From Pseudomonadota bacterium (lineage in GTDB: Bacteria > Pseudomonadota > Alphaproteobacteria > SHVZ01): a stretch of 64,000 nucleotides of DNA. This document shows, piece by piece, positions 1 to 64,000 of the stretch. Location of the stretch: NCBI GenBank assembly GCA_016195085.1, contig JACQAG010000026.1, positions 124,001 to 188,000 on the forward strand, in the 5' to 3' direction. Positions within the stretch are counted from its first letter, which is position 1. Every line of letters begins with the position of its first letter. The notes beneath the pieces were generated by a model. It was not told the origin of the DNA. It was given only the letters and a program-made list of their open reading frames with translations, and did no database searches. The position numbers were made by a program, and so were the translations under genes.

Positions 1-1
1 G

Positions 2-463
2 CTCGACGTCTCGGTGCAGGCGCAGATCCTGAATCTTATGAAGCAGCTGCAACGGCAGCTGAAGCTGACTTATCTGTTCATCAGCCACAATCTGGCGGTC
101 GTCTACCACATGGCCGATCGGGTCGGTGTCATGTATCTCGGCCGGCTGGTCGAGGTGGCGCCGGCGCGCACGCTGTTCTCGACCCCGCGGCATCCCTATA
201 CGCGCATGCTCCTGGACACCATTCCCGACCTCGCCATGACTGGCCGGCAACGCACCCCGGTCGGCGGCGAGGTGCCGAACCCGATCGCGCCTCCCTCGGG
301 CTGCGCCTTCCATCCGCGCTGTCCCTTCGCCAATGACCGTTGCCGCCACGAGCGTCCGGAGCCGCATGCGAGCGCCGAAGGTTCGCTGGTGGCGTGCCAC
401 GGCGTGGAGGAGGGGAGGGTGACGTTCGGTGCCCCGATCGCGCCGCCTTCCGGGGGGGCTTGA
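2..463 (+). CDS. Oligopeptide/dipeptide ABC transporter ATP-binding protein, C-terminal part (5' truncated by window)
   Basis: The reading frame is open from the first bases, so the gene starts outside the window. What remains begins at the D-loop (LDVSVQAQ), runs through the switch histidine (ISHNLAVV) and ends in the oligopeptide-transporter C-terminal domain with its cysteines in FHPRCPF and DRCRHE. This is the DppF/OppF architecture: the ATPase energises peptide or opine import at the inner membrane. Ribokinase starts 16 bp downstream after a GGAGGA site, so the two are probably one operon. The family is clear; the substrate is unknown. Confidence 0.9.
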   Translation, partial: LDVSVQAQILNLMKQLQRQLKLTYLFISHNLAVVYHMADRVGVMYLGRLVEVAPARTLFSTPRHPYTRMLLDTIPDLAMTGRQRTPVGGEVPNPIAPPSGCAFHPRCPFANDRCRHERPEPHASAEGSLVACHGVEEGRVTFGAPIAPPSGGA

Positions 464-479
464 GCCTGGAGGACGCGCA

Positions 480-1406
480 ATGACCGTTCTCGTCTTTGGC
501 TCGGTCAACATGGATCTGTTCGTCGACCTCGAGCGGTTGCCGCGCCCGGGCGAGACGGTGGTGACGGCGAGCTACCGCACCCAGCCGGGCGGCAAGGGCG
601 CCAACCAGGCGGTTGCGGCCTGCCGATCGGGGGCGCGGGTGCGCCTCTACGGCATGGTCGGCGAGGACGGCTTCGGCCAGACCCTGCTTGCGGGTCTCGG
701 CAAGGAAGGCGTCGATGTCTCCGGCGTCGGGCGCGCGCCGCAGCCGACCGGTGTCGCCTTCATCGCCGTCGACGGCAAGGGCGAGAACATGATCTTCGGG
801 GCGATCGGCGCCAATCTCGAAGCCAAGGCCGATCAGGTGCCGGACTATCTGCTCGGGCGCGACCTGATCGTGGTCTTGCAGATGGAGGTCTCGCCGGCGG
901 AGAACGTCATCCTCGCGCGCCGCGCTCGCGCCCGCGGCGCTCGGGTGCTGCACAACCATGCCCCCGCGCTGCCGTTGCCGGAGGGGCTGCTGGATGCCAC
1001 CGACATCCTCGTCGTCAATGAGCATGAGGCGGCAGCGCTGGCGCAGTTCCAGGGCTGGGCCGAACGCGAGCCCCGGCTGGTGGCGGCGCGGCTCACGCGC
1101 GAGCGCGGGCTGACTGCGATCGTCACCCTCGGCGAGACGGGAGCGATTGCGACGACCGCGCGCGGCATTGCGGCGGTGCCATCGCTTGCCGTTGAGGTCG
1201 TCGACACGGTGGGTGCCGGGGATGCGTTCGTCGGAGTGCTTGCCGCCTCGCTCGACGCCGGCGCCGATTTGCACGAGGCCCTGCGCTCCGCCTCGGTCGC
1301 GGGCGCGCTCGCCTGCGAGAAGCACGGCGCGCAGACCGGCCTGCCGAGGCGCGCGGAGATCGAGCGGCGGCTGCCGGAGCTGGGGCCTATCGAGGCGCTG
1401 GCCTAG
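480..1406 (+). CDS. rbsK: Ribokinase-like PfkB-family sugar kinase
   Basis: A 308-aa protein, normal for ribokinase. It phosphorylates ribose or a related sugar/nucleoside with ATP in the cytoplasm. The PfkB N-terminal signature GGKGANQAVAA lies at residues 38-48, and the ATP/catalytic signature DTVGAGDAF at 242-250 gives Asp248 as catalytic base. The ATG at 480 is preferred over an upstream in-frame start at 429 because GGAGGA sits 7 bases before it and the protein then begins at the first strand of the fold. It lies between a peptide-transporter ATPase and an amidase (3-bp gap), which suggests a small uptake-and-degradation operon, perhaps for nucleosides or amide-bearing sugars. Confidence 0.85.
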   Translation: MTVLVFGSVNMDLFVDLERLPRPGETVVTASYRTQPGGKGANQAVAACRSGARVRLYGMVGEDGFGQTLLAGLGKEGVDVSGVGRAPQPTGVAFIAVDGKGENMIFGAIGANLEAKADQVPDYLLGRDLIVVLQMEVSPAENVILARRARARGARVLHNHAPALPLPEGLLDATDILVVNEHEAAALAQFQGWAEREPRLVAARLTRERGLTAIVTLGETGAIATTARGIAAVPSLAVEVVDTVGAGDAFVGVLAASLDAGADLHEALRSASVAGALACEKHGAQTGLPRRAEIERRLPELGPIEALA

Positions 1407-1409
1407 CCT

Positions 1410-2807
1410 ATGCCGGCCCTGACGGATCTCACCATTGCCGAGGCAGGGCGCCGGATCGCCCGCGGCGTGCTCTCGCCGGTCGATCTCGTCTCCGCCCAGC
1501 TCGAGCGGATCGAAGCCGTGGATGGCAGGCTGCACAGCTTCATTCGGCTCCTGGCGAAGGATGCGTTGCGGGAAGCGCGGCGCGCGGAGCGAACGATTCG
1601 TGCCGGCGGATATCTCGGGCCGCTGCACGGCATACCCGTCGGCCTCAAGGACGTGATCGAGACGAAGGGTGTGGCGACGACGGCGCAATCGAAGATCCAC
1701 GAGCAGCATGTTCCCGCCGCCGACGCGACGGTCGTCAGGCGCCTGCGTGCCGCCGGCGCGATCATTCTCGGAAAATTGACCACCCATGAGTTCGCCATCG
1801 GCGGGCCGTCCTTCGATCTGCCCTGGCCGCCGGCGCGCAATCCGTGGAACCTCGACCGCTTCACCGGCGGCTCCTCCTCCGGCTCCGGTGCAGCCGTTGC
1901 TGCCGGGCTGGTGAGCGGAGCGCTCGGCACCGATACCGGCGGCTCGATCCGCACGCCCGCGGCATTTTGCGGCATTGCTGGGCTGAAGCCGAGCTACGGC
2001 CTGGTGAGCCGCGCCGGCGTCATCCCCTTGGCATTCTCGCTTGATCATTGCGGTCCCATGGCATGGACGGCCGAAGATTGCGCCCTCATGCTGGATGCCA
2101 TGGCCGGGTTCGATCCAGCGGATCCGGCCAGCGTATCGGTCCGGCCGCAGCGTTATGCCCGGCACGCCAAGACCGACATTGCCGGCATGCGGATCGGTGT
2201 CGTCCGGCACTTCTACGAGCGCGACCTCGAGGCGTCAGCCGAGGTGCATCGCGGGATCGAAGCCGCGCTCAAGGTTCTCCGCGGTCTAGGCGCCAAGCTG
2301 GTGACGGTCGAGCTGCCGAGGCTCGCCGAGTGGGATACGTGCGCCCTGGTTCTCACCCACGCCGAGGGTTACGCGGTGCACGAGAGCAATTTCAAGAGCC
2401 GCCCCGGCAGCTACGGCAAGGTGGCGCGGGAACGCTTGCTTGCCGGTGCCATGCTGCGCGCCTCCGACTATATTCAGGCGCAGCGGCAGCGCCGCCGCCT
2501 GTCGGTACGCTATGCCGAGGCGATGGCGAATCTCGACGGGTTGATAACCGCGTCCGTGCTCGACGAACCCAGCCGGATCGACGAGATGGTCCCCTGGTCG
2601 TCGCTGAAGCCACGCCAGCGCATGGCCTCGACTCCCTTCAACGTCACCGGCGCGCCGGCGCTGGTCGTGTGCGTCGGCCTGTCGTCCAACGGCTTGCCGC
2701 TGGCCATGCAGATCGCCGCGAAGCCCTTCGACGATGGGATCGCGCTCGCCATCGGGCGGGCCTATGAGCGGGCGACGAATTGGCGCAGCCTTCGCCCCCC
2801 GCTATGA
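1410..2807 (+). CDS. Amidase signature family protein (GatA-like fold)
   Basis: A 465-aa amidase that hydrolyses a carboxamide. The Ser-cisSer-Lys triad is visible: Lys80 in VGLKDV, Ser155 in the Gly/Ser-rich FTGGSSSGSG stretch, and nucleophile Ser179 in DTGGSIRTP. There is no gatB or gatC nearby, so it is more likely a free catabolic amidase than the tRNA amidotransferase subunit. It begins 3 bp after the ribokinase stop and is translationally linked. Its TGA stop (2805-2807) directly abuts the transposon: the last base of the stop is also the first base of the AGCGG duplication, so the insertion left the protein intact. Confidence 0.88.
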   Translation: MPALTDLTIAEAGRRIARGVLSPVDLVSAQLERIEAVDGRLHSFIRLLAKDALREARRAERTIRAGGYLGPLHGIPVGLKDVIETKGVATTAQSKIHEQHVPAADATVVRRLRAAGAIILGKLTTHEFAIGGPSFDLPWPPARNPWNLDRFTGGSSSGSGAAVAAGLVSGALGTDTGGSIRTPAAFCGIAGLKPSYGLVSRAGVIPLAFSLDHCGPMAWTAEDCALMLDAMAGFDPADPASVSVRPQRYARHAKTDIAGMRIGVVRHFYERDLEASAEVHRGIEAALKVLRGLGAKLVTVELPRLAEWDTCALVLTHAEGYAVHESNFKSRPGSYGKVARERLLAGAMLRASDYIQAQRQRRRLSVRYAEAMANLDGLITASVLDEPSRIDEMVPWSSLKPRQRMASTPFNVTGAPALVVCVGLSSNGLPLAMQIAAKPFDDGIALAIGRAYERATNWRSLRPPL

Positions 2808-2811
2808 GCGG
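2807..2811. repeat. Left target-site duplication AGCGG
   Basis: The pentamer AGCGG precedes the TGT terminus at 2812 and recurs immediately after the ACA terminus at 17281-17285. A 5-bp duplication is what Tn7, Tn5053/Tn402 and Tn552 family transposases leave. Chance identity of five bases at independently defined ends is about 1 in 1000. Confidence 0.85.
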
Positions 2812-2839
2812 TGTGGTGATCAAATATTTTTTGAAACTG
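2812..2839 (+). repeat. Left terminal inverted repeat of the transposon
   Basis: 28 bp beginning TGTGGTGATC and ending GAAACTG. It matches the reverse complement of 17253-17280 at 25 of 28 positions, with differences at positions 6, 7 and 17. It contains the outermost left copy of the CAAATA-N5-TTGAAAC motif (2821-2837). Confidence 0.88.
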
Positions 2840-2957
2840 CCCTCTAGGAAAATCAGGCCGATAGCAGGGACCAAGATCGTGGACTCGGAAATAGATTTTG
2901 AAACTATGATTGAGGGCAGCGAGCGGGTTTCGGTAGGCGCTCAAATAGTTTTGAAAC
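2821..2957 (+). repeat. Three spaced subterminal repeats of the left transposon end
   Basis: Copies of a 16-17 bp motif, consensus CAAATAGTTTTTGAAAC, lie at 2821-2837, 2888-2904 (first base G) and 2942-2957 (one base shorter). All have the same orientation and start 67 and 54 bp apart. Spaced transposase sites at one end and close-packed sites at the other are typical of Tn7-type ends. They are probable TnsB/TniA-type binding sites, inferred from layout. Confidence 0.8.
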
Positions 2958-3215
2958 TCGCCTCTCGCCTCACCCCTAGGGGCATGAGCGTAATTGGCGA
3001 CCCTGATCGGTGCCGCAGCTTGACCCTGGTAACGGAAGTAGCTCCCAGCGACCGAGAGCGCAGTTTCGATCATAAGCTGGCAATCGGTCCTGAAAACAGT
3101 GGCGATACAAATCACCGGAGGGATTTGAACTCCCAAGCAATCATTAGGATTCTCGAGGGCCGACGTTTCCACTCAGGGCCTGCAGCCGTGTGGGGGCCAG
3201 ATGGGGGGAATCTTC
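2958..3215. other. Subterminal non-coding stretch of the left transposon end
   Basis: The whole 408-base gap between the amidase and the metF-like gene (2808-3215) holds the left terminus, its repeats and this stretch. No open frame here resembles a protein. A T-arm-like sequence on the minus strand (3118-3136) is not followed by a foldable tRNA. No clear terminator for the leftward operon was found. Confidence 0.5.
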
Positions 3216-4229
3216 TCAATCGCTCGACGCTCCGATTGCCGGGCAATGCATGCCACCGGCGCGCCCTTTCAGCACTCCTGACTCATGGACGATTTCCGGG
3301 ACAAACTGCGTCTGGCGGTAAGCCATCACATGGACGCCGGCTACTCCAGGAATCTCCCGCACCTCTTGAATGATCTCGATGCACAATTGTCTTCCTTCGG
3401 CCCGCTGATCTCGTGCGCCTTCCAGCCGGGCGATGACGCTGTCCGGGATATGAACGCCTGGCACATGGCGCCGCATCCAGCGTGCGGTTCGCACCGATGA
3501 GAGCGGACCGGTTCCGACGAGAATGTAGCAACTTTGGTCTATGCCGAGGTCGCGTATCCGTTCCATGAAGGCTCGCAGCATCGGCACGTCGAAGCAGAAT
3601 TGCGTCTGGACGAACTGCGCGCCGGCAGCAACCTTCTTGGCCAGCCGCAGCGGACGAAATTCGAAGGGCGGCGCAAAAGGGTTTTCGGCGGCGCCTAAGA
3701 AGAGCCGTGGCGGTGATGTGATTTTTCGCCCCGACAAGAACATCCGCTCGTCCCGCATGCGCTTGATGGCGCCAAGTAAAGAGACGGAGTCGAGATCGAA
3801 CACGGGCTTCGCTTCCGGATGGTCTCCGGCCTGGACGCCGTCGCCCGTCAGGCACAGTACATTGGAGACACCCATCGCCGCAGCGCCAAGCACGTTTCCC
3901 TGAATTGCGATCCGGTTGTAGTCGCGACACGAAATCTGAAGGATCGGCTCGTAACCGGCTCGGATGAGCAACGCGCACATTGCCACGCTCGACATGTGGC
4001 AATTGGCGCCCGACCCATCGGTCGCATTGATCGCGTCGACCGCGCTGCCGAAGAGCGTCGCTCTGTCGAAAACGTCCTTCGGATCGGCGGAATCGGGCGG
4101 ATCGAGCTCCGCGGTGACAGCGAACTCGCCCCGGCGGAGCACATGTTCGAGCCGCCCGGCCGAAACCTGCCCCGCTTCGAATTGTGCGGCATCGAGATGG
4201 CGCGCGACGTCCGCTTGGGGTTGGTTCAA
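3216..4229 (-). CDS. metF: Methylenetetrahydrofolate reductase (MetF-like), O-demethylation-linked
   Basis: 337 aa; reduces 5,10-methylene-THF to 5-methyl-THF or runs in reverse, in the cytosol. The barrel motifs include AELDPP near the N-terminus (catalytic Glu region), the folate/flavin segment ISCRDYNR, and LTGDGVQAGDHPEA. The start is a TTG at 4229 that overlaps the TGA of the preceding gene (TTGA), giving tight translational coupling. In Sphingobium, LigM-type demethylation makes 5-methyl-THF, which a metF next to ligM re-oxidises. Its place in the same regulon as a LigM-like gene argues for that role rather than methionine synthesis. Confidence 0.85.
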   Translation of the reverse strand: MNQPQADVARHLDAAQFEAGQVSAGRLEHVLRRGEFAVTAELDPPDSADPKDVFDRATLFGSAVDAINATDGSGANCHMSSVAMCALLIRAGYEPILQISCRDYNRIAIQGNVLGAAAMGVSNVLCLTGDGVQAGDHPEAKPVFDLDSVSLLGAIKRMRDERMFLSGRKITSPPRLFLGAAENPFAPPFEFRPLRLAKKVAAGAQFVQTQFCFDVPMLRAFMERIRDLGIDQSCYILVGTGPLSSVRTARWMRRHVPGVHIPDSVIARLEGARDQRAEGRQLCIEIIQEVREIPGVAGVHVMAYRQTQFVPEIVHESGVLKGRAGGMHCPAIGASSD

Positions 4230-4753
4230 GATCCGGACTCACCACCGTCGAGCGCGTGCTCACCCCGGCTGACGGCGAGCCAGGATGACCTCTCTTTGAG
4301 GCGATGATCGATCGGTATTTGCGGTTGCCGGATCCGATCGCCGCATCGCATTCGAAGCGATCCTTCCCATGCCATCACCCAAACGCACGGCATCTCGGCA
4401 TCGATTTCACAACGGCCGTCAGGCCGCACCCCGCCGCAAGGTCCATTCCGGAGACCTTTCGGACAGTTCATCGGGCATGACATTCCTGTCGACGACAGGA
4501 TGCATTGACCGCACATGCGACAGTCGAACAGAGCGCCCTTGACCGCGCGCTCGATCGAGGCAACCGGCGCCTCCAAGCGGTCGAACCCGATCCATCTCAG
4601 GACGAGCCCGCTGGCGATCAGGACGCGTTCGAAACGGCAGTAGAGGAACTCCAGCAATCGCGCATGCCGTACGCTCCAAGACCGGCGGGCTGCGCCTACT
4701 CTATTGCCGGCGCGCCTTCCGGTCGGTTCGAAGGCATATAGAGCAGAGGGCAT
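4226..4753 (-). CDS. MetV-like methylenetetrahydrofolate reductase C-terminal-domain protein (cysteine-rich)
   Basis: 175 aa. The C-terminal half carries a dense cysteine motif, CRMCGQC at about residues 93-99, followed by SCPMNCPKG and NGPCGG. This is the signature of the zinc/cysteine domain that accompanies MetF in acetogens (MetV) and in some MetF fusions. The ATG at 4753 leaves a 20-bp gap to the dioxygenase; the longer open frame upstream overlaps that gene and is not used. It ends by overlapping the MetF-like TTG start. It probably forms a complex with that subunit, either as a partner for electron transfer or to shift the direction of the reaction. Confidence 0.75.
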   Translation of the reverse strand: MPSALYAFEPTGRRAGNRVGAARRSWSVRHARLLEFLYCRFERVLIASGLVLRWIGFDRLEAPVASIERAVKGALFDCRMCGQCILSSTGMSCPMNCPKGLRNGPCGGVRPDGRCEIDAEMPCVWVMAWEGSLRMRCGDRIRQPQIPIDHRLKERSSWLAVSRGEHALDGGESGS

Positions 4754-4773
4754 GACGCCAGACCCGATTGCGC

Positions 4774-5640
4774 TCAGCGTGCCCGGTCGAGCGTGAAGTC
4801 GTATTGGAGATGGAAATAGGGCCGATCGACCTTGCTGCCGTCGGGCGCTTCGCCTACTGAGCAGCTGCGATAGGAGCGAATGAGCGAGTCCTTCACTCCA
4901 AACACAGCATCTGAGTCGAGATACTGATCGCCAGCGGCAAACACGTGGGTCACCAAGGGGTGATACCCCGGGGCCTCGATCATGAAATGCACATGCGCGG
5001 GTCGCCATGGATGCCGACCTTGAGCTCCCAGCATTCGTCCGACGGGACCATCATGGGGGATCGGATAGGGAGCAGGCCTTATTGTCCAAAAACAAACATC
5101 ACCGTGCTCGTCCGCTCGAAATCGCGCCCGCATGGCATGCCCCCGGTTCGGTTCCGAATGCTGCACGTCGTAGTAGCCGTCCTGATCCGAGTGCCATACG
5201 TCGACGACCGCCCCTGCGATCGGCTTGCTATCCAGACCGCGAACGGTCGCAGATACGTAAAGCGGGGCGCCCTTCATGCCGCTCGAAATATCGGAGCCCA
5301 GCGGATACTCGGGAGGATTTTGGACGTAGAAGGGACCGAGCACGGTCGTCTGGGTGGCGTCAGAGGACAGCGCATTGTTGATGGCATCGACCAGCATCGA
5401 GACGCCGAGGGTGTCGGACAGGAGAATGAACTCCTGACGTTTCTCGTCGCACATCTGACCTGTGCGCGTCAGGAACTCGATGCCGGCAGTCCATTCACGC
5501 TGCGTCGGCCTCACCTCGCGCACGAATGCGTGAAGATGGCGGACCAGCGCCTCGCTGATCTGCCGAATGCGGGGATCCGCGGCGCCTTGGATACGTTGGA
5601 GGACGGCATCGGTAATCGTCGACTCATCGAAGTTCCGCAT
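4774..5640 (-). CDS. Hydroxyquinol 1,2-dioxygenase (intradiol ring cleavage)
   Basis: 288 aa; cleaves 1,2,4-trihydroxybenzene between its adjacent hydroxyls to maleylacetate, using non-haem Fe(III). All four iron ligands of the intradiol family are visible: Tyr in DQDGYYDVQ, Tyr in APYPIPHDG, and the two His in RPAHVHF. The N-terminal helical dimerisation domain is present. ATG 5640 is chosen because GGAG precedes it at good spacing; an in-frame ATG at 5652 is possible. The next enzyme, maleylacetate reductase, is directly upstream in the operon, which favours hydroxyquinol over catechol as substrate. Confidence 0.88.
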   Translation of the reverse strand: MRNFDESTITDAVLQRIQGAADPRIRQISEALVRHLHAFVREVRPTQREWTAGIEFLTRTGQMCDEKRQEFILLSDTLGVSMLVDAINNALSSDATQTTVLGPFYVQNPPEYPLGSDISSGMKGAPLYVSATVRGLDSKPIAGAVVDVWHSDQDGYYDVQHSEPNRGHAMRARFRADEHGDVCFWTIRPAPYPIPHDGPVGRMLGAQGRHPWRPAHVHFMIEAPGYHPLVTHVFAAGDQYLDSDAVFGVKDSLIRSYRSCSVGEAPDGSKVDRPYFHLQYDFTLDRAR

Positions 5641-5674
5641 CGCTGTCTCCATCCCTCGGCCGAGTCTCGGCGGC

Positions 5675-6817
5675 TCAGCGCCTCGCCTCAACGGATACGC
5701 TCCCCCGGGCCAGTCCGCTGGCCTCCGGGCGTGATCCGGACCACGCCCGGAGGAGCAGCTGAAGTATGGCTTCGCGTTCGACTGGCCGCGGGTTCCAGTA
5801 AGGTTGAGTAACGGCGAGATTCGCCACGCGTTCGATCCCAGCTCTAGGCATGCCAATGTCGCGAAGGGCGAGCTTCGCATCGAGGCGCTTGGCCAAGTCG
5901 TAGATCCCCTGCGCCGCGTCCGTTGCGCCGAGCGCGCGTGCGATCCGATCCATAGCCTCAGGGGCGCACGACGCATTGTATGCGAGCGCGTGCGGCAGTA
6001 TGATCGTGTGCGCTTCTGCGTGCGGCAGGTCAAAGGAGCCGCCCAGCGTGTGACAGAGCTTATGGTGTAGAGCCATACCGACCGCTCCGAGGCACGTTCC
6101 GCAGAGCCAAGCGCCGTAAAGAGCTTCCGAGCGCGCCGCCAGATCGCGCCCATTCTCCACGACCAGAGGCAATGCCCTGGCAAGCGCTGCGATCCCCTGC
6201 TCGGCCATGAGCGAGATCACGGGATTGCAGTCCTGTGCATACAGCGCTTCGGCACCATGGGCGATCGCGTTCATTCCGGATGCGGCCGACAGAGCGGTCG
6301 GCAAGGTGCAGGTAAGGTTCACGTCATAGATGACGGCTTCGGGCAGAACCTTCGGGCTTCTCTGCGTCGTTTTCACACCCTCCCGGGTCTCGCCTAGAAT
6401 CGGCGTCATCTCCGATCCGGCGTAGGTGGTGGGTATGGCGAGCTGCGGCAGATCGGTCCTGAGTGCGATGGCCTTGGCGAGACCGATTGCCGATCCGCCA
6501 CCGATCGCCACCAACCCGTCGACTTTCAGATCGCGCGCGAGCGCCAGCGCCGCTTCCGTTACCCTGACCGGCGTGTGCATGGCCGCGCCGGAAAAGAGAA
6601 GTACGGCCCGATCCCCCAGCCGGAGCATGATGTCTCGTGCCGGCGTCTCATGATGCGGGCCGCACAGGACGAGCGCCCGGCTCAGCCCCAAGCGCTCACT
6701 CTCCTCACGCACCCGGCCGACGGTTCCCGCGCCAAAGACGACGCGGCTCGACAGCGCCTGGTAGACGAAGTCCTTCATGACCAGTCGCCGCCCATCCGGC
6801 AGTGGCAGCCTCCACAT
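5675..6817 (-). CDS. Maleylacetate reductase
   Basis: 380 aa; NAD(P)H-dependent reduction of maleylacetate to 3-oxoadipate, entering the beta-ketoadipate route. It belongs to the iron-alcohol-dehydrogenase fold but has the FVYQALSSRVVFG opening and GGGSAIGLAKAIA nucleotide-binding stretch typical of maleylacetate reductases. PTTYAGSEMTPI and HHKLCHTLGG are family blocks. The ATG at 6817 has AAGGAA 9 bases upstream; homologues usually start at the ATG at 6778 (MKDFVYQ), so 13 residues may be extra. It lies 30 bp after the flavin hydroxylase and 34 bp before the dioxygenase. Confidence 0.9.
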   Translation of the reverse strand: MWRLPLPDGRRLVMKDFVYQALSSRVVFGAGTVGRVREESERLGLSRALVLCGPHHETPARDIMLRLGDRAVLLFSGAAMHTPVRVTEAALALARDLKVDGLVAIGGGSAIGLAKAIALRTDLPQLAIPTTYAGSEMTPILGETREGVKTTQRSPKVLPEAVIYDVNLTCTLPTALSAASGMNAIAHGAEALYAQDCNPVISLMAEQGIAALARALPLVVENGRDLAARSEALYGAWLCGTCLGAVGMALHHKLCHTLGGSFDLPHAEAHTIILPHALAYNASCAPEAMDRIARALGATDAAQGIYDLAKRLDAKLALRDIGMPRAGIERVANLAVTQPYWNPRPVEREAILQLLLRAWSGSRPEASGLARGSVSVEARR

Positions 6818-6847
6818 ATGGCGATTTCCTTCTGCATGAGGCGCGCC

Positions 6848-8542
6848 TCAGTGGGCAACCGAACGGGCGCGCCGCTCAGGCCAGGGGACATGCCTGCCGA
6901 GCAGCGTTTCCACCACGGCATCGGCATTCACATCGCTCTCGCCGCGCCAGGCGACCACCTGATCGGGCCTGATCAACGCCAGCGGCGCCTCATACAGCTC
7001 GCGCAGTCTGGAGGACTCGACGTGGACGATTTCAAGCTGCATGCCCGCCGCGAGGGCCGCCGTTTTCAAGCGCTCTCCTGATGGCGGATCAGCGCCGATC
7101 CGCAGCAGCGTCCAGTCGAACCCGAAGGCATCGAACAGCGAGCGCCCGTCATCCAGCCATAAATGCGGCGCACGGCCACCCGGGGACGCCGTCGGCTGGT
7201 AGACATGGGCATTGTCGGGAGGGATCGGTGCACCGTCCGGCACGATAATGGTCGACGTATCGTAACGCGCCCCAAACGTCACTCCCGGGATATTGAACTC
7301 GGATTTTCCGTGGCGCTCGAGATAGGCGCCAGCCTCGCGCCGCAGCTCACGGCCCAGATCATCATCTCCTTCGAGCCCCGGCTTGGCGACGAAGCAGCCG
7401 AGCGACTCTGCGAAGGCGCGTGCATATCCCGTATTGCGTACGGCCACCGGGCGCCGCTCGATCTCATAGGTGTCGAGCAGTCTCTCGTCCGCAACGCCCT
7501 TCACCACCGATGCGAGCTTCCAACCCAGATTGACTGCATCCTCTACGGCTGTGTTGTAGCCAAGGCCTCCAGCAGGAGTGAACAGATGGACGGCGTCGCC
7601 GCCGAGCATGACGCGTCCGCTCTGGAAGCGATCGGCGACGAGCGCGTGACCGGCTGTCCAGGATCCACGCGACAGAAGCTCCGTGCGGACCGGTGCGCCG
7701 ACCGCCGCCAGGAACATGCTCAGCGCGTCAGCATCGCTTATGCGGTTCTCGTCTTCGCCGTCCCGCAGCTGCGTGTGGAATGCGAACTCGCCCTTACCGT
7801 CGACGGCGCACATGAAGGCGCGACGATCCTGATTGAAGGCCACGTTCATCCAGGCGGGCTGATGCGGCACCACCTGATAGAATTCCGGGGCGCGCAAATA
7901 CAGCGCCAGCATCCGACCCCCGAAGAAGTCGCGGACCGCTCCGGTCTCGCCGACATAATGAAAGCCGAGCTGACGCCGGACGAAACTGCGCGCGCCGTCG
8001 CCGGCGGCGAGATAGCGTCCGCTTACCGTCCTGCGCCTGCCATTCGTTGCATCTTCGACTTCGGCAATGACGCTGTCGCCGACGTCGGAGAAGCCGGTGA
8101 GCCTCCATCCGAAGTTGATAGTCACCGTCTCGAGAGCTTTGGCGTGGCGGAGGAGCACGTGCTCGACAAATTTTTGCGACACCCGGTGCGGGAGCTCCGC
8201 CGCGCTCCACGAGCCCGAGAGGCCTCTGACCCGGTCGCGTGCTTCCCGTGCGGACGGAAGCCCGAAGCGCGCAAGCTCGTGTTTGGCATAGCGCGTGAAG
8301 TACGCGATGTCGGTCGGGAAATCCGCGGTGAGACCCAACTCCCTGATCTCATCCGCAATGCCCAGCCTGCGATAGTATTCCATCGTCCGGGCCTGGGTGG
8401 CGTTGGCCTGCGGATTGAATGCAGTCGATTGCTTTTCGTCGAAGAGTTCGGTGCGAATGCCTCTGCGTCCGAGCTCAATGGCAAGCATCAGCCCAAACGG
8501 CCCGCCCCCCACGATCACCACGTCGACGTTCGTGGAAGGCAT
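6848..8542 (-). CDS. FAD-dependent aromatic hydroxylase (class A flavoprotein monooxygenase)
   Basis: 564 aa, the PheA/TfdB/MhpA size class. The FAD dinucleotide fold is at residues 7-20 (VVIVGGGPFG), and the second FAD site GDAVHLFTPAGGLG is in the middle, followed by NTAVEDAVNLGWKLA. A thioredoxin-like C-terminal domain follows. It uses NAD(P)H and O2 to hydroxylate a phenol. It is the first gene of the leftward operon, so it most likely makes the hydroxyquinol that the next enzymes use, perhaps by oxidative decarboxylation of protocatechuate or vanillate. The exact substrate is inferred. Its own promoter and operator lie just upstream at 8579-8607. Confidence 0.85.
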   Translation of the reverse strand: MPSTNVDVVIVGGGPFGLMLAIELGRRGIRTELFDEKQSTAFNPQANATQARTMEYYRRLGIADEIRELGLTADFPTDIAYFTRYAKHELARFGLPSAREARDRVRGLSGSWSAAELPHRVSQKFVEHVLLRHAKALETVTINFGWRLTGFSDVGDSVIAEVEDATNGRRRTVSGRYLAAGDGARSFVRRQLGFHYVGETGAVRDFFGGRMLALYLRAPEFYQVVPHQPAWMNVAFNQDRRAFMCAVDGKGEFAFHTQLRDGEDENRISDADALSMFLAAVGAPVRTELLSRGSWTAGHALVADRFQSGRVMLGGDAVHLFTPAGGLGYNTAVEDAVNLGWKLASVVKGVADERLLDTYEIERRPVAVRNTGYARAFAESLGCFVAKPGLEGDDDLGRELRREAGAYLERHGKSEFNIPGVTFGARYDTSTIIVPDGAPIPPDNAHVYQPTASPGGRAPHLWLDDGRSLFDAFGFDWTLLRIGADPPSGERLKTAALAAGMQLEIVHVESSRLRELYEAPLALIRPDQVVAWRGESDVNADAVVETLLGRHVPWPERRARSVAH

Positions 8543-8578
8543 GCCGGCAAGATCTCTCTGAGTTGTACCTTGCGATTA

Positions 8579-8607
8579 TTGGTAAGGAAACCGGACTATT
8601 TTGTCAA
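8579..8607 (-). promoter_or_regulatory. Promoter of the leftward catabolic operon
   Basis: On the minus strand TTGACA (8607-8602) is followed 17 bases later by TACCAA (8584-8579), about 37 bases before the hydroxylase ATG. The -35 box lies in the last codons of the MarR gene. The -35 is perfect and the -10 weak, which suits a regulated promoter. Confidence 0.6.
8580..8598 (-). promoter_or_regulatory. MarR operator O1 (19-bp dyad)
   Basis: Read on the minus strand: TAGTCCGGTTTCCTTACCA. It agrees at 15 of 19 positions with O3 at 10823-10841. It fills the space between the -35 and -10 boxes, so binding would block RNA polymerase. Its first three bases (TAG) are the stop codon of the MarR gene. 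Confidence 0.65.
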
Positions 8608-9147
8608 TGCGGTCCGGCGCCCTCCATTGCCGGGCGCTCGGGCCCTGTCATGGGCTTCGACATACGTCGCGAGCTGCTCGATCAACAGGGTCACCATCGT
8701 ATCTCCGAGCGTCTGCCTCATTTCCGACTCGGCGATGTTCAGGCTTTTATGAAAGGCCTCCAGCCAGGCAAATCCCTTCAGCGTAAAACAAACCAGCTTT
8801 GCCCGGCCATCCGATGGATCCGGCTTCTTCTCGATGAGACCCGTCCGCTCGACCTGATCGACCAGCTCGCTCATCGACTGCTTCGTCATCGCTGCCCGTC
8901 TCGCCAATTCGACCAGACGCGTTCCGTCTTCATCGAGGTTCCGCGTCAGATTGATATGGGCGACGGTCAGTTCACCGTGCCCCACGTCACGCAACAGCTC
9001 GATGATTCGCCCTTCGAATATTCGCACAGCCTCGTTCATGCGTCGCCCGATGTTATTGAGGCGCCAAGCGTTCTTCATGTTCGACGTCCGCTGTTGACGG
9101 GCTGGCGTAATCGCAATCTGGAGTCCGAGATAAATTTGGCGAACCAT
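8596..9147 (-). CDS. MarR-family transcriptional regulator of the catabolic cluster
   Basis: 183 aa from an ATG with AAGGTG at good spacing; a shorter 160-aa form from ATG 9078 (MKNAWRLNN) is closer to the usual MarR length. The winged-helix core is clear: RAAMTKQSMSELVDQVERTGLIEKKPDP is recognition helix plus wing, then DGRAKL. It lies divergent from the LigM-like gene with about 93 bp between. A 19-bp dyad there and two related dyads on the other promoters suggest it represses all three transcription units and is released by an aromatic ligand or CoA ester. Which start is used is uncertain. Confidence 0.82.
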   Translation of the reverse strand: MVRQIYLGLQIAITPARQQRTSNMKNAWRLNNIGRRMNEAVRIFEGRIIELLRDVGHGELTVAHINLTRNLDEDGTRLVELARRAAMTKQSMSELVDQVERTGLIEKKPDPSDGRAKLVCFTLKGFAWLEAFHKSLNIAESEMRQTLGDTMVTLLIEQLATYVEAHDRARAPGNGGRRTALTK

Positions 9148-9159
9148 ATCGAGTGCACC

Positions 9160-9188
9160 TTGACCGGGGAATAGGCGAGCGATAATAG
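9160..9188 (+). promoter_or_regulatory. Promoter of the LigM-like gene
   Basis: TTGACC (9160-9165), a 17-bp spacer, then TAATAG (9183-9188), about 52 bases before the ATG. The spacing is ideal for a housekeeping sigma factor. Confidence 0.65.
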
Positions 9189-9204
9189 TCAGGTAACCGA
9201 TCTA
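9186..9204 (+). promoter_or_regulatory. MarR operator O2 (19-bp dyad)
   Basis: TAGTCAGGTAACCGATCTA has dyad symmetry (TAG...GGT-N-ACC...CTA) and overlaps the -10 box and start point of the LigM-like promoter. It also lies upstream of the divergent MarR gene, so it would autoregulate. An outer pair ATAATAG/CTAATAT extends the symmetry to about 27 bp. Confidence 0.7.
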
Positions 9205-9240
9205 ATATGCTCGGCGCATCTTGAGGAAGGAAATCGCCGA

Positions 9241-10650
9241 ATGGCCGCTCTGCTGAAGTCACTTGAGGATCTGATCGGTGCGACTCCGGATCTCGTCGAT
9301 TATTTCTACAACGACACGGTGGCTCCTCACTTCAAGGCCCGAACCAGCCTGACCGCGGCGTTCATCCCGCCTGAGTTCACCAATTGGCGCGACGAACAGC
9401 GGGCCTGGCGCCACACGGCAATTCTGTTCGACCAGTCCCATCATATGCCCGAGCTCTTTCTCAAAGGGCCCGATGCTCTGCGGCTCCTCACTCGGTTGGG
9501 AATCAACACGTTCAAGAATTTCGCACCCGATCGAGCAAAGCAGTTCATCGCGTGCACGCCCCGGGGGCACGTGGTCGGCGACTGTGTCGCTTACTGTCTC
9601 GGAGCCGACAGCTTTGAGCTGGTCAGCGGCATGCCGGTGCTCAATTGGATCAATTATCACGCCGAGACCGGTGGCTATGATGTCGCGATCGAGCGGGACG
9701 ATCCAACCCCGTACAACCCGAAAGGCAGGCGGATCAAATACCGCTTCCAGCTTGAGGGGCCGAATGCGGGAGCGATCTTCCATGAGGCGGTCGAAGGAAG
9801 CGTCCCGGAGATTCCGTTCTTCCGCACCGCGCGTGTGAAGATCGCCGGCCACGAACTCCTCGTGCTCAGGCATGGCATGGCCGGACACCTCGGCGCCGAA
9901 CTCTCCGGACCCTATGAGGAGATGGAGCTGGTGCGCTCCCACCTGCTCGAGGTGGGCCGGAAGCATGGATTGAAGGCGAGTGGGACCAAAACCTACTTCA
10001 GCACCATTTTCGAGTTCGGGTGGATGCCATACCCTCTGCCCGGCATCTATACCGGAGACGAACTCGGCGATTACCGAAGATGGCTGCCAAGCGCCGGCTG
10101 GGAGGCCAATGCGCAGTTGGGTGGCAGTTTCTATTCGCCGAACATCGAGGACTATTACGTCACACCCTGGGATCTGGGCTACGGTCACATTTTGAAATTC
10201 GATCACGACTTCATCGGGCGCACGGCGTTGGAGACCATGGCAAATGGTGCGCGCCGCGCCAAGGTCACGCTGGTCTGGAACCGGAAGGACGTGCTGAAGA
10301 TTTTCGCGTCCCAATTCGGTGGCGGCCCGCGCTACAAGGCCCTCGATTTCCCCGTCGCCTATTATGGGTGGCCGCATTTCGACGAGGTGACGACTCCCGG
10401 CGGCGAACTGGTTGGCCTCTCCTGCCACTGCGGCTACTCGAACAACGAGGGCGAGATGCTTTCGCTCGCCATGATCAACGAGACCCATGCACAGCCGGGC
10501 ACGCCCATCGTACTGACATGGGGCGAGCCGAATGGCGGGTCGCGCAAGCCCCATGTGGAGCGGCACGAACAGGTGAAGATCCGGGCAACAGTGGCCTCGG
10601 TGCCGTATGCAAGGTCCGTCCAGGAGATGAAGAAGGCGGCAATTCGCTAG
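9241..10650 (+). CDS. ligM: LigM-like tetrahydrofolate-dependent aryl O-demethylase
   Basis: 469 aa, almost the length of Sphingobium LigM (about 471). It has the GcvT/aminomethyltransferase fold: LFDQSHHMPELFLKGPDA near residues 61-78 and the C-terminal beta domain with GGELVGLSCHCGYS. LigM and DesA move the methyl group of vanillate, 3-O-methylgallate or syringate to THF, giving 5-methyl-THF and a catechol. A strong GAGGAAGG site precedes the ATG. Glycine-cleavage GcvT is unlikely: the protein is too long, there is no gcvH/gcvP, and MetF-like genes lie in the same regulon. The substrate (vanillate or similar) is inferred. Confidence 0.85.
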   Translation: MAALLKSLEDLIGATPDLVDYFYNDTVAPHFKARTSLTAAFIPPEFTNWRDEQRAWRHTAILFDQSHHMPELFLKGPDALRLLTRLGINTFKNFAPDRAKQFIACTPRGHVVGDCVAYCLGADSFELVSGMPVLNWINYHAETGGYDVAIERDDPTPYNPKGRRIKYRFQLEGPNAGAIFHEAVEGSVPEIPFFRTARVKIAGHELLVLRHGMAGHLGAELSGPYEEMELVRSHLLEVGRKHGLKASGTKTYFSTIFEFGWMPYPLPGIYTGDELGDYRRWLPSAGWEANAQLGGSFYSPNIEDYYVTPWDLGYGHILKFDHDFIGRTALETMANGARRAKVTLVWNRKDVLKIFASQFGGGPRYKALDFPVAYYGWPHFDEVTTPGGELVGLSCHCGYSNNEGEMLSLAMINETHAQPGTPIVLTWGEPNGGSRKPHVERHEQVKIRATVASVPYARSVQEMKKAAIR

Positions 10651-10814
10651 TCTCGCCGCTTCGTCTCCGGTCGATATATTGTCCTTATTCCTGACTATCT
10701 CGTCGCAAAGCTTTTTGGCGTGCGGCACCATCGATCAGCCCTCCCGCGCATATTCTGTGCGGAACGATGGCGCCTTCTGCGACGACCCTAAGGATGTTGC
10801 ATCCCCGTCCCGTA

Positions 10815-10842
10815 TTGACAGTTAGTCTGGTTACCGTACTAT
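10815..10842 (+). promoter_or_regulatory. Promoter of the uptake/P450 operon
   Basis: Perfect TTGACA (10815-10820), a 16-bp spacer, then TACTAT (10837-10842), giving an untranslated leader of about 47 bases before the ATG at 10896. The 244-base gap before it holds nothing else recognisable. Confidence 0.72.
10823..10841 (+). promoter_or_regulatory. MarR operator O3 (19-bp dyad)
   Basis: TAGTCTGGTTACCGTACTA, the most symmetric of the three (TAGT...GGT-N-ACC...ACTA), placed between the -35 and -10 boxes. Together with O1 and O2 it defines TAGTC-N-GGT-WW-CC. Confidence 0.72.
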
Positions 10843-10895
10843 TTCGATTAAGAACGGGTCGCACCGGAAAGCCGCGTTTACCAGGGAGGAATCGG

Positions 10896-12062
10896 ATGAA
10901 GCCACTTCAGATGGCGAGTGTGATCGCAGGGCTCCTCGCCGCGCTGGTTACGTGCCCGTCCTCCGCCGAAACGATCAGGGTCGGCATCATCGCGACCTTC
11001 TCCGGGCCGAACGCGATCTGGGGCAAGCAGTTCAAGGAGGCGACGGAGGTCTACGTCGCAGAGCACGGCGACTCGATCAACGGCGACAAGATCGAGTTCA
11101 TCTACAAGGATGTCGCCGGGCCGAATGCGGACGCGAGCAAGGCCGCCGCACAGGACCTTCTGGTGCGCGATCAAGTCAAATACCTCGGCGGCTTCGACTT
11201 CACCCCCAATGCGCTTGCCGTCGCTCCGCTGATCACCCAAGCAAAGGTTCCGGCCGTCATCTTCAACGCGGCGACGTCGTCGATCAATAAGCAGTCCAAT
11301 TTCTTCCTGCGTACAAGCTTCACGCTCTGGCAGGTGTCGGTCCCGATGGCCAACTGGGCTGCGGCAAACGGTGCCAAGACCGTCATAACGGCTGTCACCG
11401 ACTACAATCCCGGCGTCGATGCCGAGACCGCATTCGCCAGCGCTTTCGAAAAGAAAGGCGGCAAGATCGTCAGCAAGATCCGCATGCCGCTCCAGACCAC
11501 CGATTTCGCGCCGTTCATGCAGCGCATCAAGGACTCCGGGTCCGACGGCGTGTTTGCCTTCCTGCCGGCGGGTCCTGCGACCTTCGCCTTCACCAAGGCC
11601 TACAACGAAGGCGGCCTGAAGCAGGCGGGAATCCGCTTCTATGGTACCGGCGAGACCGACGAGACGACCATCGATGCGCTCGGTGACCAGGCCACCGGTC
11701 TCGTCACGGCCTATCACTACTCGGACGCGCACGAGTCCGACTTGAACACGGCCTTCACGGCAAAGTTGAAGCAGATGTTTCCGAGCTCAAGAGCCAATCT
11801 CGCGTCGGTCGGGGCCTACGATGGCGTCCATCTGATTTACCAGATGATCAAGGCCGCCAAGGGCGACGGCGTGAAGGCGATCGAAGCGGCGAAGGGCCTG
11901 GCGTGGGAGAGCCCCCGCGGACCGGTCAAGCTCGATCCGGAGACCCGCCACGTCGTCCAGAACGTGTACATCCGGCGTGTCGAGAAGGACCCGCAGGGTC
12001 GGCTCATAAACAAGGAATTCGACACGGTCCAACAGGTACCGGACCTCGGGTTCAATCCCTAG
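10896..12062 (+). CDS. Branched-chain-amino-acid-type ABC substrate-binding protein (aromatic acid uptake)
   Basis: 388 aa. A signal peptide (MKPLQMASVIAGLLAALV...SSAE, cleaved near residue 25) is followed by a LivK-type periplasmic domain opening TIRVGIIATFSGPNAIWG. AGGGAGGA stands just before the chosen ATG; the longer frame upstream crosses the promoter and is rejected. Members of this family in catabolic clusters often bind aromatic acids rather than leucine. It is the first gene of a six-gene operon ending in a CYP199-like P450, so a methoxybenzoate is the likely ligand. Confidence 0.85.
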   Translation: MKPLQMASVIAGLLAALVTCPSSAETIRVGIIATFSGPNAIWGKQFKEATEVYVAEHGDSINGDKIEFIYKDVAGPNADASKAAAQDLLVRDQVKYLGGFDFTPNALAVAPLITQAKVPAVIFNAATSSINKQSNFFLRTSFTLWQVSVPMANWAAANGAKTVITAVTDYNPGVDAETAFASAFEKKGGKIVSKIRMPLQTTDFAPFMQRIKDSGSDGVFAFLPAGPATFAFTKAYNEGGLKQAGIRFYGTGETDETTIDALGDQATGLVTAYHYSDAHESDLNTAFTAKLKQMFPSSRANLASVGAYDGVHLIYQMIKAAKGDGVKAIEAAKGLAWESPRGPVKLDPETRHVVQNVYIRRVEKDPQGRLINKEFDTVQQVPDLGFNP

Positions 12063-12151
12063 CGATGGCCACTCGGCTTCGGGGTGGCAGCCCTTTGCCC
12101 GAGAGCCGGGAGCGTGACCTGCACCGCGCGTCTGGTCCCTCGGATTGATCG

Positions 12152-13012
12152 ATGTTGGTTGCGCTCAGCATCATCATCGATGGTGTCGCCTATGGGATGA
12201 TCCTGTTCATGATCTCCGTCGGACTCTCCGTCACGATGGGGCTCATGCGGATCATGAATCTAGCGCATGGTGGCTTTGCGCTCATCGGCGGTGCCATCGC
12301 GCACGCGCTGACGGTCCGCCTCGGCATCGATTTCGTTCCTGCCGCGATCTTATCGATCATGACCGCGGTGCTGATTTCGTTTGCTCTCGAACGGATTGTC
12401 TATCGCCCGATCTACCGCCTCGGAGAGCTCGGGCAGGTGCTCGCAACCATCGGCGTCACGTTCATCATCATTGCCATTGTCAATTTTTTCCTTGGCTCGA
12501 CGCTGCTGCCCATTCGGCCACCGTCCTTCATGACCGGCTCCGTTACATTGGGGTTCAAGACACTGCCAATGCATAGGCTGATCGTCATCGGCGCGGGCGC
12601 GATGGTCCTGGTGTTTCTCTATTGGCTCATCGAAAGGACCCGCTTCGGGATCTATCTGCGCGCATCGGTGGATAATCACGCCACAGCGGCCGCTCTCGGG
12701 ATCAACACCTCGAAGATCTATGCTGTGACCTTCGCTCTTGGGGCCGGTCTTGCCGCCCTGGGCGGCATGCTCGGAGCCGAGCTGCTTCCGCTCGAGGCCT
12801 ATTATCCGCTCCGCTACATGGTTCTGTTCCTCACCGTGGTTGCGGTTGGTGGGCTTGGCACCATCACCGGCTCGTTCGCGGCGGCGATGGGATTGGGTAT
12901 CCTTGATACGGGCTCGCGATATTTGCTCTCGGAGTTCGGAACGATCGTCTTCTTCCTGGCGGTCATGCTGCTTCTGTCCGCTCGTCCAAGAGGGCTCCTT
13001 GGAAGAGCGTGA
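12152..13012 (+). CDS. LivH-type ABC permease
   Basis: 286 aa, strongly hydrophobic with about eight membrane segments. It opens with IIIDGVAYGMILFMISVGLSVTMGLMRIMNLAHGG, the LivH family block, and ends with RPRGLLGRA. It forms half of the membrane channel of the LivKHMGF-type importer. There is an 89-bp gap after the binding protein and one base before the next start. Confidence 0.88.
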   Translation: MLVALSIIIDGVAYGMILFMISVGLSVTMGLMRIMNLAHGGFALIGGAIAHALTVRLGIDFVPAAILSIMTAVLISFALERIVYRPIYRLGELGQVLATIGVTFIIIAIVNFFLGSTLLPIRPPSFMTGSVTLGFKTLPMHRLIVIGAGAMVLVFLYWLIERTRFGIYLRASVDNHATAAALGINTSKIYAVTFALGAGLAALGGMLGAELLPLEAYYPLRYMVLFLTVVAVGGLGTITGSFAAAMGLGILDTGSRYLLSEFGTIVFFLAVMLLLSARPRGLLGRA

Positions 13013-13013
13013 C

Positions 13014-14000
13014 ATGCTCCAGGCTCCTGTGATCAGCGCGAGGGCTTGGAAGCGATCGACCTATCGCTTCACGCCGGAGCTGGTGATCCTCCTCGGCGCC
13101 GCGCTTGCATTCATTTGCTTTCCCTACGACCTCGGCTTTCTCACGCGGACCCTGATCATGATGATCCTGGTCCTCTCTTTGGACCTGATCTTGGGCTACG
13201 CGGGCATAGCGTCGTTGGGGCACGCCGCCATGTACGGCACGGGCGCCTATGCGGCAGGCCTGTTTGCCATTCATGTGACGCAAGAGCCGGTCCTCGGGCT
13301 CTTCGCGGGCGGAGCCGCGGGAGCTCTCGCGGCTTGGGCCTCGGGATTGCTCCTGCTGAGGACGCACGGGCTTGCGTTCCTCATGCTGTCCATTGCGGTA
13401 GCGGCGGTGCTTCAGGACCTTGCCTCGAAGGTCCGCTCCGTCACCGGAGGTGCGGATGGGCTGACCGGGATCACGATGGGCCCGGTGCTCGGCATGTTCG
13501 AGTTCGACCTGCCGGGCCGAACCGGCTTCTGGTACGCGTGCGCGGTACTCCTCATCGTCACCCTCAGCCTTCAGACGACCGTCAACTCCGCATTCGGCCT
13601 GGCGCTGCGCGGGATCAAGAATAGCCCTACGCGAATGCGCGCGATCGGGACACCCGTCTACCGGCGCCTCGTCAGCGCCTATGTGATCGCGGGCGCAGTT
13701 GCGGGGATTGCCGGTGCTTTGTCGGCGCAGATTACCGCGCTCGTCAGCATCGAATCCTACAGCTTCTCTCTCTCCGCCGAGATCATGGTGATGCTGATCC
13801 TCGGCGGCTCGGGGCGTCTCTATGGCGCCATTCTGGGCACACTCATCTTCGCGGTGATCCAGCACGTCGCTGCCGCGATCGATCCGTTCAACTGGCTGTT
13901 CGTGATCGGCGTGCTGCTTCTCACCGTTGTGTTCTTCGCCCCCGAAGGGCTCCTGTCGGTGCCGATCCGCCTGATCAGGTTGGCCAGGGGATCGTCATGA
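13014..14000 (+). CDS. LivM-type ABC permease
   Basis: 328 aa. The start is the ATG one base after the LivH stop; the longer frame overlaps LivH and is dropped. The family block LILGYAGIASLGHAAMYGTGAYA and the C-terminal FFAPEGLLSVPIR are present. About ten membrane segments. It pairs with the LivH-type protein and overlaps the next ATPase gene by four bases (ATGA). Confidence 0.88.
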   Translation: MLQAPVISARAWKRSTYRFTPELVILLGAALAFICFPYDLGFLTRTLIMMILVLSLDLILGYAGIASLGHAAMYGTGAYAAGLFAIHVTQEPVLGLFAGGAAGALAAWASGLLLLRTHGLAFLMLSIAVAAVLQDLASKVRSVTGGADGLTGITMGPVLGMFEFDLPGRTGFWYACAVLLIVTLSLQTTVNSAFGLALRGIKNSPTRMRAIGTPVYRRLVSAYVIAGAVAGIAGALSAQITALVSIESYSFSLSAEIMVMLILGGSGRLYGAILGTLIFAVIQHVAAAIDPFNWLFVIGVLLLTVVFFAPEGLLSVPIRLIRLARGSS

Positions 14001-14743
14001 CGGGGCTCCGGGTTGAATCGCTGTCGAAAAGCTTCGGCGGCATCGCGGTCGCGCGTTCGCTTACGCTCGAGCTGCCGCCCGGCTCGCGGACGGCGTTGAT
14101 CGGGCCCAACGGAGCCGGCAAGACCACCTTCGCCAATCTGATCACCGGAACGCTCAAGCCATCCAGTGGACGCATCACGCTCGATGGAGCGGACATTGGG
14201 GCGCTCTCACAGGCTGAGCGCGCCAAAGCCGGCATCGCCAAGACCTTCCAGATCACGAACCTGTTCAAGGACCTGACGGTCCGCGAGAATCTGCGGATCT
14301 CGCTTCTCGAGCGCGAGGGCCGCACCGGAAACTTCGTGACGCACAGTTGCGCCGTTCCGGCGATCGAGGAAGAGATCGAGGAGAATCTTGCACAATTCAA
14401 TCTCCTGCCGATGGCGGACAGACGCGTTGCGGACCTGGCCTATGGTCAGCAGCGCTTGATCGACATGGCGCTCGCGCTGGCGCTGCGCCCGCGGGTTCTG
14501 ATTCTGGATGAGCCGGCGGCCGGCGTTCCCTCAGGGGAAAGCCACCTCATCGTGAGCGTGATCAAGCGCCTGCCCGCCTCCTTGTCAGTGCTCATCATCG
14601 AACATGACATGAAGCTCGTGTTCGAGGTGTCGCATCGGATTATCGTTCTCGTGGCTGGCGCCATTCTGGTCGAAGGTACGCCAGAAGAGATCAGCCGCAA
14701 CGCGAGCGTCCGCGAGCTCTATCTCGGAGCTCGGCATGGCTGA
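13997..14743 (+). CDS. LivG-type ABC ATP-binding protein
   Basis: 248 aa. Walker A GPNGAGKTT at about residues 37-45, signature variant LAYGQQRLIDMA, Walker B VLILDEPAAG, and switch His in IIEHDMKLV. LivG proteins typically have SYGQ rather than SGGQ, as here. It powers the importer and is coupled by the ATGA overlap with LivM and an 8-bp overlap with LivF. Confidence 0.9.
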   Translation: MTGLRVESLSKSFGGIAVARSLTLELPPGSRTALIGPNGAGKTTFANLITGTLKPSSGRITLDGADIGALSQAERAKAGIAKTFQITNLFKDLTVRENLRISLLEREGRTGNFVTHSCAVPAIEEEIEENLAQFNLLPMADRRVADLAYGQQRLIDMALALALRPRVLILDEPAAGVPSGESHLIVSVIKRLPASLSVLIIEHDMKLVFEVSHRIIVLVAGAILVEGTPEEISRNASVRELYLGARHG

Positions 14744-15449
14744 ACCCATCTTGCGACTGAAGAACGTAGTCGCAGGTTATGGCGAGACGCATGTGTTGCA
14801 AGGGATCAGCTTCGATGTCAACAGAGGGGAGCGGCTGGCGATCCTCGGCCGCAACGGCGTCGGGAAGACGACAACCCTGTCGACGGTCATGGGCTTGACG
14901 CGGCTCCATCGGGGTACGATCGAATTCAAAGGTCGCGAGATCGGGAGACTACCGCCCTACCAACGCGCGCGCGCCGGGCTCGGTCTGGTGCCGCAGACGC
15001 GGGATATATTTACCTCCCTCACGGTCGAGGAAAACCTCCTGGCGGGTGCGCGCAATGGAGCCTTGATTGACCAGGCTTATGAGCTGTTTCCGCCTCTCAA
15101 GGCGAGGCGGGCAATCGGTGGCACGTTGCTCTCCGGCGGAGAGCAGCAAATGCTGTCGATTGCTCGAACCCTCATAGGTGCGCCGGACGTCCTGCTGCTG
15201 GACGAGCCTCTGGAGGGCTTGGCGCCGGTCATCCGCGACATGCTGATGGATACCTTCGAGACGCTCGCCGCGAGCCGCGGCCACACGATCGTCCTGGTCG
15301 AGCAGCATACGGCGCTCGCCCTCGAATTTGCCGATCGCGTGCTCGTGCTCGACCAGGGTGCCATCGTGCTCGAAGGGCATGCGGCAGACCTGAAAGGGCG
15401 CCCCGATCTTCTCGACAAGCACATCGGTCTTGCGCTCGACAATTCATAG
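14736..15449 (+). CDS. LivF-type ABC ATP-binding protein
   Basis: 237 aa. Walker A GRNGVGKTT, signature LLSGGEQQMLSIAR, Walker B VLLLDEPLEG, switch His in LVEQHTALAL. With the LivG-type protein it forms the ATPase heterodimer. It is followed after 12 bp, with an AGGAGG site, by the P450 gene in the same operon. Confidence 0.9.
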   Translation: MAEPILRLKNVVAGYGETHVLQGISFDVNRGERLAILGRNGVGKTTTLSTVMGLTRLHRGTIEFKGREIGRLPPYQRARAGLGLVPQTRDIFTSLTVEENLLAGARNGALIDQAYELFPPLKARRAIGGTLLSGGEQQMLSIARTLIGAPDVLLLDEPLEGLAPVIRDMLMDTFETLAASRGHTIVLVEQHTALALEFADRVLVLDQGAIVLEGHAADLKGRPDLLDKHIGLALDNS

Positions 15450-15461
15450 GAGGTCCAAGCG

Positions 15462-16685
15462 ATGACCACCAGCTTTGCGCACGGCGTCACTCCTCCAGAA
15501 GGCATTCCGATCTCCGACGTCGACCCGTTTTCCATCGATTTCTTCGAGAATCCACATAAATTCCACGCCGATCTCAGGGAGCTTGGACCGGTCGCATATC
15601 TCAGCCGCTATGGCGTGTACGGCCTGGCCCGCTACAAAGAAGTGCACGAGACTCTCAACAACTGGCGGATGTTCTCTTCCAGCCGTGGAGTCGGAATCAG
15701 CAACTTCGCAAAGGAGATGCCTTGGCGGCCACCGAGCCTGGTGCTCGAGACGGATCCGCCGACCCACGACAAGTATCGGGCGGCTCTCAATCGGGTCCTA
15801 TCGCCCACCGCGATGCGGGGTCTTCGCGAAGGCTTCGCGGCGGCCGCGGAGCGCAAAGTGGACGCACTGCTCGCCCGTGGTCGGTTCGACGGCATCGAGG
15901 ATCTGGCTGAGGCCTTCCCTCTTTCGGTATTTCCAGACGCGGTCGGGCTGCCCACGGAGGGTCGCGACCATCTGCTTCCGTATGCAAGGGTTGCGTTCAA
16001 CGCCTTCGGTCCACAGAACAACCTTCTCCAGCTCGCGATGGAACGCGCGGCCGCGCACATCGCGTGGGTGACCGAGCACTGCAAACGAGAGAATCTGGCT
16101 CCCGGCGGCCTTGGAGCTCAAGTGCATGCCGCCGTCGATTCGGGCGAGATCACCTCGGAGGAGGCGGCGCTGCTTGTGCGCTCCCTCCTCTCCGCTGGTC
16201 TCGACACGACCGTCAGCGCAATCGGCGGCGCCATCTACTGTCTCGCCCGCTTCCCGAGCGAGTGGCTGAAGCTTCGAGCAAATCCGGGGCTGGCACGAGC
16301 CGCCTTCGAGGAGGCAATCCGGTTCGAGAGTCCGGTTCAGACGTTCTTCCGCACAACCACCCGCGCTGTTCGAGTGGGGAGCGCGGAGATCGGCGAAGGC
16401 CAGAAAGTGCTGATGTTCCTCGGTGCGGCGAACAGAGACCCGCGCCGCTGGGAGAATCCGGATGTCTACGACATCGAGCGCAAGGTGAGCGGCCATGTCG
16501 GCTTCGGGTCGGGCGTACATATGTGCGTGGGCCAACTGTTTGCCCGGCTGGAGGGCGAGTTTCTCCTTTCGGCGATGGCTCGCAAAGTGAGTTCGATCGA
16601 GATCACCGGCGAGCCTCGGCGCGCTTACAACAACACGCTCCGCGGCCTTGCCAGCCTCCCTCTCGAATTAAAACCCGTCCACTGA
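15462..16685 (+). CDS. CYP199-like cytochrome P450 (para-methoxybenzoate demethylase type)
   Basis: 407 aa, soluble bacterial P450. The I-helix is LLSAGLDTTV, the K-helix E-x-x-R is EAIR, and the haem loop is GFGSGVHMCVGQ with Cys about residue 352. Long blocks (SSRGVG, PWRPPSL, LLVRSLLSAGLDTT, FFRTTTR) match what I recall of CYP199A2/A4, which bind para-substituted benzoates and O-demethylate 4-methoxybenzoate or veratrate, losing formaldehyde. The Arg-Ser pair before the I-helix motif is part of the carboxylate site in CYP199A4. No ferredoxin or ferredoxin reductase gene is nearby, so electrons must come from elsewhere. Confidence 0.88.
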   Translation: MTTSFAHGVTPPEGIPISDVDPFSIDFFENPHKFHADLRELGPVAYLSRYGVYGLARYKEVHETLNNWRMFSSSRGVGISNFAKEMPWRPPSLVLETDPPTHDKYRAALNRVLSPTAMRGLREGFAAAAERKVDALLARGRFDGIEDLAEAFPLSVFPDAVGLPTEGRDHLLPYARVAFNAFGPQNNLLQLAMERAAAHIAWVTEHCKRENLAPGGLGAQVHAAVDSGEITSEEAALLVRSLLSAGLDTTVSAIGGAIYCLARFPSEWLKLRANPGLARAAFEEAIRFESPVQTFFRTTTRAVRVGSAEIGEGQKVLMFLGAANRDPRRWENPDVYDIERKVSGHVGFGSGVHMCVGQLFARLEGEFLLSAMARKVSSIEITGEPRRAYNNTLRGLASLPLELKPVH

Positions 16686-17214
16686 GGCGGCCATGCCCAA
16701 GATCACAGCTGGCTCATTATGACCCAGCGCGAGGACAATGTGCGGCTGTAGCAGTGTGATCACTCGAGACGCTCTCAGCTTCAGATGACTTCTTCATCGG
16801 CGCCGCTGCTTTGCATGAGCAAAGGACGCACTTCAATTCCTTGCGCTTCCCATCCGTCTTCCACTGATCGCCTTTTCCAACCAGCCGATTTCCATTTCCG
16901 TTAGAGAGGAAAGCAGAAGGTCGGTGTACGCATCGAAAGGCGGAGTAAGAACCTGGCTGTGGATCGGCGTGGGGACTTGGCGCCGATTGGCACGGCAAGA
17001 TCTTAATTGGCAATGATACGCGGGGGTCAATTTGGCTTGCCGACTAACAGCTACGAGGTCGAAGTGCAGATTTTGACCGAGCCTGTACCGGGAGCAGGGG
17101 CACCCCTACCCGGGCGAGCGCAGCGCCCCTATGCCACTGTTTTTCGTTGATGGCAGTTTAAAATTTTATTTCAGTCCCTCAATTGCGGTGCCCTGGCTCA
17201 GATGATCCAGAGCT
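16686..17214. other. Non-coding right part of the transposon
   Basis: A stretch between the P450 stop and the right-end repeats. Short open frames on both strands have no recognisable content and irregular codon use. A weak hairpin (AGGGGC at 17096 with GCCCCT at 17125) followed by a T-rich run near 17138 may be the operon terminator. A degenerate fourth copy of the end motif lies at 17156-17172. No transposase remnant could be recognised. Confidence 0.45.
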
Positions 17215-17271
17215 GTTTCAAAAACTATTTGTTTGTTTCATAAACTATTTGTCAGTTTCAAAATATATTTG
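17215..17271 (+). repeat. Three tandem 20-bp-phased repeats of the right transposon end
   Basis: GTTTCAAAAACTATTTG at 17215, GTTTCATAAACTATTTG at 17235 and GTTTCAAAATATATTTG at 17255 start exactly 20 bp apart, two helical turns. They are in inverted orientation to the three left-end copies. Close packing here and wide spacing on the left is the Tn7-like asymmetry. Confidence 0.82.
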
Positions 17272-17280
17272 ATTGCCACA
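17253..17280 (-). repeat. Right terminal inverted repeat of the transposon
   Basis: Read on the minus strand it begins TGTGGCAATC and ends GAAACTG, matching the left terminus at 25 of 28 positions. It contains the outermost right repeat (17255-17271) and is followed directly by AGCGG. Confidence 0.88.
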
Positions 17281-17285
17281 AGCGG
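17281..17285. repeat. Right target-site duplication AGCGG
   Basis: Identical to 2807-2811. The remaining 27 bases to the stop of the next gene are ordinary chromosomal spacer. Confidence 0.85.
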
Positions 17286-17312
17286 GGCGCCGCGCCGAGA
17301 CAAACCACGCCG

Positions 17313-18923
17313 TTAGTTCTTGGTCACGTTCCAGAACACGGGCGTGCTCGCCTTGACCAGGCCGGTCACGTTGCGGCGCCAGACCGCCGGCTGCTCGAAC
17401 TGCCCGGCCAGCACCAGCGGTATGGTCTCCCAGAGCCGCCGCTGGAATGCTTCGAGCGCCGCCTTGCGCGCCTCCGGTTCGCTCGCGCGCACCAGCCGGT
17501 CGCGCAGGCGCTCCGCCTCCTCGTCGCAAGGCCAGCCGGCCCAGTTGCTGCCGTCGCAGGCCATGTTGGTGGCGATATTGGTGAGGGGGTGGTGGTTGAC
17601 CACGCCGTTGAAGTAGGTGACCAGCACGTTCCATCCGGGCGAGCCCGGACCAGGCGCATCCTTTTTCGTCTGGCGGACGAGGATGGTCGCGAAGTCGTTG
17701 AGCTGTAGATCGACGTTCATGCCGATGGCCTGCATGCGCTGCTGGGCCACCTGTCCCATCGCGCTGATGACGGAGATCTCCGGCGTCGACATCAGCACGA
17801 CCTTCTCGCCTTTGTAGCCGGACTCGGCGAGGAGCTGGCGCGCCTTGTCGAGGTCGGGCTTGCGATAAGCCTCCGATCCCACCTCGGTCCCGAATGGACC
17901 GCCGCAGAGATAGAAGGCGTAGCAAGGCTTCCACCATTTCTCGTCGCCGATCGCCGCCCGCATGAAGTCGGCCTGGTCGAAGGCGAGCGCGAGCGCCTGG
18001 CGGGCCTTCGGATTGTTGAACGGCGGAAACAGCGCATTGGGTCTGACACCGGCGAAATTGCCCCAAGGCTGCAGGCGTTCGATCGCAACGTCCTTGCTCT
18101 TGGCCAGGACCGGCAGGAGGTCGATCGGCGCACCGTCCCAGAAATCGATCTCGCCGGCAGCGACCGCGGCGGCCGCGGTATTGGCGTCGGGAATGACCAC
18201 GAGCTCGAGGCGATCGATCTTCACCACCTTGCCGCCGGTGTGGCCATCGGGTGGCTCGTTGCGCGGCACATAAGCGGGGTTGCGCGTATAGACGATCTTG
18301 GCCCCGGGCGACCACTCGGAGCGCTGGAAGACGAACGGACCGGAGCCGATGGCTTCGGTCAGGCCGACGGCGGGGTCGATCTTGGTGTCCTGCTCGCGCA
18401 TGACCACCGGAATCATGCCGGCCGCCGATCCCAGCGCGAACTCCACATAGGCGAAGGGCTCGTTCAGCACGATCTTGAATGTGCGCTCGCCGGTCGCCTC
18501 GATGGCGGCGACGAATTTCGACATCTTGGTGCCGAAGGTATCGCGTGCGAGCCAGCGGCGCATCGAGGGCACGATGTCCCTGCTGGTGACGGTCTGGCCG
18601 TCTTGGAATTTCAGGCCGGGCCTGAGAACGAAGGAATAAGTGATCTTGTCGGCCGACACCTCGTAGGTCTCGACCATCTGCGGCTTGATCTTGAGCTCGC
18701 TGTCCCAGGCCATCAGCGTGTCATAGACGGCCAGCGCATGCAGCCTGAGGACGGGATTGGCGTTGATGTGGGGATCGATGACGCGGAGGTCGTTGAGCGG
18801 CACGATCTTCAGGGTCTTTTGCGGGCTCTGCGCCCATGCGCCGAGCGGAGCGGCGAGAGCGAGCAGCAGGACGCCGAGCAAGCGGACAGAACCTCCAACG
18901 GCCGCAGCGTGGCTTTCACTCAT
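17313..18923 (-). CDS. Peptide/opine-type ABC substrate-binding protein (SBP_bac_5)
   Basis: 536 aa. A Sec signal peptide (LLGVLLLALAAPLGAWAQ) ends near residue 32. The mature protein shows the family pattern: DPHINANPV near the start, VLRPGLKFQDGQTVTSRD, and GSGPFVF. ATG 18923 has AGGGGAG upstream; the longer frame is unsupported. It lies 34 bp after choline-sulfatase in one operon. Permeases are not adjacent, so it may serve the nearby transporters or the truncated one at the window start. Its 3' end faces the amidase across the transposon. Confidence 0.85.
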   Translation of the reverse strand: MSESHAAAVGGSVRLLGVLLLALAAPLGAWAQSPQKTLKIVPLNDLRVIDPHINANPVLRLHALAVYDTLMAWDSELKIKPQMVETYEVSADKITYSFVLRPGLKFQDGQTVTSRDIVPSMRRWLARDTFGTKMSKFVAAIEATGERTFKIVLNEPFAYVEFALGSAAGMIPVVMREQDTKIDPAVGLTEAIGSGPFVFQRSEWSPGAKIVYTRNPAYVPRNEPPDGHTGGKVVKIDRLELVVIPDANTAAAAVAAGEIDFWDGAPIDLLPVLAKSKDVAIERLQPWGNFAGVRPNALFPPFNNPKARQALALAFDQADFMRAAIGDEKWWKPCYAFYLCGGPFGTEVGSEAYRKPDLDKARQLLAESGYKGEKVVLMSTPEISVISAMGQVAQQRMQAIGMNVDLQLNDFATILVRQTKKDAPGPGSPGWNVLVTYFNGVVNHHPLTNIATNMACDGSNWAGWPCDEEAERLRDRLVRASEPEARKAALEAFQRRLWETIPLVLAGQFEQPAVWRRNVTGLVKASTPVFWNVTKN

Positions 18924-18957
18924 CGGTCGCTCCCCTGGTGGTGGGTGTCGAAGCGGT

Positions 18958-20550
18958 TCATGGCGGGTAGGTCCGTCGCGCCGGCCGCGCCGTATCCGGG
19001 CGCAGCCGCACCTGGAAATCGTCGTTGTAGTTGGAGGCGCTGGGATTAACCGGACTGGGGCGAAAATAACGGTCATGCGACGGCGCGCGCCCGGCGTAGT
19101 CCCACGTCGTGACCGTCCCGACCGCATTGGCCCGGTCGACGATCCGTCGTCGGCGTTGGCTATCGACCACAGCCTGCGTCAGTGCCGCCACGTTCCATGT
19201 CCGTTCGAGCCGGTCATGGAGCTGACGGAGGCTCTCCGCATGGGCCGGGTGCCCGGCCAGATTCTCTCGCTCGAACGGGTCGGCGTCGAGGTCATAGAGG
19301 AGCGGCGGGTCGGTTTCGCAATGAATGTATTTGAGTGAGCCCTCGACCACCATCAGGCAGGGCGCCGAGGTGCCCTCGCAGGTCATCTCGGCGAAGGCAA
19401 GGTTGGGCCAGGCGTGCGTCTGGCCGAGGAGCAGCGCTCGCAGGCTGTGTCCATCGGTGCCCGTTGCGATGGCGCCGTTATTGGATTGCGGATCGGCCAG
19501 ATCGATGAGCGTGGGGAACAGATCGACGAGCGATACCGTTCGGTTGCACCGGCGCGCGGCGAACCGCTGCGGCGCGTTGAAGATGAGAGGAATGCGCATC
19601 GCCGGCTCGAAGAAGGATCGCTTGAACCACAGACCGCGCTCCCCCAGAGCCTCGCCGTGGTCCGACAGGAAGACGACGACGGTTTCTTGAGATAGACCGG
19701 CCGTGTCGAGCGCCGTCAGCAAGTCGCCGATCCGGTCGTCGATATAGCTGATGGCGCCGTAATAAGCGTGACGCGCCAGCTTCACCTGCGCCTCGGTCAG
19801 GCCGGCAGCGGCCACGGCGATATGGTCGTAGAGCCGTTGCGAATGCGGGTCGAGCCGGTCGCGCGCCAAGGCCGGCACTTTCGGCAGGTCGATATCCTCA
19901 TGGCGATAGCGGTCCCAATAACGCCGCGGGATGGCGAAGGGATCGTGGGGGTGGGTGAACGACACGAACAGACAGAAAGGCCTCTGATCGTCGCCGCGGG
20001 CGTGATCGTGGATCTTGCGGACGGCCCGGAATGCCACCTCGTCATCGAAGTCGAGCTGCACCGTGCGCTCGTAGATTCCGGCGGCGCGCACGCCTTGAGC
20101 CTCACCCGCCGCCGCCAGCAGCCGGCCGCCGGTGCTATCCGACGACGCGTCGTCCCAATTTGCCGTCCAGTTGAAGTCGGACGGGTAGATGTCGGTCGTC
20201 AGTCGTTCCTCGAACCCATGCAGCTGATCCGGCCCGATGAAGTGCATCTTGCCGGCAAGGCAGGTCTGATAGCCGAGGATGCGCAAATAGTGGGCGAAGG
20301 TCGGCACCGAGGCCGGGAACTCGGCGCCATTGTCATAGGCGCCGATGCGCGAGGCGAGCCGTCCTGCGAGCATCGAAAATCGCGAGGGCGCGCACAGCGG
20401 ATAGTTGCAATAGGCCCGCTCGAACACCACGCCGTTCCGAGCCAAGCGGTCGATGTTGGGCGCCTTGACGATGCGGTTGCCATAGGCGGCGAGCGCCCGC
20501 GCGGTCAATTGGTCGGCTTGGATGATCAGGAAGTTCGGCCGTCGCTCCAT
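18958..20550 (-). CDS. betC: Choline-sulfatase
   Basis: 530 aa; hydrolyses choline-O-sulfate to choline and sulfate. The sulfatase active site CAPSR (Cys53, converted to formylglycine) sits in LCAPSRFSMLAGRLASRIGA, the pattern of BetC. Metal ligands appear as QADQLT near the N-terminus and FLSDHGEALGERG later, and the choline-sulfatase C-terminal block YDLDADPFERENLA is present. ATG 20550 follows an AGGGA site; the longer frame overlaps the divergent regulator and is rejected. A LysR gene reads away from it, the usual layout for choline-sulfate use. Confidence 0.9.
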   Translation of the reverse strand: MERRPNFLIIQADQLTARALAAYGNRIVKAPNIDRLARNGVVFERAYCNYPLCAPSRFSMLAGRLASRIGAYDNGAEFPASVPTFAHYLRILGYQTCLAGKMHFIGPDQLHGFEERLTTDIYPSDFNWTANWDDASSDSTGGRLLAAAGEAQGVRAAGIYERTVQLDFDDEVAFRAVRKIHDHARGDDQRPFCLFVSFTHPHDPFAIPRRYWDRYRHEDIDLPKVPALARDRLDPHSQRLYDHIAVAAAGLTEAQVKLARHAYYGAISYIDDRIGDLLTALDTAGLSQETVVVFLSDHGEALGERGLWFKRSFFEPAMRIPLIFNAPQRFAARRCNRTVSLVDLFPTLIDLADPQSNNGAIATGTDGHSLRALLLGQTHAWPNLAFAEMTCEGTSAPCLMVVEGSLKYIHCETDPPLLYDLDADPFERENLAGHPAHAESLRQLHDRLERTWNVAALTQAVVDSQRRRRIVDRANAVGTVTTWDYAGRAPSHDRYFRPSPVNPSASNYNDDFQVRLRPDTARPARRTYPP

Positions 20551-20653
20551 TCCCTGCCCCCGTGCCGCAGCGGCATGGAGATGCTGGGCCGATGGCGATG
20601 GCCGGACAAACCATTTATCCTGCGGCTGAGGCATAGATATTCGGGGCCTCGCC

Positions 20654-21589
20654 ATGGCTGCACCGTCAATGAGACCGGGCGTTCCACCGCTCAATGCGCT
20701 TCGCGCCTTCGACGCCGCCGCCCGCCATGAGAGTTTCGTGCGGGCGGCATCGGAGCTGGGAGTGACCCCCGGCGCGGTGGCCCAGCAGGTGAAGGCGCTG
20801 GAAGTTTGGGCGGGCTGCGTCCTGTTCGACCGCAAGCCCCATGGCGTGCAGTTGACCGCAGAGGCTCGCACGGTCATGCCCAAGGTCGAGGCGGCGTTCG
20901 ATGCCATTGGCCTTGCCGCCACCGCATTGCGGCGATCGGCGGCTCCGGCCCGCATACGGATCGCAGCGCTGCCGAGCGTGGCCCAGCTCTGGCTTTCGCC
21001 GCGTCTGCCGGCGCTTCACGCGGCATTCCCCGAGTTGACGATCTCGGTGTCGCACCGCCCGAACGCGCCGAACCTCAGCCGCGAGCCTTACGACGTCGCG
21101 TTGTTCTTCGTTGCGTCCGCGGGTGAGGGCGATACGGCGACGGTGCTGGCCACCGATGCCTTGTTCCCGGTCTGCTCGCCAAAGATCGCCGATCGCCTGC
21201 AAACGATCGCAGACCTCCGGGGCGAGACGCTGCTCCACGACGAGCGTTGGTGCGAGGATTGGCGGCGCTGGCTTGCCGCGGTGGGCGAACGCCGGGTCGA
21301 TGCCCGCTCCGGTCCCACCTTCTCGCTCTATAGCCTGGCCTTGCAGGAAGCGATGGAAGGGGCGGGGGTTCTGATCGGACATGCGCCGTTGGTCGAGCGC
21401 TCGCTCGCTCGAGGCGATCTCGTGGTGCCTTTTGGCCAGCGTGTGCGCTCCGAAGCGCGCCTGTGCGCTCTCATGTCGAGGGAGCGGCTGCGGGTGGATC
21501 CGGCCAAGCGTCTGGTCGAATGGCTCGTCCGCTCGGCTGCTTCTGGTGCTGCCACGCACCAGGACCTGGCGTCGACGGCGCGGCTCTAG
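20654..21589 (+). CDS. LysR-family regulator, probably of choline-sulfate use
   Basis: 311 aa. The N-terminal helix-turn-helix (LNALRAFDAAARHESFVRAA...VTPGAVAQQVKALE) is of the GcvA-like LysR group, followed by a periplasmic-binding-like effector domain. ATG 20654 is used; ATG 20669 is an alternative. It is divergent from betC with about a 103-bp shared region, so it probably activates betC and the binding-protein gene when choline sulfate is present. The specific ligand is inferred from position. Confidence 0.82.
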   Translation: MAAPSMRPGVPPLNALRAFDAAARHESFVRAASELGVTPGAVAQQVKALEVWAGCVLFDRKPHGVQLTAEARTVMPKVEAAFDAIGLAATALRRSAAPARIRIAALPSVAQLWLSPRLPALHAAFPELTISVSHRPNAPNLSREPYDVALFFVASAGEGDTATVLATDALFPVCSPKIADRLQTIADLRGETLLHDERWCEDWRRWLAAVGERRVDARSGPTFSLYSLALQEAMEGAGVLIGHAPLVERSLARGDLVVPFGQRVRSEARLCALMSRERLRVDPAKRLVEWLVRSAASGAATHQDLASTARL

Positions 21590-21616
21590 CGTGATTGCGC
21601 CGCCGCGATAACCGCA

Positions 21617-22219
21617 ATGACCGATTTCAAGCTCAATCTGGGATGCGGCGTCAAGCACCTGTCGGGGTGGGTCAATGTGGATCGCGATGCAAGGTTCAAT
21701 CCGGACCAGGTCCATAACCTCGAAGAGCTGCCCTGGCCCTGGGCCACATCATCGGTCAGAGAGGTGCTGTTGTCCCATGTGCTGGAACATCTCGGTCAGA
21801 GCTCCGACACGTTTCTTGCGATCATCCAGGAGCTCTGGCGCGTGTGCTGCCACAATGCCCTGATCACGATCATGGTGCCGCATGTCCGCAGCGATGCCTT
21901 TCTCGCCGACCCGACCCATGTGCGTCCGATCCTTGCCGAGGGCCTGGCGCTTTTCGATCAGCGAGCCAACCGTCACTGGCTCGAGCGGCAGCAGTCGAAC
22001 ACGCCGCTCGGGCTGATGCTGGGCGTGGACTTCCGCATCGAAGCCGTCAACCTGCTGCTGACCGAGCCTTGGATCGCCAAGCTGAAGAAGGGCGAGATCA
22101 CCGAGGCCGGGATCGATGAGGCGGCGCGCACCTTCGGCAATGTGGTCGAGGAGGTGACGATCCGCTGGCGCGTGGTGAAGGCCGATGACGCCAGCGTTCA
22201 GCGGCAATCGGCCGAATAG
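21617..22219 (+). CDS. Small class I SAM-dependent methyltransferase-like protein
   Basis: 200 aa. Motif I is LNLGCGVKHLSGWVNVD with the acidic Asp at the end of strand 2, and LLSHVLEHLGQ is the family motif before helix D. This glycan-cluster type of methyltransferase often begins exactly like this. The C-terminal half is not diagnostic, and the substrate is unknown. It starts 27 bp after the LysR gene and converges with the next gene, overlapping it by 22 bp at the 3' ends. Confidence 0.7.
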   Translation: MTDFKLNLGCGVKHLSGWVNVDRDARFNPDQVHNLEELPWPWATSSVREVLLSHVLEHLGQSSDTFLAIIQELWRVCCHNALITIMVPHVRSDAFLADPTHVRPILAEGLALFDQRANRHWLERQQSNTPLGLMLGVDFRIEAVNLLLTEPWIAKLKKGEITEAGIDEAARTFGNVVEEVTIRWRVVKADDASVQRQSAE

Positions 22220-22563
22220 TCCCAGCCTTCCTGCTTGCGGCGGGCATAGAGCTGGATCGGCTGGTCGATCGTCGTGTAGCACTCGAACAAGGGCACTGTG
22301 ACCAGGCTCACGATCACCAGCTGCACCCTGTCGCCCTTGAACAGAACGCCGGCAAGACAGCCCCGCGTGCTCTCACCCTTGCCCAAGCGGAAGGTGTAGC
22401 GCTCACGGCTCTGCGTCACCACGCGCCCGAACAGCATGACCTGGGAGACGTTGCGGACGAGGAAGCAGGATTGCTGCCTGCCCGGGCCGATCTGCGCGGC
22501 GGCCGAGATCGCCGCCGAGAGCGAAGCGACCAGCACGACCAGCGTCAATCGGAGTCGAGCCAT
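22198..22563 (-). CDS. Small secreted protein of unknown function
   Basis: 121 aa. An N-terminal signal peptide (LRLTLVVLVASLSAAISAAAQ) is followed by about 100 residues rich in beta-forming sequence. Four cysteines (in QSCFLV, RGCLAG, FECYTT and ADCR) could form two disulfides. ATG 22563 is preferred to a TTG five codons upstream. Not recognised. It shares the strand with the peptide permeases upstream but ends in a convergent overlap with the methyltransferase. Confidence 0.55.
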   Translation of the reverse strand: MARLRLTLVVLVASLSAAISAAAQIGPGRQQSCFLVRNVSQVMLFGRVVTQSRERYTFRLGKGESTRGCLAGVLFKGDRVQLVIVSLVTVPLFECYTTIDQPIQLYARRKQEGWDYSADCR

Positions 22564-22589
22564 CGCAGTCCATCGCAAGGGTGCCGGCG

Positions 22590-23516
22590 CTAGCGTCCCC
22601 CGGTGCGCGGGTCGAAGGCGTCCTGCAGGCCGTCACCGAGGAAGTTCAAGGATATCACGGTGACGAAGATGGCGAGTCCGGGATAAATCGCCTGGGTCGG
22701 CTGCGACCAGATCAGCTCTTGCGCATTGGTCAGCATGTTGCCCCAGGAGGGAATCGGCGGCTGGATCCCTAATCCGAGAAAGCTCAACACCGATTCGAGC
22801 AGGATGACGTTGCCGCTGGCGAGCGTGGCCGCAACCAGGATGGGCGAGAGCGCGTTCGGCAGGATGTGGACGATGAGGATGCGGGGCGTGCTGGCGCCCT
22901 GGGCGATCGCGGCCTGCACGAAATCGCGCTCACGCAGGCTCAAAGTCGCTCCGCGCACCAGCCGGGCGACCGTGGTCCAGGTGAAGAGCGAGATGATGAA
23001 GACGATGCGATAAAGGCTGATATTGCCGGAGGCAACAAAATCCTTGGAGAAGCCGAGCTTGGTCAGATCGACCGCGGCCAGCACGATCAACAGCGGCAAG
23101 AGCGGCAAGGCGAGCCAGGCGTCCGCCAGCCGCATCAGCACCGCGTCAACCCGGCCGCCATACCAGCCTGCGGTCAAGCCGACGGCGGAGCCGATCGAGG
23201 CGGCGCAAAATGCCGTCACCATGCCGACGAACAAGGAGACCCGGCCGCCATAGATGAGCCTGAGCAGGAGGTCGCGGCCGAGATCGTCGGTGCCGAGGGG
23301 ATGCTCGGAGGAGGTGGGCAGAAACCGGCTCAACAGATCGGCCGTGGTGTGGTCGAAGCCCATGCGCTCGGAGATGAGCGGGGCGGTGAGCGCCAAGCCG
23401 GTCAGCACGAAGAGCACGGCGGCGCTGGTCAGCGCCAAGTGGTGGCGGCGAAATCGGCGCCAAAAGAGCTGTGCCGGGGAGAGCGCGGGCGGGATGTAGG
23501 CTTCGGCGACGGTCAT
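22590..23516 (-). CDS. DppC-type peptide ABC permease
   Basis: 308 aa with about six membrane segments. The opening AQLFWRRFRRHHLALTSAAVLFVL and HPLGTDDLGRDLLLRLIYGGRVSL are DppC/OppC blocks, and the coupling loop ARLVRGATLSLRERDFVQAA is clear. It overlaps the DppB-type gene by four bases. With the binding protein at 24767 it forms an SBP-B-C operon that lacks ATPases, which must be shared with another locus. Confidence 0.9.
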   Translation of the reverse strand: MTVAEAYIPPALSPAQLFWRRFRRHHLALTSAAVLFVLTGLALTAPLISERMGFDHTTADLLSRFLPTSSEHPLGTDDLGRDLLLRLIYGGRVSLFVGMVTAFCAASIGSAVGLTAGWYGGRVDAVLMRLADAWLALPLLPLLIVLAAVDLTKLGFSKDFVASGNISLYRIVFIISLFTWTTVARLVRGATLSLRERDFVQAAIAQGASTPRILIVHILPNALSPILVAATLASGNVILLESVLSFLGLGIQPPIPSWGNMLTNAQELIWSQPTQAIYPGLAIFVTVISLNFLGDGLQDAFDPRTGGR

Positions 23517-24469
23517 CGGTAGGAGATCCTGGGATCGAGCGCCGCATAGGCGAGATCGGCCGCGAAGTTGGCAACCATCACCATGAGGCAGGCGAAGAGC
23601 AGCCCGATGAGGGCGACGTTGAAGTCGTTGCCGAGGATCGAATCGTAGATGAGCTTGCCCATGCCGAGATAGGCGAACATCGTCTCCGTCACCAAGGCGC
23701 CGGAGAACAAGGTGCCGAACTCGAGCGCCATCACGGTCACCACCGGTATGAACGCGTTCTTGAGCGCGTGGCGCCAGACCACGCGATGCTCGGCGGCACC
23801 CTTGGCGCGCGCCGTGCGGATGTAGTCCTCGCGCATGACCTCGATCATCGAAGATCGGGTATAGCGGGTGACGGCGGCGATGTTGAGGAGGCCCAAGGTA
23901 GCCACCGGCAGCACGAGATGGCGCAGCTTGTCGATGATGCCGCCGGCGCCGGTGGGATCGCCCATGCCGCTCGCTGGCAGGATGCCGAGGATCACGGCGA
24001 AGATGATGATCAGCACCAGGGCCAGCCAGAAGGACGGCAGCGAAATTCCCGCGAAGCAGGCCAGGTTGATCGCCTGGTCGACGAACGAGCGCGGCCGCCT
24101 GGCGGCAAATACGCCGGCCGGGACGGCGATGCAGATGGAGATCGAGAGCGCGAGCAAGACCAGCCGCGCGGTGTTGGCGAGCCGGGGCAGCAGGATGTCG
24201 AGCACCGGCTTCTGGTGCAGCCTGGAATAGCCGAAATCGCCCTGCACCGCATCGGCGAGCCAGGTCAGATAGCGCTCCACCAGCGGTCGGTCGAGGCCGT
24301 AGAGCTTGCGCAAGCGCGCAGCGTCGGCGGCGGTCATGTTCGGATCGCCCGACAGCATGATGTCGATCGGATCGCCGGGCATGAGCCCGATCAGCATGTA
24401 GATCACGAACGACATCGCCAGCAGGACGATCAGCCCCTGGATCACTCGCTCGGCGAGGAAGCGGGTCAC
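23513..24469 (-). CDS. DppB-type peptide ABC permease
   Basis: 318 aa from a GTG at 24469 (VTRFLAERVIQGL), the usual beginning of DppB proteins; the longer frame runs into a palindromic repeat and is rejected. Six membrane segments, PGDPIDIMLSGDPNM after the first, and the EAA-type loop YTRSSMIEVMREDYIRTARAKG are visible. Spaced by a 297-bp repeat region from its binding protein. Confidence 0.88.
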   Translation of the reverse strand: MTRFLAERVIQGLIVLLAMSFVIYMLIGLMPGDPIDIMLSGDPNMTAADAARLRKLYGLDRPLVERYLTWLADAVQGDFGYSRLHQKPVLDILLPRLANTARLVLLALSISICIAVPAGVFAARRPRSFVDQAINLACFAGISLPSFWLALVLIIIFAVILGILPASGMGDPTGAGGIIDKLRHLVLPVATLGLLNIAAVTRYTRSSMIEVMREDYIRTARAKGAAEHRVVWRHALKNAFIPVVTVMALEFGTLFSGALVTETMFAYLGMGKLIYDSILGNDFNVALIGLLFACLMVMVANFAADLAYAALDPRISYR

Positions 24470-24495
24470 CGGCCTAGGTCCGATGCCGGCGCGCA

Positions 24496-24712
24496 GTGCG
24501 AAGACCCTCACCCGCCTCGCATGCGCTCGGCACCGTCGGGGACGGCCACGCCGGATCCTCCCGGTGCGGCGTTGGGGACGGGAGGACCCGTCCCCAACCG
24601 TCCCGACCCCGCGGTGCGGGAGAGGGGCTCCAAACATGCCGCCCTATGCCCCTCTCCCGCATTGCGGGAGAGGGAGGGACCCGCGCATTGCGCGGGAGGG
24701 TGAGAGTTCGTG
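24496..24712 (-). repeat. Composite palindromic repeat between binding-protein and permease genes (copy A)
   Basis: Contains several hairpins, for example CCTCTCCCGC-ATT-GCGGGAGAGG at 24651-24673 (perfect 10-bp stem). The same composite, ending in AGGCGGGTGAGGGTCTTCGC, occurs in the other orientation at 38480-38680. Both copies lie between an SBP gene and its dppB. The whole gap 24470-24766 is this repeat plus short edges. Such hairpins can stabilise the upstream mRNA, as the malE-malF REP does in E. coli. Confidence 0.8.
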
Positions 24713-24766
24713 CCCGGGTCACGTTCCGGCCCCCCCCCATTCATTCCGGGGGGGAACCAGTACCGC

Positions 24767-26443
24767 TCAGCTCGCGCCCCAGACCTGGGCCCAGTAGCTG
24801 GTGCCGTATTGATGGCCGGTCGGCACCACGCCGGTCAGCCATTTCGGGATGATGAAGGGATCGGCGCGGAAGTAGAGCGGCAGCACCGGCAGCTCCTCGG
24901 CATAGATCGTCTGGTACTCCGCCCACAGCTTGCCGCGCTTCTCGCGGTCGAGCTCGACCTCGAGCTTGTCGATGAGCTCATCCATCTTCGGGTTCTTGTA
25001 GCCCGGGTAGTTCTGCCCGGCCCAGCCATTCGCCTCGGTCGGGATATGGGAGGAATGGAACTGGGTGCGGGGCGAGTTTTCCGGTGAGGAAATCCAGGCA
25101 TACATCGCCATGCCGGTGTATTTGCGCATGCGCGTGGTCTCGCCGAAATAGACGCGCGCCGGCTCGTTCTTGATGAGGATCTCGACGCCGACCGCCTTCC
25201 ACTGGCTCTGCAGCACCTGCTCCACCAGCTCGCGGGTGCGATTGCCCGCTGTCGTCATCAGCTCGAAACGGAGCCGGTCGCCCGCGGCGCTGTGCCGAAA
25301 GCCCTCCTTCATCACATTGAAGCCCGCGGCATCGAGCAGCTCCGCCGCCTTCTTGGTGTCATAGGGATAGGCCTTGACCTGCTTGTCGTAGATCCAATCC
25401 AGAGGATGGATCGCCGTATCGGCGACCGGCTGCTTGCCCTCGAACAGCTGCTGGGTCAGCTTGCCGCGGTCGAGCGCGTACAGAAGCGCCTGGCGCACCC
25501 GCTTGTCCTTGAGCAGCGGGTTGTCGAGGTTGAGGTCGATGTGCTCGTAGAGCAGCCCCGGCTTGAAGTTGTAGCCGTACTGGCTGGCGAAGCGTTTCTG
25601 GAAGGTGATCGCCTGGTCGATGGTGACGCCGAGCTCGCCCGAGACGTAGTCGACCGAGCCCGACAACAGGTTCGCCTCCATCGCCGCCGTGTTCTCGATC
25701 AGCTTCAGCACGATCCGCTTGTATTGCGGCTTCTCGCCATACCAGGTCGGATTCGGTTCGAGCACGATGGTGGCGCCGATCTCGAAATTGGTGACGCGGT
25801 AAGGGCCGAAATAGAGCCCGGGATTGGTTGGGCTGGTGTCGAAGGCGGTCTTCTTCTTGTAATCCGCCGGAACGGCGAAGTTCGCCCGATCCAGGTGCTC
25901 GGGAATGAGCCGGAAATCGGTGTCGACGTTGTAGGAATATTTCAGCTTCTTCTTGTGGAAGGTGAAGGTCTTGGCGTCCTTGACATCGATCGAGGCGATG
26001 TTCTGGAACTGCTCGAGATTGGCGACGCCGGTATCGGGATGCTTGCCGACCTCCCAGGTGAAGACCACGTCCTTGGTAGTGACCGGCGTGCCGTCGCCCC
26101 AGGTCGCCTTGGGATTGAGCGTGTAGGTGATGGCGACCCCATCGGTGCCGTCGGCTTGCTTTTCGACCTTGGCAAGGCCGTTCTCGATCGTCGGTAGCTC
26201 GGTGCAGAGCATGCACACGAGCTTCCACTGATCGTCATAGGCCGACAGCGGCCGGCCGGCGAAGGCGAGGATGTAGGTCTTCGCCAGCATCGAGTCGATG
26301 TGCGGATTGAGTGTGGGCGGGAACTGGGTCATGCCGACTACCAGCTCGCCGGGTTTGGCCGGGGCGGTCTGCTGCGCTTGGGCGGCGGGGATGCCGAGGG
26401 CGAGCCCGGCCGCAATCAACAGAGAGAGGGCATGGTTGCGCAT
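24767..26443 (-). CDS. Peptide/nickel-type ABC substrate-binding protein (SBP_bac_5)
   Basis: 558 aa. Signal peptide MRNHALSLLIAAGLALGIPAAQAQ, then a mature protein with PTLNPHIDSML, LNPKATWGDGTPVTTKDVVF and a long ligand-binding domain. It heads the operon SBP - dppB - dppC on the minus strand, with the repeat block after its stop. A subgroup with CMLCTELPTIENG is seen, but the ligand cannot be told from sequence alone. Confidence 0.88.
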   Translation of the reverse strand: MRNHALSLLIAAGLALGIPAAQAQQTAPAKPGELVVGMTQFPPTLNPHIDSMLAKTYILAFAGRPLSAYDDQWKLVCMLCTELPTIENGLAKVEKQADGTDGVAITYTLNPKATWGDGTPVTTKDVVFTWEVGKHPDTGVANLEQFQNIASIDVKDAKTFTFHKKKLKYSYNVDTDFRLIPEHLDRANFAVPADYKKKTAFDTSPTNPGLYFGPYRVTNFEIGATIVLEPNPTWYGEKPQYKRIVLKLIENTAAMEANLLSGSVDYVSGELGVTIDQAITFQKRFASQYGYNFKPGLLYEHIDLNLDNPLLKDKRVRQALLYALDRGKLTQQLFEGKQPVADTAIHPLDWIYDKQVKAYPYDTKKAAELLDAAGFNVMKEGFRHSAAGDRLRFELMTTAGNRTRELVEQVLQSQWKAVGVEILIKNEPARVYFGETTRMRKYTGMAMYAWISSPENSPRTQFHSSHIPTEANGWAGQNYPGYKNPKMDELIDKLEVELDREKRGKLWAEYQTIYAEELPVLPLYFRADPFIIPKWLTGVVPTGHQYGTSYWAQVWGAS

Positions 26444-26518
26444 AGTCGGAGCCTCACTGTTCTGTTCATTGGTGAGGACTATAGCGCAACCGAAGAGCGA
26501 GGCGGAAGGCGAGGAGGC

Positions 26519-27178
26519 TCAAGCCTTCCGCGACTGCTTCTCCGCCCAGGCATCGGGGTCGGCGAGGAAGCTCCGGACCTGGCCGATCTTATCAGCGCTG
26601 TAGCCGCGGCTGGGTGCGACCTCCAGCACGTCGGCCCAGGTGGCAAGGCCGTGCAGGCTGACACCCCTGTCGTTCAGGCTCTCGATCGCCTTGGGAAAGG
26701 TCCCGTAGTGGAAGATCACGAAGAGATGCGCGCATTTGGCGCCGGCGGCATCGAGGGCGTCGAGGAAGACATGCTTCGAGCCGGCATCGGTCGCCAGGTC
26801 CTCGACCAGGAGCACCCGGGCGCCGTCGCCGAAGTCACCTTCGATCTGAGAATTCCGTCCGAAGCCTTTGGATTTCTTACGAACATAGAGCATGGACAGC
26901 CCCATGCGCTCGGCCATCCAGGCGGCAAAAGGAATGCCCGCGGTCTCGCCCCCGGCCACCGCATCGAAGGCCTCGTAGCCTGCCGCCTCGGTCACCAAAG
27001 CGACGGCCATGTCCATGAGCTTCGCCCGCGCCCGCGGAAAGGAGATGATCTTGCGGCAATCCACATAGACCGGCGACAGCCGCCCCGAGGTGAAGGTGAA
27101 GGGCTCGTCGGGACGGATATGGATGGCGCCGATGTCAAGAAGGATGCCGGCGGTGGTGCGGGCGGTGGCCGTGGTCAT
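26519..27178 (-). CDS. pyrE: Orotate phosphoribosyltransferase
   Basis: 219 aa; joins orotate and PRPP to make OMP in pyrimidine synthesis. The PRPP-binding loop is ARVLLVEDLATDAGSKHVF (the usual VEDxxTTG/A site), with the flexible loop LYVRKKSKGFGRNSQIEG and the TSGRLSPVYVDCRK opening. ATG 27178 is chosen at the conserved N-terminus; the upstream extension is poor. It seems to be a single-gene unit between an ABC operon and a GFA gene. Confidence 0.9.
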   Translation of the reverse strand: MTTATARTTAGILLDIGAIHIRPDEPFTFTSGRLSPVYVDCRKIISFPRARAKLMDMAVALVTEAAGYEAFDAVAGGETAGIPFAAWMAERMGLSMLYVRKKSKGFGRNSQIEGDFGDGARVLLVEDLATDAGSKHVFLDALDAAGAKCAHLFVIFHYGTFPKAIESLNDRGVSLHGLATWADVLEVAPSRGYSADKIGQVRSFLADPDAWAEKQSRKA

Positions 27179-27274
27179 GGGCGGTCTCGGAACTCCCCAA
27201 GGAAGGCTCCGCCTCCCCATGGGCGAAGCCGGGCGATGCTCTAGCAGGTTCCCCGGGCCCGGGGTAGGGCGGGG

Positions 27275-27694
27275 CTAGCCGAGGACCGGACTGTCCCGGC
27301 CCATTGCGTGGCGCGGAATCCCGCTGCCAAGCCCGAGCCAGCGATGCCGCGAGCGCTCCCAGACGGAGCGCGCCGGTTGCGGATAATCCGGGTCGGTGAA
27401 GGCGCCGATGGCCACACCGAACCCATCGGGATACATCTCTGCCTCCCAATACACCGTGCTGCCGCAGCCCGGGCAGAAATGATTGGTGACGGCACCGCCG
27501 GATTCAGCCCGGCGCCTGTAGGCGGTGCTGGCTCCGGCGACGCTGACCTGGTTCTTTTTGTAGTAGGCCCCAACGCCGAACGGCGACCCGGTGCGACGCT
27601 GGCACTCGGTGCAATGACAGGCGACGACGACCATGGGCTCGCCGGTAACCTCGGCCCTGAGACTGCCGCAGCCACAGCGCGCAATCCTGCTCAT
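27275..27694 (-). CDS. GFA-family (glutathione-dependent formaldehyde-activating-like) zinc protein
   Basis: 139 aa. The zinc-binding pattern of the CENP-V/GFA fold is visible: CGCGSLRAEV, CHCTECQRRTGSPFG, and HFCPGCGSTVYW. These are seven of the eight cysteines expected for two zinc sites. A GGGGGAGGA site precedes ATG 27694. Proteins of this family rarely have proven glutathione-formaldehyde activity, so the function is open. It is divergent from the MFS gene with about 130 bp between. Confidence 0.82.
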   Translation of the reverse strand: MSRIARCGCGSLRAEVTGEPMVVVACHCTECQRRTGSPFGVGAYYKKNQVSVAGASTAYRRRAESGGAVTNHFCPGCGSTVYWEAEMYPDGFGVAIGAFTDPDYPQPARSVWERSRHRWLGLGSGIPRHAMGRDSPVLG

Positions 27695-27823
27695 TATGTC
27701 CTCCCCCAGCGGTTGCGTGGGCTGAATGGTGCCGCGGCGTCGTGCCCGGCGCAATTGGCCGAGATTGCCGGCGCGGTTCTGCGATAGACTGCCCGGCGCT
27801 TCAACCAGCGGGGCTTCCTTTCC

Positions 27824-29086
27824 ATGGATGCCGCCTCCGTCGTAAGCCGCTCCGGCGGTGACAATCTTGGCCGGGATGTGCGTGTGGTCGCCGTCGTCAG
27901 CGCCGCACATTTCTTCAGCCATTTCTTCCAATTCATCGTGCCGTCCTTGTTCCTGGCGATCCAGGCGAGCTATGGCGTCAGCTTCGCCGAGCTCGGGTTG
28001 GTGATGACGATCTTCTACCTCTGCTCCGGCACCGGGCAGACCGCCGCCGGCTTCCTGGTTGACCGGATCGGGCCGCCGCTTGTGCTGGCTGCTGGTCTCG
28101 GGCTCCTGGTCGTGAGCGTGGCCGCGATGGCGCTGGTGCCGGAATTCTGGCTCATGTTCCCGATGGCGGCCCTGGCCGGCTTCGGCAATAGCGTCTTCCA
28201 TCCGGCCGACTATTCGATCATGAGCCAGCGGGTCACCTCTTCCCGGATCGGGCGCGCCTTCGCCATTCACGCGTTGTTCGGCACCCTCGGCTACGCCGCC
28301 GTGCCGGTCGTCATGGTCGCCCTCATCCAATTCATGTCTTGGCAGCGCGCCATGCTGGTGGGCGTGCTTGCCGGCGCCTTGGTCTGGCTCCTGGTCCTGA
28401 GTCAGGTCCGATTTCTCGCCGGGGCAGAGACGCGGCCGAAGGCGAAGGCCGCAGCCGCCGCGGATGCTTCGCCCTTTGCCGTGTTCCGCTCCGCTGCGGT
28501 GTTCGTTTGCTTCAGCTACTTCCTCTTAATGGCCGCACCGCAAGTCGGCATGACCAGCTTTCTCTCGGCCACGCTCAATCGCCTGTTCCAGACCCCGATC
28601 GAGGCAGTGGCGGCGGCGCTCACGCTCTATCTCGCCGGCAGCGGCTTCGGTACCCTCATGGGCGGGTTCCTCGCCGATTGGACCCGCCACCACGAGCGCG
28701 TGGTGATTCTCGGCGTTGCCTGCGGCACGGTGATCTTTTTCGCCGTCGGCATGATCGCTTTCGATGCTCCCGCGCTGGCGGTGGTCCTGGCGCTCGCCGG
28801 GCTCAGCACCGGAGCGACCAACGCCGCCCGCGACATGCTGGTGCGCTCGGTCGCCACCTCGACGACGACCGGCAAGGTCTTCGGCTTCGTCTATTCCGGC
28901 TATGACCTCGGTGCCGCCCTGGCGCCGCCTATTCTGGGGTTCCTGCTCGACCGCGGGCTCGACGCCTGGGTGATGCCGGCGGTCGCGTTCAGCACCATCC
29001 TCGCCATCCTCTCCGCGCTGGCGCTCGCCTGGCAATGCCAGTCTCCGGCGCCCGCCGCCGCACCAGCAGCTTCCATCCCGCGCTAA
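27824..29086 (+). CDS. MFS transporter (fosmidomycin-resistance-like)
   Basis: 420 aa with about twelve membrane segments. The loop 2-3 motif is GFLVDRIGPP, and the central loop with RPKAKAAAAADASP divides two halves of six helices. The opening SAAHFFSHFFQFIVPSLFLAI is typical of the Fsr-like group. Substrate unknown; export of a small toxic compound is the usual role. It stands alone, with a palindromic repeat after its stop. Confidence 0.82.
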   Translation: MDAASVVSRSGGDNLGRDVRVVAVVSAAHFFSHFFQFIVPSLFLAIQASYGVSFAELGLVMTIFYLCSGTGQTAAGFLVDRIGPPLVLAAGLGLLVVSVAAMALVPEFWLMFPMAALAGFGNSVFHPADYSIMSQRVTSSRIGRAFAIHALFGTLGYAAVPVVMVALIQFMSWQRAMLVGVLAGALVWLLVLSQVRFLAGAETRPKAKAAAAADASPFAVFRSAAVFVCFSYFLLMAAPQVGMTSFLSATLNRLFQTPIEAVAAALTLYLAGSGFGTLMGGFLADWTRHHERVVILGVACGTVIFFAVGMIAFDAPALAVVLALAGLSTGATNAARDMLVRSVATSTTTGKVFGFVYSGYDLGAALAPPILGFLLDRGLDAWVMPAVAFSTILAILSALALAWQCQSPAPAAAPAASIPR

Positions 29087-29103
29087 ACGTTTTGCAGTCG
29101 ATG

Positions 29104-29206
29104 GCCCCCACCCCAACCCTCCCCCAACAAGTTGGGGGAGGGAGTTGAAGGATCGCGTCTCGCTCCCTCCCTCGCGCGCAAGTGCGGGGGAGGGCCGGGG
29201 TGGGGC
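29104..29206. repeat. Palindromic repeat element, intergenic copy
   Basis: A 103-bp element bounded by GCCCCCACCCC and GGGGTGGGGC, with an inner hairpin CCCTCCCCC-AACAAGTT-GGGGGAGGG. The same family, 101 bp long, sits inside imuB at 50090-50190. It fills most of the gap between the MFS gene and the hydratase. Confidence 0.8.
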
Positions 29207-29279
29207 ATCGCGGTGCTTTGGCATGCGGGGCGGCGGCCTGCTAGGCTCGGCGTCCAATTCGCCGATAATGGAAACCCCC

Positions 29280-30059
29280 ATGTCCGACGTCGTGCTGGTC
29301 GCCAAGGATGGTCCGATCGCGACCGTGACCTTGAACCGCCCGGAGAAGCTGAACGCGCTCAACAAGCCGATGTGGGAAGAGCTCGGCCGGATCATGGGCG
29401 CGCTGTCTGAGGAGGACGGGCTCCGCTGCGTCGTCATCACCGGCGCCGGCGAGAAGGCCTTCGGTCCCGGCGCCGACATCGCCGAGTTCGAGGCCGAGCG
29501 GGCGAATGCCGCCCAGGCCCGCGCCTATGGCAAGCTCATGCACCGGACCATGGCGTCCGTCGCCGATTGCCGCCATCCGACCGTGGCCATGATCAAGGGC
29601 ATCTGCGTGGGCGGCGGGCTCGAGATCGCGCTCATGTGCGATCTGCGCATCTGCGGGGAGTCCTCGCGCTTCGGCGTGCCGATCAACCGGCTGGGCCTGG
29701 TCATGGCCTATCCCGAGATCGAGGCGCTGATCCAGCTCGTCGGCCGCTCGACCGCGCTCGAGATCCTGTTCGAGGCCCGCGTGTTCGGCGCCGCCGAAGC
29801 CCTGCAGAAGCGGTTGGTGAACCGCGTGGTCGCCGACGACAAGGTCGAAGAGGAGGGCTATGCCACCGCCAGGCGCATCGCCGAAGGGGCTCCCCTGGTC
29901 AATCGCTGGCACAAGAAATTCGCCAAGCGCCTGGCGCGCCCCGAGAGCCTCAGCGAGGCGGAATTCGCCGAGGGCTATGCCTGCTTCGACACCGAGGACT
30001 ACCAGACAGGCTTTCGTTCCTTCCTCGCCAAGACCAAACCCGCCTTCAAGGGGCGCTGA
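29280..30059 (+). CDS. Enoyl-CoA hydratase/isomerase family protein
   Basis: 259 aa crotonase. The oxyanion-hole regions GAGEKAFGPGADIAEF and KGICVGGGLEIALMCD are present. The Glu usual for hydratase appears in the GGGLEIAL segment, but the second catalytic Glu is not obvious in GVPINRLGLV. ATG 29280 (MSDVVLVAKDGP) fits the family start; ATG 29268 is also possible. It ends exactly where the CoA-transferase begins (stop followed directly by GTG), so the two form an operon for acyl-CoA metabolism, perhaps of a carnitine-like or branched acid. Confidence 0.82.
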   Translation: MSDVVLVAKDGPIATVTLNRPEKLNALNKPMWEELGRIMGALSEEDGLRCVVITGAGEKAFGPGADIAEFEAERANAAQARAYGKLMHRTMASVADCRHPTVAMIKGICVGGGLEIALMCDLRICGESSRFGVPINRLGLVMAYPEIEALIQLVGRSTALEILFEARVFGAAEALQKRLVNRVVADDKVEEEGYATARRIAEGAPLVNRWHKKFAKRLARPESLSEAEFAEGYACFDTEDYQTGFRSFLAKTKPAFKGR

Positions 30060-31499
30060 GTGGCCGCCAAGAAACCCCGGAAGAAACGCACGAAGGCGCC
30101 GAAGCCGGCCAGGAAGGCGAAAGCCGCAAAGCGCCCGGTTGCGGCGAAGCGACCGCTCAAAGCCAAGCCCAAGCCCAAATCAAAGCCGCGAGGCAAAGCG
30201 CCGGCCGCGAAGCCGGTGCCGAAGCCCAAGAGCACCCGCCAAGAGCCTGCGGCGGAGCCGAGCCGGGGCGGCGACGGGGCACTGGCGGGCCTACGCGTGG
30301 TGGAGCTGGCGCATATCATGGCGGGACCCACCTGCGGGCTGATGCTGGCCGATCTCGGCGCCGATGTGATCAAAGTCGAGCGGCTGCCCGCGGGCGACGA
30401 CACCAGGCGGCTGGTGCCGCCGAAGCAGGGACCGGAGCCGATCGCCGAAGCGGCCGCCTACCTCATGATGAACCGCAACAAGCGCGGCATCGCCGTCGAC
30501 CTGAAGCAGCCCACGGGCCGTGCCGTGCTGAAGCGGCTGATCAAGGGTGCCGATGTCTTCATCGAGAATTTTCGCAAAGGGGCGATGGAGCATTACGGCC
30601 TCGGCTATGAGGTGCTGCGCTGGGACAATCCCGGGCTCATCTATTGCGCCTTGTCCGGGTTCGGGCGCACTGGCCCCTATGCCGATCGCGGCGGCTTCGA
30701 TCTCATCGCCCAGGGCATGAGCGGCCTCATGAGCATCACCGGGGAGGGCCCGGGGCGGCCGCCGGTAAAGGTCGGCTCGCCGGTGACCGACATCACCGCC
30801 GGCATCCTGGCGGCCATGGGCATCCTTGCGGCCTTGCATCGACGCCGGGAGACCGGCCGCGGCCAGATCGTCGATACCTCGCTGTTCGAGGCCGGCATCG
30901 TTCTCACCTATTGGCAGTCGGCGATCGCATTCGCGACCGGTGCCGCACCGGGAGCGCTCGGATCGGCCCATCCCTTGAGCGCGCCTTACCAGGCCTTCGA
31001 AACCGAGGACGGCTGGATCAATGTCGGCGGCGCCAACCAGGCGAACTGGCTGAAGCTGGTGGACGCCATCGGCCAGCCCTCGCTCGCCAACGATCCCAGG
31101 TTCAAGGACAATGCCGCGCGCAAGGGCAACCTCGCCGCGCTCGTCCAAGAGCTCACTTTCATCCTCCGCCGGCGCAAGACCGAGGAATGGCTGTCGATCC
31201 TGGAGATGGCCGGGGTGCCGGCCGGTCCGGTGCTCGACGTCAAGCAGATGCAGGCCGATCCGCAAGCGCTCGCCCGCGGCATGGTGACCGATGCGCCCCA
31301 CAGCCGCCTCGGGCCAGTCAAGACCATCGGCCCGCCAGTCAAGCTGTCGGAGACGCCGGCCCGGATCCGCCGCGGTGCCCCGGTCATGGGCGAGCACACG
31401 GTGGAAATCCTGGGCGAGCTCGGCTACAGCCGGAAGGAGATCAAGGATCTCGCCGCCGTGGGCGCGGTGCTCATCGCCGAGCGCGCCTTACGGGTCTGA
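30060..31499 (+). CDS. Class III CoA-transferase (CaiB/BaiF) with histone-H1-like N-terminal extension
   Basis: 479 aa. Residues 1 to about 70 are almost only Lys, Ala, Pro and Arg (AAKKPRKKRTKAPKP and similar), like alphaproteobacterial histone-H1 tails. The enzyme proper starts at LAGLRVVELAHIMAGPTCG; usual length is about 400 aa. Catalytic Asp is in IVDTSLFEAG, and NKRGIAVDLKQPTGRAVL is a family block. It moves CoA between carboxylic acids. The GTG start follows the hydratase stop with no gap. The tail is in frame and uninterrupted; a start at an internal GTG would remove it. Confidence 0.85.
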   Translation: MAAKKPRKKRTKAPKPARKAKAAKRPVAAKRPLKAKPKPKSKPRGKAPAAKPVPKPKSTRQEPAAEPSRGGDGALAGLRVVELAHIMAGPTCGLMLADLGADVIKVERLPAGDDTRRLVPPKQGPEPIAEAAAYLMMNRNKRGIAVDLKQPTGRAVLKRLIKGADVFIENFRKGAMEHYGLGYEVLRWDNPGLIYCALSGFGRTGPYADRGGFDLIAQGMSGLMSITGEGPGRPPVKVGSPVTDITAGILAAMGILAALHRRRETGRGQIVDTSLFEAGIVLTYWQSAIAFATGAAPGALGSAHPLSAPYQAFETEDGWINVGGANQANWLKLVDAIGQPSLANDPRFKDNAARKGNLAALVQELTFILRRRKTEEWLSILEMAGVPAGPVLDVKQMQADPQALARGMVTDAPHSRLGPVKTIGPPVKLSETPARIRRGAPVMGEHTVEILGELGYSRKEIKDLAAVGAVLIAERALRV

Positions 31500-32294
31500 T
31501 CGGGTCCAGAAGGCGGGTGTGCAGAGAACGCTGAGGCCCGCCCGCAGCATATTGCGGTGGCTCGACGACAGATAGGCAGCGCGAGACCAGATGATATCCG
31601 CGCCGGCTTCGGCGGCGAGATTGAAGCAGTTTTGCAGCAAGGCCGTCTGCACGCCCTGTCGACGCGAGGCCGGACGCGTGGCGGTAAGGGCGATATAGGC
31701 GATGCCATCGGCGACATGGAGCACCGCCGTGCCCGCCGGCCCGCCAGCGAGCCGCGCCAGCAACATGGTCCAGCCCGGCAAGCCCAACCATCCCTGCATA
31801 TTGCGCTTGGCGCCATCGCGATCCTGCGTCGGCATCGACCACGCTTCGAGATGGGCGTCGAGGAACGTCTCCATGCCGGTCTCGGAGTCGATCGTCTCGA
31901 TCGGAACGCTGGGCGAGGCTCGTCGTGGTGCCGCCCAGCTCACGCTATCGAAGCGGGATTGCATGAACCCGGCCTGACCGAATGCTTGGGCCAACGCCGG
32001 ACCATGCCGATCCGGCATGACGTCGAAGCAACCGCGCACGCCCCGCTCGCGGAACCAGGCGGCAGCACCCGCAACCTTGTCCGCATCGGCCTCGCCGAAG
32101 CCGACGGCCCGATTGAGCCAAGGCGAGGGGACGCCGCGAACGGCGAAGGCGTGCGTGCCGCCCTCGCTCCGCGTCTCGGCGCCATAGGGATTGCCCGGCC
32201 AGCGGCCGATGACGGCAACGCGGGCGCTGGTGTAGGCGGTATCGGAGGCGATGATGCGATCGATCAACCCGTCCGGAGGAACGGTCGGGGTCAC
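31488..32294 (-). CDS. GNAT-family N-acetyltransferase
   Basis: 268 aa, two GNAT-like halves. The C-terminal half has the acetyl-CoA loop TRPASRRQGVQTALLQ (R/Q-x-x-G-x-A pattern). The N-terminal half (TSARVAVIGRWPGNPYGAE) is a degenerate copy. The GTG at 32294 overlaps the TGA of the ABC ATPase gene (GTGA), so it is coupled to the peptide-transport operon and probably modifies an imported amino compound. The 3' end overlaps the convergent CoA-transferase by 12 bp. Confidence 0.72.
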   Translation of the reverse strand: MTPTVPPDGLIDRIIASDTAYTSARVAVIGRWPGNPYGAETRSEGGTHAFAVRGVPSPWLNRAVGFGEADADKVAGAAAWFRERGVRGCFDVMPDRHGPALAQAFGQAGFMQSRFDSVSWAAPRRASPSVPIETIDSETGMETFLDAHLEAWSMPTQDRDGAKRNMQGWLGLPGWTMLLARLAGGPAGTAVLHVADGIAYIALTATRPASRRQGVQTALLQNCFNLAAEAGADIIWSRAAYLSSSHRNMLRAGLSVLCTPAFWTRSDP

Positions 32295-33268
32295 GGCGCA
32301 AAATGGCAGGCGACGCGGTGATCGGCGCCGATCGGGCGCAAGGAAGGCGGGTCGCTCGCGCAAACCTCGCGTGCGATCGGGCAGCGCGTGCGGAACGGGC
32401 AGCCCGAGGGGGGATCCGCCGGGCTCGGCAGATCGCCCTGAAGCACGATCGGCTGGCGGGCGCGTTGCGCCTCGGGGTCGGGCACCGGGATCGCGCTCAA
32501 CAGCGCCTTGGTATAGGGGTGCGCCGGCGTGGCGAAGAGTGTTTCGACCGGCGCCTCCTCGACGATATGGCCCAAATACATGACGGCGACGCGGTCGCTC
32601 ACATGGCGCACGACTGAGAGATCGTGGGAGATGAAGAGATAGGCAACCCCGAGTTCCCGTTTGAGCTCCATCAGCAGGTTCAGGATCTGCGAGCGCACCG
32701 AGACATCGAGCGCGGAGACCGGCTCGTCGCAGATGATGAGCCGCGGCTTGAGGGCGAGCGCGCGGGCAATCCCGATGCGCTGGCGTTGGCCGCCGGAGAA
32801 CTCGTGGGGATAGCGCTTGGCATGTTCGGGCCGGAGCCCTACCAGCGACAACAGTTCGGCAACGCGCCCTCCGAGCGCGGCACCGCTCAGCATCTTGCGC
32901 ACCAGCAAGGGCTCGCCGACGCTCTCGCCCACCGTCATTTTCGGGTCGAGCGAGGAATAGGGATCCTGGAAGACGATCTGCATCTCGCCCTGGGCCTGAC
33001 GCAGAGCTTCGCCTTCCAGCAGGGTCAGATCCTGGCCGCGGAAGAGAACGCGTCCTCCCGTCGGCTGCAGCATGCGCAGCACGGCATAGCCCGTGGTCGA
33101 TTTGCCGCAGCCGCTCTCGCCGACAAGGGCGAAGGTCTCGCCGGGTTGGATCTCGAAACTGATGCCGTCGACGGCTCGCACCATGCCGACGGGCCGTCGC
33201 AACAGCCCGCTCAGGATCGGAAAATGCACGCGGAGCTGGCTCACTTCCAAGAGCGGCGCCCCGGTCAT
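32291..33268 (-). CDS. DppF/OppF-type ABC ATP-binding protein
   Basis: 325 aa. Walker [10 protein letters not shown], signature EFSGGQRQRIGIARAL, Walker B LIICDEPVSALD, and the C-terminal cysteine-containing domain (GCPFRTRCPIAREVCAS). ATG 33268 overlaps the TGA of the DppD-type gene. Together they are the ATPase pair for the permeases at 36667-38471. Confidence 0.9.
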   Translation of the reverse strand: MTGAPLLEVSQLRVHFPILSGLLRRPVGMVRAVDGISFEIQPGETFALVGESGCGKSTTGYAVLRMLQPTGGRVLFRGQDLTLLEGEALRQAQGEMQIVFQDPYSSLDPKMTVGESVGEPLLVRKMLSGAALGGRVAELLSLVGLRPEHAKRYPHEFSGGQRQRIGIARALALKPRLIICDEPVSALDVSVRSQILNLLMELKRELGVAYLFISHDLSVVRHVSDRVAVMYLGHIVEEAPVETLFATPAHPYTKALLSAIPVPDPEAQRARQPIVLQGDLPSPADPPSGCPFRTRCPIAREVCASDPPSLRPIGADHRVACHFAP

Positions 33269-34260
33269 CAGACGCTCACGCGGTCGAGGTCGCCGACCCG
33301 CTCGGAGTGCCAGCAGGCGGCGCGATGCTGGCTCGCGCCGCTGGCCGCCAAGGGCGGAACCGCGCGGCGGCACTCGGCATCGGCCAGCGGGCAGCGCGGG
33401 TGAAAGCGGCATCCGGGCGGCCATGACCTGAGATCGGGCACCGTTCCCTCGATGGTGCTGAGCTTGCCGCGGCGCTCGCCGTCGAGGGCCGGCAGGCTCT
33501 TCAAGAGGAGCTTGGTATAGGGGTGGCGCTGCTCGCGAAAGAGCGTGAACACGTCGCCTTCCTCGACGATGCGCCCGGCATACATGACGGCAATGCGGTC
33601 CGCCATGTCGGCGACCACGCCCATATCATGGGTGATCAGCAGCATGGCGGTGCCGGTCTCGCGCCTGAGCTGCTTCATCAGGGCTAGGATCTGCGCCTGG
33701 ATGGTCACATCGAGCGCCGTCGTCGGCTCATCGGCGATCAAGAGCCGCGGCCGGCAGATGAGCGCGATCGCGATCATGACCCGCTGGCACATGCCGCCGG
33801 AGAGCTCGAAGGGATATTGCTGAAGCCGGCGTTCAGCATCGGCGATGCCGACCTCTGCCAGCATGGCGAGCACGGCGGCAGTGGCCTCGCCGCGGGAGAC
33901 CCGGCGATGGGCAAAGAGCGCCTCGACGATCTGCGCCCCCACCGTCATCAGCGGATTGAGCGAGGCGACCGGCTCCTGGAAGATCATGGAGAGCGCGCTG
34001 CCGCGCAGACTCGCCATCGCCTCCTCATCGCAGCGCCCGAGGTCCTGCCCGGCGAGCTTGACCGTGCCGGCGACCTGGCGGGCCGCCGGCGGCAGGAGAC
34101 GCATCAGCGCCCGCGCGGTCAGGCTTTTGCCGCAGCCGCTCTCGCCCACCAGCGCCATAGTCTCCCCGGCGGCGATGGCGAAGCTGAGCCCGTCGACCAC
34201 CGGTGCCTCGCCGATGGTGACCTTGAGGTTCTCGACCTCAAGGAGCGGAGCGGCGCTCAT
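33268..34260 (-). CDS. DppD/OppD-type ABC ATP-binding protein
   Basis: 330 aa. Walker [10 protein letters not shown], signature [16 protein letters not shown], Walker [13 protein letters not shown], and C-terminal domain with [18 protein letters not shown] 34260 overlaps the stop of the gamma-glutamyltransferase gene by four bases. Confidence 0.9.
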
Positions 34261-35822
34261 GTAAGCGCGTCCTCGGCGATCGCGGTAGGCCACGGCGTCG
34301 TCACATGCGCCATGCCGCAGTTGCATTGCTCGCTCCCGTCATGGCGCACCGCATTCGGCACCCCGAACTGCACGGGATAGACCGTGTCCTCGACGCGCGC
34401 CACTTCGAAGCTGCGGGCGAGAGCGGCGACGGCGCCGGCTTGCATGCGCGTATCGCAGAGCACCTTGCGCGTGCTGGCATCCAGGCGCGGAACGTGGAAC
34501 GCTTCCTGGAGGGACATGCCGAAGTCGAAGAGGAACGAGGTCAGCTGCACCAGTGCCGGAACGATCTGCCTGCCGCCTGCGGCACCCATGGCGAGGCCCG
34601 GCCCGCGCCGGCCGGTGGCGATGATGGGACACATATTGGCGAGCGGTCGCTCGCCCGCGGCGATCGCGTTCGGCCGGCCCGGCCGCGGGTCGAACCACAT
34701 CATGCCGTTGTTCATCACGATGCCGGTCGCCGGCAGCGTCACCTTAGAGCCGAAACGCGACAACAGGCTGTTGGTGAGCGCCACCATCATGCCGTCGGCA
34801 TCGATGACGCTCACATGGGAGGTGCAGCCGGGATCGTTGGTGATGCCGGCATGGCCGAAGCTGGAAAGCCTGCGTGCATAGGCCTCGGTGATGGCCTTGG
34901 CGTAGGTGACGAACGCCTCGGGCCCGAGACGGCCATCGGCGAGGTCGGCCTCGGCCAGCATCGCCATCGCCGCGAGGTAGGTGGGCCCGCCGGTGAGCCC
35001 GGGCATGGCATGGAGGTGAACGCCGCGGTAGTCCAGGCGCGCTGGCGCGACGATGCGCGCCTGGTAGCTAGCGAGGTCGTCGGCAGCGATGGCCGAGCCG
35101 CCGGCGGCGAGGTCGGCCCTGAGGAGTCGGGCGATCTCGCCTTCGTAAAAATCCCGCGGGCCCGCTTCGGCAAGACGCCGGAGCGTGCGGGCAAGCGCGC
35201 CGTTGGCCAGTCTCTGCTCGCTCACGCGCTCGCGCGCCACCGGAGGTCGTCCGCCCGGCAGGAAGATGGCGCGCGTCGCCGGAAATTCCTCGAGTCCGCT
35301 CGCCTCGACGGCGATGGTGAGCGAGGCGAACCAATCGACTTGCATCCCGGCCTCGGCCATCGCCAAGGCCGGTGCCACCAGCGCGGGCCAGGGAATTCGC
35401 CCGAAGCGCTCGGCGGCAAGCCCGAGACCCGCGACCGCGCCGGGAACGCAAATCGACTCATAGCCCTTGATGTTGCGGTCGCCCGCGACCTTCGGCCATT
35501 GGAACCAGTCGAGATCCTCGCCCTCGACGATGGCATAGCGCGCCCGATCGAGCCGCTGCGGCGAGACCATGCCGAAGTCGATGCCGTGGACAGCGCCATC
35601 ATCGGCCTTGCGCACCAGCATGAAGCCGCCGCCGCCAAGCCCGCTGAGCCAGGGTTCGGCCACGCCCACCGCCAGCGCGGCGGCGACTGCCGCATCGACC
35701 GCATTGCCGCCTCGTGCCAGCATGCGGGCGCCGGCTTCCGCGGCGAGCGGATGCTGTGCTGCGACGACGCCTCGTTTTGACGTGGCGGCGCGCTTGGAGA
35801 CGACCCAGCCTGGCGTGTCCAT
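34257..35822 (-). CDS. ggt: Gamma-glutamyltransferase family protein
   Basis: 521 aa. The processing/nucleophile threonine is Thr334 in CTSHVSVIDADG, as in gamma-glutamyltranspeptidases, and GGGGFMLVR and LSGLGGGG are the family glycine loops. No signal peptide is evident (MDTPGWVVSKRAATSKRG), so it is probably cytoplasmic, unlike E. coli Ggt. In an operon with a peptide importer and GNAT enzyme, it likely hydrolyses imported gamma-glutamyl compounds or a related N-acyl amide. Confidence 0.87.
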   Translation of the reverse strand: MDTPGWVVSKRAATSKRGVVAAQHPLAAEAGARMLARGGNAVDAAVAAALAVGVAEPWLSGLGGGGFMLVRKADDGAVHGIDFGMVSPQRLDRARYAIVEGEDLDWFQWPKVAGDRNIKGYESICVPGAVAGLGLAAERFGRIPWPALVAPALAMAEAGMQVDWFASLTIAVEASGLEEFPATRAIFLPGGRPPVARERVSEQRLANGALARTLRRLAEAGPRDFYEGEIARLLRADLAAGGSAIAADDLASYQARIVAPARLDYRGVHLHAMPGLTGGPTYLAAMAMLAEADLADGRLGPEAFVTYAKAITEAYARRLSSFGHAGITNDPGCTSHVSVIDADGMMVALTNSLLSRFGSKVTLPATGIVMNNGMMWFDPRPGRPNAIAAGERPLANMCPIIATGRRGPGLAMGAAGGRQIVPALVQLTSFLFDFGMSLQEAFHVPRLDASTRKVLCDTRMQAGAVAALARSFEVARVEDTVYPVQFGVPNAVRHDGSEQCNCGMAHVTTPWPTAIAEDALT

Positions 35823-35840
35823 GCGCTTACAGGACGGCTT

Positions 35841-36644
35841 TCATAGGGGCTTTTTCTTCTCCTGATAGACGGCGAGGCTGCCGATGGAGTTGCCGCCGTC
35901 GACGCCCAAGGTGGCGCCGGTGATGTAGGTCGCCTTGCTGGACGCCAGGAACATGATGGCGTCCGCCGCATCGGTGGGCGAAGAGCCGCGGCCGAGGGGG
36001 ATCTGGGATTGGGTCGCGGCGACATGCGCTTGGGTCAGCGGGCTTGCGGTCGATCCGGGTGCGAAGCCGGGCTCGACCGCATTCACGCGGATGCCGAACT
36101 CGGCCAGCTCGATGGCGAAGCCTTTGGTCAGGCGGTCGAGCGCGGTCTTCGACAGGCAATAGGGCACCACCGTGCGCCGCATCTTGCGGGCCGCACCCGA
36201 GGAGATGTTGATGATGCTGCCTTTGACCTTGGACCCGATCATGAGCTTCGCCATGCCGCGGGAGATGAGGAAGGGTGCTCTCAGATTGATATCGAGGATG
36301 CGGTCCCATTCGTCGGCATCGATGTCGAGGAGAAAGCCCGAGGGATAGACGCCGGCATTGTTGATGACGACATCGGGCGCCCCCCAGCTTTTGGCGACGG
36401 TGGCGACGAGAGCGTCGATGGAGGCGCTATCGGTGAGCTCGGTTACGTGGGTGAGCCCGCCGGCCTTGGCCAAGCCGAGCTCGGCGGCTTGCGCGGCCAA
36501 GGAGTCATTCTCCCGATCCGACAGGCACAGGCGCGCGCCCACCTTGGCGAAGGCATCGGCGATGCCGCGTCCGACCACGCCGCAGGAGCCGGTCAGCACG
36601 ACCTTGCGGCCGCTGAACTCGCTTCCCCAGTCAAAATCCGCCAT
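35841..36644 (-). CDS. Short-chain dehydrogenase/reductase
   Basis: 267 aa classical SDR. The active-site YCLSK, the NNAG motif (VVINNAGVYPSG) and Ser in IINISSGAA are present. The cofactor loop reads TGSCGVVGRG rather than TGxxxGxG, with Val at the middle glycine position. ATG 36644; it is followed 18 bp later by the gamma-glutamyltransferase gene in the peptide operon. It may act on a carbonyl or hydroxyl of the imported compound. Confidence 0.82.
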   Translation of the reverse strand: MADFDWGSEFSGRKVVLTGSCGVVGRGIADAFAKVGARLCLSDRENDSLAAQAAELGLAKAGGLTHVTELTDSASIDALVATVAKSWGAPDVVINNAGVYPSGFLLDIDADEWDRILDINLRAPFLISRGMAKLMIGSKVKGSIINISSGAARKMRRTVVPYCLSKTALDRLTKGFAIELAEFGIRVNAVEPGFAPGSTASPLTQAHVAATQSQIPLGRGSSPTDAADAIMFLASSKATYITGATLGVDGGNSIGSLAVYQEKKKPL

Positions 36645-36666
36645 CCGCCAGCGTCCTCCCTTAAGC

Positions 36667-37548
36667 TCAACGTTGCGAGCGCGGATCCAACCGATCCCGC
36701 AAATGATCGCCGATGAGGTTGATCGACAGCACCAGGAGGAAGAGGCAGAGGCCGGGGAGCGTGGCGACCCACCATGCCGTCCCCATGTAGTTGCGCCCGA
36801 CGCTGAGGATCGAACCCCAGCTCGGTGTCGGCGGCTGTACGCCGAGACCGAGGAAGGAGAGCCCTGCCTCGAACAGCACCATGAGACCGAACTCCAGCGT
36901 GGCGACGACGATGATGGCACCGGCGATGTTGGGCAGCACGTGACGCATCAAGAGCCGCGGCGCCCGGGCGCCGACGAAGCGCGAGGCGCGCATGAACGGC
37001 ATGCCGGACACGCTCAAGGTCTGCCCGTAGGCGACCCGCGCATAACGCGGCCATCGGGTGAAGCCCAGCACCAAGATGAGATTCTGCAGGCCGGGACCGA
37101 GGACGGCCACGGTCACGATCGCGAGCAGGATCGCCGGGATCGACAGCACGATGTCGACGAGGCGCATGACCACGATCTCGACGGGCCCTCGATAGAAGCC
37201 GGCGACCATGCCGAGCGTGGTGCCGATCACGGTCGAGACCATGACCGACAACAGCGCCACCATGAGCGAGATGCGCGCCCCATAGATGAGCCGGCTGGTG
37301 AGATCGCGGCCGACATCGTCGGTGCCGAGGGCATAGAAGACGCCGCGCGCGGTGGTGCCGGGCGGCTTCAGGCGGGCCAACAGGTTCTGGCTGTTGGGAT
37401 CGTTCGGCGCCACCAGGGGAGCCGCCAGCGCCAGAAACGCGAACGCGCCGAAGATCACCAGGAACGGCCAGATCCGGCGGAGCTCGCCGCCGAGCCCGGC
37501 CAGGCGCGACGGCGCCCGCTCGCTCGCCGATGCCGAGGTGTCGGTCAT
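36667..37548 (-). CDS. DppC-type peptide ABC permease
   Basis: 293 aa, six membrane segments. ALGTDDVGRDLTSRLIYGARISL and the coupling loop ARVAYGQTLSVSGMPFMRASRFVGA are DppC blocks, followed by FLGLGVQPPTPSWG. It overlaps the DppB gene start by four bases and stands 22 bp before the SDR. Confidence 0.9.
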   Translation of the reverse strand: MTDTSASASERAPSRLAGLGGELRRIWPFLVIFGAFAFLALAAPLVAPNDPNSQNLLARLKPPGTTARGVFYALGTDDVGRDLTSRLIYGARISLMVALLSVMVSTVIGTTLGMVAGFYRGPVEIVVMRLVDIVLSIPAILLAIVTVAVLGPGLQNLILVLGFTRWPRYARVAYGQTLSVSGMPFMRASRFVGARAPRLLMRHVLPNIAGAIIVVATLEFGLMVLFEAGLSFLGLGVQPPTPSWGSILSVGRNYMGTAWWVATLPGLCLFLLVLSINLIGDHLRDRLDPRSQR

Positions 37549-38471
37549 GCGCTGCCTTCGAGGCGAATGCGCGGGTCGACCACGCTGTAGAGCAGGTCGG
37601 CCACGAGGTTGAGCCCGATCGAGACGAAGGAGCCCAGGAGCACGATCCCTTGCTCGATCGGGAAGTCTCTGGCGGCGATCGACTGCACGGCGAGCTGCCC
37701 CAGGCCGGGCCAGGCGAAGACCGTCTCGACGATGACCGCACCGGCCAGGAGATTGGCGATCTCCAAGGCCGAGACGGTGATGATCGGCGTCGCCGCGTTG
37801 CGCAGCACGTGGCGTCTGACGGCGCGGCTGAAGGTCAGTCCTTTCGACTGCGCGGTGGCTACATAATCGCGGCCGAGCTCCTCAAGCACGGCGGTGCGGG
37901 CGATGCGCGCAAACGTCGCCATGGTGATGGCGCCGAGCGCCACCGACGGCAAGACAATCGAGCGAATGCCGTCGACACCCGAGGACGGCATCACGCCCAA
38001 GGTCACGGCGAAGAACAAGATCAACAGGATACCGCTCCAGAACGTCGGCATGCTCTGGCCCACCAGCACGAAGGCCATCAGCATCCGCTCCAACTTGGTG
38101 CCGCGCTTGACCGCCATCACGATACCGACGGGCAGGCCGATGCCAAGCGCCACCAGGAGCGCGCCGCTGGCGAGCGCCAGCGTGTAGGGCAGACGCGAGA
38201 GGATGATCTCGGATACCGGCACGCGCTGGATCAAGGAGCGGCCGAAGTCGAGCCCTGCCAGTTGCCCCAGATAGTCCAAATATTGCTCGATCAGCGGCCG
38301 GTCGAAGCCGAGCTGGTGACGCAGCGTCTCGATGTCCTCGCGGCTCGCCCCCTCCGGCACCATGAGCAAGGTGGGATCGCCGGAGAGCCGCTGGATGAAG
38401 AAGACGAGCGTGATCACGCCCAGGATCGCCACCACGGACTGCGCCAGCCGCCGCAACAGGAACCCGGTCAT
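37545..38471 (-). CDS. DppB-type peptide ABC permease
   Basis: 308 aa, six membrane segments. MTGFLLRRLAQSVVAILGVITLVFF is the usual opening, SGDPTLLMVPEGASRE follows the first segment, and ARIARTAVLEELGRDYVATAQSKG is the coupling loop. A 229-bp repeat block separates it from its binding protein. Confidence 0.9.
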   Translation of the reverse strand: MTGFLLRRLAQSVVAILGVITLVFFIQRLSGDPTLLMVPEGASREDIETLRHQLGFDRPLIEQYLDYLGQLAGLDFGRSLIQRVPVSEIILSRLPYTLALASGALLVALGIGLPVGIVMAVKRGTKLERMLMAFVLVGQSMPTFWSGILLILFFAVTLGVMPSSGVDGIRSIVLPSVALGAITMATFARIARTAVLEELGRDYVATAQSKGLTFSRAVRRHVLRNAATPIITVSALEIANLLAGAVIVETVFAWPGLGQLAVQSIAARDFPIEQGIVLLGSFVSIGLNLVADLLYSVVDPRIRLEGSA

Positions 38472-38479
38472 GGGGCGTG

Positions 38480-38680
38480 CACGAGAAGACCCTCACCCTC
38501 CCACGCTGCGCGCGGGCCCCTCCCTCTCCCGCGGTGCGGGAGAGGGGCAGCGAAATCGGGCTCGGAGCCCCTCTCCCGCCCAGGGAGGGTCGGGGAGGGG
38601 GTGCGCCGCACCCCCTCCCAAATCCCACCCCAGGCGGGAGAGGGTGCCGAGCACAGCGAGGCGGGTGAGGGTCTTCGCGT
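38480..38680 (+). repeat. Composite palindromic repeat between binding-protein and permease genes (copy B)
   Basis: The same composite element as 24496-24712, in the opposite orientation: starts CACGAGAAGACCCTCACC, carries CCTCTCCCGC-GG-TGCGGGAGAGG type hairpins and ends AGGCGGGTGAGGGTCTTCGC. It fills nearly all of the gap 38472-38700. Confidence 0.8.
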
Positions 38681-38700
38681 GACCGACGCCTGACAATCCC

Positions 38701-40212
38701 TCACTCGTCCCAGCCCATGCGGTTGAGGAAGAGGCTCTCGTTCGGCGTCGGCCGCCAGCGCAGCTCCTTGCGCGCGGCGTAGAGGATGGCGGCCTGATAG
38801 AGCGGCACTAGCGGCACCGTTTCCTCGGCAAGCTGGTACACGCGCTTGTAGTGCGGCAACCGGGCAGACTCATCCACGGTCGAACGTGCCGCCTCCAGCT
38901 CCTTGTCGATCTCGGGATTGCTCGATTTCGACCATTGGCTCTTGCTGTAGAGAAGCGGGAACAGCACGCCGTCGGCGTCCTGACAGCCGCAGGACCAGCG
39001 GCTGAAGGTCATGGCCCCGAACTCCGCCGGACCGCTCTGCGCGCGTTTCAGCCAGGCGGTGAAGTCGCTGGTCTCGATGTTCACCTTGAGCCCGACCTCG
39101 GTCAGCATCTGCTGGATCGCCTGCACGATGCGCTGATCGAAGATGGGCGCGGTGAAGAGCGTCAGCGGCGCCTTCGCCGGCTCGCCCGCCTCCTTGATCA
39201 AGGCCTGGGCCTTGGCCTTGTCATAGGCGTAGCCCTTGAAGCCATCGACATATCCCACATGCACCGGCGAGAGCATCACGGTGACCGGCTTGTCGAAGCC
39301 GCCCATGATGCCGTTGATGATCCCCTCGCGGTCGATCGCATGGGCGATCGCTTGGCGAATGCGCAGATCCGCGGTCGGTCCCACCAGCGAGTTCAGCTGG
39401 AAATAGGCGACCCGCTCGCTCAAGACGCTCAGCACCTTCACCTTCGGATCGCTTTTCAGCTCCTTGGCGAGGTCGGAGTTGATGGTGACGATGAAGTCCG
39501 CCTTGCCCGAACGCAGATCGGCGATGCGGGTAGCAACCTCCGGGACCGGATGGAACTCCACCTGTGCGAACGGACCCTTCGCACCCCAATAGGCGTCGTT
39601 GCGGGCGAGCGCCACGCGCACGCCCCGCTGCAGGGAAGCAAACTTGTAGGGACCGCTCCCCATCGGGTTGACGTTGAACTGCTCGCCGCCGACCTTCTCC
39701 ACATAGGCCTTGGGAATGATGCTGAGCTTGGTCAGCTGCGCCAAGAGCACGGGGTAGGGGCCATCGGTCTTGAGCCGCACCGTCTTCGCATCGACCGCCT
39801 CGGCGCCGACGATCTTGTTGAACTGATCGAGCTGTGGGCTCTTGAAGGCGGGATCGGTGATGCGCTTGACCGTGTAGACGACGTCGTCGGCAGTGAGCGC
39901 CGTCCCGTCGTGGAACTTGATCCCCGGCTGCAGCTGGAACTCGATCGTGCTCGCATCGATCTGCTTCCACGACGAGGCCACCTGCGGGGCGATCTTGCCG
40001 TCGTCATCGCGCGTCAGCAGGTTGTCGAAGACGTTGCGATAGACGAAATAGGTGTCCGGGCTCCATTGCAGCTGCGGATCGAGGGTGGCCGGCTCGCTCG
40101 CCAAGTCGACGACGAACAGGTCCTTCGCCGCCAGCGCGTCTCCAGCGCCGACCACCGTCGCTGCGAGAATAGCGAACGCCAGCCATTTCGAGTTGCCTGA
40201 CCGTTTTCTCAT
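38701..40212 (-). CDS. Peptide-type ABC substrate-binding protein (SBP_bac_5)
   Basis: 503 aa. Signal peptide with a hydrophobic core (WLAFAILAATVVGAGDALA), then EPATLDPQLQWSPDT and LQPGIKFHDGTALTADDVVYT. It is the first gene of an eight-gene minus-strand operon: SBP, dppB, dppC, SDR, ggt, dppD, dppF, GNAT. The combination points to use of a gamma-glutamyl or other N-acyl amine compound. Confidence 0.88.
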   Translation of the reverse strand: MRKRSGNSKWLAFAILAATVVGAGDALAAKDLFVVDLASEPATLDPQLQWSPDTYFVYRNVFDNLLTRDDDGKIAPQVASSWKQIDASTIEFQLQPGIKFHDGTALTADDVVYTVKRITDPAFKSPQLDQFNKIVGAEAVDAKTVRLKTDGPYPVLLAQLTKLSIIPKAYVEKVGGEQFNVNPMGSGPYKFASLQRGVRVALARNDAYWGAKGPFAQVEFHPVPEVATRIADLRSGKADFIVTINSDLAKELKSDPKVKVLSVLSERVAYFQLNSLVGPTADLRIRQAIAHAIDREGIINGIMGGFDKPVTVMLSPVHVGYVDGFKGYAYDKAKAQALIKEAGEPAKAPLTLFTAPIFDQRIVQAIQQMLTEVGLKVNIETSDFTAWLKRAQSGPAEFGAMTFSRWSCGCQDADGVLFPLLYSKSQWSKSSNPEIDKELEAARSTVDESARLPHYKRVYQLAEETVPLVPLYQAAILYAARKELRWRPTPNESLFLNRMGWDE

Positions 40213-40277
40213 TGTCCTACTCCCCCTGTTGATCTCTGATTATTGGCTTCGGCCGAGTGGGCACTGGAGCCGAGGCG

Positions 40278-41009
40278 CTACCAGCGGAGCGCCTCGCCCT
40301 TGTCCGTTGCCGCGGCGCTTGGCGTGAGCGGGCTCGCCGTCTTCAGCGCCACCTCGACGAGGCTGCGATAGAGCTGCTCGACCTCTTCCAGCACCGCGGC
40401 TGCGGCTTCCTCTCCGTCGCCCCTGGCGATCGCGGCAATGAGCGACCTGTGGTCATGACGCAGCTCGGCGCCGCGTGCGCGCAGCAGGCCGGCATGATGG
40501 ATGACGCGCTCGGTCTCGTCCCAGAGCTGCTCGAAGGACCGGGCCAGGCGGCGATTGCCGGTGCCGAGAGCGATGGCGAGGTGCAGCTGGCGATGGGCGC
40601 GCATGAAGGTGGCCTCGCTCGACGCATCGCCCGGCAGGAAACCGGCGCCGCAGACCGCATCCAGCGGCTCGATGCGGTCGGTGGCGCAGCGGCCGGCAGC
40701 GAGCCGTGCCGCCGAGGGCCCGAGCACGCGGTGGAGATCGAATATCTCGGCGATGTCGCGCAAGGTCACCGGTTTCACCTGGTAGCCGCGGCGCGCGATC
40801 GCAGTCAGCCAATCGCCGGCACCAAGCCGCATCAGCGCTGCCCGGATCGCGGCTTTGCCGAGTTGATAGCGCGATGCCAGCTCGGTTTCCGAAATGCTGG
40901 CACCGGGCGGGATCCGGCAGGCGATGATGTCGGCCTTCAGCATTTCGAAGGCGATGTCGCTTTGGCGTCCGGCCCCGACGCTCGCAGACGTCTCGGAAAG
41001 ATCCAGCAT
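40278..41009 (-). CDS. GntR-family (FadR/FCD) regulator
   Basis: 243 aa. The N-terminal winged helix includes PPGASISETELASRYQLGKAAIRAALMRL, followed by an FCD effector domain with metal-type residues (RAHRQLHLAIALGTGN and HDHRSLIAAIARGD). ATG 41009 is used; the longer frame crosses the operator-like region. It lies just upstream of the peptide operon on the same strand with 65 bp between, so it probably controls that operon and/or the divergent aminotransferase. Confidence 0.85.
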   Translation of the reverse strand: MLDLSETSASVGAGRQSDIAFEMLKADIIACRIPPGASISETELASRYQLGKAAIRAALMRLGAGDWLTAIARRGYQVKPVTLRDIAEIFDLHRVLGPSAARLAAGRCATDRIEPLDAVCGAGFLPGDASSEATFMRAHRQLHLAIALGTGNRRLARSFEQLWDETERVIHHAGLLRARGAELRHDHRSLIAAIARGDGEEAAAAVLEEVEQLYRSLVEVALKTASPLTPSAAATDKGEALRW

Positions 41010-41054
41010 GCTTCTCGCTTCCCCGAAAAGATCAGTCCAACCACAGCATGGCCG

Positions 41055-41091
41055 TTGATAAAATGTCAATTGGGCCAATCTGACATGTCAG
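41055..41091. promoter_or_regulatory. Palindromic operator candidates upstream of the GntR gene
   Basis: Three symmetric elements in 37 bp: TTGATAAAATGTCAA (41055-41069), ATTGGGCCAAT (41069-41079) and the perfect CTGACATGTCAG (41080-41091). GntR-family dimers bind short palindromes near their own genes, so autoregulation is likely. The rest of the gap 41010-41366 holds a leader RNA (next entries). Confidence 0.5.
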
Positions 41092-41121
41092 TAGCGACAA
41101 AGACCCGAATCCGGCGAAGGT

Positions 41122-41150
41122 TTGACAGGCCTGGCCTTCTGGCGTAACCG
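41122..41150 (+). promoter_or_regulatory. Promoter of the aminotransferase leader
   Basis: TTGACA (41122-41127), 17 bp, TAACCG (41145-41150). Transcription would begin near 41157, just after a tandem octamer AACCGTGC (41146-41161), and run into the terminator at 41264. Confidence 0.5.
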
Positions 41151-41263
41151 TGCAACCGTGCAACAGATCCTCAGCAACCGCGCGCGACGTGGCCGCCCCA
41201 TCGGCGGAGCGTGAGATTTGTGCATGCGCTGATCCGTTCTTGGATCGCCTTAGAGGTCCCCAG

Positions 41264-41289
41264 CCCCGCCGAAGCCGGCGGGGTTTTTT
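41264..41289 (+). terminator. Intrinsic terminator in the leader of the aminotransferase gene
   Basis: CCCCGCC - GAAGCC - GGCGGGG followed by six T. It lies 78 bp before the start codon with no gene upstream on this strand, so it is either an attenuator or the end of a small RNA of about 130 nt. A second hairpin GATCC-GTTCTT-GGATC (41231-41246) precedes it. Confidence 0.75.
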
Positions 41290-41366
41290 GTTGCCCCGGT
41301 CCCGGCATTCCCACGTGGCGCGGGCGGCCTTCCGAACCCCGCCAAACCCAAAGAGGAGTAGCAGCC

Positions 41367-42548
41367 GTGACCCAACTGGACTCTGCCGTGATGCCGACCT
41401 ACGGGCGGGCCGACCTCGCCTTCGAGCGGGGCGAGGGGCCCTATCTCGTCGCGACCGACGGCCGCCGCTTTCTCGACTTCGCCGCCGGCATCGCCGTCAA
41501 TGTGCTGGGCCATGGGCACCCGCATCTGGTCCGTGCCTTGACCCAGCAGGCCCAGGGCCTCTGGCACATCTCCAATCTCTACCGCATCCCCGAGCAGGAG
41601 CGCCTGGCCCGCCGGCTGGCAGAGGCGAGCTTTGCCGACCGGGTGTTCTTCTGCAATTCCGGCGCCGAGGCGAATGAATGCGCGATCAAGATCGCGCGCA
41701 AATACCATGATGCCACCGGCCATCCCGAGCGCTACCGCATCATCACCGCAACTGGCGCATTCCACGGCCGCACGCTGGCGACCTTGGCCGCCGGCGGCAA
41801 TCCCGAGAAGCTCGCCGGCTTCGGGCCCGTCGTCGACGGCTTCGATCAGGTGCCCTTGGGCAATTTCAACATGCTGCGGGCGGCGATCACGTCGGAAACC
41901 GCCGCCATTCTGGTTGAGCCCATCCAAGGCGATGGCGGCATAAACCCGGCCGGCGCGGACTATTTAAGGCAGCTTCGCCAGACCGCCGATGAGTTCGGCC
42001 TGCTGCTCATCTTCGACGAGGTGCAGTCGGGCATGGGCCGCATCGGCACGCTCTTCGCCCATGAACGGGCCGGCATCGCACCCGACATCGCCACCCTCGC
42101 CAAGGGACTCGGCAATGGCTTCCCGGTCGGCGCGTGCCTGGCGACCGAAGCGGCCTCGATCGGCATGACCGCCGGGTCCCACGCCTCCACCTTCGGCGGC
42201 AATCCCTTGGCGATGGCGGTCGCCAATGCCGTCCTCGACGTGCTGCTCGCCGACGGATTTCTGGATCATGTCGATGCCGTCGCCGCCGAGCTCTATGACG
42301 GGCTGCAGTATCTGGTGCTGCGGCACCCGAAGGTGCTGGCGGAGGCGCGCGGGCAGGGGCTGATGCTCGGGCTCAAATGCCGTCTGCCGAATGCCGCGGT
42401 CGTCGATGCCGCGCGCGCGCAGCGCCTGCTGACGGTTCCGGCCGCCGACAATGTCGTGCGCCTGCTGCCGCCCTTGGTGATCGAGACCGAGCACGTGGCC
42501 GAGGCGGTGGAAGCGCTCGATCGCGCCTGCACGGCATTGGCGGCCTAG
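41367..42548 (+). CDS. argD: Acetylornithine/succinyldiaminopimelate-type class III aminotransferase
   Basis: 393 aa, PLP-dependent. It opens [19 protein letters not shown], the ArgD pattern, with the PLP contacts [31 protein letters not shown] and catalytic Lys in [12 protein letters not shown] 41367 is chosen because AAAGAGGAG precedes it; the ATG frame from 41211 runs through the terminator hairpin. It transaminates N-acetylornithine in arginine synthesis. Unlike many alphaproteobacteria, argF does not follow; a toxin-antitoxin pair does. Confidence 0.88.
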
Positions 42549-42612
42549 AGAGAGGGGGGGGTCGAGGCCTGGGGAGCCAGCGCGCTCCTCGGCTGCGCTC
42601 CCCCCTTCCTTG

Positions 42613-42668
42613 CTCTGGACCAGATAATGGACCATATTGAGCAAAACGGACCATGTCCTGGTCCAGAG
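42613..42668. promoter_or_regulatory. Inverted-repeat operator of the first toxin-antitoxin operon
   Basis: CTCTGGACCAG (42613-42623) and CTGGTCCAGAG (42658-42668) form a perfect 11-bp inverted repeat, with further GGACCAT copies at 42629 and 42648. The array ends 14 bp before the antitoxin ATG, fitting autoregulation by the complex. Confidence 0.65.
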
Positions 42669-42681
42669 GGAGTGTTGTTGG

Positions 42682-42939
42682 ATGGACGTTAAAGTGACGG
42701 ATGCCAAAGGGAGGCTGACCCAGCTCGTGCGTAGCGCCGAGGCGGGGGAAGACGTCGTGTTGACGCGGTTCGGACGTGCCGTGGTGCGCCTGGTGCCGGT
42801 GGCGGCTAGGCCGAATGCGGCCGCACGGCGGCAAATCCTCGAGGCGGTGCGGTCTTCCGGCATGGTGAAAGTCACCTCAGGCGCCGGCGCGGCACGCAGC
42901 CAGGACTTCCTCTATGACGAGACCGGCCTGCCGCGGTGA
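42682..42939 (+). CDS. Phd/YefM-type antitoxin
   Basis: 85 aa. MDVKVTDAKGRLTQLVRSAEAGEDVVLTRFGRAVVRLVP is the Phd fold that binds DNA and folds over the toxin. The C-terminal third is variable. ATG 42682 is used because it follows the operator and gives a family-length protein; a frame from 42637 crosses the operator. It overlaps the toxin start by four bases. Confidence 0.85.
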   Translation: MDVKVTDAKGRLTQLVRSAEAGEDVVLTRFGRAVVRLVPVAARPNAAARRQILEAVRSSGMVKVTSGAGAARSQDFLYDETGLPR

Positions 42940-43367
42940 TCGTCGCCGACACCTCGGCATTGATGGCCGTGATCCTGGGTGAGCCAACGGCTTCTGCCTG
43001 CATGACCGTGCTCGAAGCGGAGACGGAGGTGCTGCTCTCAGCGGGAACCATGGCGGAGGCCCTCATCGTCGCCGGCAGCCGCGGCGTCGGCTCGGAGATG
43101 GATCGGCTCATCGACGGCCTCGGCATTTCTGTGGTCCCGACGACGGCAAGCGCCGCGCGTCGCGTCGCAGACGCCTATGCCAGATGGGGCAGGGGCAATC
43201 ATCGTGCCGCGTTGAATTTCGGGGACTGCTTCGCCTACGCGCTCGCGATGGAACGAGCTTGCCCATTGCTCTTCGTCGGAGCGGATTTCGCCAAGACCGA
43301 TGTCGAGCCATGTGTGCCCAAACGGATCGTCCGCCGGCGCGGAAGGTCGCCCGCTCGCAGACGGTGA
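42936..43367 (+). CDS. vapC: VapC-type PIN-domain toxin
   Basis: 143 aa ribonuclease. PIN acidic residues appear as IVADTSALMAV (Asp5), Glu41 in MAEALIV, and Asp in NFGDCFAYALA. The GTG overlaps the antitoxin TGA. It would cleave tRNA or rRNA when free. The C-terminal RRRGRSPARRR tail is basic. A Phd-type antitoxin paired with a PIN toxin is common in alphaproteobacteria. Confidence 0.87.
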   Translation: MIVADTSALMAVILGEPTASACMTVLEAETEVLLSAGTMAEALIVAGSRGVGSEMDRLIDGLGISVVPTTASAARRVADAYARWGRGNHRAALNFGDCFAYALAMERACPLLFVGADFAKTDVEPCVPKRIVRRRGRSPARRR

Positions 43368-43378
43368 TCGGTGTCGGC

Positions 43379-44944
43379 TCAGCCTCGACGGCGACGTCGC
43401 TTGGCCGTCGGCGCCCGCTTGGAAGCCGGAGCCAGCAGCCTGCGGAAATCTGCATGGAGCTGCTTCAAGGACGGCTCATGCACATACATCATGTGCCCGG
43501 CCTCGTAATAGGCCATGGCGACGCGCTCGCGGTCGATGCCGCTGCCGGCTATGGTGTTCTCGACGGCGAAGAACGGTGTCGCGAGATCGTAGAGGCCGTT
43601 CGCCATCAGCACCCGAAGCGCCGGGATTTCCCGCTGCAGGCGTCCCAGCTCCGGCGCCAGGTTGACGTAGCCAGGCCAGCGCGGCGCCTTGTCATCCTTG
43701 GTGCCGTACCAATCCCACTTCTTCAGCGCCTCCATGTTGAAGGAGACATAGGGCTTGTCGATGGCGATCTCGAGCCCACGGGTTAGATAGTCGTTGACCG
43801 CGCTGGTATAGGCGCCGTCGATGGCGTAGCCCGATGGATCGGCGTCGGGCAGCTCGCCGACATTGTCATAGTCGCGGCCGCGATAGCGCGCATCCAGCCG
43901 ACCGACGGTGACACCGTCCTCGCGCAAAAGCTCCTTGCGGAAGCGGCTGGCATCGATGCGCAGATTGGTGCCCTCGAGCCAGCGCTCGGAGAGGCCGGTT
44001 ATCTCCGCCAGGCGCCGCGCCAGGCGTCGGCGGCGCGTCGGATCGAGGCGGCTGCCTTGGAGGAGCGCCGGTGCGTAATCCTCGATGGCGAATTGCCGCA
44101 CCCCGTCCAGGAACTCCTTACGGCTCTTGCCGTCGAGCTTGATGCGACGGTGGTAGAGCGCGGTCGCCGCATATGTGGGAAGGAAGCTCACATCGGGCAG
44201 GAGATTGCCCTTCTCGAAGCGCGCAGTGTGGAAATCGATGATGACGGAGATGAGCGCCAGCCCGTTCATCGGCACGCCGGAGAGGCCGGACTGCAGCTTG
44301 CCGGCGACCGCAATCGCGCGGGTGGTGCCGTAGCTCTCGCCCGCGAGATAGCGGGGCGAGGCCCAGCGCTTGTGTTGCGTGAGCCAGAGCTTGATGAACT
44401 CCGCGATCGCGATTGCGTCGGACTCGAGGCCCCAGAACTCCTCGACCTTGGCCTCGCCCAGGGCCTGGCTGTAGCCGGTGCCGACCGGGTCGATGAAGAC
44501 GAGGTCGGTGGCATCGAGGGCTGAGAGCGTGTTGTCGACCACCGGATAAGGTGCGGTGCCGGCGGCGGTGGCGTCGTCGGGGACCACGATCCGCTTCGGC
44601 CCGAAGCAGCCCATATGCAGCCAGAGCGAGGCCGAGCCGGGACCGCCGTTGAAGACGAAGGTGACGGGGCGCCGCGCCGGATCGCGCTCGCCCTCCTTCA
44701 CATAGGAGAAGGAGAAGATGGCGGCACGCGGCTTGCTCGCCGCATCTTTCAAATAGATGTCGCCGGCGGTGACCGTGTAGGCGATCCGGCGGCCGCCGAA
44801 ATTCCCTTCATGCTTGCTCATGAAGCGCCGCGGCTCGGGAATCGGCGCCGGGGTCTGGGCGGGCTTCGGCGCCTCCGCACCTGGTTGCGGGTCGGCGCCG
44901 AGCGTGCCCAGGCCGAGAGCGAGTGTTTCAGGCGGAACGAGCAT
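43379..44944 (-). CDS. Serine carboxypeptidase-like peptidase (family S10)
   Basis: 521 aa alpha/beta hydrolase. The catalytic Ser is in GESYG, Asp in NGLYDLATPF and His in YEAGHMMYVHE; oxyanion region VFNGGPGSASLWLHMG. No convincing signal peptide is visible from ATG 44944 (MLVPPETLALGLGTLG), although homologues are often periplasmic; the upstream frame does not add one. It removes C-terminal residues from peptides. It converges with vapC at its 3' end (11 bp apart). A Pro-rich stretch of about 20 residues follows the N-terminus. Confidence 0.87.
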   Translation of the reverse strand: MLVPPETLALGLGTLGADPQPGAEAPKPAQTPAPIPEPRRFMSKHEGNFGGRRIAYTVTAGDIYLKDAASKPRAAIFSFSYVKEGERDPARRPVTFVFNGGPGSASLWLHMGCFGPKRIVVPDDATAAGTAPYPVVDNTLSALDATDLVFIDPVGTGYSQALGEAKVEEFWGLESDAIAIAEFIKLWLTQHKRWASPRYLAGESYGTTRAIAVAGKLQSGLSGVPMNGLALISVIIDFHTARFEKGNLLPDVSFLPTYAATALYHRRIKLDGKSRKEFLDGVRQFAIEDYAPALLQGSRLDPTRRRRLARRLAEITGLSERWLEGTNLRIDASRFRKELLREDGVTVGRLDARYRGRDYDNVGELPDADPSGYAIDGAYTSAVNDYLTRGLEIAIDKPYVSFNMEALKKWDWYGTKDDKAPRWPGYVNLAPELGRLQREIPALRVLMANGLYDLATPFFAVENTIAGSGIDRERVAMAYYEAGHMMYVHEPSLKQLHADFRRLLAPASKRAPTAKRRRRRG

Positions 44945-45041
44945 GGGGAGGTTCCTTGGGGAAGGGCGGGCGTTTGAGGTGAATGCGGTTCTGAGGTTCG
45001 GCGAGCGACTGCGTGGAAGCTCGCAGCGGGTCGCGAGCACA

Positions 45042-45860
45042 TCAGAAGTTCATGATGCGCGCAATCTCGTCGACCAGCGGTGACCGTCCGAAGATCGCGG
45101 CATAGCTGCCGGGTTTGACCTCGGACTTGCGGGTAAGGCATTTGCCTCCGGCTTCCTCGATGAGGACTTCGGTTGCCGCGATATCCCAGCGATTGAGGTA
45201 GGGTTCGATGGCCGCGTCCAAGGCTCCGCGGGTAACCATCGCATGTGTCCAGCAGTCGGCGTAGCCTCGGAGATGATCGATCCTCGGCCGCAGGCGCAGA
45301 TAGGCCTCTTCGAGACCGGCAATGCGAAACCCCGCCGCGTCTGGCGCCGATACGATGCTGTCGCGCAACTCCCGGTCCTCGGCGATGCGGAGAGGCGTTC
45401 CGTTGCAGGTGGCGCCTAATCCCCGCGCCGCGGCGTAGGTCTCGGCGAATGCTGGGAGATGGATGACACCGACGAGTGTCCTTTCATCCTTGGTGTCCTC
45501 GAAGGCGATGAGCGTTCCGAACATCGGAATTCCGCGAACATAGCTCAAGGTTCCGTCGATAGGGTCGATCAGCCAACGGTATCGCGACCCGCTCGTGGAT
45601 CCGCCGAGCTCTTCGCCAAGGATCGGCCAGTCCTCTGGTTGCTCGGCGCGCAAGAATCGGCGGATCCGCTCTTCGGCCTGGCGATCAATCTCCGTCACCG
45701 GCGAGCCGTCTGCCTTGCGATCGGAGGTGAGCCAGCTCTTTCGGAACGCGCTGAGGATGAGATCGGAAGTCGACTGGGCGGCCGCGGTCGCAATCTCGAG
45801 GAGGCGAGGGAGATGGTCGGGAGGCAATGGGACTCCTGTAATCTCGGCAAACGCTAGCAT
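45042..45860 (-). CDS. Inositol-monophosphatase-family phosphatase (possible histidinol-phosphatase)
   Basis: 272 aa, Mg2+/Li+-sensitive phosphatase fold. Metal ligands are visible: GEELGG, WLIDPIDGTLSYVRGIP and RWDIAATEVLIEEAGG. Members include inositol-1-phosphatase, histidinol-phosphatase HisN and CysQ. The short length and LIDPIDGT-S pattern suit HisN, but the substrate cannot be fixed. It lies 97 bp upstream of the carboxypeptidase on the same strand. Confidence 0.82.
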   Translation of the reverse strand: MLAFAEITGVPLPPDHLPRLLEIATAAAQSTSDLILSAFRKSWLTSDRKADGSPVTEIDRQAEERIRRFLRAEQPEDWPILGEELGGSTSGSRYRWLIDPIDGTLSYVRGIPMFGTLIAFEDTKDERTLVGVIHLPAFAETYAAARGLGATCNGTPLRIAEDRELRDSIVSAPDAAGFRIAGLEEAYLRLRPRIDHLRGYADCWTHAMVTRGALDAAIEPYLNRWDIAATEVLIEEAGGKCLTRKSEVKPGSYAAIFGRSPLVDEIARIMNF

Positions 45861-45945
45861 AGGAGAACGAGCGTCGTTAGCCTGCCAACGGAACCGGCTT
45901 GTGGAGAGATCACGTCAACCGGGAATTTGGGAAGAGGAGCAAACA

Positions 45946-46557
45946 ATGGGTTTGGAAGCGCTCGTCGCATTCGGTGCGGTCTTGGCGGTCGCTTGCGCGG
46001 CGCCGGGGCCGACCATCGCCGCCCTCGTCGCGCGGGTGTTGGGGCGCGGCACCGCCGGTGCCGCTTCCTTCTGCGCCGGGCTGTTGTTCAGCGACATCGT
46101 CTGGCTCACCGGTGCGGTGCTGGGATTGGCGGTGCTGATGGAGACCGTCCATCCGCTGTTCGTGGCGATCAAATACGCGGGTGCTGCCTATCTTCTCTAT
46201 CTGGCGTGGAAGCTGTGGAGCGCGCCGGCGGCGCCGCTCGCCGCGGCACCGGCGGCGGGCGAGGGCATTCGGCTGTTTTTCGGCGCGATCGCGGTCGGCT
46301 CCGGCAACCCGAAGACGATGCTGTTCTACCTGGCGCTCCTGCCCACCCTGCTGCCTCTCGAGCGGCTCACGGTCGCGGATTATTTCATGCTGGTGGCAAC
46401 CCAATGCGTCGTTTATGGCGCCATCCTCGTCGGCTACGTGATGCTGGCCGTGCGCGCGCGCCGGGCCTTCGCCAGCGCGCGGGCCATGCGCACTGTCAAC
46501 CGGGTGACCGGCACGGTGATGGCGGGTGCTGCCATTGCCGTCGCGACGCGCTCCTGA
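45946..46557 (+). CDS. LysE-family amino-acid exporter
   Basis: 203 aa with six membrane segments. The family block APGPTIAALVARVLGRGTAGAASF near residues 19-42 and IKYAGAAYLLYLAWKLW are the RhtB/LysE pattern; GSGNPKTMLFYLALLP is conserved. A GAAGAGGAG site precedes ATG 45946. It probably exports an amino acid or related metabolite. It appears to be a single-gene unit. Confidence 0.85.
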   Translation: MGLEALVAFGAVLAVACAAPGPTIAALVARVLGRGTAGAASFCAGLLFSDIVWLTGAVLGLAVLMETVHPLFVAIKYAGAAYLLYLAWKLWSAPAAPLAAAPAAGEGIRLFFGAIAVGSGNPKTMLFYLALLPTLLPLERLTVADYFMLVATQCVVYGAILVGYVMLAVRARRAFASARAMRTVNRVTGTVMAGAAIAVATRS

Positions 46558-46594
46558 GGCATCGAACCGGTTCAGCTTGCGGCTGGCATCCAGA

Positions 46595-46618
46595 CATTAT
46601 ATAATTAATGATATAATG
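46595..46618. promoter_or_regulatory. Inverted-repeat operator of the VapBC operon
   Basis: CATTATAT - 8 bp - ATATAATG is a perfect inverted repeat, AT-rich in a GC-rich genome, ending 17 bp before the antitoxin ATG. Its ATATAAT half could also be the -10 box, so the complex would block its own promoter. Confidence 0.65.
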
Positions 46619-46635
46619 ATTAGCGGCGTCTCTCC

Positions 46636-46890
46636 ATGCCTTCCGTCGTTACCATCAATCGTCCTGATGTCGTCTCCCTGATCGAGGAGGCGGCGGACAA
46701 GCTGACCGGAGGCAACAAGACCGAAGCGGTGGCACTCGGCATGCGCCGTCTGTTGGATGCGGAGGCGCGTAGCGGCTCCTTGTTCGGCGCCCATCGGGGA
46801 TCGGTGCGAGTTCGCGCCGGCGTTGATCTCACGGCACCAGTCTTCGAGGGCACGCTCGATGCCGAATCCGGCGCAGAAATCGATCGGTGA
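46636..46890 (+). CDS. vapB: VapB-type antitoxin
   Basis: 84 aa. An N-terminal ribbon-helix-helix-like segment (MPSVVTINRPDVVSLIEEAADKLTGGNKTEAVALGMRRLLDAE) is of the PSK-transcription-factor group that pairs with PIN toxins. The C-terminal half would wrap the toxin. ATG 46636; overlaps the toxin start by four bases (GTGA). Confidence 0.82.
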   Translation: MPSVVTINRPDVVSLIEEAADKLTGGNKTEAVALGMRRLLDAEARSGSLFGAHRGSVRVRAGVDLTAPVFEGTLDAESGAEIDR

Positions 46891-47315
46891 CCACGCCCAT
46901 CTTGCTCGATACCCACATCGCGCTCTGGCTCGATAGCGGCGATGCGCATTTGCGCGGCTCGACGCGCGCGCTCATCGATCGGCATTGGCGTGAGGGCGGG
47001 AGCGTTCTATTGAGCGCGATTTCGGCTTGGGAAATCGCTTTGCTGGTCGACACGGGCCGTGTCGAACTGGATCTCCCGGTCGATGCGTGGGTGAGGCGCT
47101 TCATCGAGCGCCCCGGGGTCGAGGCCGTTCCGCTCGTCCATGAAGCGGCTTCGGCGAGTTACCAGTTGCACCATTTCGATCACCGCGATCCCGCCGATCG
47201 ATTGCTGATCGCAACCGCGATCAGGCTCGGCTGTCCTCTCGTCACCTATGACGAGCGCATCACGCGCTTCGGCAAGCGCCATGGCCAGCAGCACCGGTTT
47301 GCGGTGGCGGCTTGA
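46887..47315 (+). CDS. vapC: PIN-domain toxin (VapC/Sll0205-like)
   Basis: 142 aa. LLDTHIALWLDSGD gives the first acidic residue (Asp8), ISAWEIALL the Glu, and HRDPADRLLIATA the Asp, followed by VTYDERI. This is the Sll0205-type PIN subgroup, distinct from the toxin at 42936. GTG start overlaps the antitoxin stop. Confidence 0.86.
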   Translation: MTTPILLDTHIALWLDSGDAHLRGSTRALIDRHWREGGSVLLSAISAWEIALLVDTGRVELDLPVDAWVRRFIERPGVEAVPLVHEAASASYQLHHFDHRDPADRLLIATAIRLGCPLVTYDERITRFGKRHGQQHRFAVAA

Positions 47316-47343
47316 GCGGCTGAGCCGAGTAGGATGGGATTTG

Positions 47344-47377
47344 ATATACGATTAGAGATATTGTATATACATCGTAT
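47344..47377. promoter_or_regulatory. Nested inverted repeats overlapping the MntA start codon
   Basis: ATACGAT (47346-47352) pairs with ATCGTAT (47371-47377), and ATATAC (47344-47349) pairs with GTATAT (47363-47368). The outer repeat covers the first two bases of the ATG, so bound protein could block transcription and initiation. Confidence 0.55.
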
Positions 47378-47819
47378 GCCTAAGCGCCGCATTCTCGTGC
47401 CGTTCGATCCGGAGCAGCTCGAGCGCATCGAGGCGTTCCGTCGGCGCCATCGCTTGCCGACGCGGGTCGCCGCCATCCGCGCGCTCATCGATGCGGGGGC
47501 TGCCAATCAGGATCCTCTAGCGCGGGCGCTCAGAGCCTTGCAGGCAAGCAAGGCCGAGCTCGAGCGCCGCGGCGTGGCGCGCATTGGCGTGTTCGGTTCG
47601 CTCGCGCGGGGCGAGGCCGACGTTGCGAGCGACGTCGATGTGCTGGTCCTCTTCGCGCCCTCGCGTGTGCCCGACCTCTTCGGCTTCCTGCGCTTGCGTG
47701 ACGACATCGGCGGCATCATCCGCAAGGCAACAGGACGGGAGGCGGAGATCGTCGAGGCCGAGAGCCTGCGTCCGCGTATAAGGAGAGCGGCGGAAGCAGA
47801 CGCCGTCTATGCCTTCTAG
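47376..47819 (+). CDS. mntA: MntA-type nucleotidyltransferase antitoxin with N-terminal ribbon-helix-helix-like domain
   Basis: 147 aa. The nucleotidyltransferase signature GSX10DXD is exact: Gly74, Ser75, then Asp86 and Asp88 in SDVDVLVLF. MntA enzymes AMPylate the partner HepT toxin. Unusually, residues 1 to about 42 (RRILVPFDPEQLERIEAFRRRH) look like a ribbon-helix-helix DNA-binding domain, which would let the antitoxin bind its own promoter. ATG 47376 fits that domain; an earlier in-frame start lies in the operator. It overlaps the HEPN gene by 11 bp. Confidence 0.82.
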   Translation: MPKRRILVPFDPEQLERIEAFRRRHRLPTRVAAIRALIDAGAANQDPLARALRALQASKAELERRGVARIGVFGSLARGEADVASDVDVLVLFAPSRVPDLFGFLRLRDDIGGIIRKATGREAEIVEAESLRPRIRRAAEADAVYAF

Positions 47820-48168
47820 ATCGGCTGGTGAAGGTCGGGCGGCGGCTTGGATCGAAGACATCCTCGACAACATCGGCCTGATCGAGGATTTCCTTGCCGG
47901 TATCACCCATGCTGCGTATCTGTCAGACAAGGAGAAGCAATACGCCGTGCAATTCGCGCTGCTCGCCATCTCCGAGGCGGCCCGCCGGCTCCCAGCGGGG
48001 ATGAAGCAGTGTCACCCCGGGATCCCCTGGCGGCAGGTCGAGGATCTGCGAAACGCCTATACCCACGCCTATCACCGGCTTAACCCGGAGATGGTCTGGC
48101 GCACGGCGCGGGAGAGTCTGGGGCCGCTCAAGAAGGCGATGCGGGCGGAGCTGAAGAGGTCGACCTAG
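47809..48168 (+). CDS. hepT: HepT-type HEPN toxin
   Basis: 119 aa, all-helical. The RX4HXY RNase motif is complete: Arg81, His86 and Tyr88 in LRNAYTHAYHRL. In characterised HepT/MntA pairs the Tyr of this motif is AMPylated by MntA, which silences the RNase. The Arg and His would form the active site of a dimer. A type VII toxin-antitoxin system is therefore likely. Confidence 0.87.
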   Translation: MPSRSAGEGRAAAWIEDILDNIGLIEDFLAGITHAAYLSDKEKQYAVQFALLAISEAARRLPAGMKQCHPGIPWRQVEDLRNAYTHAYHRLNPEMVWRTARESLGPLKKAMRAELKRST

Positions 48169-48200
48169 CTGTGGCACCAGTGTCGATGATCTTGCCCGGC

Positions 48201-48229
48201 TTGACAGCTGTCCCGGCTCGTTCTAGAAC
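48201..48229 (+). promoter_or_regulatory. SOS promoter of imuA-imuB-dnaE2
   Basis: TTGACA (48201-48206), 17 bp, TAGAAC (48224-48229). LexA boxes overlap and follow the -10, so LexA would block initiation until RecA activation. Confidence 0.7.
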
Positions 48230-48256
48230 AAAAGCAGAACAGAACAAATGCTGAAC
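48226..48256 (+). promoter_or_regulatory. Two tandem LexA (SOS) boxes
   Basis: GAAC-N7-GAAC at 48226-48240 (GAACAAAAGCAGAAC) and again at 48242-48256 (GAACAAATGCTGAAC). This is the alphaproteobacterial GTTC-N7-GTTC LexA site read on the other strand. Two exact copies one base apart suggest tight repression. Confidence 0.85.
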
Positions 48257-48260
48257 AGCC

Positions 48261-49037
48261 ATGGCTTTCGCATCACCCTGCCGGGTGCCCAATGAGCAGC
48301 AGCCCGGCTCGCTTGCCACGCTCAAAGCCCGGATGCGGGCCTTGGAGCAGGGCCGAAGCGAAGGGCCCGGCCGGATCCTGAGGCTGGGCGTGGCGGCGAT
48401 CGACCGCCTGCTGCCGGGCGGTGGGCTCGCGGCCACGCGGGTGCATGAGGTGGTGGGTGTATCCGCGCGCGACGGAGCTGCCGCCGCGTTCACCCTGGCG
48501 CTCATCGCCCGGCTCCTCAGCCAGACTCCGGGTCCGGTCCTCTGGTGCGGCCGGTATCTCGATCTCCATGGCCCGGGCCTGGCGGCGTTCGGCATCGATA
48601 CCGCAAGGCTGATCCTGGCGCGCACGCGCGATACGACCGAAACCCTCTGGGCGATGGAGGAGGGGCTGCGCAGCGCCAGGCTCGCGGCCGTGGTCGGCGA
48701 GCTCACGCGGTCCATCGATCTGACGGCGAGCCGCCGGTTGCAGCTTGCCGCCGAGAACGGTGAGACGACCGGGCTCTTGCTGCGGCCGGTCGATGCCGGC
48801 GATGGCACGCCGAGCGCGGTCGAGACCCGCTGGCGGGTGGTTTCGATGTTGGGAGCGCCCGCGACGGAAAACCTCGGCGTCGGCAGAACCGCCTGGCGGC
48901 TCGGCCTGGAGCGCTGCCGCGGCGGCGCTCAGGGGGAATGGATGGTGGAGTTGGACGATGCGACGGGTGATCTCGCTCTGGCTGCCGCGGTTTGCGACCG
49001 ATCGGCTCGGCCGGCGCCATTCCGCCTGGCGGTCTAA
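48261..49037 (+). CDS. imuA: ImuA, accessory protein of SOS mutagenesis
   Basis: 258 aa RecA/SulA-like fold. LRLGVAAIDRLLPGGGLAATRVHEVVG is the opening of the degenerate ATPase core, and GPVLWCGRYLDLHGPGLAAFGID follows. It works with ImuB and DnaE2 in translesion synthesis. It overlaps imuB by 80 bp, and its ATG is 5 bp after the second LexA box. Confidence 0.85.
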   Translation: MAFASPCRVPNEQQPGSLATLKARMRALEQGRSEGPGRILRLGVAAIDRLLPGGGLAATRVHEVVGVSARDGAAAAFTLALIARLLSQTPGPVLWCGRYLDLHGPGLAAFGIDTARLILARTRDTTETLWAMEEGLRSARLAAVVGELTRSIDLTASRRLQLAAENGETTGLLLRPVDAGDGTPSAVETRWRVVSMLGAPATENLGVGRTAWRLGLERCRGGAQGEWMVELDDATGDLALAAAVCDRSARPAPFRLAV

Positions 49038-50631
49038 GGCGCTTGCCACATCCCGGCCGGTGCATGGCCGGCTGACCATCGCCGCCTGCAACCGGCTGGC
49101 GGCGGAGGCCGGTATTGCGCCCGGCCAGAGCGTGGCCGATGCGAGGGCGCTTCTGCCCGAACTCACCCTGGCCGATGCCGATCCGGTAGGCGATACCCGG
49201 GCCTTGGATCAGCTCGCCCTCTGGTGCGGCCGCTATACGCCCTGGACCCAGATCGACCGCCACTCGGCGGCGGGCGGCGAGGGCTGGGGCGGGGATGGCG
49301 GGATCTGGCTCGACGTCACCGGCGCAACGCATCTGTTTGGCGGCGAGGAAGAGCTCATCGCCGATCTGGTGGAGCGGCTGGAGCGGTCCGGTCTGGCCGC
49401 GCGCGCCGCCATGGCCGATACCCCCGGTGCTGCCTGGGCCATGGTGCGCTTCGCCCCGTCTGCGCAAAATCTGATGGCGACACAAAGCCCGGTGGTGCCT
49501 GCAGGCGGCGTCGCCGCGGCGCTGGCCGAGCTGCCGGTCATGGCTTTGCGGCTGCCGGGGGTGATCGTGGATGGGCTCTCCCGCCTCGGCTTGCGCCGGA
49601 TCGGCGAGGTGGAGACGGTGCCGCGGGCTCCCTTGGTCGCCCGCTTCGGCGAGATCCTCGCCCGGCGCTTGGATCAGGCCCTCGGCCGCATGGACGAGCC
49701 GATCTCGCCCAAGCAGCCGGTGCCGCCCTTCCGGGCCCGGATGGGCTTCCCCGAGCCGATCGGGCTTGCCGAGGACATCGCCCGCGGCACGGGACGGCTG
49801 TTGAGCCAGCTTGCCGCCCAGCTCGACCGCGCCCATCAAGGCGGGCGCGCCTTCGAGCTCCTTTGCTACCGCGTCGACGGCGAGGTGCGCCGGCTCACGG
49901 TGCGCACGGGACGGCCGGCGCGCGAGCCCGAGCGCCTGCAGCGGCTCTTCGCTCAGCATTTCGACACGCTCGATCCCGGTCCCGGCATCGAGGTCATGGT
50001 GCTGGCGGTCTCTGTGAGCGAGGCGCTGGAGCCTTCCCAGATCCCACTGCCCACGCTCGCATCCAGCGAGCATCGTCCCCACGAGCCTCGCCCCCACCCC
50101 ATCCCTCCCCCACGCAAGCGCGGGGGAGGGCGTAATGATGCGCCTCGGACTCCCTCCCTCGCGAAAGCGGGGGAGGGATGGGGTGGGGGCACGGTAGCCG
50201 TCGACGATCTCGTCGATCGGCTCGCCGGCCGGCTGGGACTGGACGCGGTCATGCGCCTGGAGCCGCGGGAGAGCCATCTGCCGGAACGGGAATCCTCGCT
50301 CCGTCTCTTTGAAGAGACGCCAGCTCGCGTCGCCTGGCGCCGCGATCGGCCGCGCCCGGTGCGCCTACTGGCTCGCCCCGAGCCGGTGGAGGCGGTGGCC
50401 CTGGTGCCCGACCATCCGCCGGTGCTGTTCCGCTGGCGCGGCATCACCCACCGCATCGCCCGTGCCGATGGGCCGGAGCGCATCGCCGCCGAATGGTGGC
50501 GGGAGGATCGGCCGACCCGCGATTATTTCCGGGTCGAGGACGAAGCCGGACGCCGCTTCTGGCTCTACCGCGACGGCCTGTTCGGCGAGCCCGCCACCCC
50601 GCGCTGGTTCCTGCACGGGCTGTTTGCCTGA
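48958..50631 (+). CDS. imuB: ImuB, catalytically inactive Y-family polymerase of the SOS mutasome
   Basis: 557 aa from ATG 48958 (MRRVISLWLPRFATDR). It has the Y-family fold with ...WLDVTGATHLFGGEEEL and a C-terminal extension. ImuB proteins lack the catalytic acids of true Y polymerases and instead bind the beta clamp and DnaE2. A 101-bp palindromic repeat (50090-50190) is embedded in frame and adds residues about 377-412, rich in Pro, Arg and Gly. DnaE2 begins 11 bp downstream. Confidence 0.86.
   Translation: MRRVISLWLPRFATDRLGRRHSAWRSKALATSRPVHGRLTIAACNRLAAEAGIAPGQSVADARALLPELTLADADPVGDTRALDQLALWCGRYTPWTQIDRHSAAGGEGWGGDGGIWLDVTGATHLFGGEEELIADLVERLERSGLAARAAMADTPGAAWAMVRFAPSAQNLMATQSPVVPAGGVAAALAELPVMALRLPGVIVDGLSRLGLRRIGEVETVPRAPLVARFGEILARRLDQALGRMDEPISPKQPVPPFRARMGFPEPIGLAEDIARGTGRLLSQLAAQLDRAHQGGRAFELLCYRVDGEVRRLTVRTGRPAREPERLQRLFAQHFDTLDPGPGIEVMVLAVSVSEALEPSQIPLPTLASSEHRPHEPRPHPIPPPRKRGGGRNDAPRTPSLAKAGEGWGGGTVAVDDLVDRLAGRLGLDAVMRLEPRESHLPERESSLRLFEETPARVAWRRDRPRPVRLLARPEPVEAVALVPDHPPVLFRWRGITHRIARADGPERIAAEWWREDRPTRDYFRVEDEAGRRFWLYRDGLFGEPATPRWFLHGLFA
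50090..50190. repeat. Palindromic repeat element inside the imuB coding sequence
   Basis: Perfect 22-bp arms (50090-50111 and 50169-50190) start GCCCCCACCCC and end GGGGTGGGGGC, with an inner hairpin. The same family lies between genes at 29104-29206. The reading frame stays open through it. Confidence 0.85.
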
Positions 50632-50642
50632 GCCGCCCTGTC

Positions 50643-53600
50643 ATGTCCGGCTATATCGAGCTGCAGGTCACCAGCAATTACAGCTTTCTCGAAGGCGCCT
50701 CGCATCCGGGCGAGCTCGTGCGCCAAGCCGCCGCCATCGGCCATGCCGGTGCTGCCCTTGCCGACCGCAACACGCTGGCCGGCGTGGTCCGCGCCCATGT
50801 AGCGGCCAAGGAGACCGGCAGCCGATTTCTCGTCGGCGCGCGGCTGGTGCCCATGGACGGCCCGAGCCTCGTTTGCTTTCCCACCGATCGCGCCGCCTAT
50901 GGCCGCTTGTGCCGCCTCATCACGCTGGGGCGGCGGCGGGCGCCGAAGGGTGAGTGCCATTTCACGCTTTCCGAGGTGATGGGCCATGGCGAGGGTCAGG
51001 TGTTCCTGGCGCTCCCGCCGGATCGTCCCGAGGAGGATTTCGCCGCCTGGCTCCAGGATTTCGCCCGGCGCTTTTCCGGCTCCTGCTATCTGGCCGCGCC
51101 CTACCGCTATGACGGCACCGATGCGAGGCGGCTCAGGCGTCTCTCCGATCTCGCCGCCGCTGCCGGTGCGCCGCTGGTCGCCACCAACGACGTGCATTAT
51201 CACCTGCCGGAACGCCGCCCTTTGCAAGACGTGCTGACCTGCATCCGCGCCGGCACCACCATCGCGGCGGCCGGCCGGAGGCTGGCCGCGAATGCCGAGC
51301 GGCATTTGAAGCCGGCCGAGGAAATGGCGCGGCTCTTTCACGGCCATGGCGAGGCCGTGCTGCGGACGCTCGAGATCGCTCAGCGCTGCCGTTTCTCCTT
51401 GGACGAGCTCCGCTACGAATATCCCGAGGAGATCACCGGCGAGGGGCGGAGCCCGCAAGCCGAGCTCCAGCACCAGACCTGGACCGGTGCCGCCAGGCGC
51501 TATCCCGAGGGCGTGCCGGAAGCGGTGCGGCGCACGCTCATCCGCGAGCTGGCGCTCATCGAGGATCTCAGCTACGCGCCCTATTTCCTCACCGTGTTCG
51601 ATATCGTCCGCTACGCCCGCTCGAAAGATATCCTCTGCCAGGGTCGCGGCTCGGCCGCCAATTCGGCCGTGTGCTATGTGCTCGGCATCACCGCGGTCGA
51701 TCCCTCCGCCCATTCGCTCCTGTTCGAGCGCTTCGTCTCCGCGGCGCGCAACGAGCCGCCCGATATCGACGTGGATTTCGAGCATGAGCGGCGCGAGGAA
51801 GTGATCCAGTACGTCTACGGGAAATACGGCCGCGAGCGCGCCGGCATCGCCGCCACGGTCATCGCCTACCGCTCGCGCAGCGCCGTGCGCGATGTCGGCA
51901 AGGCGCTCGGCCTGTCGGAGGATACGGTGGGGGCGCTCGCCGGCTCGCTCTGGGGCTGGGGCGCCGAGGGCGTCGATGAGGCGCGGGTGCGCGAGATCGG
52001 CCTCGATCCGGCCGATCGGACCTTGCGCCTGGCGCTCGATCTCGCCCGCGAGCTCATCGGCTTTCCGCGCCATCTCTCCCAGCATGTCGGCGGCTTCGTC
52101 ATCTCCCGCGGCCCGCTTTCGGAGCTGGTTCCGATCGCCAATGCCGCCATGGCGGAGCGCACCAATGTCGAATGGGACAAGGACGATCTGGACGCGCTCG
52201 GCATCCTCAAGATCGACGTGCTGGCCCTCGGCATGCTCACTTGCATCCGCAAGGCCTTCCAGCTCATCGAGCAGCACAAAGGCCAGCGGTTTGACATGGC
52301 CGGCGTGCCGGAGGGGGATCCGGCGGTCTACGACATGCTGTGCCGGGGGGACTCGCTCGGCGTGTTCCAGGTCGAGAGCCGGGCGCAGATGAGCATGCTG
52401 CCGCGCCTCAAGCCGAGAACCCTCTACGACCTCGTGATCGAGGTGGCGATCGTGCGCCCGGGCCCGATCCAGGGCGACATGGTGCATCCCTATCTCCGCC
52501 GGCGAAACGGCGAGGAAACGGTCTCCTACCCCTCGCGCGAGCTCGCCCGCGTCTTGGGCAAGACCTTGGGCGTTCCCTTGTTCCAGGAGCAGGCGATGCA
52601 GATCGCCATCGTCGCCGCCGGCTTCACGCCTACTGCGGCGGATGAGCTCCGCCGCGCCATGGCGACCTTCCGGCGCAATGGCGATATCCATCGCTTCCGC
52701 ACCAAGCTGATCGAAGGCATGGTCGCCAAGGGTTACGAGCGCGACTTCGCCGCCAGATGCTTCCGGCAGATCGAAGGCTTCGGCACCTATGGCTTCCCCG
52801 AGAGCCACGCCATCAGCTTCGCGCTCCTCGTCTATGTCTCCTCCTGGCTCAAATGTCATCACCCGGAGGTCTTCGCCTGCGCGCTTCTCAATGCGCAGCC
52901 GATGGGCTTCTATGCCCCGGCGCAGATCGTGCGGGATGCCGCCGAGCACGGCGTCGAGGTGCGTCCCGTCGACGTCAATGCCAGCCATTGGGATTGCACG
53001 CTGGAGCCGGCGGCGGAGGGGGAAGAGGGGCAACCCCGCCTGGCGCTCCGCCTCGGCTTTCGTCAGGTGCAGGGTGCGCGCGCGGAAGACATCAAGCGGC
53101 TGGTTGAGTTTCGGGGGACCGGCTATGGCAGTCCGCGCGCGCTCTGGCTCAGGGCCGGGCTGTCGCCGGCGGCGCTGGAGAGCTTGGCCCGCGCCGATGC
53201 CTTCCGCTCCCAGGGCCTCGGCCGGCGCGAGGCCTTGTGGGCGGTGAAGGACTTGGGCGCCGAGCCCTTGCCGCTCTTCGCCGAGGCGGAAACCGCAGGG
53301 CCGGTGCAGAACGAGCCCCTGGTCAGGCTGCCCTCAATGCCGATCGGCGAAGAGGTGGTCGAGGACTATGCCTCGCTCAGGCTCTCCTTGAAGCGTCACC
53401 CGGTGGCCCTCCTGCGCGACGGGCTCGGCCGCGATGGGCTGTTGCCCGCCCAGGGCTTGGCCGAGCTCGCCTCCGGCCGCTGGATCAAGGTGGCCGGCCT
53501 GGTGCTGGTGCGCCAGCGGCCGGGCAGCGCCAACGGCATCGTCTTCATCACCCTCGAGGACGAGACCGGCGTGGCCAATCTCGTGGTCTATCCCGATATC

Positions 53601-53840
53601 TTCGAGCGCTACCGGCGGGCGATCCTGGGGGCGAGGCTGCTGGCCGCCTGGGGCAGCATCGACCGCCAGGGCATGGTGATCCATGTGAAGGCCCGGCGCT
53701 TCGTCGACCTCTCCCAGCGTCTGGACCAGCTGGGTCAAAGCGAACCGGCCCCGGAGGGCTCCATCGACGCCCTCGCCCGGGCCGAGGCGGTGAAGCGACG
53801 GCCGCCCGCGCTGAAAGCCGTCAGCCGCGATTTCCACTGA
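50643..53840 (+). CDS. dnaE2: DnaE2 error-prone DNA polymerase III alpha subunit
   Basis: 1065 aa, C-family polymerase. The PHP domain opens MSGYIELQVTSNYSFLEGASHPGEL. The palm has QGRGSAANSAVCYVLGIT and PDIDVDFEHERREEV with the catalytic Asp residues. The helix-hairpin-helix and OB domains follow, ending in KAVSRDFH. DnaE2 makes damage-induced mutations together with ImuA and ImuB and is shorter than the replicative DnaE. ATG 50643 fits the family start. Confidence 0.92.
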   Translation: MSGYIELQVTSNYSFLEGASHPGELVRQAAAIGHAGAALADRNTLAGVVRAHVAAKETGSRFLVGARLVPMDGPSLVCFPTDRAAYGRLCRLITLGRRRAPKGECHFTLSEVMGHGEGQVFLALPPDRPEEDFAAWLQDFARRFSGSCYLAAPYRYDGTDARRLRRLSDLAAAAGAPLVATNDVHYHLPERRPLQDVLTCIRAGTTIAAAGRRLAANAERHLKPAEEMARLFHGHGEAVLRTLEIAQRCRFSLDELRYEYPEEITGEGRSPQAELQHQTWTGAARRYPEGVPEAVRRTLIRELALIEDLSYAPYFLTVFDIVRYARSKDILCQGRGSAANSAVCYVLGITAVDPSAHSLLFERFVSAARNEPPDIDVDFEHERREEVIQYVYGKYGRERAGIAATVIAYRSRSAVRDVGKALGLSEDTVGALAGSLWGWGAEGVDEARVREIGLDPADRTLRLALDLARELIGFPRHLSQHVGGFVISRGPLSELVPIANAAMAERTNVEWDKDDLDALGILKIDVLALGMLTCIRKAFQLIEQHKGQRFDMAGVPEGDPAVYDMLCRGDSLGVFQVESRAQMSMLPRLKPRTLYDLVIEVAIVRPGPIQGDMVHPYLRRRNGEETVSYPSRELARVLGKTLGVPLFQEQAMQIAIVAAGFTPTAADELRRAMATFRRNGDIHRFRTKLIEGMVAKGYERDFAARCFRQIEGFGTYGFPESHAISFALLVYVSSWLKCHHPEVFACALLNAQPMGFYAPAQIVRDAAEHGVEVRPVDVNASHWDCTLEPAAEGEEGQPRLALRLGFRQVQGARAEDIKRLVEFRGTGYGSPRALWLRAGLSPAALESLARADAFRSQGLGRREALWAVKDLGAEPLPLFAEAETAGPVQNEPLVRLPSMPIGEEVVEDYASLRLSLKRHPVALLRDGLGRDGLLPAQGLAELASGRWIKVAGLVLVRQRPGSANGIVFITLEDETGVANLVVYPDIFERYRRAILGARLLAAWGSIDRQGMVIHVKARRFVDLSQRLDQLGQSEPAPEGSIDALARAEAVKRRPPALKAVSRDFH

Positions 53841-53948
53841 GGGTGAGGGTCCTTTCCAGTCCCGCGCCAACGCAGGAATACGCCTGTACGCTCGTATATG
53901 AGTCAGCGTCATTCGTGTATCGATCGGTTGTTGTAGTGTTCCCGGAAC

Positions 53949-54518
53949 ATGGAAGAGCTCACCGACGAGGCGCTGATGGCGCACGTGGCACGGGGGGACC
54001 GGCGTGCCTTTACCGTGCTGGTCGGCCGTCATCTCGATCGGTCGGTCGGCACCGTGCAGCGCATGCTGGGCGACGCGGCGGAGGCCGAGGACGTGGCGCA
54101 GGAAGCGTTCACCAAGCTGTGGGTCTACGCCCCGCGTTGGCGTCCCGACGGCGCCAAGTTCACCACCTGGTTCTATCGGGTGCTGGTGAACAGCGCCATC
54201 GACCGGCAGCGCAAGGCCCGCAGCGTGCCGCTCGACTCCGTCCCGGAGCCGTTCGACCCCAGGCCGGATGCCTTTCGGCAGGTCAACGACGCCGAGGTGA
54301 GCCGCCATGTCGCAGCCGCGGTGGCGGCCTTGCCCGATCGGCAGCGCGCCGCGGTCACGCTTTGCTATTATCAGGGCCTCGGAAACATCGAAGCGGCCGA
54401 GGTCTTGGAGATTTCCGTAGGCGCGCTCGAATCCCTCCTGGTTCGGGCTCGCCGCGCACTCAAGGAACGACTGACCCTGCTGCTGGGGCCGGTTCTGGAG
54501 GAGGAACATGACGTCTGA
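53949..54518 (+). CDS. ECF-family RNA polymerase sigma factor
   Basis: 189 aa. Region 2 (EDVAQEAFTKLWVYAPRW and FTTWFYRVLVNSAIDRQRK) recognises the -10 element, and region 4 (LPDRQRAAVTLCYYQGLGNIEAAEVLEISVGALESLLVRARRAL) the -35. It overlaps the next gene by 11 bp, a membrane protein that probably holds it inactive. The three-gene order sigma - short membrane protein - metal-sensor-like protein recalls CnrH/CnrY/CnrX and related systems. Confidence 0.88.
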   Translation: MEELTDEALMAHVARGDRRAFTVLVGRHLDRSVGTVQRMLGDAAEAEDVAQEAFTKLWVYAPRWRPDGAKFTTWFYRVLVNSAIDRQRKARSVPLDSVPEPFDPRPDAFRQVNDAEVSRHVAAAVAALPDRQRAAVTLCYYQGLGNIEAAEVLEISVGALESLLVRARRALKERLTLLLGPVLEEEHDV

Positions 54519-54864
54519 CCGTTCCCGGCCGACGCCCTCAGGCCCGGATCCGCTCGCCCGTGTGCTCGCGGCCTGGCGATTGGCGCCGGCCGACCCGGGG
54601 CTGGGCGAGCGCATCCTCGCCCGGGTGATGGACTGGCCGCAGGTCGATGCCGATCCATCGTCCCGCCGCCTGTTGCCCCGCTGGAGCTTCGGCTGGCTGG
54701 TGCCGCGGATCGTCAGCCTTGCGGCCGGAATCGCCATCGGCATCGTGGTCGGCCTTTCCGAGCCGATGGCCGATGAGGTGGCGAGCGGCCTCTATTCCAG
54801 CCTCTTCGACCAGTCGAGCCAGACCTTGCTGGCCTTCGATGCAACCGACGGGTTGACCCCGTGA
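54508..54864 (+). CDS. Probable membrane-bound anti-sigma factor
   Basis: 118 aa. A soluble N-terminal part (about 1-60) with helical LARVLAAWRLAPADPGLGERILARVMDW, one membrane segment about 62-83 (WLVPRIVSLAAGIAIGIVVGL), and a short outer tail. Overlaps sigma and sensor genes on both sides. Not recognised as a named family; assigned by position and topology. Confidence 0.65.
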   Translation: MTSDRSRPTPSGPDPLARVLAAWRLAPADPGLGERILARVMDWPQVDADPSSRRLLPRWSFGWLVPRIVSLAAGIAIGIVVGLSEPMADEVASGLYSSLFDQSSQTLLAFDATDGLTP

Positions 54865-55310
54865 GCGAGCCTGCCGCAGCGCCGTCGCGCCGCCGCCGTT
54901 GGCTGGGCTGGGGGCTTGTCGCCTCGCTCGCCTTCAATCTGTTCTTCGTCGGCCTCATCGGCGCCACCGCCTGGCGCTGGCACAATCGCCAGGCCATGGG
55001 CTTCGGCCCCGGGGCCGCCTGGATGGCCCCGCTCCTGCCCGAGGAGATCCGCAGCCAGCTCCGCGAGCGCATGCAGCAGCGTCGGCTCGACATGCGCGAG
55101 CGTGGTCTCGAAATGCGCCAAGCGCAGCTCGTCGTGCTGCGCGCGCTGGCGACCGAGCCGTACGACAAGGCCGCGGTGGAGCGCGCGTTCGCCGAGCTGA
55201 GACAGCGGCTCGCCAAGGGCCAGGAGCTGATGCACGCCACCATCGCCGCCGCCGCCGCCGACCTTACGCCCGAGCAGCGCAAAGCGATGATCGATCGCCT
55301 GCCGAACTAA
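54861..55310 (+). CDS. Periplasmic sensor of the CpxP/ZraP/CnrX heavy-metal type
   Basis: 149 aa. One membrane segment (about 14-37) then a periplasmic helical hairpin (LPEEIRSQLRERMQQRRLDMRERGLEM and FAELRQRLAKGQELMHATIAAAAADL) ending in LTPEQRKAMIDRLP. This is the pattern of the heavy-metal-resistance sensors that control an ECF sigma through its anti-sigma. GTG start overlapping the gene before by four bases. The metal or stress cannot be told. Confidence 0.72.
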   Translation: MSEPAAAPSRRRRWLGWGLVASLAFNLFFVGLIGATAWRWHNRQAMGFGPGAAWMAPLLPEEIRSQLRERMQQRRLDMRERGLEMRQAQLVVLRALATEPYDKAAVERAFAELRQRLAKGQELMHATIAAAAADLTPEQRKAMIDRLPN

Positions 55311-55312
55311 GG

Positions 55313-56239
55313 CTAGGCCTTCGCGGCCCGCCGGTAGCGGGTCTCCCGGTAGAGAATATAGAGGCCGCTCGCCACCACCACGGCGGAACCGGTGAGCACG
55401 CCGAGACCGGGGGTCTCATCGAAGGCGAGCTGGCCGATGACGAGCGCCCAGAGCATGGCCGTGTACTCGAAGGGTGCGACCAGCGCCGCCGGGGCGAGGC
55501 GATAGGCGCGGGTGACGAAGAACCCGGAGATGCCGCCCAGCAGGCCGACGCAAGAGAGCAGGGCCAAGTCCCAGGCCGATGGCGGGCTCCACACGAAGGG
55601 CAGCGTAATGGTGGCGGCCAGGGTCACGGCTGAGTTGTAGTAGAACACCATGGCGCTATCGCTCTCGCTGACCGACAGCCGGCGAATGGCGATGGTGCTC
55701 AAGGCGTAGCAAACCGTCGCGGCGAGTGCGACCGCCGCCATCGGCTCGATGACGTTGGTGCCTGGCCGCAAGATCAGGATGACGCCGAGAAAGCCGACGA
55801 TGACGGCGCCCCAGCGGTGACGACCGACGGCTTCGCCCAAGAGCGGTTGCGACAGCGCGGTGACGAACAGCGGACCGGCGAAGCTGATGGCGATCGCATC
55901 GGCGAGCGGCATGCCGGCGAGCGCGATGAAGAACAGCAGGGTCGAGCCGAGGCCGATCACGCAGCGGAGCGCGTGGCTCCCGGGCTTGCGCGTGCGGATC
56001 GTGGCGAACCCGCCCCGCGCCATGATCACGGCCACGATCGGCACGAACGCCACCCAGCCGCGAAAGAAGACGACCTCGAGCGGGTGATAGATGCCGCCGA
56101 GATACTTGACGAGCGAATCCATAATCGAGAACAAGCCGACACCGATCACCATGACGGCGATGCCGCGGACGGCGTGCGGGCTCTCGGCTGCCGCCTTCTG
56201 TTGCAGCGCTGCAACGGGGGCCGTCGGCATTGATCTCAT
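55313..56239 (-). CDS. EamA/DMT-family transporter
   Basis: 308 aa with ten membrane segments in two EamA repeats. LPLADAIAISFAGPLFVTALSQPLLGE is the first-repeat signature and PFEYTAMLWALVIGQLAFDE the second. It exports or imports a small metabolite; the substrate is unknown. It converges with the ECF cluster, ending 3 bp from it. Confidence 0.85.
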   Translation of the reverse strand: MRSMPTAPVAALQQKAAAESPHAVRGIAVMVIGVGLFSIMDSLVKYLGGIYHPLEVVFFRGWVAFVPIVAVIMARGGFATIRTRKPGSHALRCVIGLGSTLLFFIALAGMPLADAIAISFAGPLFVTALSQPLLGEAVGRHRWGAVIVGFLGVILILRPGTNVIEPMAAVALAATVCYALSTIAIRRLSVSESDSAMVFYYNSAVTLAATITLPFVWSPPSAWDLALLSCVGLLGGISGFFVTRAYRLAPAALVAPFEYTAMLWALVIGQLAFDETPGLGVLTGSAVVVASGLYILYRETRYRRAAKA

Positions 56240-56347
56240 CGGCCGAGTATAGCGATTTGCCGCACCAGGGCGGCTTCCGCTCGGCTACCATGGCAAAGTC
56301 GCTCGCCACCTCCCATATTTCCCGAAGCGCCAATTTCCCAAGCCCGC

Positions 56348-58225
56348 ATGACCACGATCGTCGATCCTGCCCAAGCCGTGCCGAAAGTTGCCGAAGCACC
56401 GGTCGAGCGCGAGCGCGTCGGCCGCGCCGAATTGAAGGCGCTGAGCACGCTCGTTCCCTACCTTTGGCCGAGTGCCGCCATCAGCCTGCGTGGGCGCGTG
56501 GCGCTCGCCATCAGCCTCTTGATCGCCGCCAAGGTCGCCAACGTCAACGTGCCCCTCCTCTACAAGGGCGCGATCGACACTCTCACCAGCGCTACCGGAG
56601 AGGGAGCGCTCGCGCACGCGATCGAGGTTCCGATCGCGCTGCTTATCGGCTACGGCCTGCTTCGGGTGACGGCGTCGGCCTTCGCCGAGCTGCGCGATGC
56701 GGTCTTCTCCAAGGTGGGGCAGCGCGCCATCCGCAATCTGGGTCTCGCCACCTTCCGCCATCTGCACGGCTTGTCGCTGCGCTTCCACCTCGAGCGGCAG
56801 ACCGGCGGCTTGAGCCGCGCCATCGAGCGGGGCACTAAGGGCATCGACTCGCTCTTGTCCTACTTGCTCTTCAGCATCCTGCCGACCCTGGTGGAGATTC
56901 TGCTGGTCTGCGGCATCCTTTGGGGCCTCTACGACATTTGGTTCGCGCTGCTGACCTTCGTCACCATCAGCTGCTACATCGCCTGGACGCTGACGGTGAC
57001 CGAGTGGCGGATCAAGTTTCGCCGCCAGATGATCGAAACCGACGAGGAGGCGCATACCCGCGCCATCGACAGCCTGCTCAACTACGAGACGGTGAAGTAC
57101 TTCAGCAATGAAGCGCACGAGTCGCAACGCTTCGACTCAGCCCTCCAGCGCTACGAGCGCGCCGCGGTCACGAGCCAGCAATCCCTATCGCTGCTCAACA
57201 TCGGTCAGGGCGCCATCATCGCCACCGGCGTCACTCTCGTCATGATCATGGCCGGCAACGGCATCGTCGCCGGACGCATGTCGATCGGCGACTTCGTGCT
57301 GGTCAACTCCTACCTGATCCAGCTCTACATGCCGCTCAATTTTCTGGGCTATGTCTACCGCGAGATCAAGCAGTCGCTCCTCGACATGGAGAAGATGTTC
57401 CGGATCCTGGACGTGCCACGCGAGGTCGAGGATCGTCCGGGCGCACCGGCCATCGCCGTCAGCCAAGGCCGCATCGAGTTCCGCCACGTCGATTTCAGCT
57501 ATGAGCAGAATCGGCAGATCCTGTTCGATGTGTCCTTCGAGGTGCCGCCGGGCAAGACGGTGGCGATCGTCGGACCGAGCGGCGCCGGCAAGTCGACGAT
57601 CAGCCGGATCCTGTTCCGCTTCTACGACGTGGCAAGCGGAGAGGTGCAGATCGACGGGCAGGACATTCGCCTGGTCAGCCAGTCGAGCCTCCGCAAGGCG
57701 ATCGGCATCGTTCCCCAGGACACGGTGCTGTTCAACGACACCATCTACTACAACATCGCCTATGGCCGTCCGGAGGCGACCCGGGCCGAAGTGGAGGAGG
57801 CGGCGAAGCTCGCGCAAATCCACGATTTCGTCGTGAGCCTGCCGGCGGGCTACGCGACCATGGTCGGCGAGCGCGGCCTCAAGCTCTCCGGCGGCGAGAA
57901 GCAACGGGTGGCGATCGCGCGCACGCTCCTGAAGCGCCCCAGCGTCTTCCTCTTCGACGAGGCGACCTCGGCTTTGGACTCCCATACCGAGAAGGAGATC
58001 CAGGCGAGCCTCCGCGCCGTCTCAGCCAACCGCACGACCCTCATCATTGCGCACCGGCTGTCGACCGTCATCGATGCCGACGAGATCATCGTGCTGCAAG
58101 CCGGCCGCGTCGTCGAGCGTGGCCGTCATCAGCAGCTTCTGGCCGAGGGAGGCCATTACGCGGCGATGTGGCGCAAACAGCAGGAGCGGGTAACCGAGCG
58201 CGAGGATGCCAGGCCGGCGGCGTGA
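56348..58225 (+). CDS. Atm1/HMT-type ABC exporter (half-transporter)
   Basis: 625 aa: six membrane helices then an ATPase. The Atm1 signature region TVKYFSNEAHESQRF and NFLGYVYREIKQSLLDMEKMF line the glutathione-derivative site. Walker A GPSGAGKST, signature KLSGGEKQRVAIARTLL, Walker B FLFDEATSALD. Members export glutathione-bound sulfur or metals and support Fe-S assembly or heavy-metal tolerance. It stands alone between a DMT gene and the receiver operon. Confidence 0.92.
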   Translation: MTTIVDPAQAVPKVAEAPVERERVGRAELKALSTLVPYLWPSAAISLRGRVALAISLLIAAKVANVNVPLLYKGAIDTLTSATGEGALAHAIEVPIALLIGYGLLRVTASAFAELRDAVFSKVGQRAIRNLGLATFRHLHGLSLRFHLERQTGGLSRAIERGTKGIDSLLSYLLFSILPTLVEILLVCGILWGLYDIWFALLTFVTISCYIAWTLTVTEWRIKFRRQMIETDEEAHTRAIDSLLNYETVKYFSNEAHESQRFDSALQRYERAAVTSQQSLSLLNIGQGAIIATGVTLVMIMAGNGIVAGRMSIGDFVLVNSYLIQLYMPLNFLGYVYREIKQSLLDMEKMFRILDVPREVEDRPGAPAIAVSQGRIEFRHVDFSYEQNRQILFDVSFEVPPGKTVAIVGPSGAGKSTISRILFRFYDVASGEVQIDGQDIRLVSQSSLRKAIGIVPQDTVLFNDTIYYNIAYGRPEATRAEVEEAAKLAQIHDFVVSLPAGYATMVGERGLKLSGGEKQRVAIARTLLKRPSVFLFDEATSALDSHTEKEIQASLRAVSANRTTLIIAHRLSTVIDADEIIVLQAGRVVERGRHQQLLAEGGHYAAMWRKQQERVTEREDARPAA

Positions 58226-58231
58226 GGCGGG

Positions 58232-58729
58232 CTAACCCTTAAACTTCTGGGTCGCCTGGCTCAATCCCTCGAGCACCTGCCATTCGATCTCGCCGCCGGT
58301 GCCGGTGATGCTCTGGGCGAGCAGCACGTAGAGCGCATCGATGTGGAGCGCGATCACTTCCAGCTGCGGCCGACCGACCTTGCTGAGGCTGACGGCATAG
58401 TCGTTGAGCGACTTCGCGATGCGGGTGACGAGCGGGTAGTCGAAGGTGCCGCCGAGACCTTTCAGGTCCAGGGCTTCGCGCGCCACCCGCTTCAGGATGT
58501 CCGTGGCCGGAGTCTTCCCGGCGCGTGCGTCGGCGACGAGCTCGCGCAAAGCCTTGAGGCTGGACGACGCCGCGGTGTTGAACTTGTCGGTCGCCGCATG
58601 CACAACCTTCTCGAGCTGCAGCATCTCGGTCGACGTGAGATCGACGCTGAAGCCCTTCTTGTAGTTGACCGCCTTGCGCCGAAGCTCGTTGGAGGGCGGA
58701 ATGATCTGAGCTTTTTGTCGCCCTGCCAC
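58232..58729 (-). CDS. Unknown helical protein paired with a receiver domain
   Basis: 165 aa, GTG start 6 bp after the receiver gene stop. It is mostly helical (TEMLQLEKVVHAATDKFNTAA, KALRELVADARAGK, ITRIAKSLNDYAVSL-like heptads). The single His in EVIALHIDALY lies on a helix, so it could be a phosphotransfer (Hpt-like) or a chemotaxis partner. No known family is recognised with confidence. Tight operon with the receiver suggests a joint signalling role. Confidence 0.6.
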   Translation of the reverse strand: MAGRQKAQIIPPSNELRRKAVNYKKGFSVDLTSTEMLQLEKVVHAATDKFNTAASSSLKALRELVADARAGKTPATDILKRVAREALDLKGLGGTFDYPLVTRIAKSLNDYAVSLSKVGRPQLEVIALHIDALYVLLAQSITGTGGEIEWQVLEGLSQATQKFKG

Positions 58730-58735
58730 GATCGA

Positions 58736-59233
58736 TTACGCCTCGGATCCGCCCCGACGATTGGGGCCGCCATGGGGCACCTGCCGACGCCGGCGGTCGG
58801 GGCCGAAATAGCTCTGCGCGTTGACGAAGGAGCGCGGCCGCGCGATCACCGATGAGAGGCGCCGATACAGCCCATCCACGGTGAAGGGCTTCGCCAGGAA
58901 CTCGGTGACACCCTTGTCGCGGGCGGCGACGACATATTCCTGCTCGGAATGGGCGGTGAGCATGATCACCGGCAGCAGCCGATTGGGTGAATCGGGAGAG
59001 AAGCGGAGATAGTCGATGAGCTCGAGCCCGCTCATCGGCTCCAGCTCCCATTCCGTGATCATGACATCGATATTGTCTTCTCTGAGCGCCTTGATCGCCT
59101 TGGTCGAATCCTGCACGCGGCGCACGCCGGTTGCACCCAGCATCTTCAGGATGTCCTGGATCATGTCGAGTGCCAGCGGGTTCGCGTCCACGAGGAGGAA
59201 CGAGACTTTGCTGAAATCGATCTTTTCCGGCAT
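58736..59233 (-). CDS. CheY-like receiver with Glu at the phosphorylation site
   Basis: 165 aa. The receiver fold is clear: SFLLVDANPLALDMI (single acidic Asp16, normally a pair), MLTAHSE (Thr switch) and AKPFTVDGLYRRL (conserved Lys). The phosphoacceptor position reads VMITEWELEPMSG with Glu61 where Asp is normal, so it may be locked active or act as a pseudo-receiver. A C-terminal tail with SYFGPDRRRRQ is a known alphaproteobacterial extension. It is the first gene of a two-gene operon. Confidence 0.82.
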   Translation of the reverse strand: MPEKIDFSKVSFLLVDANPLALDMIQDILKMLGATGVRRVQDSTKAIKALREDNIDVMITEWELEPMSGLELIDYLRFSPDSPNRLLPVIMLTAHSEQEYVVAARDKGVTEFLAKPFTVDGLYRRLSSVIARPRSFVNAQSYFGPDRRRRQVPHGGPNRRGGSEA

Positions 59234-59483
59234 CGACGTCCTTCCCCGGGGGGCGGTCGTTTCGCAGATCCATTAACCTCGGACGGCGCGCCCTCGGACG
59301 CGGGCGACACTCGCACGCGCATTGGTAAATTACAATATTTCTGCGCGGCGAGGAGCCGGAGAATCGTGTGCCGCGGCGCCTCGGAAGCGGTCCGCCGGGG
59401 CCCACGAGCGCGCTGGATGGGCTAGTGCCGGCGCCGAGCGAAGCCCTATACTTGGGCCCAGCTTGAGAAGGAGGAGCCGCATC

Positions 59484-61874
59484 ATGGCTGAGGCCAAGGG
59501 CCGCGCCGTGGCCGAGGTCGCTCGACCCGGAGATGCCGAACGGCGCGCCGTGCTGAGGGCCTTGGAGCGAAAGGTGCTCTGGCTCTCGACCTGGATGATT
59601 CACAACGCCAATCATCTCCGGCCCGCCCGCGACGGGCTCAAGGTCGGCGGGCACCAAGCCTCCTCGGCCTCGGTCGCTACCTTGCTGACGGCGCTGTATT
59701 TTGACGTGCTGAGGCCGGAGGACCGGGTGGCGGTCAAGCCCCATGCGAGCCCCGCCTACCACGCCATCCAATATCTCTTCGGCAAGCAGTCCAGGGACGC
59801 GCTCGAGCGATTCCGCGGGCTGGGCGGCGCCCAATCCTATCCTTCGCGGACCAAGGATGGGGATGAGGTGGATTTCTCCACCGGGTCGGTCGGTCTCGGC
59901 GTGGCGGTGACGTTGTTCGCCTCCCTGGTGCAGGATTATGTCCGCTTGAAGGGCCTGGCGCCGCGCGATCAGCCCTCCGGCCGCATGATCGCGGTCATGG
60001 GCGATGCCGAGCTGGATGAGGGCAATGTGTTCGAAGCCCTGCTCGAAGGCTGGAAGCACGATGTCAGGAACCTCTGGTGGGTCATCGACTACAACCGCCA
60101 GAGCCTCGACGGCATCGTCTCCGATCAGCTGTTTCAGAAGATCAAAGGCTTCTTCAGCGCCGTCGGCTGGACCGTGGTCATCATGAAGTACGGCCGCCGG
60201 CTGCAGGCGGCGTTCCAGCGCCCGGGCGGCGAGGCGTTGCGGCGCTGGATCGACGAGTGCCCGAACGATCTTTACTCGGCGCTCACCTTCAAAGGCGTGT
60301 CGGGCCAGCCGCTGGCCTGGCGGGAGCATCTCCTGGTCGATCTCGCCGACGTTCCCGGCATCCCCGAGCTGCTGGCGAGCTACGACGACATGGCCCTCCA
60401 CCAGCTCATGACCAATCTCGCCGGGACCGACATGGACGCGGTCCTCGATGCGTTCCACGCGGTCGAGGGCGACGCGCCGCACTGCTTTATCGCCTATACG
60501 ATCAAAGGGCACGGCACGCCGCTCGCCGGCCACAAGTACAATCACGCCGGTCTCATGACGATGGAGCAGATGGCGGGCTTCAAGCGCGCCCAGGGGATCG
60601 CCGACGGCGCCGAGTGGGATCGTTTCGCTGGGCTCGAGATTCCGGCCGAGCGCTTGGAAGCATTCCTCCGCGAGGCGCCCTTCAACAGCGAGCGCTCGCG
60701 GATCCGAGACGGCGCCAAGGTGCCGGTGCCGCCACGGCTCGATCTCCGTCTCGGCGGCAAGGTGTCGACCCAGATCGCCTTCGGCAACATCCTGAACGAG
60801 CTCGGGCGCGGCGACAGCGAGCTGGCGCGGCGCATCGTCACCACCTCGCCCGACGTCACCGTCTCGACCAATCTCGGCCCCTGGGTCAATCAGCGCGGCA
60901 TCTTCGCGCGCACGGTGCGTGAGGACGTGTACCGCGAGGAGAAGGTGGTCTCCGCGCAGAAATGGGCGAAGCACCGCCAGGGGCAGCACATCGAGCTCGG
61001 CATCGCGGAGAACAATCTATTTCTGCTCCTGGGCGCGCTCGGGCTGTCGGCGCCGCTCTTCGGCGCGCGGCTGCTGCCGATCGGCACCCTCTACGATCCG
61101 TTCATCGCCCGCGGCCTCGATGCCCTGACCTACGCCTGCTACCAGGATGCCCGCTTCATGGTCGTGGCGACGCCCTCGGGCGTGGCCTTGGCGCCGGAGG
61201 GAGGTGCCCACCAATCGATCACCACGCCGCTCATCGGCTTGGGCCAGCCTGGCCTCACCTACTTCGAGCCGGCCTATGCGGACGAGCTGGTGGCGATGAT
61301 GCATTGGGGCTTCGAGCACATGCAGGAAGAGGATGGCGGCTCGATCTATCTGCGCCTGACGACGAGGCCGGTGCCGCAGCCGGATCGCACCATGAGTGCG
61401 GCGCTCGAAGCCGACATTCTCGCCGGCGGCTATTGGCTGCTGCCGCCGGGCGAGGCGGAATTGGCGCTGGTCTATTGCGGCGCCGTCGTGCCGGAGGTGC
61501 TGGCCGCTAAGGAGCAGATGGCCGAGGATCTGCCCGGCCTGGGGATTCTCGCCATAACCTCGCCGAGCCGGCTCTATGCCGGCTGGCGCCATACGGTCGC
61601 CGAGCGCAGCCTTGCCAACGCGGTCGCACCCTCCCATCTCGAGCGCTTGCTGTCGGCGCTGCCGACCGCTTCTGCCTTGGTGACGGTCCATGACGGACAT
61701 CCGGCGACGCTCTCTTGGCTGGGTGCGGCCGGCGGACGGCGCGTCTATCCGCTCGGCGTCGACACGTTCGGCCAATCGGCCGACATCCCCGATCTCTTTC
61801 GCGTGCAGCACATCGACGCCGAGGCAATCGTCGACATGGCGGCGCTCGCCTGCATGGAGCAGGCCCGATCCTAG
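59484..61874 (+). CDS. aceE: AceE-type pyruvate dehydrogenase E1 (transketolase-fold ThDP enzyme)
   Basis: 796 aa; homodimeric E1 of the 2-oxoacid dehydrogenase complex, decarboxylating pyruvate onto lipoyl groups of E2. ThDP-binding block GDAELDEGNVFEALLEGWKHDVRN, the transketolase-type IELGIAENNLFLLLGALGLS, and C-terminal domain with VDTFGQSADIPDLFRVQHID. Slightly shorter than E. coli AceE (about 887). GAAGGAGGA precedes ATG 59484. No E2 or E3 follows, so this may be an extra E1 or a related transketolase-like enzyme. Confidence 0.8.
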   Translation: MAEAKGRAVAEVARPGDAERRAVLRALERKVLWLSTWMIHNANHLRPARDGLKVGGHQASSASVATLLTALYFDVLRPEDRVAVKPHASPAYHAIQYLFGKQSRDALERFRGLGGAQSYPSRTKDGDEVDFSTGSVGLGVAVTLFASLVQDYVRLKGLAPRDQPSGRMIAVMGDAELDEGNVFEALLEGWKHDVRNLWWVIDYNRQSLDGIVSDQLFQKIKGFFSAVGWTVVIMKYGRRLQAAFQRPGGEALRRWIDECPNDLYSALTFKGVSGQPLAWREHLLVDLADVPGIPELLASYDDMALHQLMTNLAGTDMDAVLDAFHAVEGDAPHCFIAYTIKGHGTPLAGHKYNHAGLMTMEQMAGFKRAQGIADGAEWDRFAGLEIPAERLEAFLREAPFNSERSRIRDGAKVPVPPRLDLRLGGKVSTQIAFGNILNELGRGDSELARRIVTTSPDVTVSTNLGPWVNQRGIFARTVREDVYREEKVVSAQKWAKHRQGQHIELGIAENNLFLLLGALGLSAPLFGARLLPIGTLYDPFIARGLDALTYACYQDARFMVVATPSGVALAPEGGAHQSITTPLIGLGQPGLTYFEPAYADELVAMMHWGFEHMQEEDGGSIYLRLTTRPVPQPDRTMSAALEADILAGGYWLLPPGEAELALVYCGAVVPEVLAAKEQMAEDLPGLGILAITSPSRLYAGWRHTVAERSLANAVAPSHLERLLSALPTASALVTVHDGHPATLSWLGAAGGRRVYPLGVDTFGQSADIPDLFRVQHIDAEAIVDMAALACMEQARS

Positions 61875-61921
61875 AGAAGGATCGGCGAAACCCTCGGATT
61901 GACGTGGCATAGGAAGCAAGC

Positions 61922-63040
61922 ATGCGCATCGGCGTCCCCAAGGAAATCAAGGTTCAGGAATACCGGGTCGGTCTGGTGCCGGCGAGCGTGCGCGAGCTCG
62001 TTCACCGCGGCCAAGAGGTGTACGTCGAGAAGGGGGCCGGACTCGGCATCGGCTTCGACGACCAGGCTTACCGGGCGGCCGGCGCCACGGTCTTGGGTAG
62101 TGCGACCGAAGTCTTCGCCAAAGGCGAGATGATCGTCAAGGTGAAGGAGCCGCAGCCGCAAGAATGCCGCTTGCTGAAGCCGCATCACCTGCTGTTCACC
62201 TATTTGCACCTGGCCGCCGACGCCGAGCAGGCCTCGGGCCTGATGGGCTCGGGCGCCACCGCGATCGCCTATGAAACGGTGACCAATGCCCAGGGCGGCT
62301 TGCCGCTCTTGGCGCCGATGAGCGAGGTCGCCGGCCGCATGGCGATTCAGGTCGGCGCCCACTGCCTGGAGAAGGAGGCGGGCGGCGGCGGTATCCTTCT
62401 GGGCGGCGTTCCGGGCGTACCGGCGGCAAAGGTGGTGATCCTCGGCGGCGGCGTAGCCGGCACCAATGCCGCGCGCATGGCGATGGGGCTCGAGGCGCAT
62501 GTGGTGGTCATCGACAGGTCGCTGGAGCGGCTCTATGCGCTCGATCTGCAGTTCGGCCGGCAACTGCACACGGCCTTTGCCACCCTGGATGCGATCGAGG
62601 GCCATGTGCTGACCGCCGATCTGGTGATCGGCGCGGTGCTCGTCGCCGGGGCCGCGGCGCCGAAGCTGGTCACCCGCGACATGGTTCGCCGGATGCGTCC
62701 GGGCTCGGTCCTGGTCGACATCTCGATCGACCAAGGCGGTTGCTTCGAAACCAGCCATCCCACGACCCATGCCGATCCGACCTTCCTCGTCGACGGCGTG
62801 GTGCATTACTGTGTCGCCAACATGCCGGGCGCGGTTGCGCGCACCTCCGCCGTGGCGCTCAACAACGCCACGCTTCCCTTCGTGCTCGAGCTTGCCCAGA
62901 AGGGCTATCGGCGCGCGCTCGCAGGCAACATCCATCTGCGCCGCGGCCTCAATGTGCATGGCGGGCGCATCACCTATGCCGCCGTCGCCGAGGCGCTGGG
63001 GCTGCCCTCGGTTCCGGTCGAGGAGGCGCTTGGTCTTTAG
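61922..63040 (+). CDS. ald: Alanine dehydrogenase
   Basis: 372 aa; NAD+-dependent interconversion of alanine and pyruvate plus ammonia. The opening MRIGVPKEIKVQEYRVGLVP, catalytic Lys75 in KVKEPQPQE and His96 in FTYLHLAAD, and NAD-binding VVILGGGVAGTNAAR are as in Ald. It begins 48 bp after the E1 gene, whose substrate is pyruvate, so the two genes could jointly channel alanine into acetyl-CoA. Confidence 0.92.
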   Translation: MRIGVPKEIKVQEYRVGLVPASVRELVHRGQEVYVEKGAGLGIGFDDQAYRAAGATVLGSATEVFAKGEMIVKVKEPQPQECRLLKPHHLLFTYLHLAADAEQASGLMGSGATAIAYETVTNAQGGLPLLAPMSEVAGRMAIQVGAHCLEKEAGGGGILLGGVPGVPAAKVVILGGGVAGTNAARMAMGLEAHVVVIDRSLERLYALDLQFGRQLHTAFATLDAIEGHVLTADLVIGAVLVAGAAAPKLVTRDMVRRMRPGSVLVDISIDQGGCFETSHPTTHADPTFLVDGVVHYCVANMPGAVARTSAVALNNATLPFVLELAQKGYRRALAGNIHLRRGLNVHGGRITYAAVAEALGLPSVPVEEALGL

Positions 63041-63080
63041 GGCCGGCTCGTCCTATGCATATCGGGAGTGGGGTGAGTTC

Positions 63081-64000
63081 ATGAATCTAGGCCGGCGATG
63101 GATGATCGCGGCGCTGGCGCTCGCCGCGGCGTCGCTGCCGGCATTCGCCGAGGAAAACGCCCTCAACGTTTTCAACTGGTCGGACTACATCGCCGATGAC
63201 ACGGTCGAGCGCTTCGAGGCGGAGACCGGCATCAAGGTCACCTACGAGGAATTCGATTCCAAGGACACCTTGGAGGCCCGGCTCGCCGCTGGCCGTACCG
63301 GTCTCGACGTCGTCGTGCCGACCGCTTCCTTCCTGCAGCACCACACGGCCGACGGCATGTTCCGCAAGCTGGACAAGAGCCTGCTGGCGAATTACGGCAA
63401 TCTCGACCGCGATCTGAACCGCATCGCCTCCGCCTATGATCCCGGCAATCAATACGCCGTTCCCTATCTGTGGGGGACGACGGGAATCGGCTACAACGTC
63501 GCCCGCATCAAGGAGCGGATGGCGAATGCGCCTTTGGACAGCTGGCGCCTTCTCTTCGAGCCATCGGTGGTCTCGCGCTTCAAGGATTGCGGGGTTGCCA
63601 TGCCGGATGCTCCGGTCGACGTGATCAAGGCCGTGCTCCGATTTCTCGGCCGCGATCCGTCGAGCCCGCGAGCGGAAGATATCCGGGCGGCCGAGGCGCA
63701 TCTGGCGAGGCTCAGGCCCTACATCGCCTATTTCGATACCGGCCGCTACATCGACGACCTGGCGAGCGGAGCGGCCTGTCTGGTCCTCGGCTGGTCCGGG
63801 GATGTGGTGCAGGCGCGCGGCCGGGCGCGGGATGCCGGCGCCGAGATCGAGATCGGCTATTCCGTGCCGAAGGAGGGCGCCATGGTATGGATGGACGTGC
63901 TGGCGATCCCCGCCGACGCACCGCACCCAGAGGCTGCGCATCGGTTCATCGACTTCATCCTGCGCCCGGAAATTGCCGCCGATATCGCCAACACCGTCGG
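63081..64000 (+). CDS. Polyamine-type ABC substrate-binding protein (PotD/PotF-like), 3' truncated by window
   Basis: The frame opens at ATG 63081 (MNLGRRWMIAALALAAASLPAFAEE, a clear signal peptide) and is still open at the window end, after about 306 codons. NVFNWSDYIADDTVERFEAETG is the PotF/PotD opening, and GYNVARIKERM and VWMDVLAIPADAPH also match. It binds putrescine, spermidine or a related compound in the periplasm. The rest of the transporter should follow beyond the window. Confidence 0.88.
   Translation, partial: MNLGRRWMIAALALAAASLPAFAEENALNVFNWSDYIADDTVERFEAETGIKVTYEEFDSKDTLEARLAAGRTGLDVVVPTASFLQHHTADGMFRKLDKSLLANYGNLDRDLNRIASAYDPGNQYAVPYLWGTTGIGYNVARIKERMANAPLDSWRLLFEPSVVSRFKDCGVAMPDAPVDVIKAVLRFLGRDPSSPRAEDIRAAEAHLARLRPYIAYFDTGRYIDDLASGAACLVLGWSGDVVQARGRARDAGAEIEIGYSVPKEGAMVWMDVLAIPADAPHPEAAHRFIDFILRPEIAADIANTV

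Follow-up and report, generated by a model that had tools for sequence, protein, structure and literature searches.

A predicted MarR-family repressor and three conserved 19-bp dyads as the likely control system of an aromatic-catabolism gene block in a transposon-like element

Introduction

In Sphingobium sp. SYK-6, the MarR-type repressor DesR controls ligM, which encodes a tetrahydrofolate-dependent O-demethylase, the ring-cleavage gene desB, and its own gene; it acts via similar inverted repeats and is released by vanillate and syringate (PMC6888825). The MarR repressor HpaR combines control of an aromatic degradation operon with autoregulation, and PcaV of Streptomyces coelicolor (4fht), a protein with the MarR fold, has been solved with its natural ligand. 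Mobile elements with Tn7/Tn5053-type ends, for their part, carry TGT...ACA inverted ends with several subterminal repeats at each end and are flanked by a 5-bp target duplication.

Here we analyse a gene block from an alphaproteobacterium that brings such features together. It lies in a stretch of 64,000 nucleotides, called the window throughout (contig JACQAG010000026.1). Going by the published description of DesR, the locus is like that system in placing a folate-dependent demethylase and ring cleavage under what we predict to be MarR-type control.

Results

An earlier note on this DNA had proposed that three copies of a 19-bp dyad are the operators of a MarR protein. The dyads are present letter for letter at the places and on the strands that it gave. 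Candidate operator 1 (TAGTCCGGTTTCCTTACCA; 8580-8598, minus strand) lies between marR and the monooxygenase operon and begins with the marR stop codon; operator 2 (TAGTCAGGTAACCGATCTA; 9186-9204, plus strand) lies in the divergent marR/desA intergenic region and has lost its symmetry at several positions; operator 3 (TAGTCTGGTTACCGTACTA; 10823-10841, plus strand) sits between the -35 and -10 elements of the uptake/P450 operon. The string that they were said to share, TAGTC-N-GGT-N2-CC, is exact in all three, but it takes in only one arm and the central part of the dyad, which is an imperfect palindrome with an odd centre. The symmetric core reads TAGTnnGG-nnn-CCnnACTA, and the consensus of the three operators is TAGTAAGGTAACCTTACTA.

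Within the window, TAGTCNGGTNNCC has three exact matches, all at the dyads; with one mismatch allowed there are six, against 1.6 expected from shuffled sequence, and none of 100 shuffles reached six. Pattern searches of the whole 4.81-Mb genome returned six exact matches to TAGTCNGGTNNCC, the three outside the cluster being without the second dyad arm, whereas the symmetric pattern TAGTNNGGNNNCCNNACTA with at most one mismatch occurs at three places, all in this cluster. The same pattern read backwards, used as a control, gave 14 matches per strand. A matrix built from 35 sites, all in relatives, recovered exactly the three window sites (27.5, 20.9 and 27.5 bits for operators 1, 2 and 3) plus a weaker fourth. 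At a threshold of 18 bits, dinucleotide-matched random sequence yields about 0.08 matches per Mb, which corresponds to about 0.005 in 64 kb, versus the three found.

The predicted regulator, a MarR-family repressor of 160 aa, is encoded at 8596-9078 on the minus strand. The earlier note had extended the gene to 9147, the limit of a longer open reading frame, but relatives start at the position of M24 of that frame or two codons before it, and most of them have stop codons upstream, so the ATG at 9078 is the likelier start. The protein exceeds the cut-offs of the Pfam MarR_2/MarR profiles (PF12802, 35.4 bits against 27; PF01047, 31.0 against 24.6) and reaches no NCBIfam equivalog cut-off. With a mean pLDDT of 81.8, its AlphaFold model resembles numerous MarR structures, including, with probability 1.00, the DNA complexes of MftR, ST1710, SlyA and HpaR, and the recognition-helix region, TKQSMSELV, is nearly invariant among relatives. 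The locus also has the arrangement looked for in this family, a palindromic operator of about 16-20 bp near the regulator's own gene and at target promoters.

When genome contigs were searched with the MarR protein, 15 close orthologs of 70-80% identity were found, in the same gene cluster. Most belong to Rhizobium, Neorhizobium, Pararhizobium, Mesorhizobium, Agrobacterium, Sinorhizobium, Chelativorans and Tianweitania, with several plasmid-borne copies, and one is on a groundwater metagenome contig; the protein was not found in the other genomes of the same order as the window (seven genomes in the order). Most of these relatives keep the gene order importer - desA - marR - monooxygenase. Their dyads fall on both sides of marR, in the gaps towards the divergent gene and the monooxygenase gene, as well as upstream of the binding-protein (SBP) gene, and every match of at least 18 bits is at one of these expected places or at a second site adjoining one. 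Operators 1 and 2 are kept in L012-L026, and operator 3 precedes the SBP gene in 12 of the 13 relatives that have that gene there (the match in L024 is weak). L022 has neither an intact desA nor the importer at the locus. L012 has desA downstream of the monooxygenase gene instead, with two dyads preceding it there. Searches of the relatives' whole genomes with zero or one mismatch placed nearly all of the matches listed inside the cluster, and some relatives have additional candidate sites several kb away.

These comparisons bear on whether the likeness of the three dyads could be chance, or the common ancestry of unconstrained DNA. The three sites are imperfect palindromes only, which is what one might cite in favour of this reading, but in the relatives the flanking DNA has diverged while the dyad is retained, and the rarity of the motif in both the genome-wide pattern search and the matrix scan contradicts chance. 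We consider this explanation negligible.

The weaker fourth match in the window, a candidate auxiliary operator, lies at 10679-10697 on the minus strand (TAGTCAGGAATAAGGACAA; TTGTCCTTATTCCTGACTA as read at these positions), scores 14.1 bits and is 144 bp upstream of operator 3. Nine relatives, near-duplicates counted (L012, L013, L015-L020 and L023), also have a second site, of 12-24 bits and 85-176 bp from the main one; such sites far exceed the expected number, about 0.006 for 15 stretches of 250 bp at a threshold of 12 bits. The fourth site may help repression from a distance or may serve a second promoter. Constant spacing, with helical phasing and a DNA loop, was considered and rejected for it: the spacings vary (85-87, 144-147, 168 and 174-176 bp), and because they are not constant we treat looping as a possibility only. 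In L017, the second operator lies inside a near-perfect inverted repeat of about 50 bp (6126-6175; AGTCCTCCGTGAATGA...TCATTCACGGAGGACT).

A different regulator, encoded elsewhere, might use the dyads, with marR merely adjoining them. A single motif can serve several proteins, and the link between this MarR and the dyads is drawn from sequence. However, the sites follow the presence of this MarR across genomes: all 16 loci that carry it reach 16 bits, compared with none of 40 control loci from the same class that encode a monooxygenase homolog (28) or a demethylase homolog (12) but lack it, one of which reaches 14 bits. Moreover, distant MarRs of 45-54% identity keep one or two diverged dyads, for example TAGTAAGGCTGCCTGACCA, at the junction of marR with the next genes (in Bosea, Paraburkholderia, Bradyrhizobium, Rhizorhabdus, Cupriavidus and G363), as found with a matrix that included the window sites and excluded the distant ones. 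Finally, the element contains no other regulator. We therefore judge a regulator from elsewhere to be very unlikely. The assignment of the dyads to this MarR, as the earlier note had it, is thus favoured by comparative footprinting in the 15 relatives, by the rearranged locus L012, by the control loci and by the distant MarRs, and the dyads are in all likelihood its operators.

In all of the distant clusters except that of Bosea, the neighbour of marR is an orthologous monooxygenase (57-62% identity), usually with genes for maleylacetate reductase and hydroxyquinol dioxygenase beside it. What persists from Alpha- to Betaproteobacteria (L043-L047) is the set marR - monooxygenase - maleylacetate reductase - hydroxyquinol dioxygenase, and the Paraburkholderia and Bradyrhizobium clusters also have a gene for benzoylformate decarboxylase (mdlC) in the vicinity. 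Two loci have dyads beyond the maleylacetate reductase/dioxygenase genes (L097, 7241-7259, 19.7 bits; L098, 9756-9774, 16.0 bits), which possibly mark additional members of the regulon. Dyads of the TAGT...ACTA type accompany even MarRs of 30-34% identity, at no more than about 120 bp from the gene (L036, 1915-1933; L037, 1394-1412; L039, 587-605), which hints at a wider operator class.

All three dyads overlap promoter-like sequences, although not equally well. The promoter scan found TTGACA-16-TACTAT straddling operator 3, and in the window TTGACC precedes operator 2 by 26 bp; in most relatives TTGACA is 1-3 bp ahead of sites 1 and 3 and about 26-28 bp ahead of site 2. The earlier note had put each site on a TTGACA/TTGACC promoter, which agrees with what we find except that the 8580 site has a poor -10 (TACCAA), which the scan did not call. 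Sites 1 and 3 take up the spacer and reach the -10; site 2 extends over the -10 and start of desA as well as the region upstream of marR. With the operators over the promoters in this way, steric occlusion and autorepression are the likely mechanism. The MarR protein might conversely bind all three sites as an activator, or activate at some and repress at others: the desA operator adjoins the -10 and stands in mirror orientation to marR, and some MarR-family proteins are activators. At operators 1 and 3, however, a dimer bound between -35 and -10 would exclude the polymerase, and activation is very unlikely. We take up repression again in the Discussion.

The dyads and the genes that they precede lie within a block bounded by inverted ends, at 2812-17280 (14,469 bp, 89% coding, 13 genes). 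The left end (2812-2958, plus strand) has a 30-bp terminal inverted repeat and three 17-bp subterminal repeats (2821, 2888 and about 2941); the right end (17215-17280, minus strand) is an inverted copy, also with three subterminal repeats, and the repeats of 2821-2958 recur inverted at 17215-17271. The outermost 30 bases, TGTGGTGATCAAATATTTTTTGAAACTGCC and TGTGGCAATCAAATATATTTTGAAACTGAC, begin TGTGG and agree at 26 positions. Directly outside them is a perfect 5-bp target duplication, AGCGG (2807-2811 and 17281-17285), and the stop codon of an amidase gene (1410-2807) immediately precedes the block. Its architecture is that of a transposon-like element. No transposase, of the DDE type or otherwise, was seen within it, the annotated genes and the two end stretches leaving no room for one, and the end repeats have no further copies in the genome. 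An empty insertion site was not found in the same order, where no amidase neighbour has the right-flank gene in the window arrangement, nor were the element ends seen in the relatives, whose loci were covered with up to 9-14 kb of flank. That the regulon covers the whole cargo, as had been proposed, holds literally: all 13 genes inside the inverted ends are either marR or members of three transcription units headed by an operator.

Reading leftwards on the minus strand, the first unit begins with an FAD aromatic-ring monooxygenase of the PRK06126 type (6848-8542), followed by an iron-type dehydrogenase that is probably a maleylacetate reductase, as its orthologs are annotated (5675-6817), an intradiol dioxygenase, probably hydroxyquinol 1,2-dioxygenase (4774-5652; best PDB match 1tmx, E 6.6e-91), a MetV-like protein (DUF5981, MTHFR C-terminal family; 4226-4756, start uncertain) and, from profile matches, methylenetetrahydrofolate reductase (MetF; 3216-4229). 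On the plus strand, desA (9241-10650) encodes a tetrahydrofolate-dependent aromatic O-demethylase of the DesA/LigM family, LigM/DesA-like yet under the equivalog cut-offs. Also on the plus strand are an aromatic-acid-type periplasmic binding protein (10896-12062), matching 4evs, 4f06 and 4ey3, which we take to be aromatic-acid binders, an ABC importer (12152-15449; permeases 12152-13012 and 13014-14000, ATPases 13997-14743 and 14736-15449) and a cytochrome P450 of the CYP199A4 family (15462-16685; E 8.5e-179 to 4dnz, CYP199A4), a family that demethylates para-methoxybenzoates. Several relatives have a different MetF-like open reading frame beside desA, identified by eye.

Discussion

Our analysis points to one MarR protein and three dyads as the control system of the element's genes, the best explanation overall, to which we give a probability of roughly 0.9. 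We infer that the 160-aa protein, as a dimer, would bind the three 19-bp dyads and repress, rather than activate, three transcription units: desA, with the same site also repressing marR itself; the operon running from the monooxygenase through maleylacetate reductase, dioxygenase and metV to metF; and the importer-P450 operon. Given that operators 1 and 3 take up the -35/-10 spacer and that operator 2 extends over the -10 and start of desA, repression would work by blocking RNA polymerase. The releasing ligand would probably be one of the pathway's aromatic acids (vanillate or a close relative). The earlier note had also named CoA esters as inducers, a suggestion that finds no support and is unlikely, as no CoA ligase is found among the clustered genes. 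Because the regulon is the whole cargo, induction would bring on uptake, demethylation by P450 and folate enzyme, hydroxylation and cleavage of the ring, and C1 recycling all at once.

Every gene of the block, which is predicted to import and degrade methoxylated plant aromatics, is very probably under the control of the one MarR and its three operators. MetF and the MetV-like protein at the end of their operon would recycle methyl-folate, and the parts of the pathway would connect if the monooxygenase acted on vanillate or protocatechuate with decarboxylation. More tentatively, we propose that a methoxybenzoate, once imported, undergoes demethylation by the P450 and by the folate enzyme, after which the FAD monooxygenase would convert it, by hydroxylation with loss of CO2, to hydroxyquinol (or its methyl ether); that this route is one transposon-borne, self-regulated unit moving between bacteria; and that the monooxygenase substrate also serves as the MarR ligand, common to the clusters from Alpha- to Betaproteobacteria. 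As a whole, this proposal falls somewhat short of even odds. A limited full-text literature search found no description of a methoxybenzoate-to-hydroxyquinol route, and nothing on point for the cluster, for the locus tags Swit_5060-5063 or for CYP199A with hydroxyquinol. The route is possibly not the only one in this genome, since elsewhere it has a gene pair matching the protocatechuate 3,4-dioxygenase profile below the cut-off and one LigB-family gene.

The operator, the regulator and the full gene list of an aromatic-catabolism regulon are predicted here from sequence alone at base-pair resolution, which makes them directly testable, and the predicted regulon is common to rhizobia and to Bosea, Bradyrhizobium, Paraburkholderia, Rhizorhabdus and Cupriavidus. 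The MarR protein with its operator is a candidate vanillate-type biosensor, and the genes provide a set for the candidate route from methoxybenzoates to hydroxyquinol, with the whole pathway packaged together with its own control in one transposon-like element.

In its ends the element resembles the Tn7/Tn5053 families, whose kind of inverted ends, subterminal repeats and 5-bp target duplication it shares. As for the regulator, PcaV is among the best fold matches, with 18% identity over the fold alignment, and comes from Streptomyces, without a close sequence link. HpaR (TIGR02337) is the best NCBIfam match by score, although at 31.8 bits against a cut-off of 121.2, and it differs in controlling other pathway genes. 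DesR acts at a 15-mer repeat, GTTTGTGTCACATAC (PMC6888825), whereas the operators in this cluster are TAGTnnGGnnnCCnnACTA and do not conform to the DesR operator GTTTGTGTMACATAC. Furthermore, the DesR genes effect protocatechuate/gallate ring cleavage by other dioxygenases, in contrast to the hydroxyquinol-type intradiol pathway with importer and P450 seen here. This difference in both operator and gene set suggests that we are dealing with a new MarR-type regulator, distinct from DesR.

Follow-up and report, generated by a model that had tools for sequence, protein, structure and literature searches.

A palindromic dimer lies in frame within imuB

The 64,000-nt window (the whole stretch of DNA that we analyzed) contains imuB between an imuA-type ORF and a dnaE2-type ORF, and a 101-bp inverted repeat at 50090-50190 lies inside the imuB coding region. 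The features of the locus, together with a second copy of the repeat elsewhere in the window, are as follows:

29104..29207, no strand assigned: second copy of the dimer family, intergenic
48261..49037, plus strand: imuA-type ORF upstream of imuB, assigned by position (no Pfam family at E<=0.01)
48958..50631, plus strand: imuB, encoding a 557-aa ImuB-type Y-family polymerase homologue, assigned by alignment to relatives and by Pfam
50038..50052, plus strand: conserved glutamine motif QIPLP (residues 361-365), likely beta-clamp-binding
50090..50190, no strand assigned: palindromic dimer, 101 bp, covering imuB codons 378-411
50090..50111, plus strand: left perfect arm, whose minus strand reads GGGGGAGGG-ATG-GGGTGGGGG, the purine strands of the left triplex-type half
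50103..50130, no strand assigned: left inner hairpin CCCTCCCCC-loop-GGGGGAGGG, read from the sequence, with loop pairing conserved across the repeat family
50131..50151, no strand assigned: spacer separating the two halves
50152..50177, no strand assigned: right inner hairpin CCCTCCC-loop-GGGAGGG
50169..50190, plus strand: right perfect arm GGGGGAGGG-ATG-GGGTGGGGG-C, with a putative third strand at 50181-50189; it also matches the canonical G-quadruplex pattern
50197..50238, plus strand: VDDLVDRLAGRLGL stretch after the insert (residues 414-427), at the position of the RecA-NT/ImuA-binding motif, its putative identity
50493..53840, plus strand: downstream dnaE2-type DNA polymerase III alpha ORF, given from the first ATG, with the actual start probably further downstream

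The initial annotation had described 22-bp arms around 57 bp in imuB, a reading frame that continues through them, an added Pro/Arg/Gly-rich loop and an intergenic family copy near 29104, and each of these observations holds. The arms are perfect 22-nt inverted repeats (50090-50111 and 50169-50190) enclosing 57 nt, and reach 35 nt at 83% complementarity when mismatches are allowed. A single open frame runs from the ATG at 48958 to the stop at 50631, with ImuB aligning on both sides of the element in that one frame, and the element adds ~34 residues with PHPIPPPRKRGGGRNDAPRTPSLAKAGEGWGGG as the encoded core. The second copy is real and lies outside any predicted gene; a strict dimer pattern matches twice in the window and not at all in 100 shuffles. 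Folded as RNA, the imuB element reaches -89.4 kcal/mol (z -10.0), and folded as DNA it reaches -46.9 (z -8.0), with no equally stable sequence among 200 shuffles in either case. A search for intrinsic terminators across 47900-51000 found none.

A G-rich segment of imuB at 49257-49293 looks like a decayed half element with mismatches. We considered it as a second element in ImuB and rejected it: in five same-family relatives, ImuB is equally long in this region.

The insert occupies a length-variable linker of ImuB

Pfam places an IMS domain at ImuB residues 39-161 and DUF6504 at 485-553, with IMS_C at 263-356 just under the cut-off. All three ranges miss the insert, which therefore lies between domains. 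In M. tuberculosis ImuB the clamp motif is 352-QLPLW-356 (PMC11791113), and its order in the protein matches that of QIPLP in the window ImuB; judged from sequence, QIPLP is likely the beta-clamp-binding motif. By analogy with the order reported in the same work, the helix-like stretch 3' of the insert is likely RecA-NT/ImuA-binding; a profile search and a PDB sequence search for its RecA-NT identity gave no match. The order and conservation of the two flanking motifs thus place the insert in the linker between them. The predicted ImuB structure had a mean pLDDT of 40, too poor for use.

The initial annotation had proposed aligning imuB from relatives to see whether the segment is absent, and the alignment bears this out. 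ImuB was found in 48 of the 115 genomes of a wider class set, and the alignment rests on 36 relatives, of which L245 ends before the linker; both alignments omit a truncated protein (L048), L226 duplicates L047, and L225 corresponds to the window itself. The insert peptide is absent from all 35 relatives whose ImuB reaches the C-terminus. All 35 retain the glutamine of the clamp-type motif and a stretch similar to VDDLVDRLAGRLGL, with a DRLxxRxG-type pattern in most. Between these landmarks, the linker (residues 366-413) spans 48 residues in the window protein versus 5-26 in the 35 relatives, showing that the insert lies where ImuB varies in length. ImuB proteins without the insert include those of five sister-genus genomes (~50% identity), three Bauldia MAGs and one Luteimonas. 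The genus of the window genome comprises one genome, and the empty-site comparison is one of proteins.

The imuB copy belongs to a dispersed, largely intergenic family

The strict dimer pattern identified 91 elements (39 + 52) in the 4.8-Mb genome, a draft of 95 contigs, versus none for a reversed-pattern control; a half-site pattern with one mismatch allowed gave 163 + 172 matches, versus 1 + 2 for the reversed pattern. We located 89 of the 91 strict dimers, using stretches that total 1.96 Mb and a further 44 shorter stretches, and called genes with a home-made script based on codon usage, so that small genes may be missed. Only one located dimer, the imuB copy, lies inside a predicted gene, while 74% (3722/5000) of random 100-bp stretches do so in the 1.96 Mb. 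The remaining dimers show an intergenic preference: 59 lie between co-directional genes, 24 between convergent and 4 between divergent genes, and 1 at an edge. Across the 89, the dimer lies a median of 23 nt past the upstream stop codon. A dimer most commonly leaves 4 of its 6 frames open (41/89).

The initial annotation had also suggested searching for other genes carrying the repeat in frame, and the 89 located dimers yielded no second case. A relaxed set of 96 elements in the 1.96 Mb (62 dimers and 34 single halves), all scanned against the called genes, added to the imuB dimer one single half-like match within a predicted gene (C18:57016-57063), which may be due to chance. An in-gene scan by flank score, which used the 92 of these elements with enough flank and required 15 bits on both sides, returned no matches; the right imuB flank itself scored 14.7.

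Across the class, the strict dimer occurs in 13 of 385 sampled genomes, with 1-15 copies outside the window genome; a separate search found 1 and 5 strict dimers in genomes G001 and G005. Given these low numbers in other genomes, the 91 copies represent a lineage expansion. A related dimer with CCCCTCCC heads is present in a Methylocystis MAG (L057:3001-3118), apparently between two genes.

Each half combines a hairpin with a candidate third strand

A consensus built on 61 of 66 pairs, at a spacing of 70-105, reads [T]GCCCCCACCCC-NN-CCCTCCCCC-variable loop-GGGGGAGGG, followed by a spacer and the mirror image. The G-rich strand of each half is CCCTCCCCC-loop-GGGGGAGGG-NNG-GGGTGGGGG, which corresponds to a hairpin joined to a third strand of mirror type. 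Positions 4 to 7 of the inner loop pair in 88-96% of cases (175, 173, 127 and 55 halves), versus 49-69% with reshuffled partners; several pair types occur at these positions, and thus the hairpin is kept while its sequence changes. A hairpin-only search gave 256 matches, 154 of them lacking the third strand; many such matches are expected because a palindromic hairpin is recognizable on both strands.

Among the halves that bear a third strand, type A stems carry G at the matching position (65/65) and type B stems carry A (26/26), while the 11 mixed stems divide 8 to 3. Such agreement is consistent with a triplex; alternatively, it could have been inherited within just two old lineages, without repeated covariation. 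The same tracts match G-quadruplex patterns: in the 1.96 Mb, at maximum loop lengths of 2, 3 and 7, dimer halves hold 122 of 128, 172 of 197 and 175 of 266 motifs, respectively, and one first-order random sequence of equal length held 5, 11 and 142. The dimers thus supply most short-loop G-quadruplex motifs, which makes this lineage well suited to studies of their function and of their spread in the absence of an evident transposase. An Rfam search returned only hairpin-type matches, mostly to microRNA families and far below gathering scores.

The dimer resembles paired triplex motifs, REPs and RPEs to different degrees

We compared the family with published repeats as these are described in the cited reports. 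The closest correspondence is with the triplex motifs of Holder et al. (2015; PMC4666352). That account gives the pattern CCCTCNCCC-N3-6-GGGNGAGGG-N3-GGGNGAGGG, found 3610 times in 262 proteobacterial genomes, and describes E. coli TMECO, with inverted pairs known at five sites, as always intergenic and without linked mobility genes; a competing G-quadruplex fold is discussed. The left imuB half matches this description with a C-rich stem CCCTCCCCC (pattern CCCTCNCCC) and a G-rich stem GGGGGAGGG (pattern GGGNGAGGG); the right half has a G-rich stem of the TMECO type but CCCTCCCTC as its C-rich side. Both halves share the 3-nt second loop, ATG, followed by GGGTGGGGG, which differs from GGGNGAGGG at one position, with one mismatch allowed. 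The inverted pairing, the quadruplex alternative and the lack of a linked mobility gene are likewise shared. Unlike TMECO as reported there, the first loop is mostly longer than 3-6 nt and pairs with itself (it is 10 nt in the left imuB half, and 5 of 178 family halves have a first loop of <=6 nt with 9-nt stems), the third strand corresponds to the altered stem, pairs are common in the window genome, and the imuB copy lies within a reading frame, with 88 of the 89 located dimers outside predicted genes. E. coli TRIP1, considered as the same repeat, is not borne out by the published description to hand.

REP dimers offer a second point of comparison. Di Nocera et al. (2013; PMC3733652) describe head-to-head REP dimers of the GTAG and CGTC superfamilies, the CGTC type lacking a dedicated transposase, and also REPs that lie in frame within genes for replication and repair, DnaE2 included. 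Several free-living species have intragenic REPs according to that report, which lists E. litoralis, S. alaskensis and X. oryzae among the carriers. It also identifies RPE-4 and RPE-6 as CGTC-tagged REPs with AT-starting 8-9 bp stems and short loops. Like REP dimers so described, the imuB family consists of head-to-head hairpins that are intergenic and near gene 3' ends, with one in frame in a repair gene. Unlike the GTAG and CGTC REPs of that description, it has no terminal CGTC/TGTC/CCTC or GTAG tag, no AT-starting stem and no CCA tail, a comparison that rests on the 61-dimer consensus [T]GCCCCCACCCCNNCCCTCCCCC; the stem ends of the imuB element are C/G. REPINs (PMC3116915) are also REP doublets that form hairpins and are dispersed in extragenic space; unlike REPINs with a RAYT, no RAYT was found in the window genome.

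The initial annotation had likened the imuB segment to the Rickettsia palindromic elements (RPE). According to PMC2229807, RPEs are 105-146 bp long and have hit 19 Rickettsia reading frames, and the imuB element behaves similarly in being a dispersed palindrome of ~100 bp, in frame in a conserved gene and absent from relatives. Kinship is not supported: tag and stem differ from those given for RPE-4 and RPE-6, the sequence layout is different, and one of 89 located dimers is in frame versus 19 frames in Rickettsia. The accompanying statement that such elements are rarely reported in free-living alphaproteobacteria is weakened by the intragenic REPs in PMC3733652. The imuB element thus behaves like an intragenic REP or RPE and is most appropriately classed as a variant triplex-motif pair. 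What is new is that such a pair, intergenic-only in the E. coli account, is apparently translated here within ImuB. Our literature search, with subscription papers mostly outside its scope, found no report naming this element in imuB.

No transposition machinery was found for the family

We found no target-site duplication flanking the 61 dimers at offsets 0-5 and lengths 3-9 (0-2 matches versus 0-1.7 expected). Y1_Tnp (PF01797) had no match in the window genome or in any of six dimer-carrying family relatives, nor did REP_Tyr_transpos (NF047646) at E<=1 in the window genome. Six Y1_Tnp loci were found in 3 of 14 dimer-bearing genomes; their fetched flanks hold no dimer ends, and four of the loci, examined for inverted repeats, showed other repeats or none of note. 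A composite element was also considered and set aside, as judged by eye: three sites with opposite ends 1-3 kb apart enclose no transposase-like gene. The family is probably non-autonomous.

Two other alphaproteobacterial genomes (L176 and L178) carry Y1_Tnp genes flanked by GGGGACA-containing inverted repeats. These recall the TIR-associated tyrosine transposases mentioned in PMC3733652.

Origin of the imuB insertion

We conclude that the imuB segment is very probably one copy of a dispersed REP-like dimer of variant triplex motifs, inserted in frame and tolerated. The most likely route of spread is the handling of single-stranded hairpin DNA during replication, by a host function or one since lost. 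One copy would have entered imuB with a net length change that preserved the frame; since a length of 101 bp does not divide by three, bases must have been gained or lost along with the insertion. Insertions into genes would normally be purged by selection, which may explain why only one of the 89 dimers lies in a gene. The imuB copy may have survived because the frame was kept, no stop codon interrupts it within the element, and the linker accommodates additional Pro/Arg/Gly residues. We predict that ImuB with the insert is made and works about as before. Triplex-motif pairs, known as intergenic, can thus enter coding sequence in frame outside Rickettsia, and ImuB joins the replication and repair proteins that bear REP-like inserts.

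Other origins fit parts of the evidence. A REPIN, that is, a REP doublet mobilized by a RAYT tyrosine transposase, would account for the two inverted REP-like hairpins at a spacing of 73-101, their intergenic location and their many copies; the missing GTAG tag, the empty transposase searches in the genome and its six relatives, and the Y1_Tnp loci without dimer ends make it unlikely. True kinship with an RPE-type protein-coding palindromic element is very unlikely, since the CGTC tag and AT-starting 8-9 bp stems given for RPE-4 and RPE-6 are absent, and the behavior shared with RPEs, including several open frames, is what speaks for it. Repeats of ~100 bp are typical misjoin places in draft assemblies, and two copies could have been misjoined within imuB; this we regard as extremely improbable, given that ImuB sequence flanks the site on both sides, correctly ordered and in one frame, with conserved residues, and is followed by dnaE2.

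An adaptive insertion, in which the long linker, or a hairpin, triplex or quadruplex in the gene or mRNA, alters mutasome activity or dnaE2 expression, is an alternative that we consider quite improbable. In its favor, the sole intragenic dimer of 89 sits in a damage-tolerance gene, the RNA hairpin of the element is very strong, and REP inserts in DNA-repair genes, DnaE2 included, have earlier been remarked on as suspiciously frequent (PMC3733652). Against it, this is a single case, and the variable linker length in relatives fits tolerance and counts against adaptation. The bolder proposal that the triplex/quadruplex motif pair has been kept in imuB because it matters, retuning the host mutation machinery, is decidedly doubtful. 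At the DNA level, the pair would act as an obstacle to replication or transcription in a gene whose product handles stalled replication; at the protein level, the insert would lengthen the tether that separates the clamp-binding and ImuA-binding parts. Tolerance rather than adaptation is most likely.

Variation among the dimers

Three subfamilies coexist, with heads CCCCACCCC, CCTCACCCC (with an E. coli TMECO-like stem, CCCTCTCCC) and CCCCTCCC. The commonest dimer loop, CCCGCCTTCGGCGAG, is present in 13 of 178 halves and, in RNA form, would carry a UUCG tetraloop. Certain loop types are shared by many dimers, which gives the family a mosaic look. At two sites (C31:27654 and C39:92014), the hairpin loop of the dimer harbors another repeat type (GCCCTTCG...GCTCAGGGG), which lengthens the dimer spacing to 99-101.
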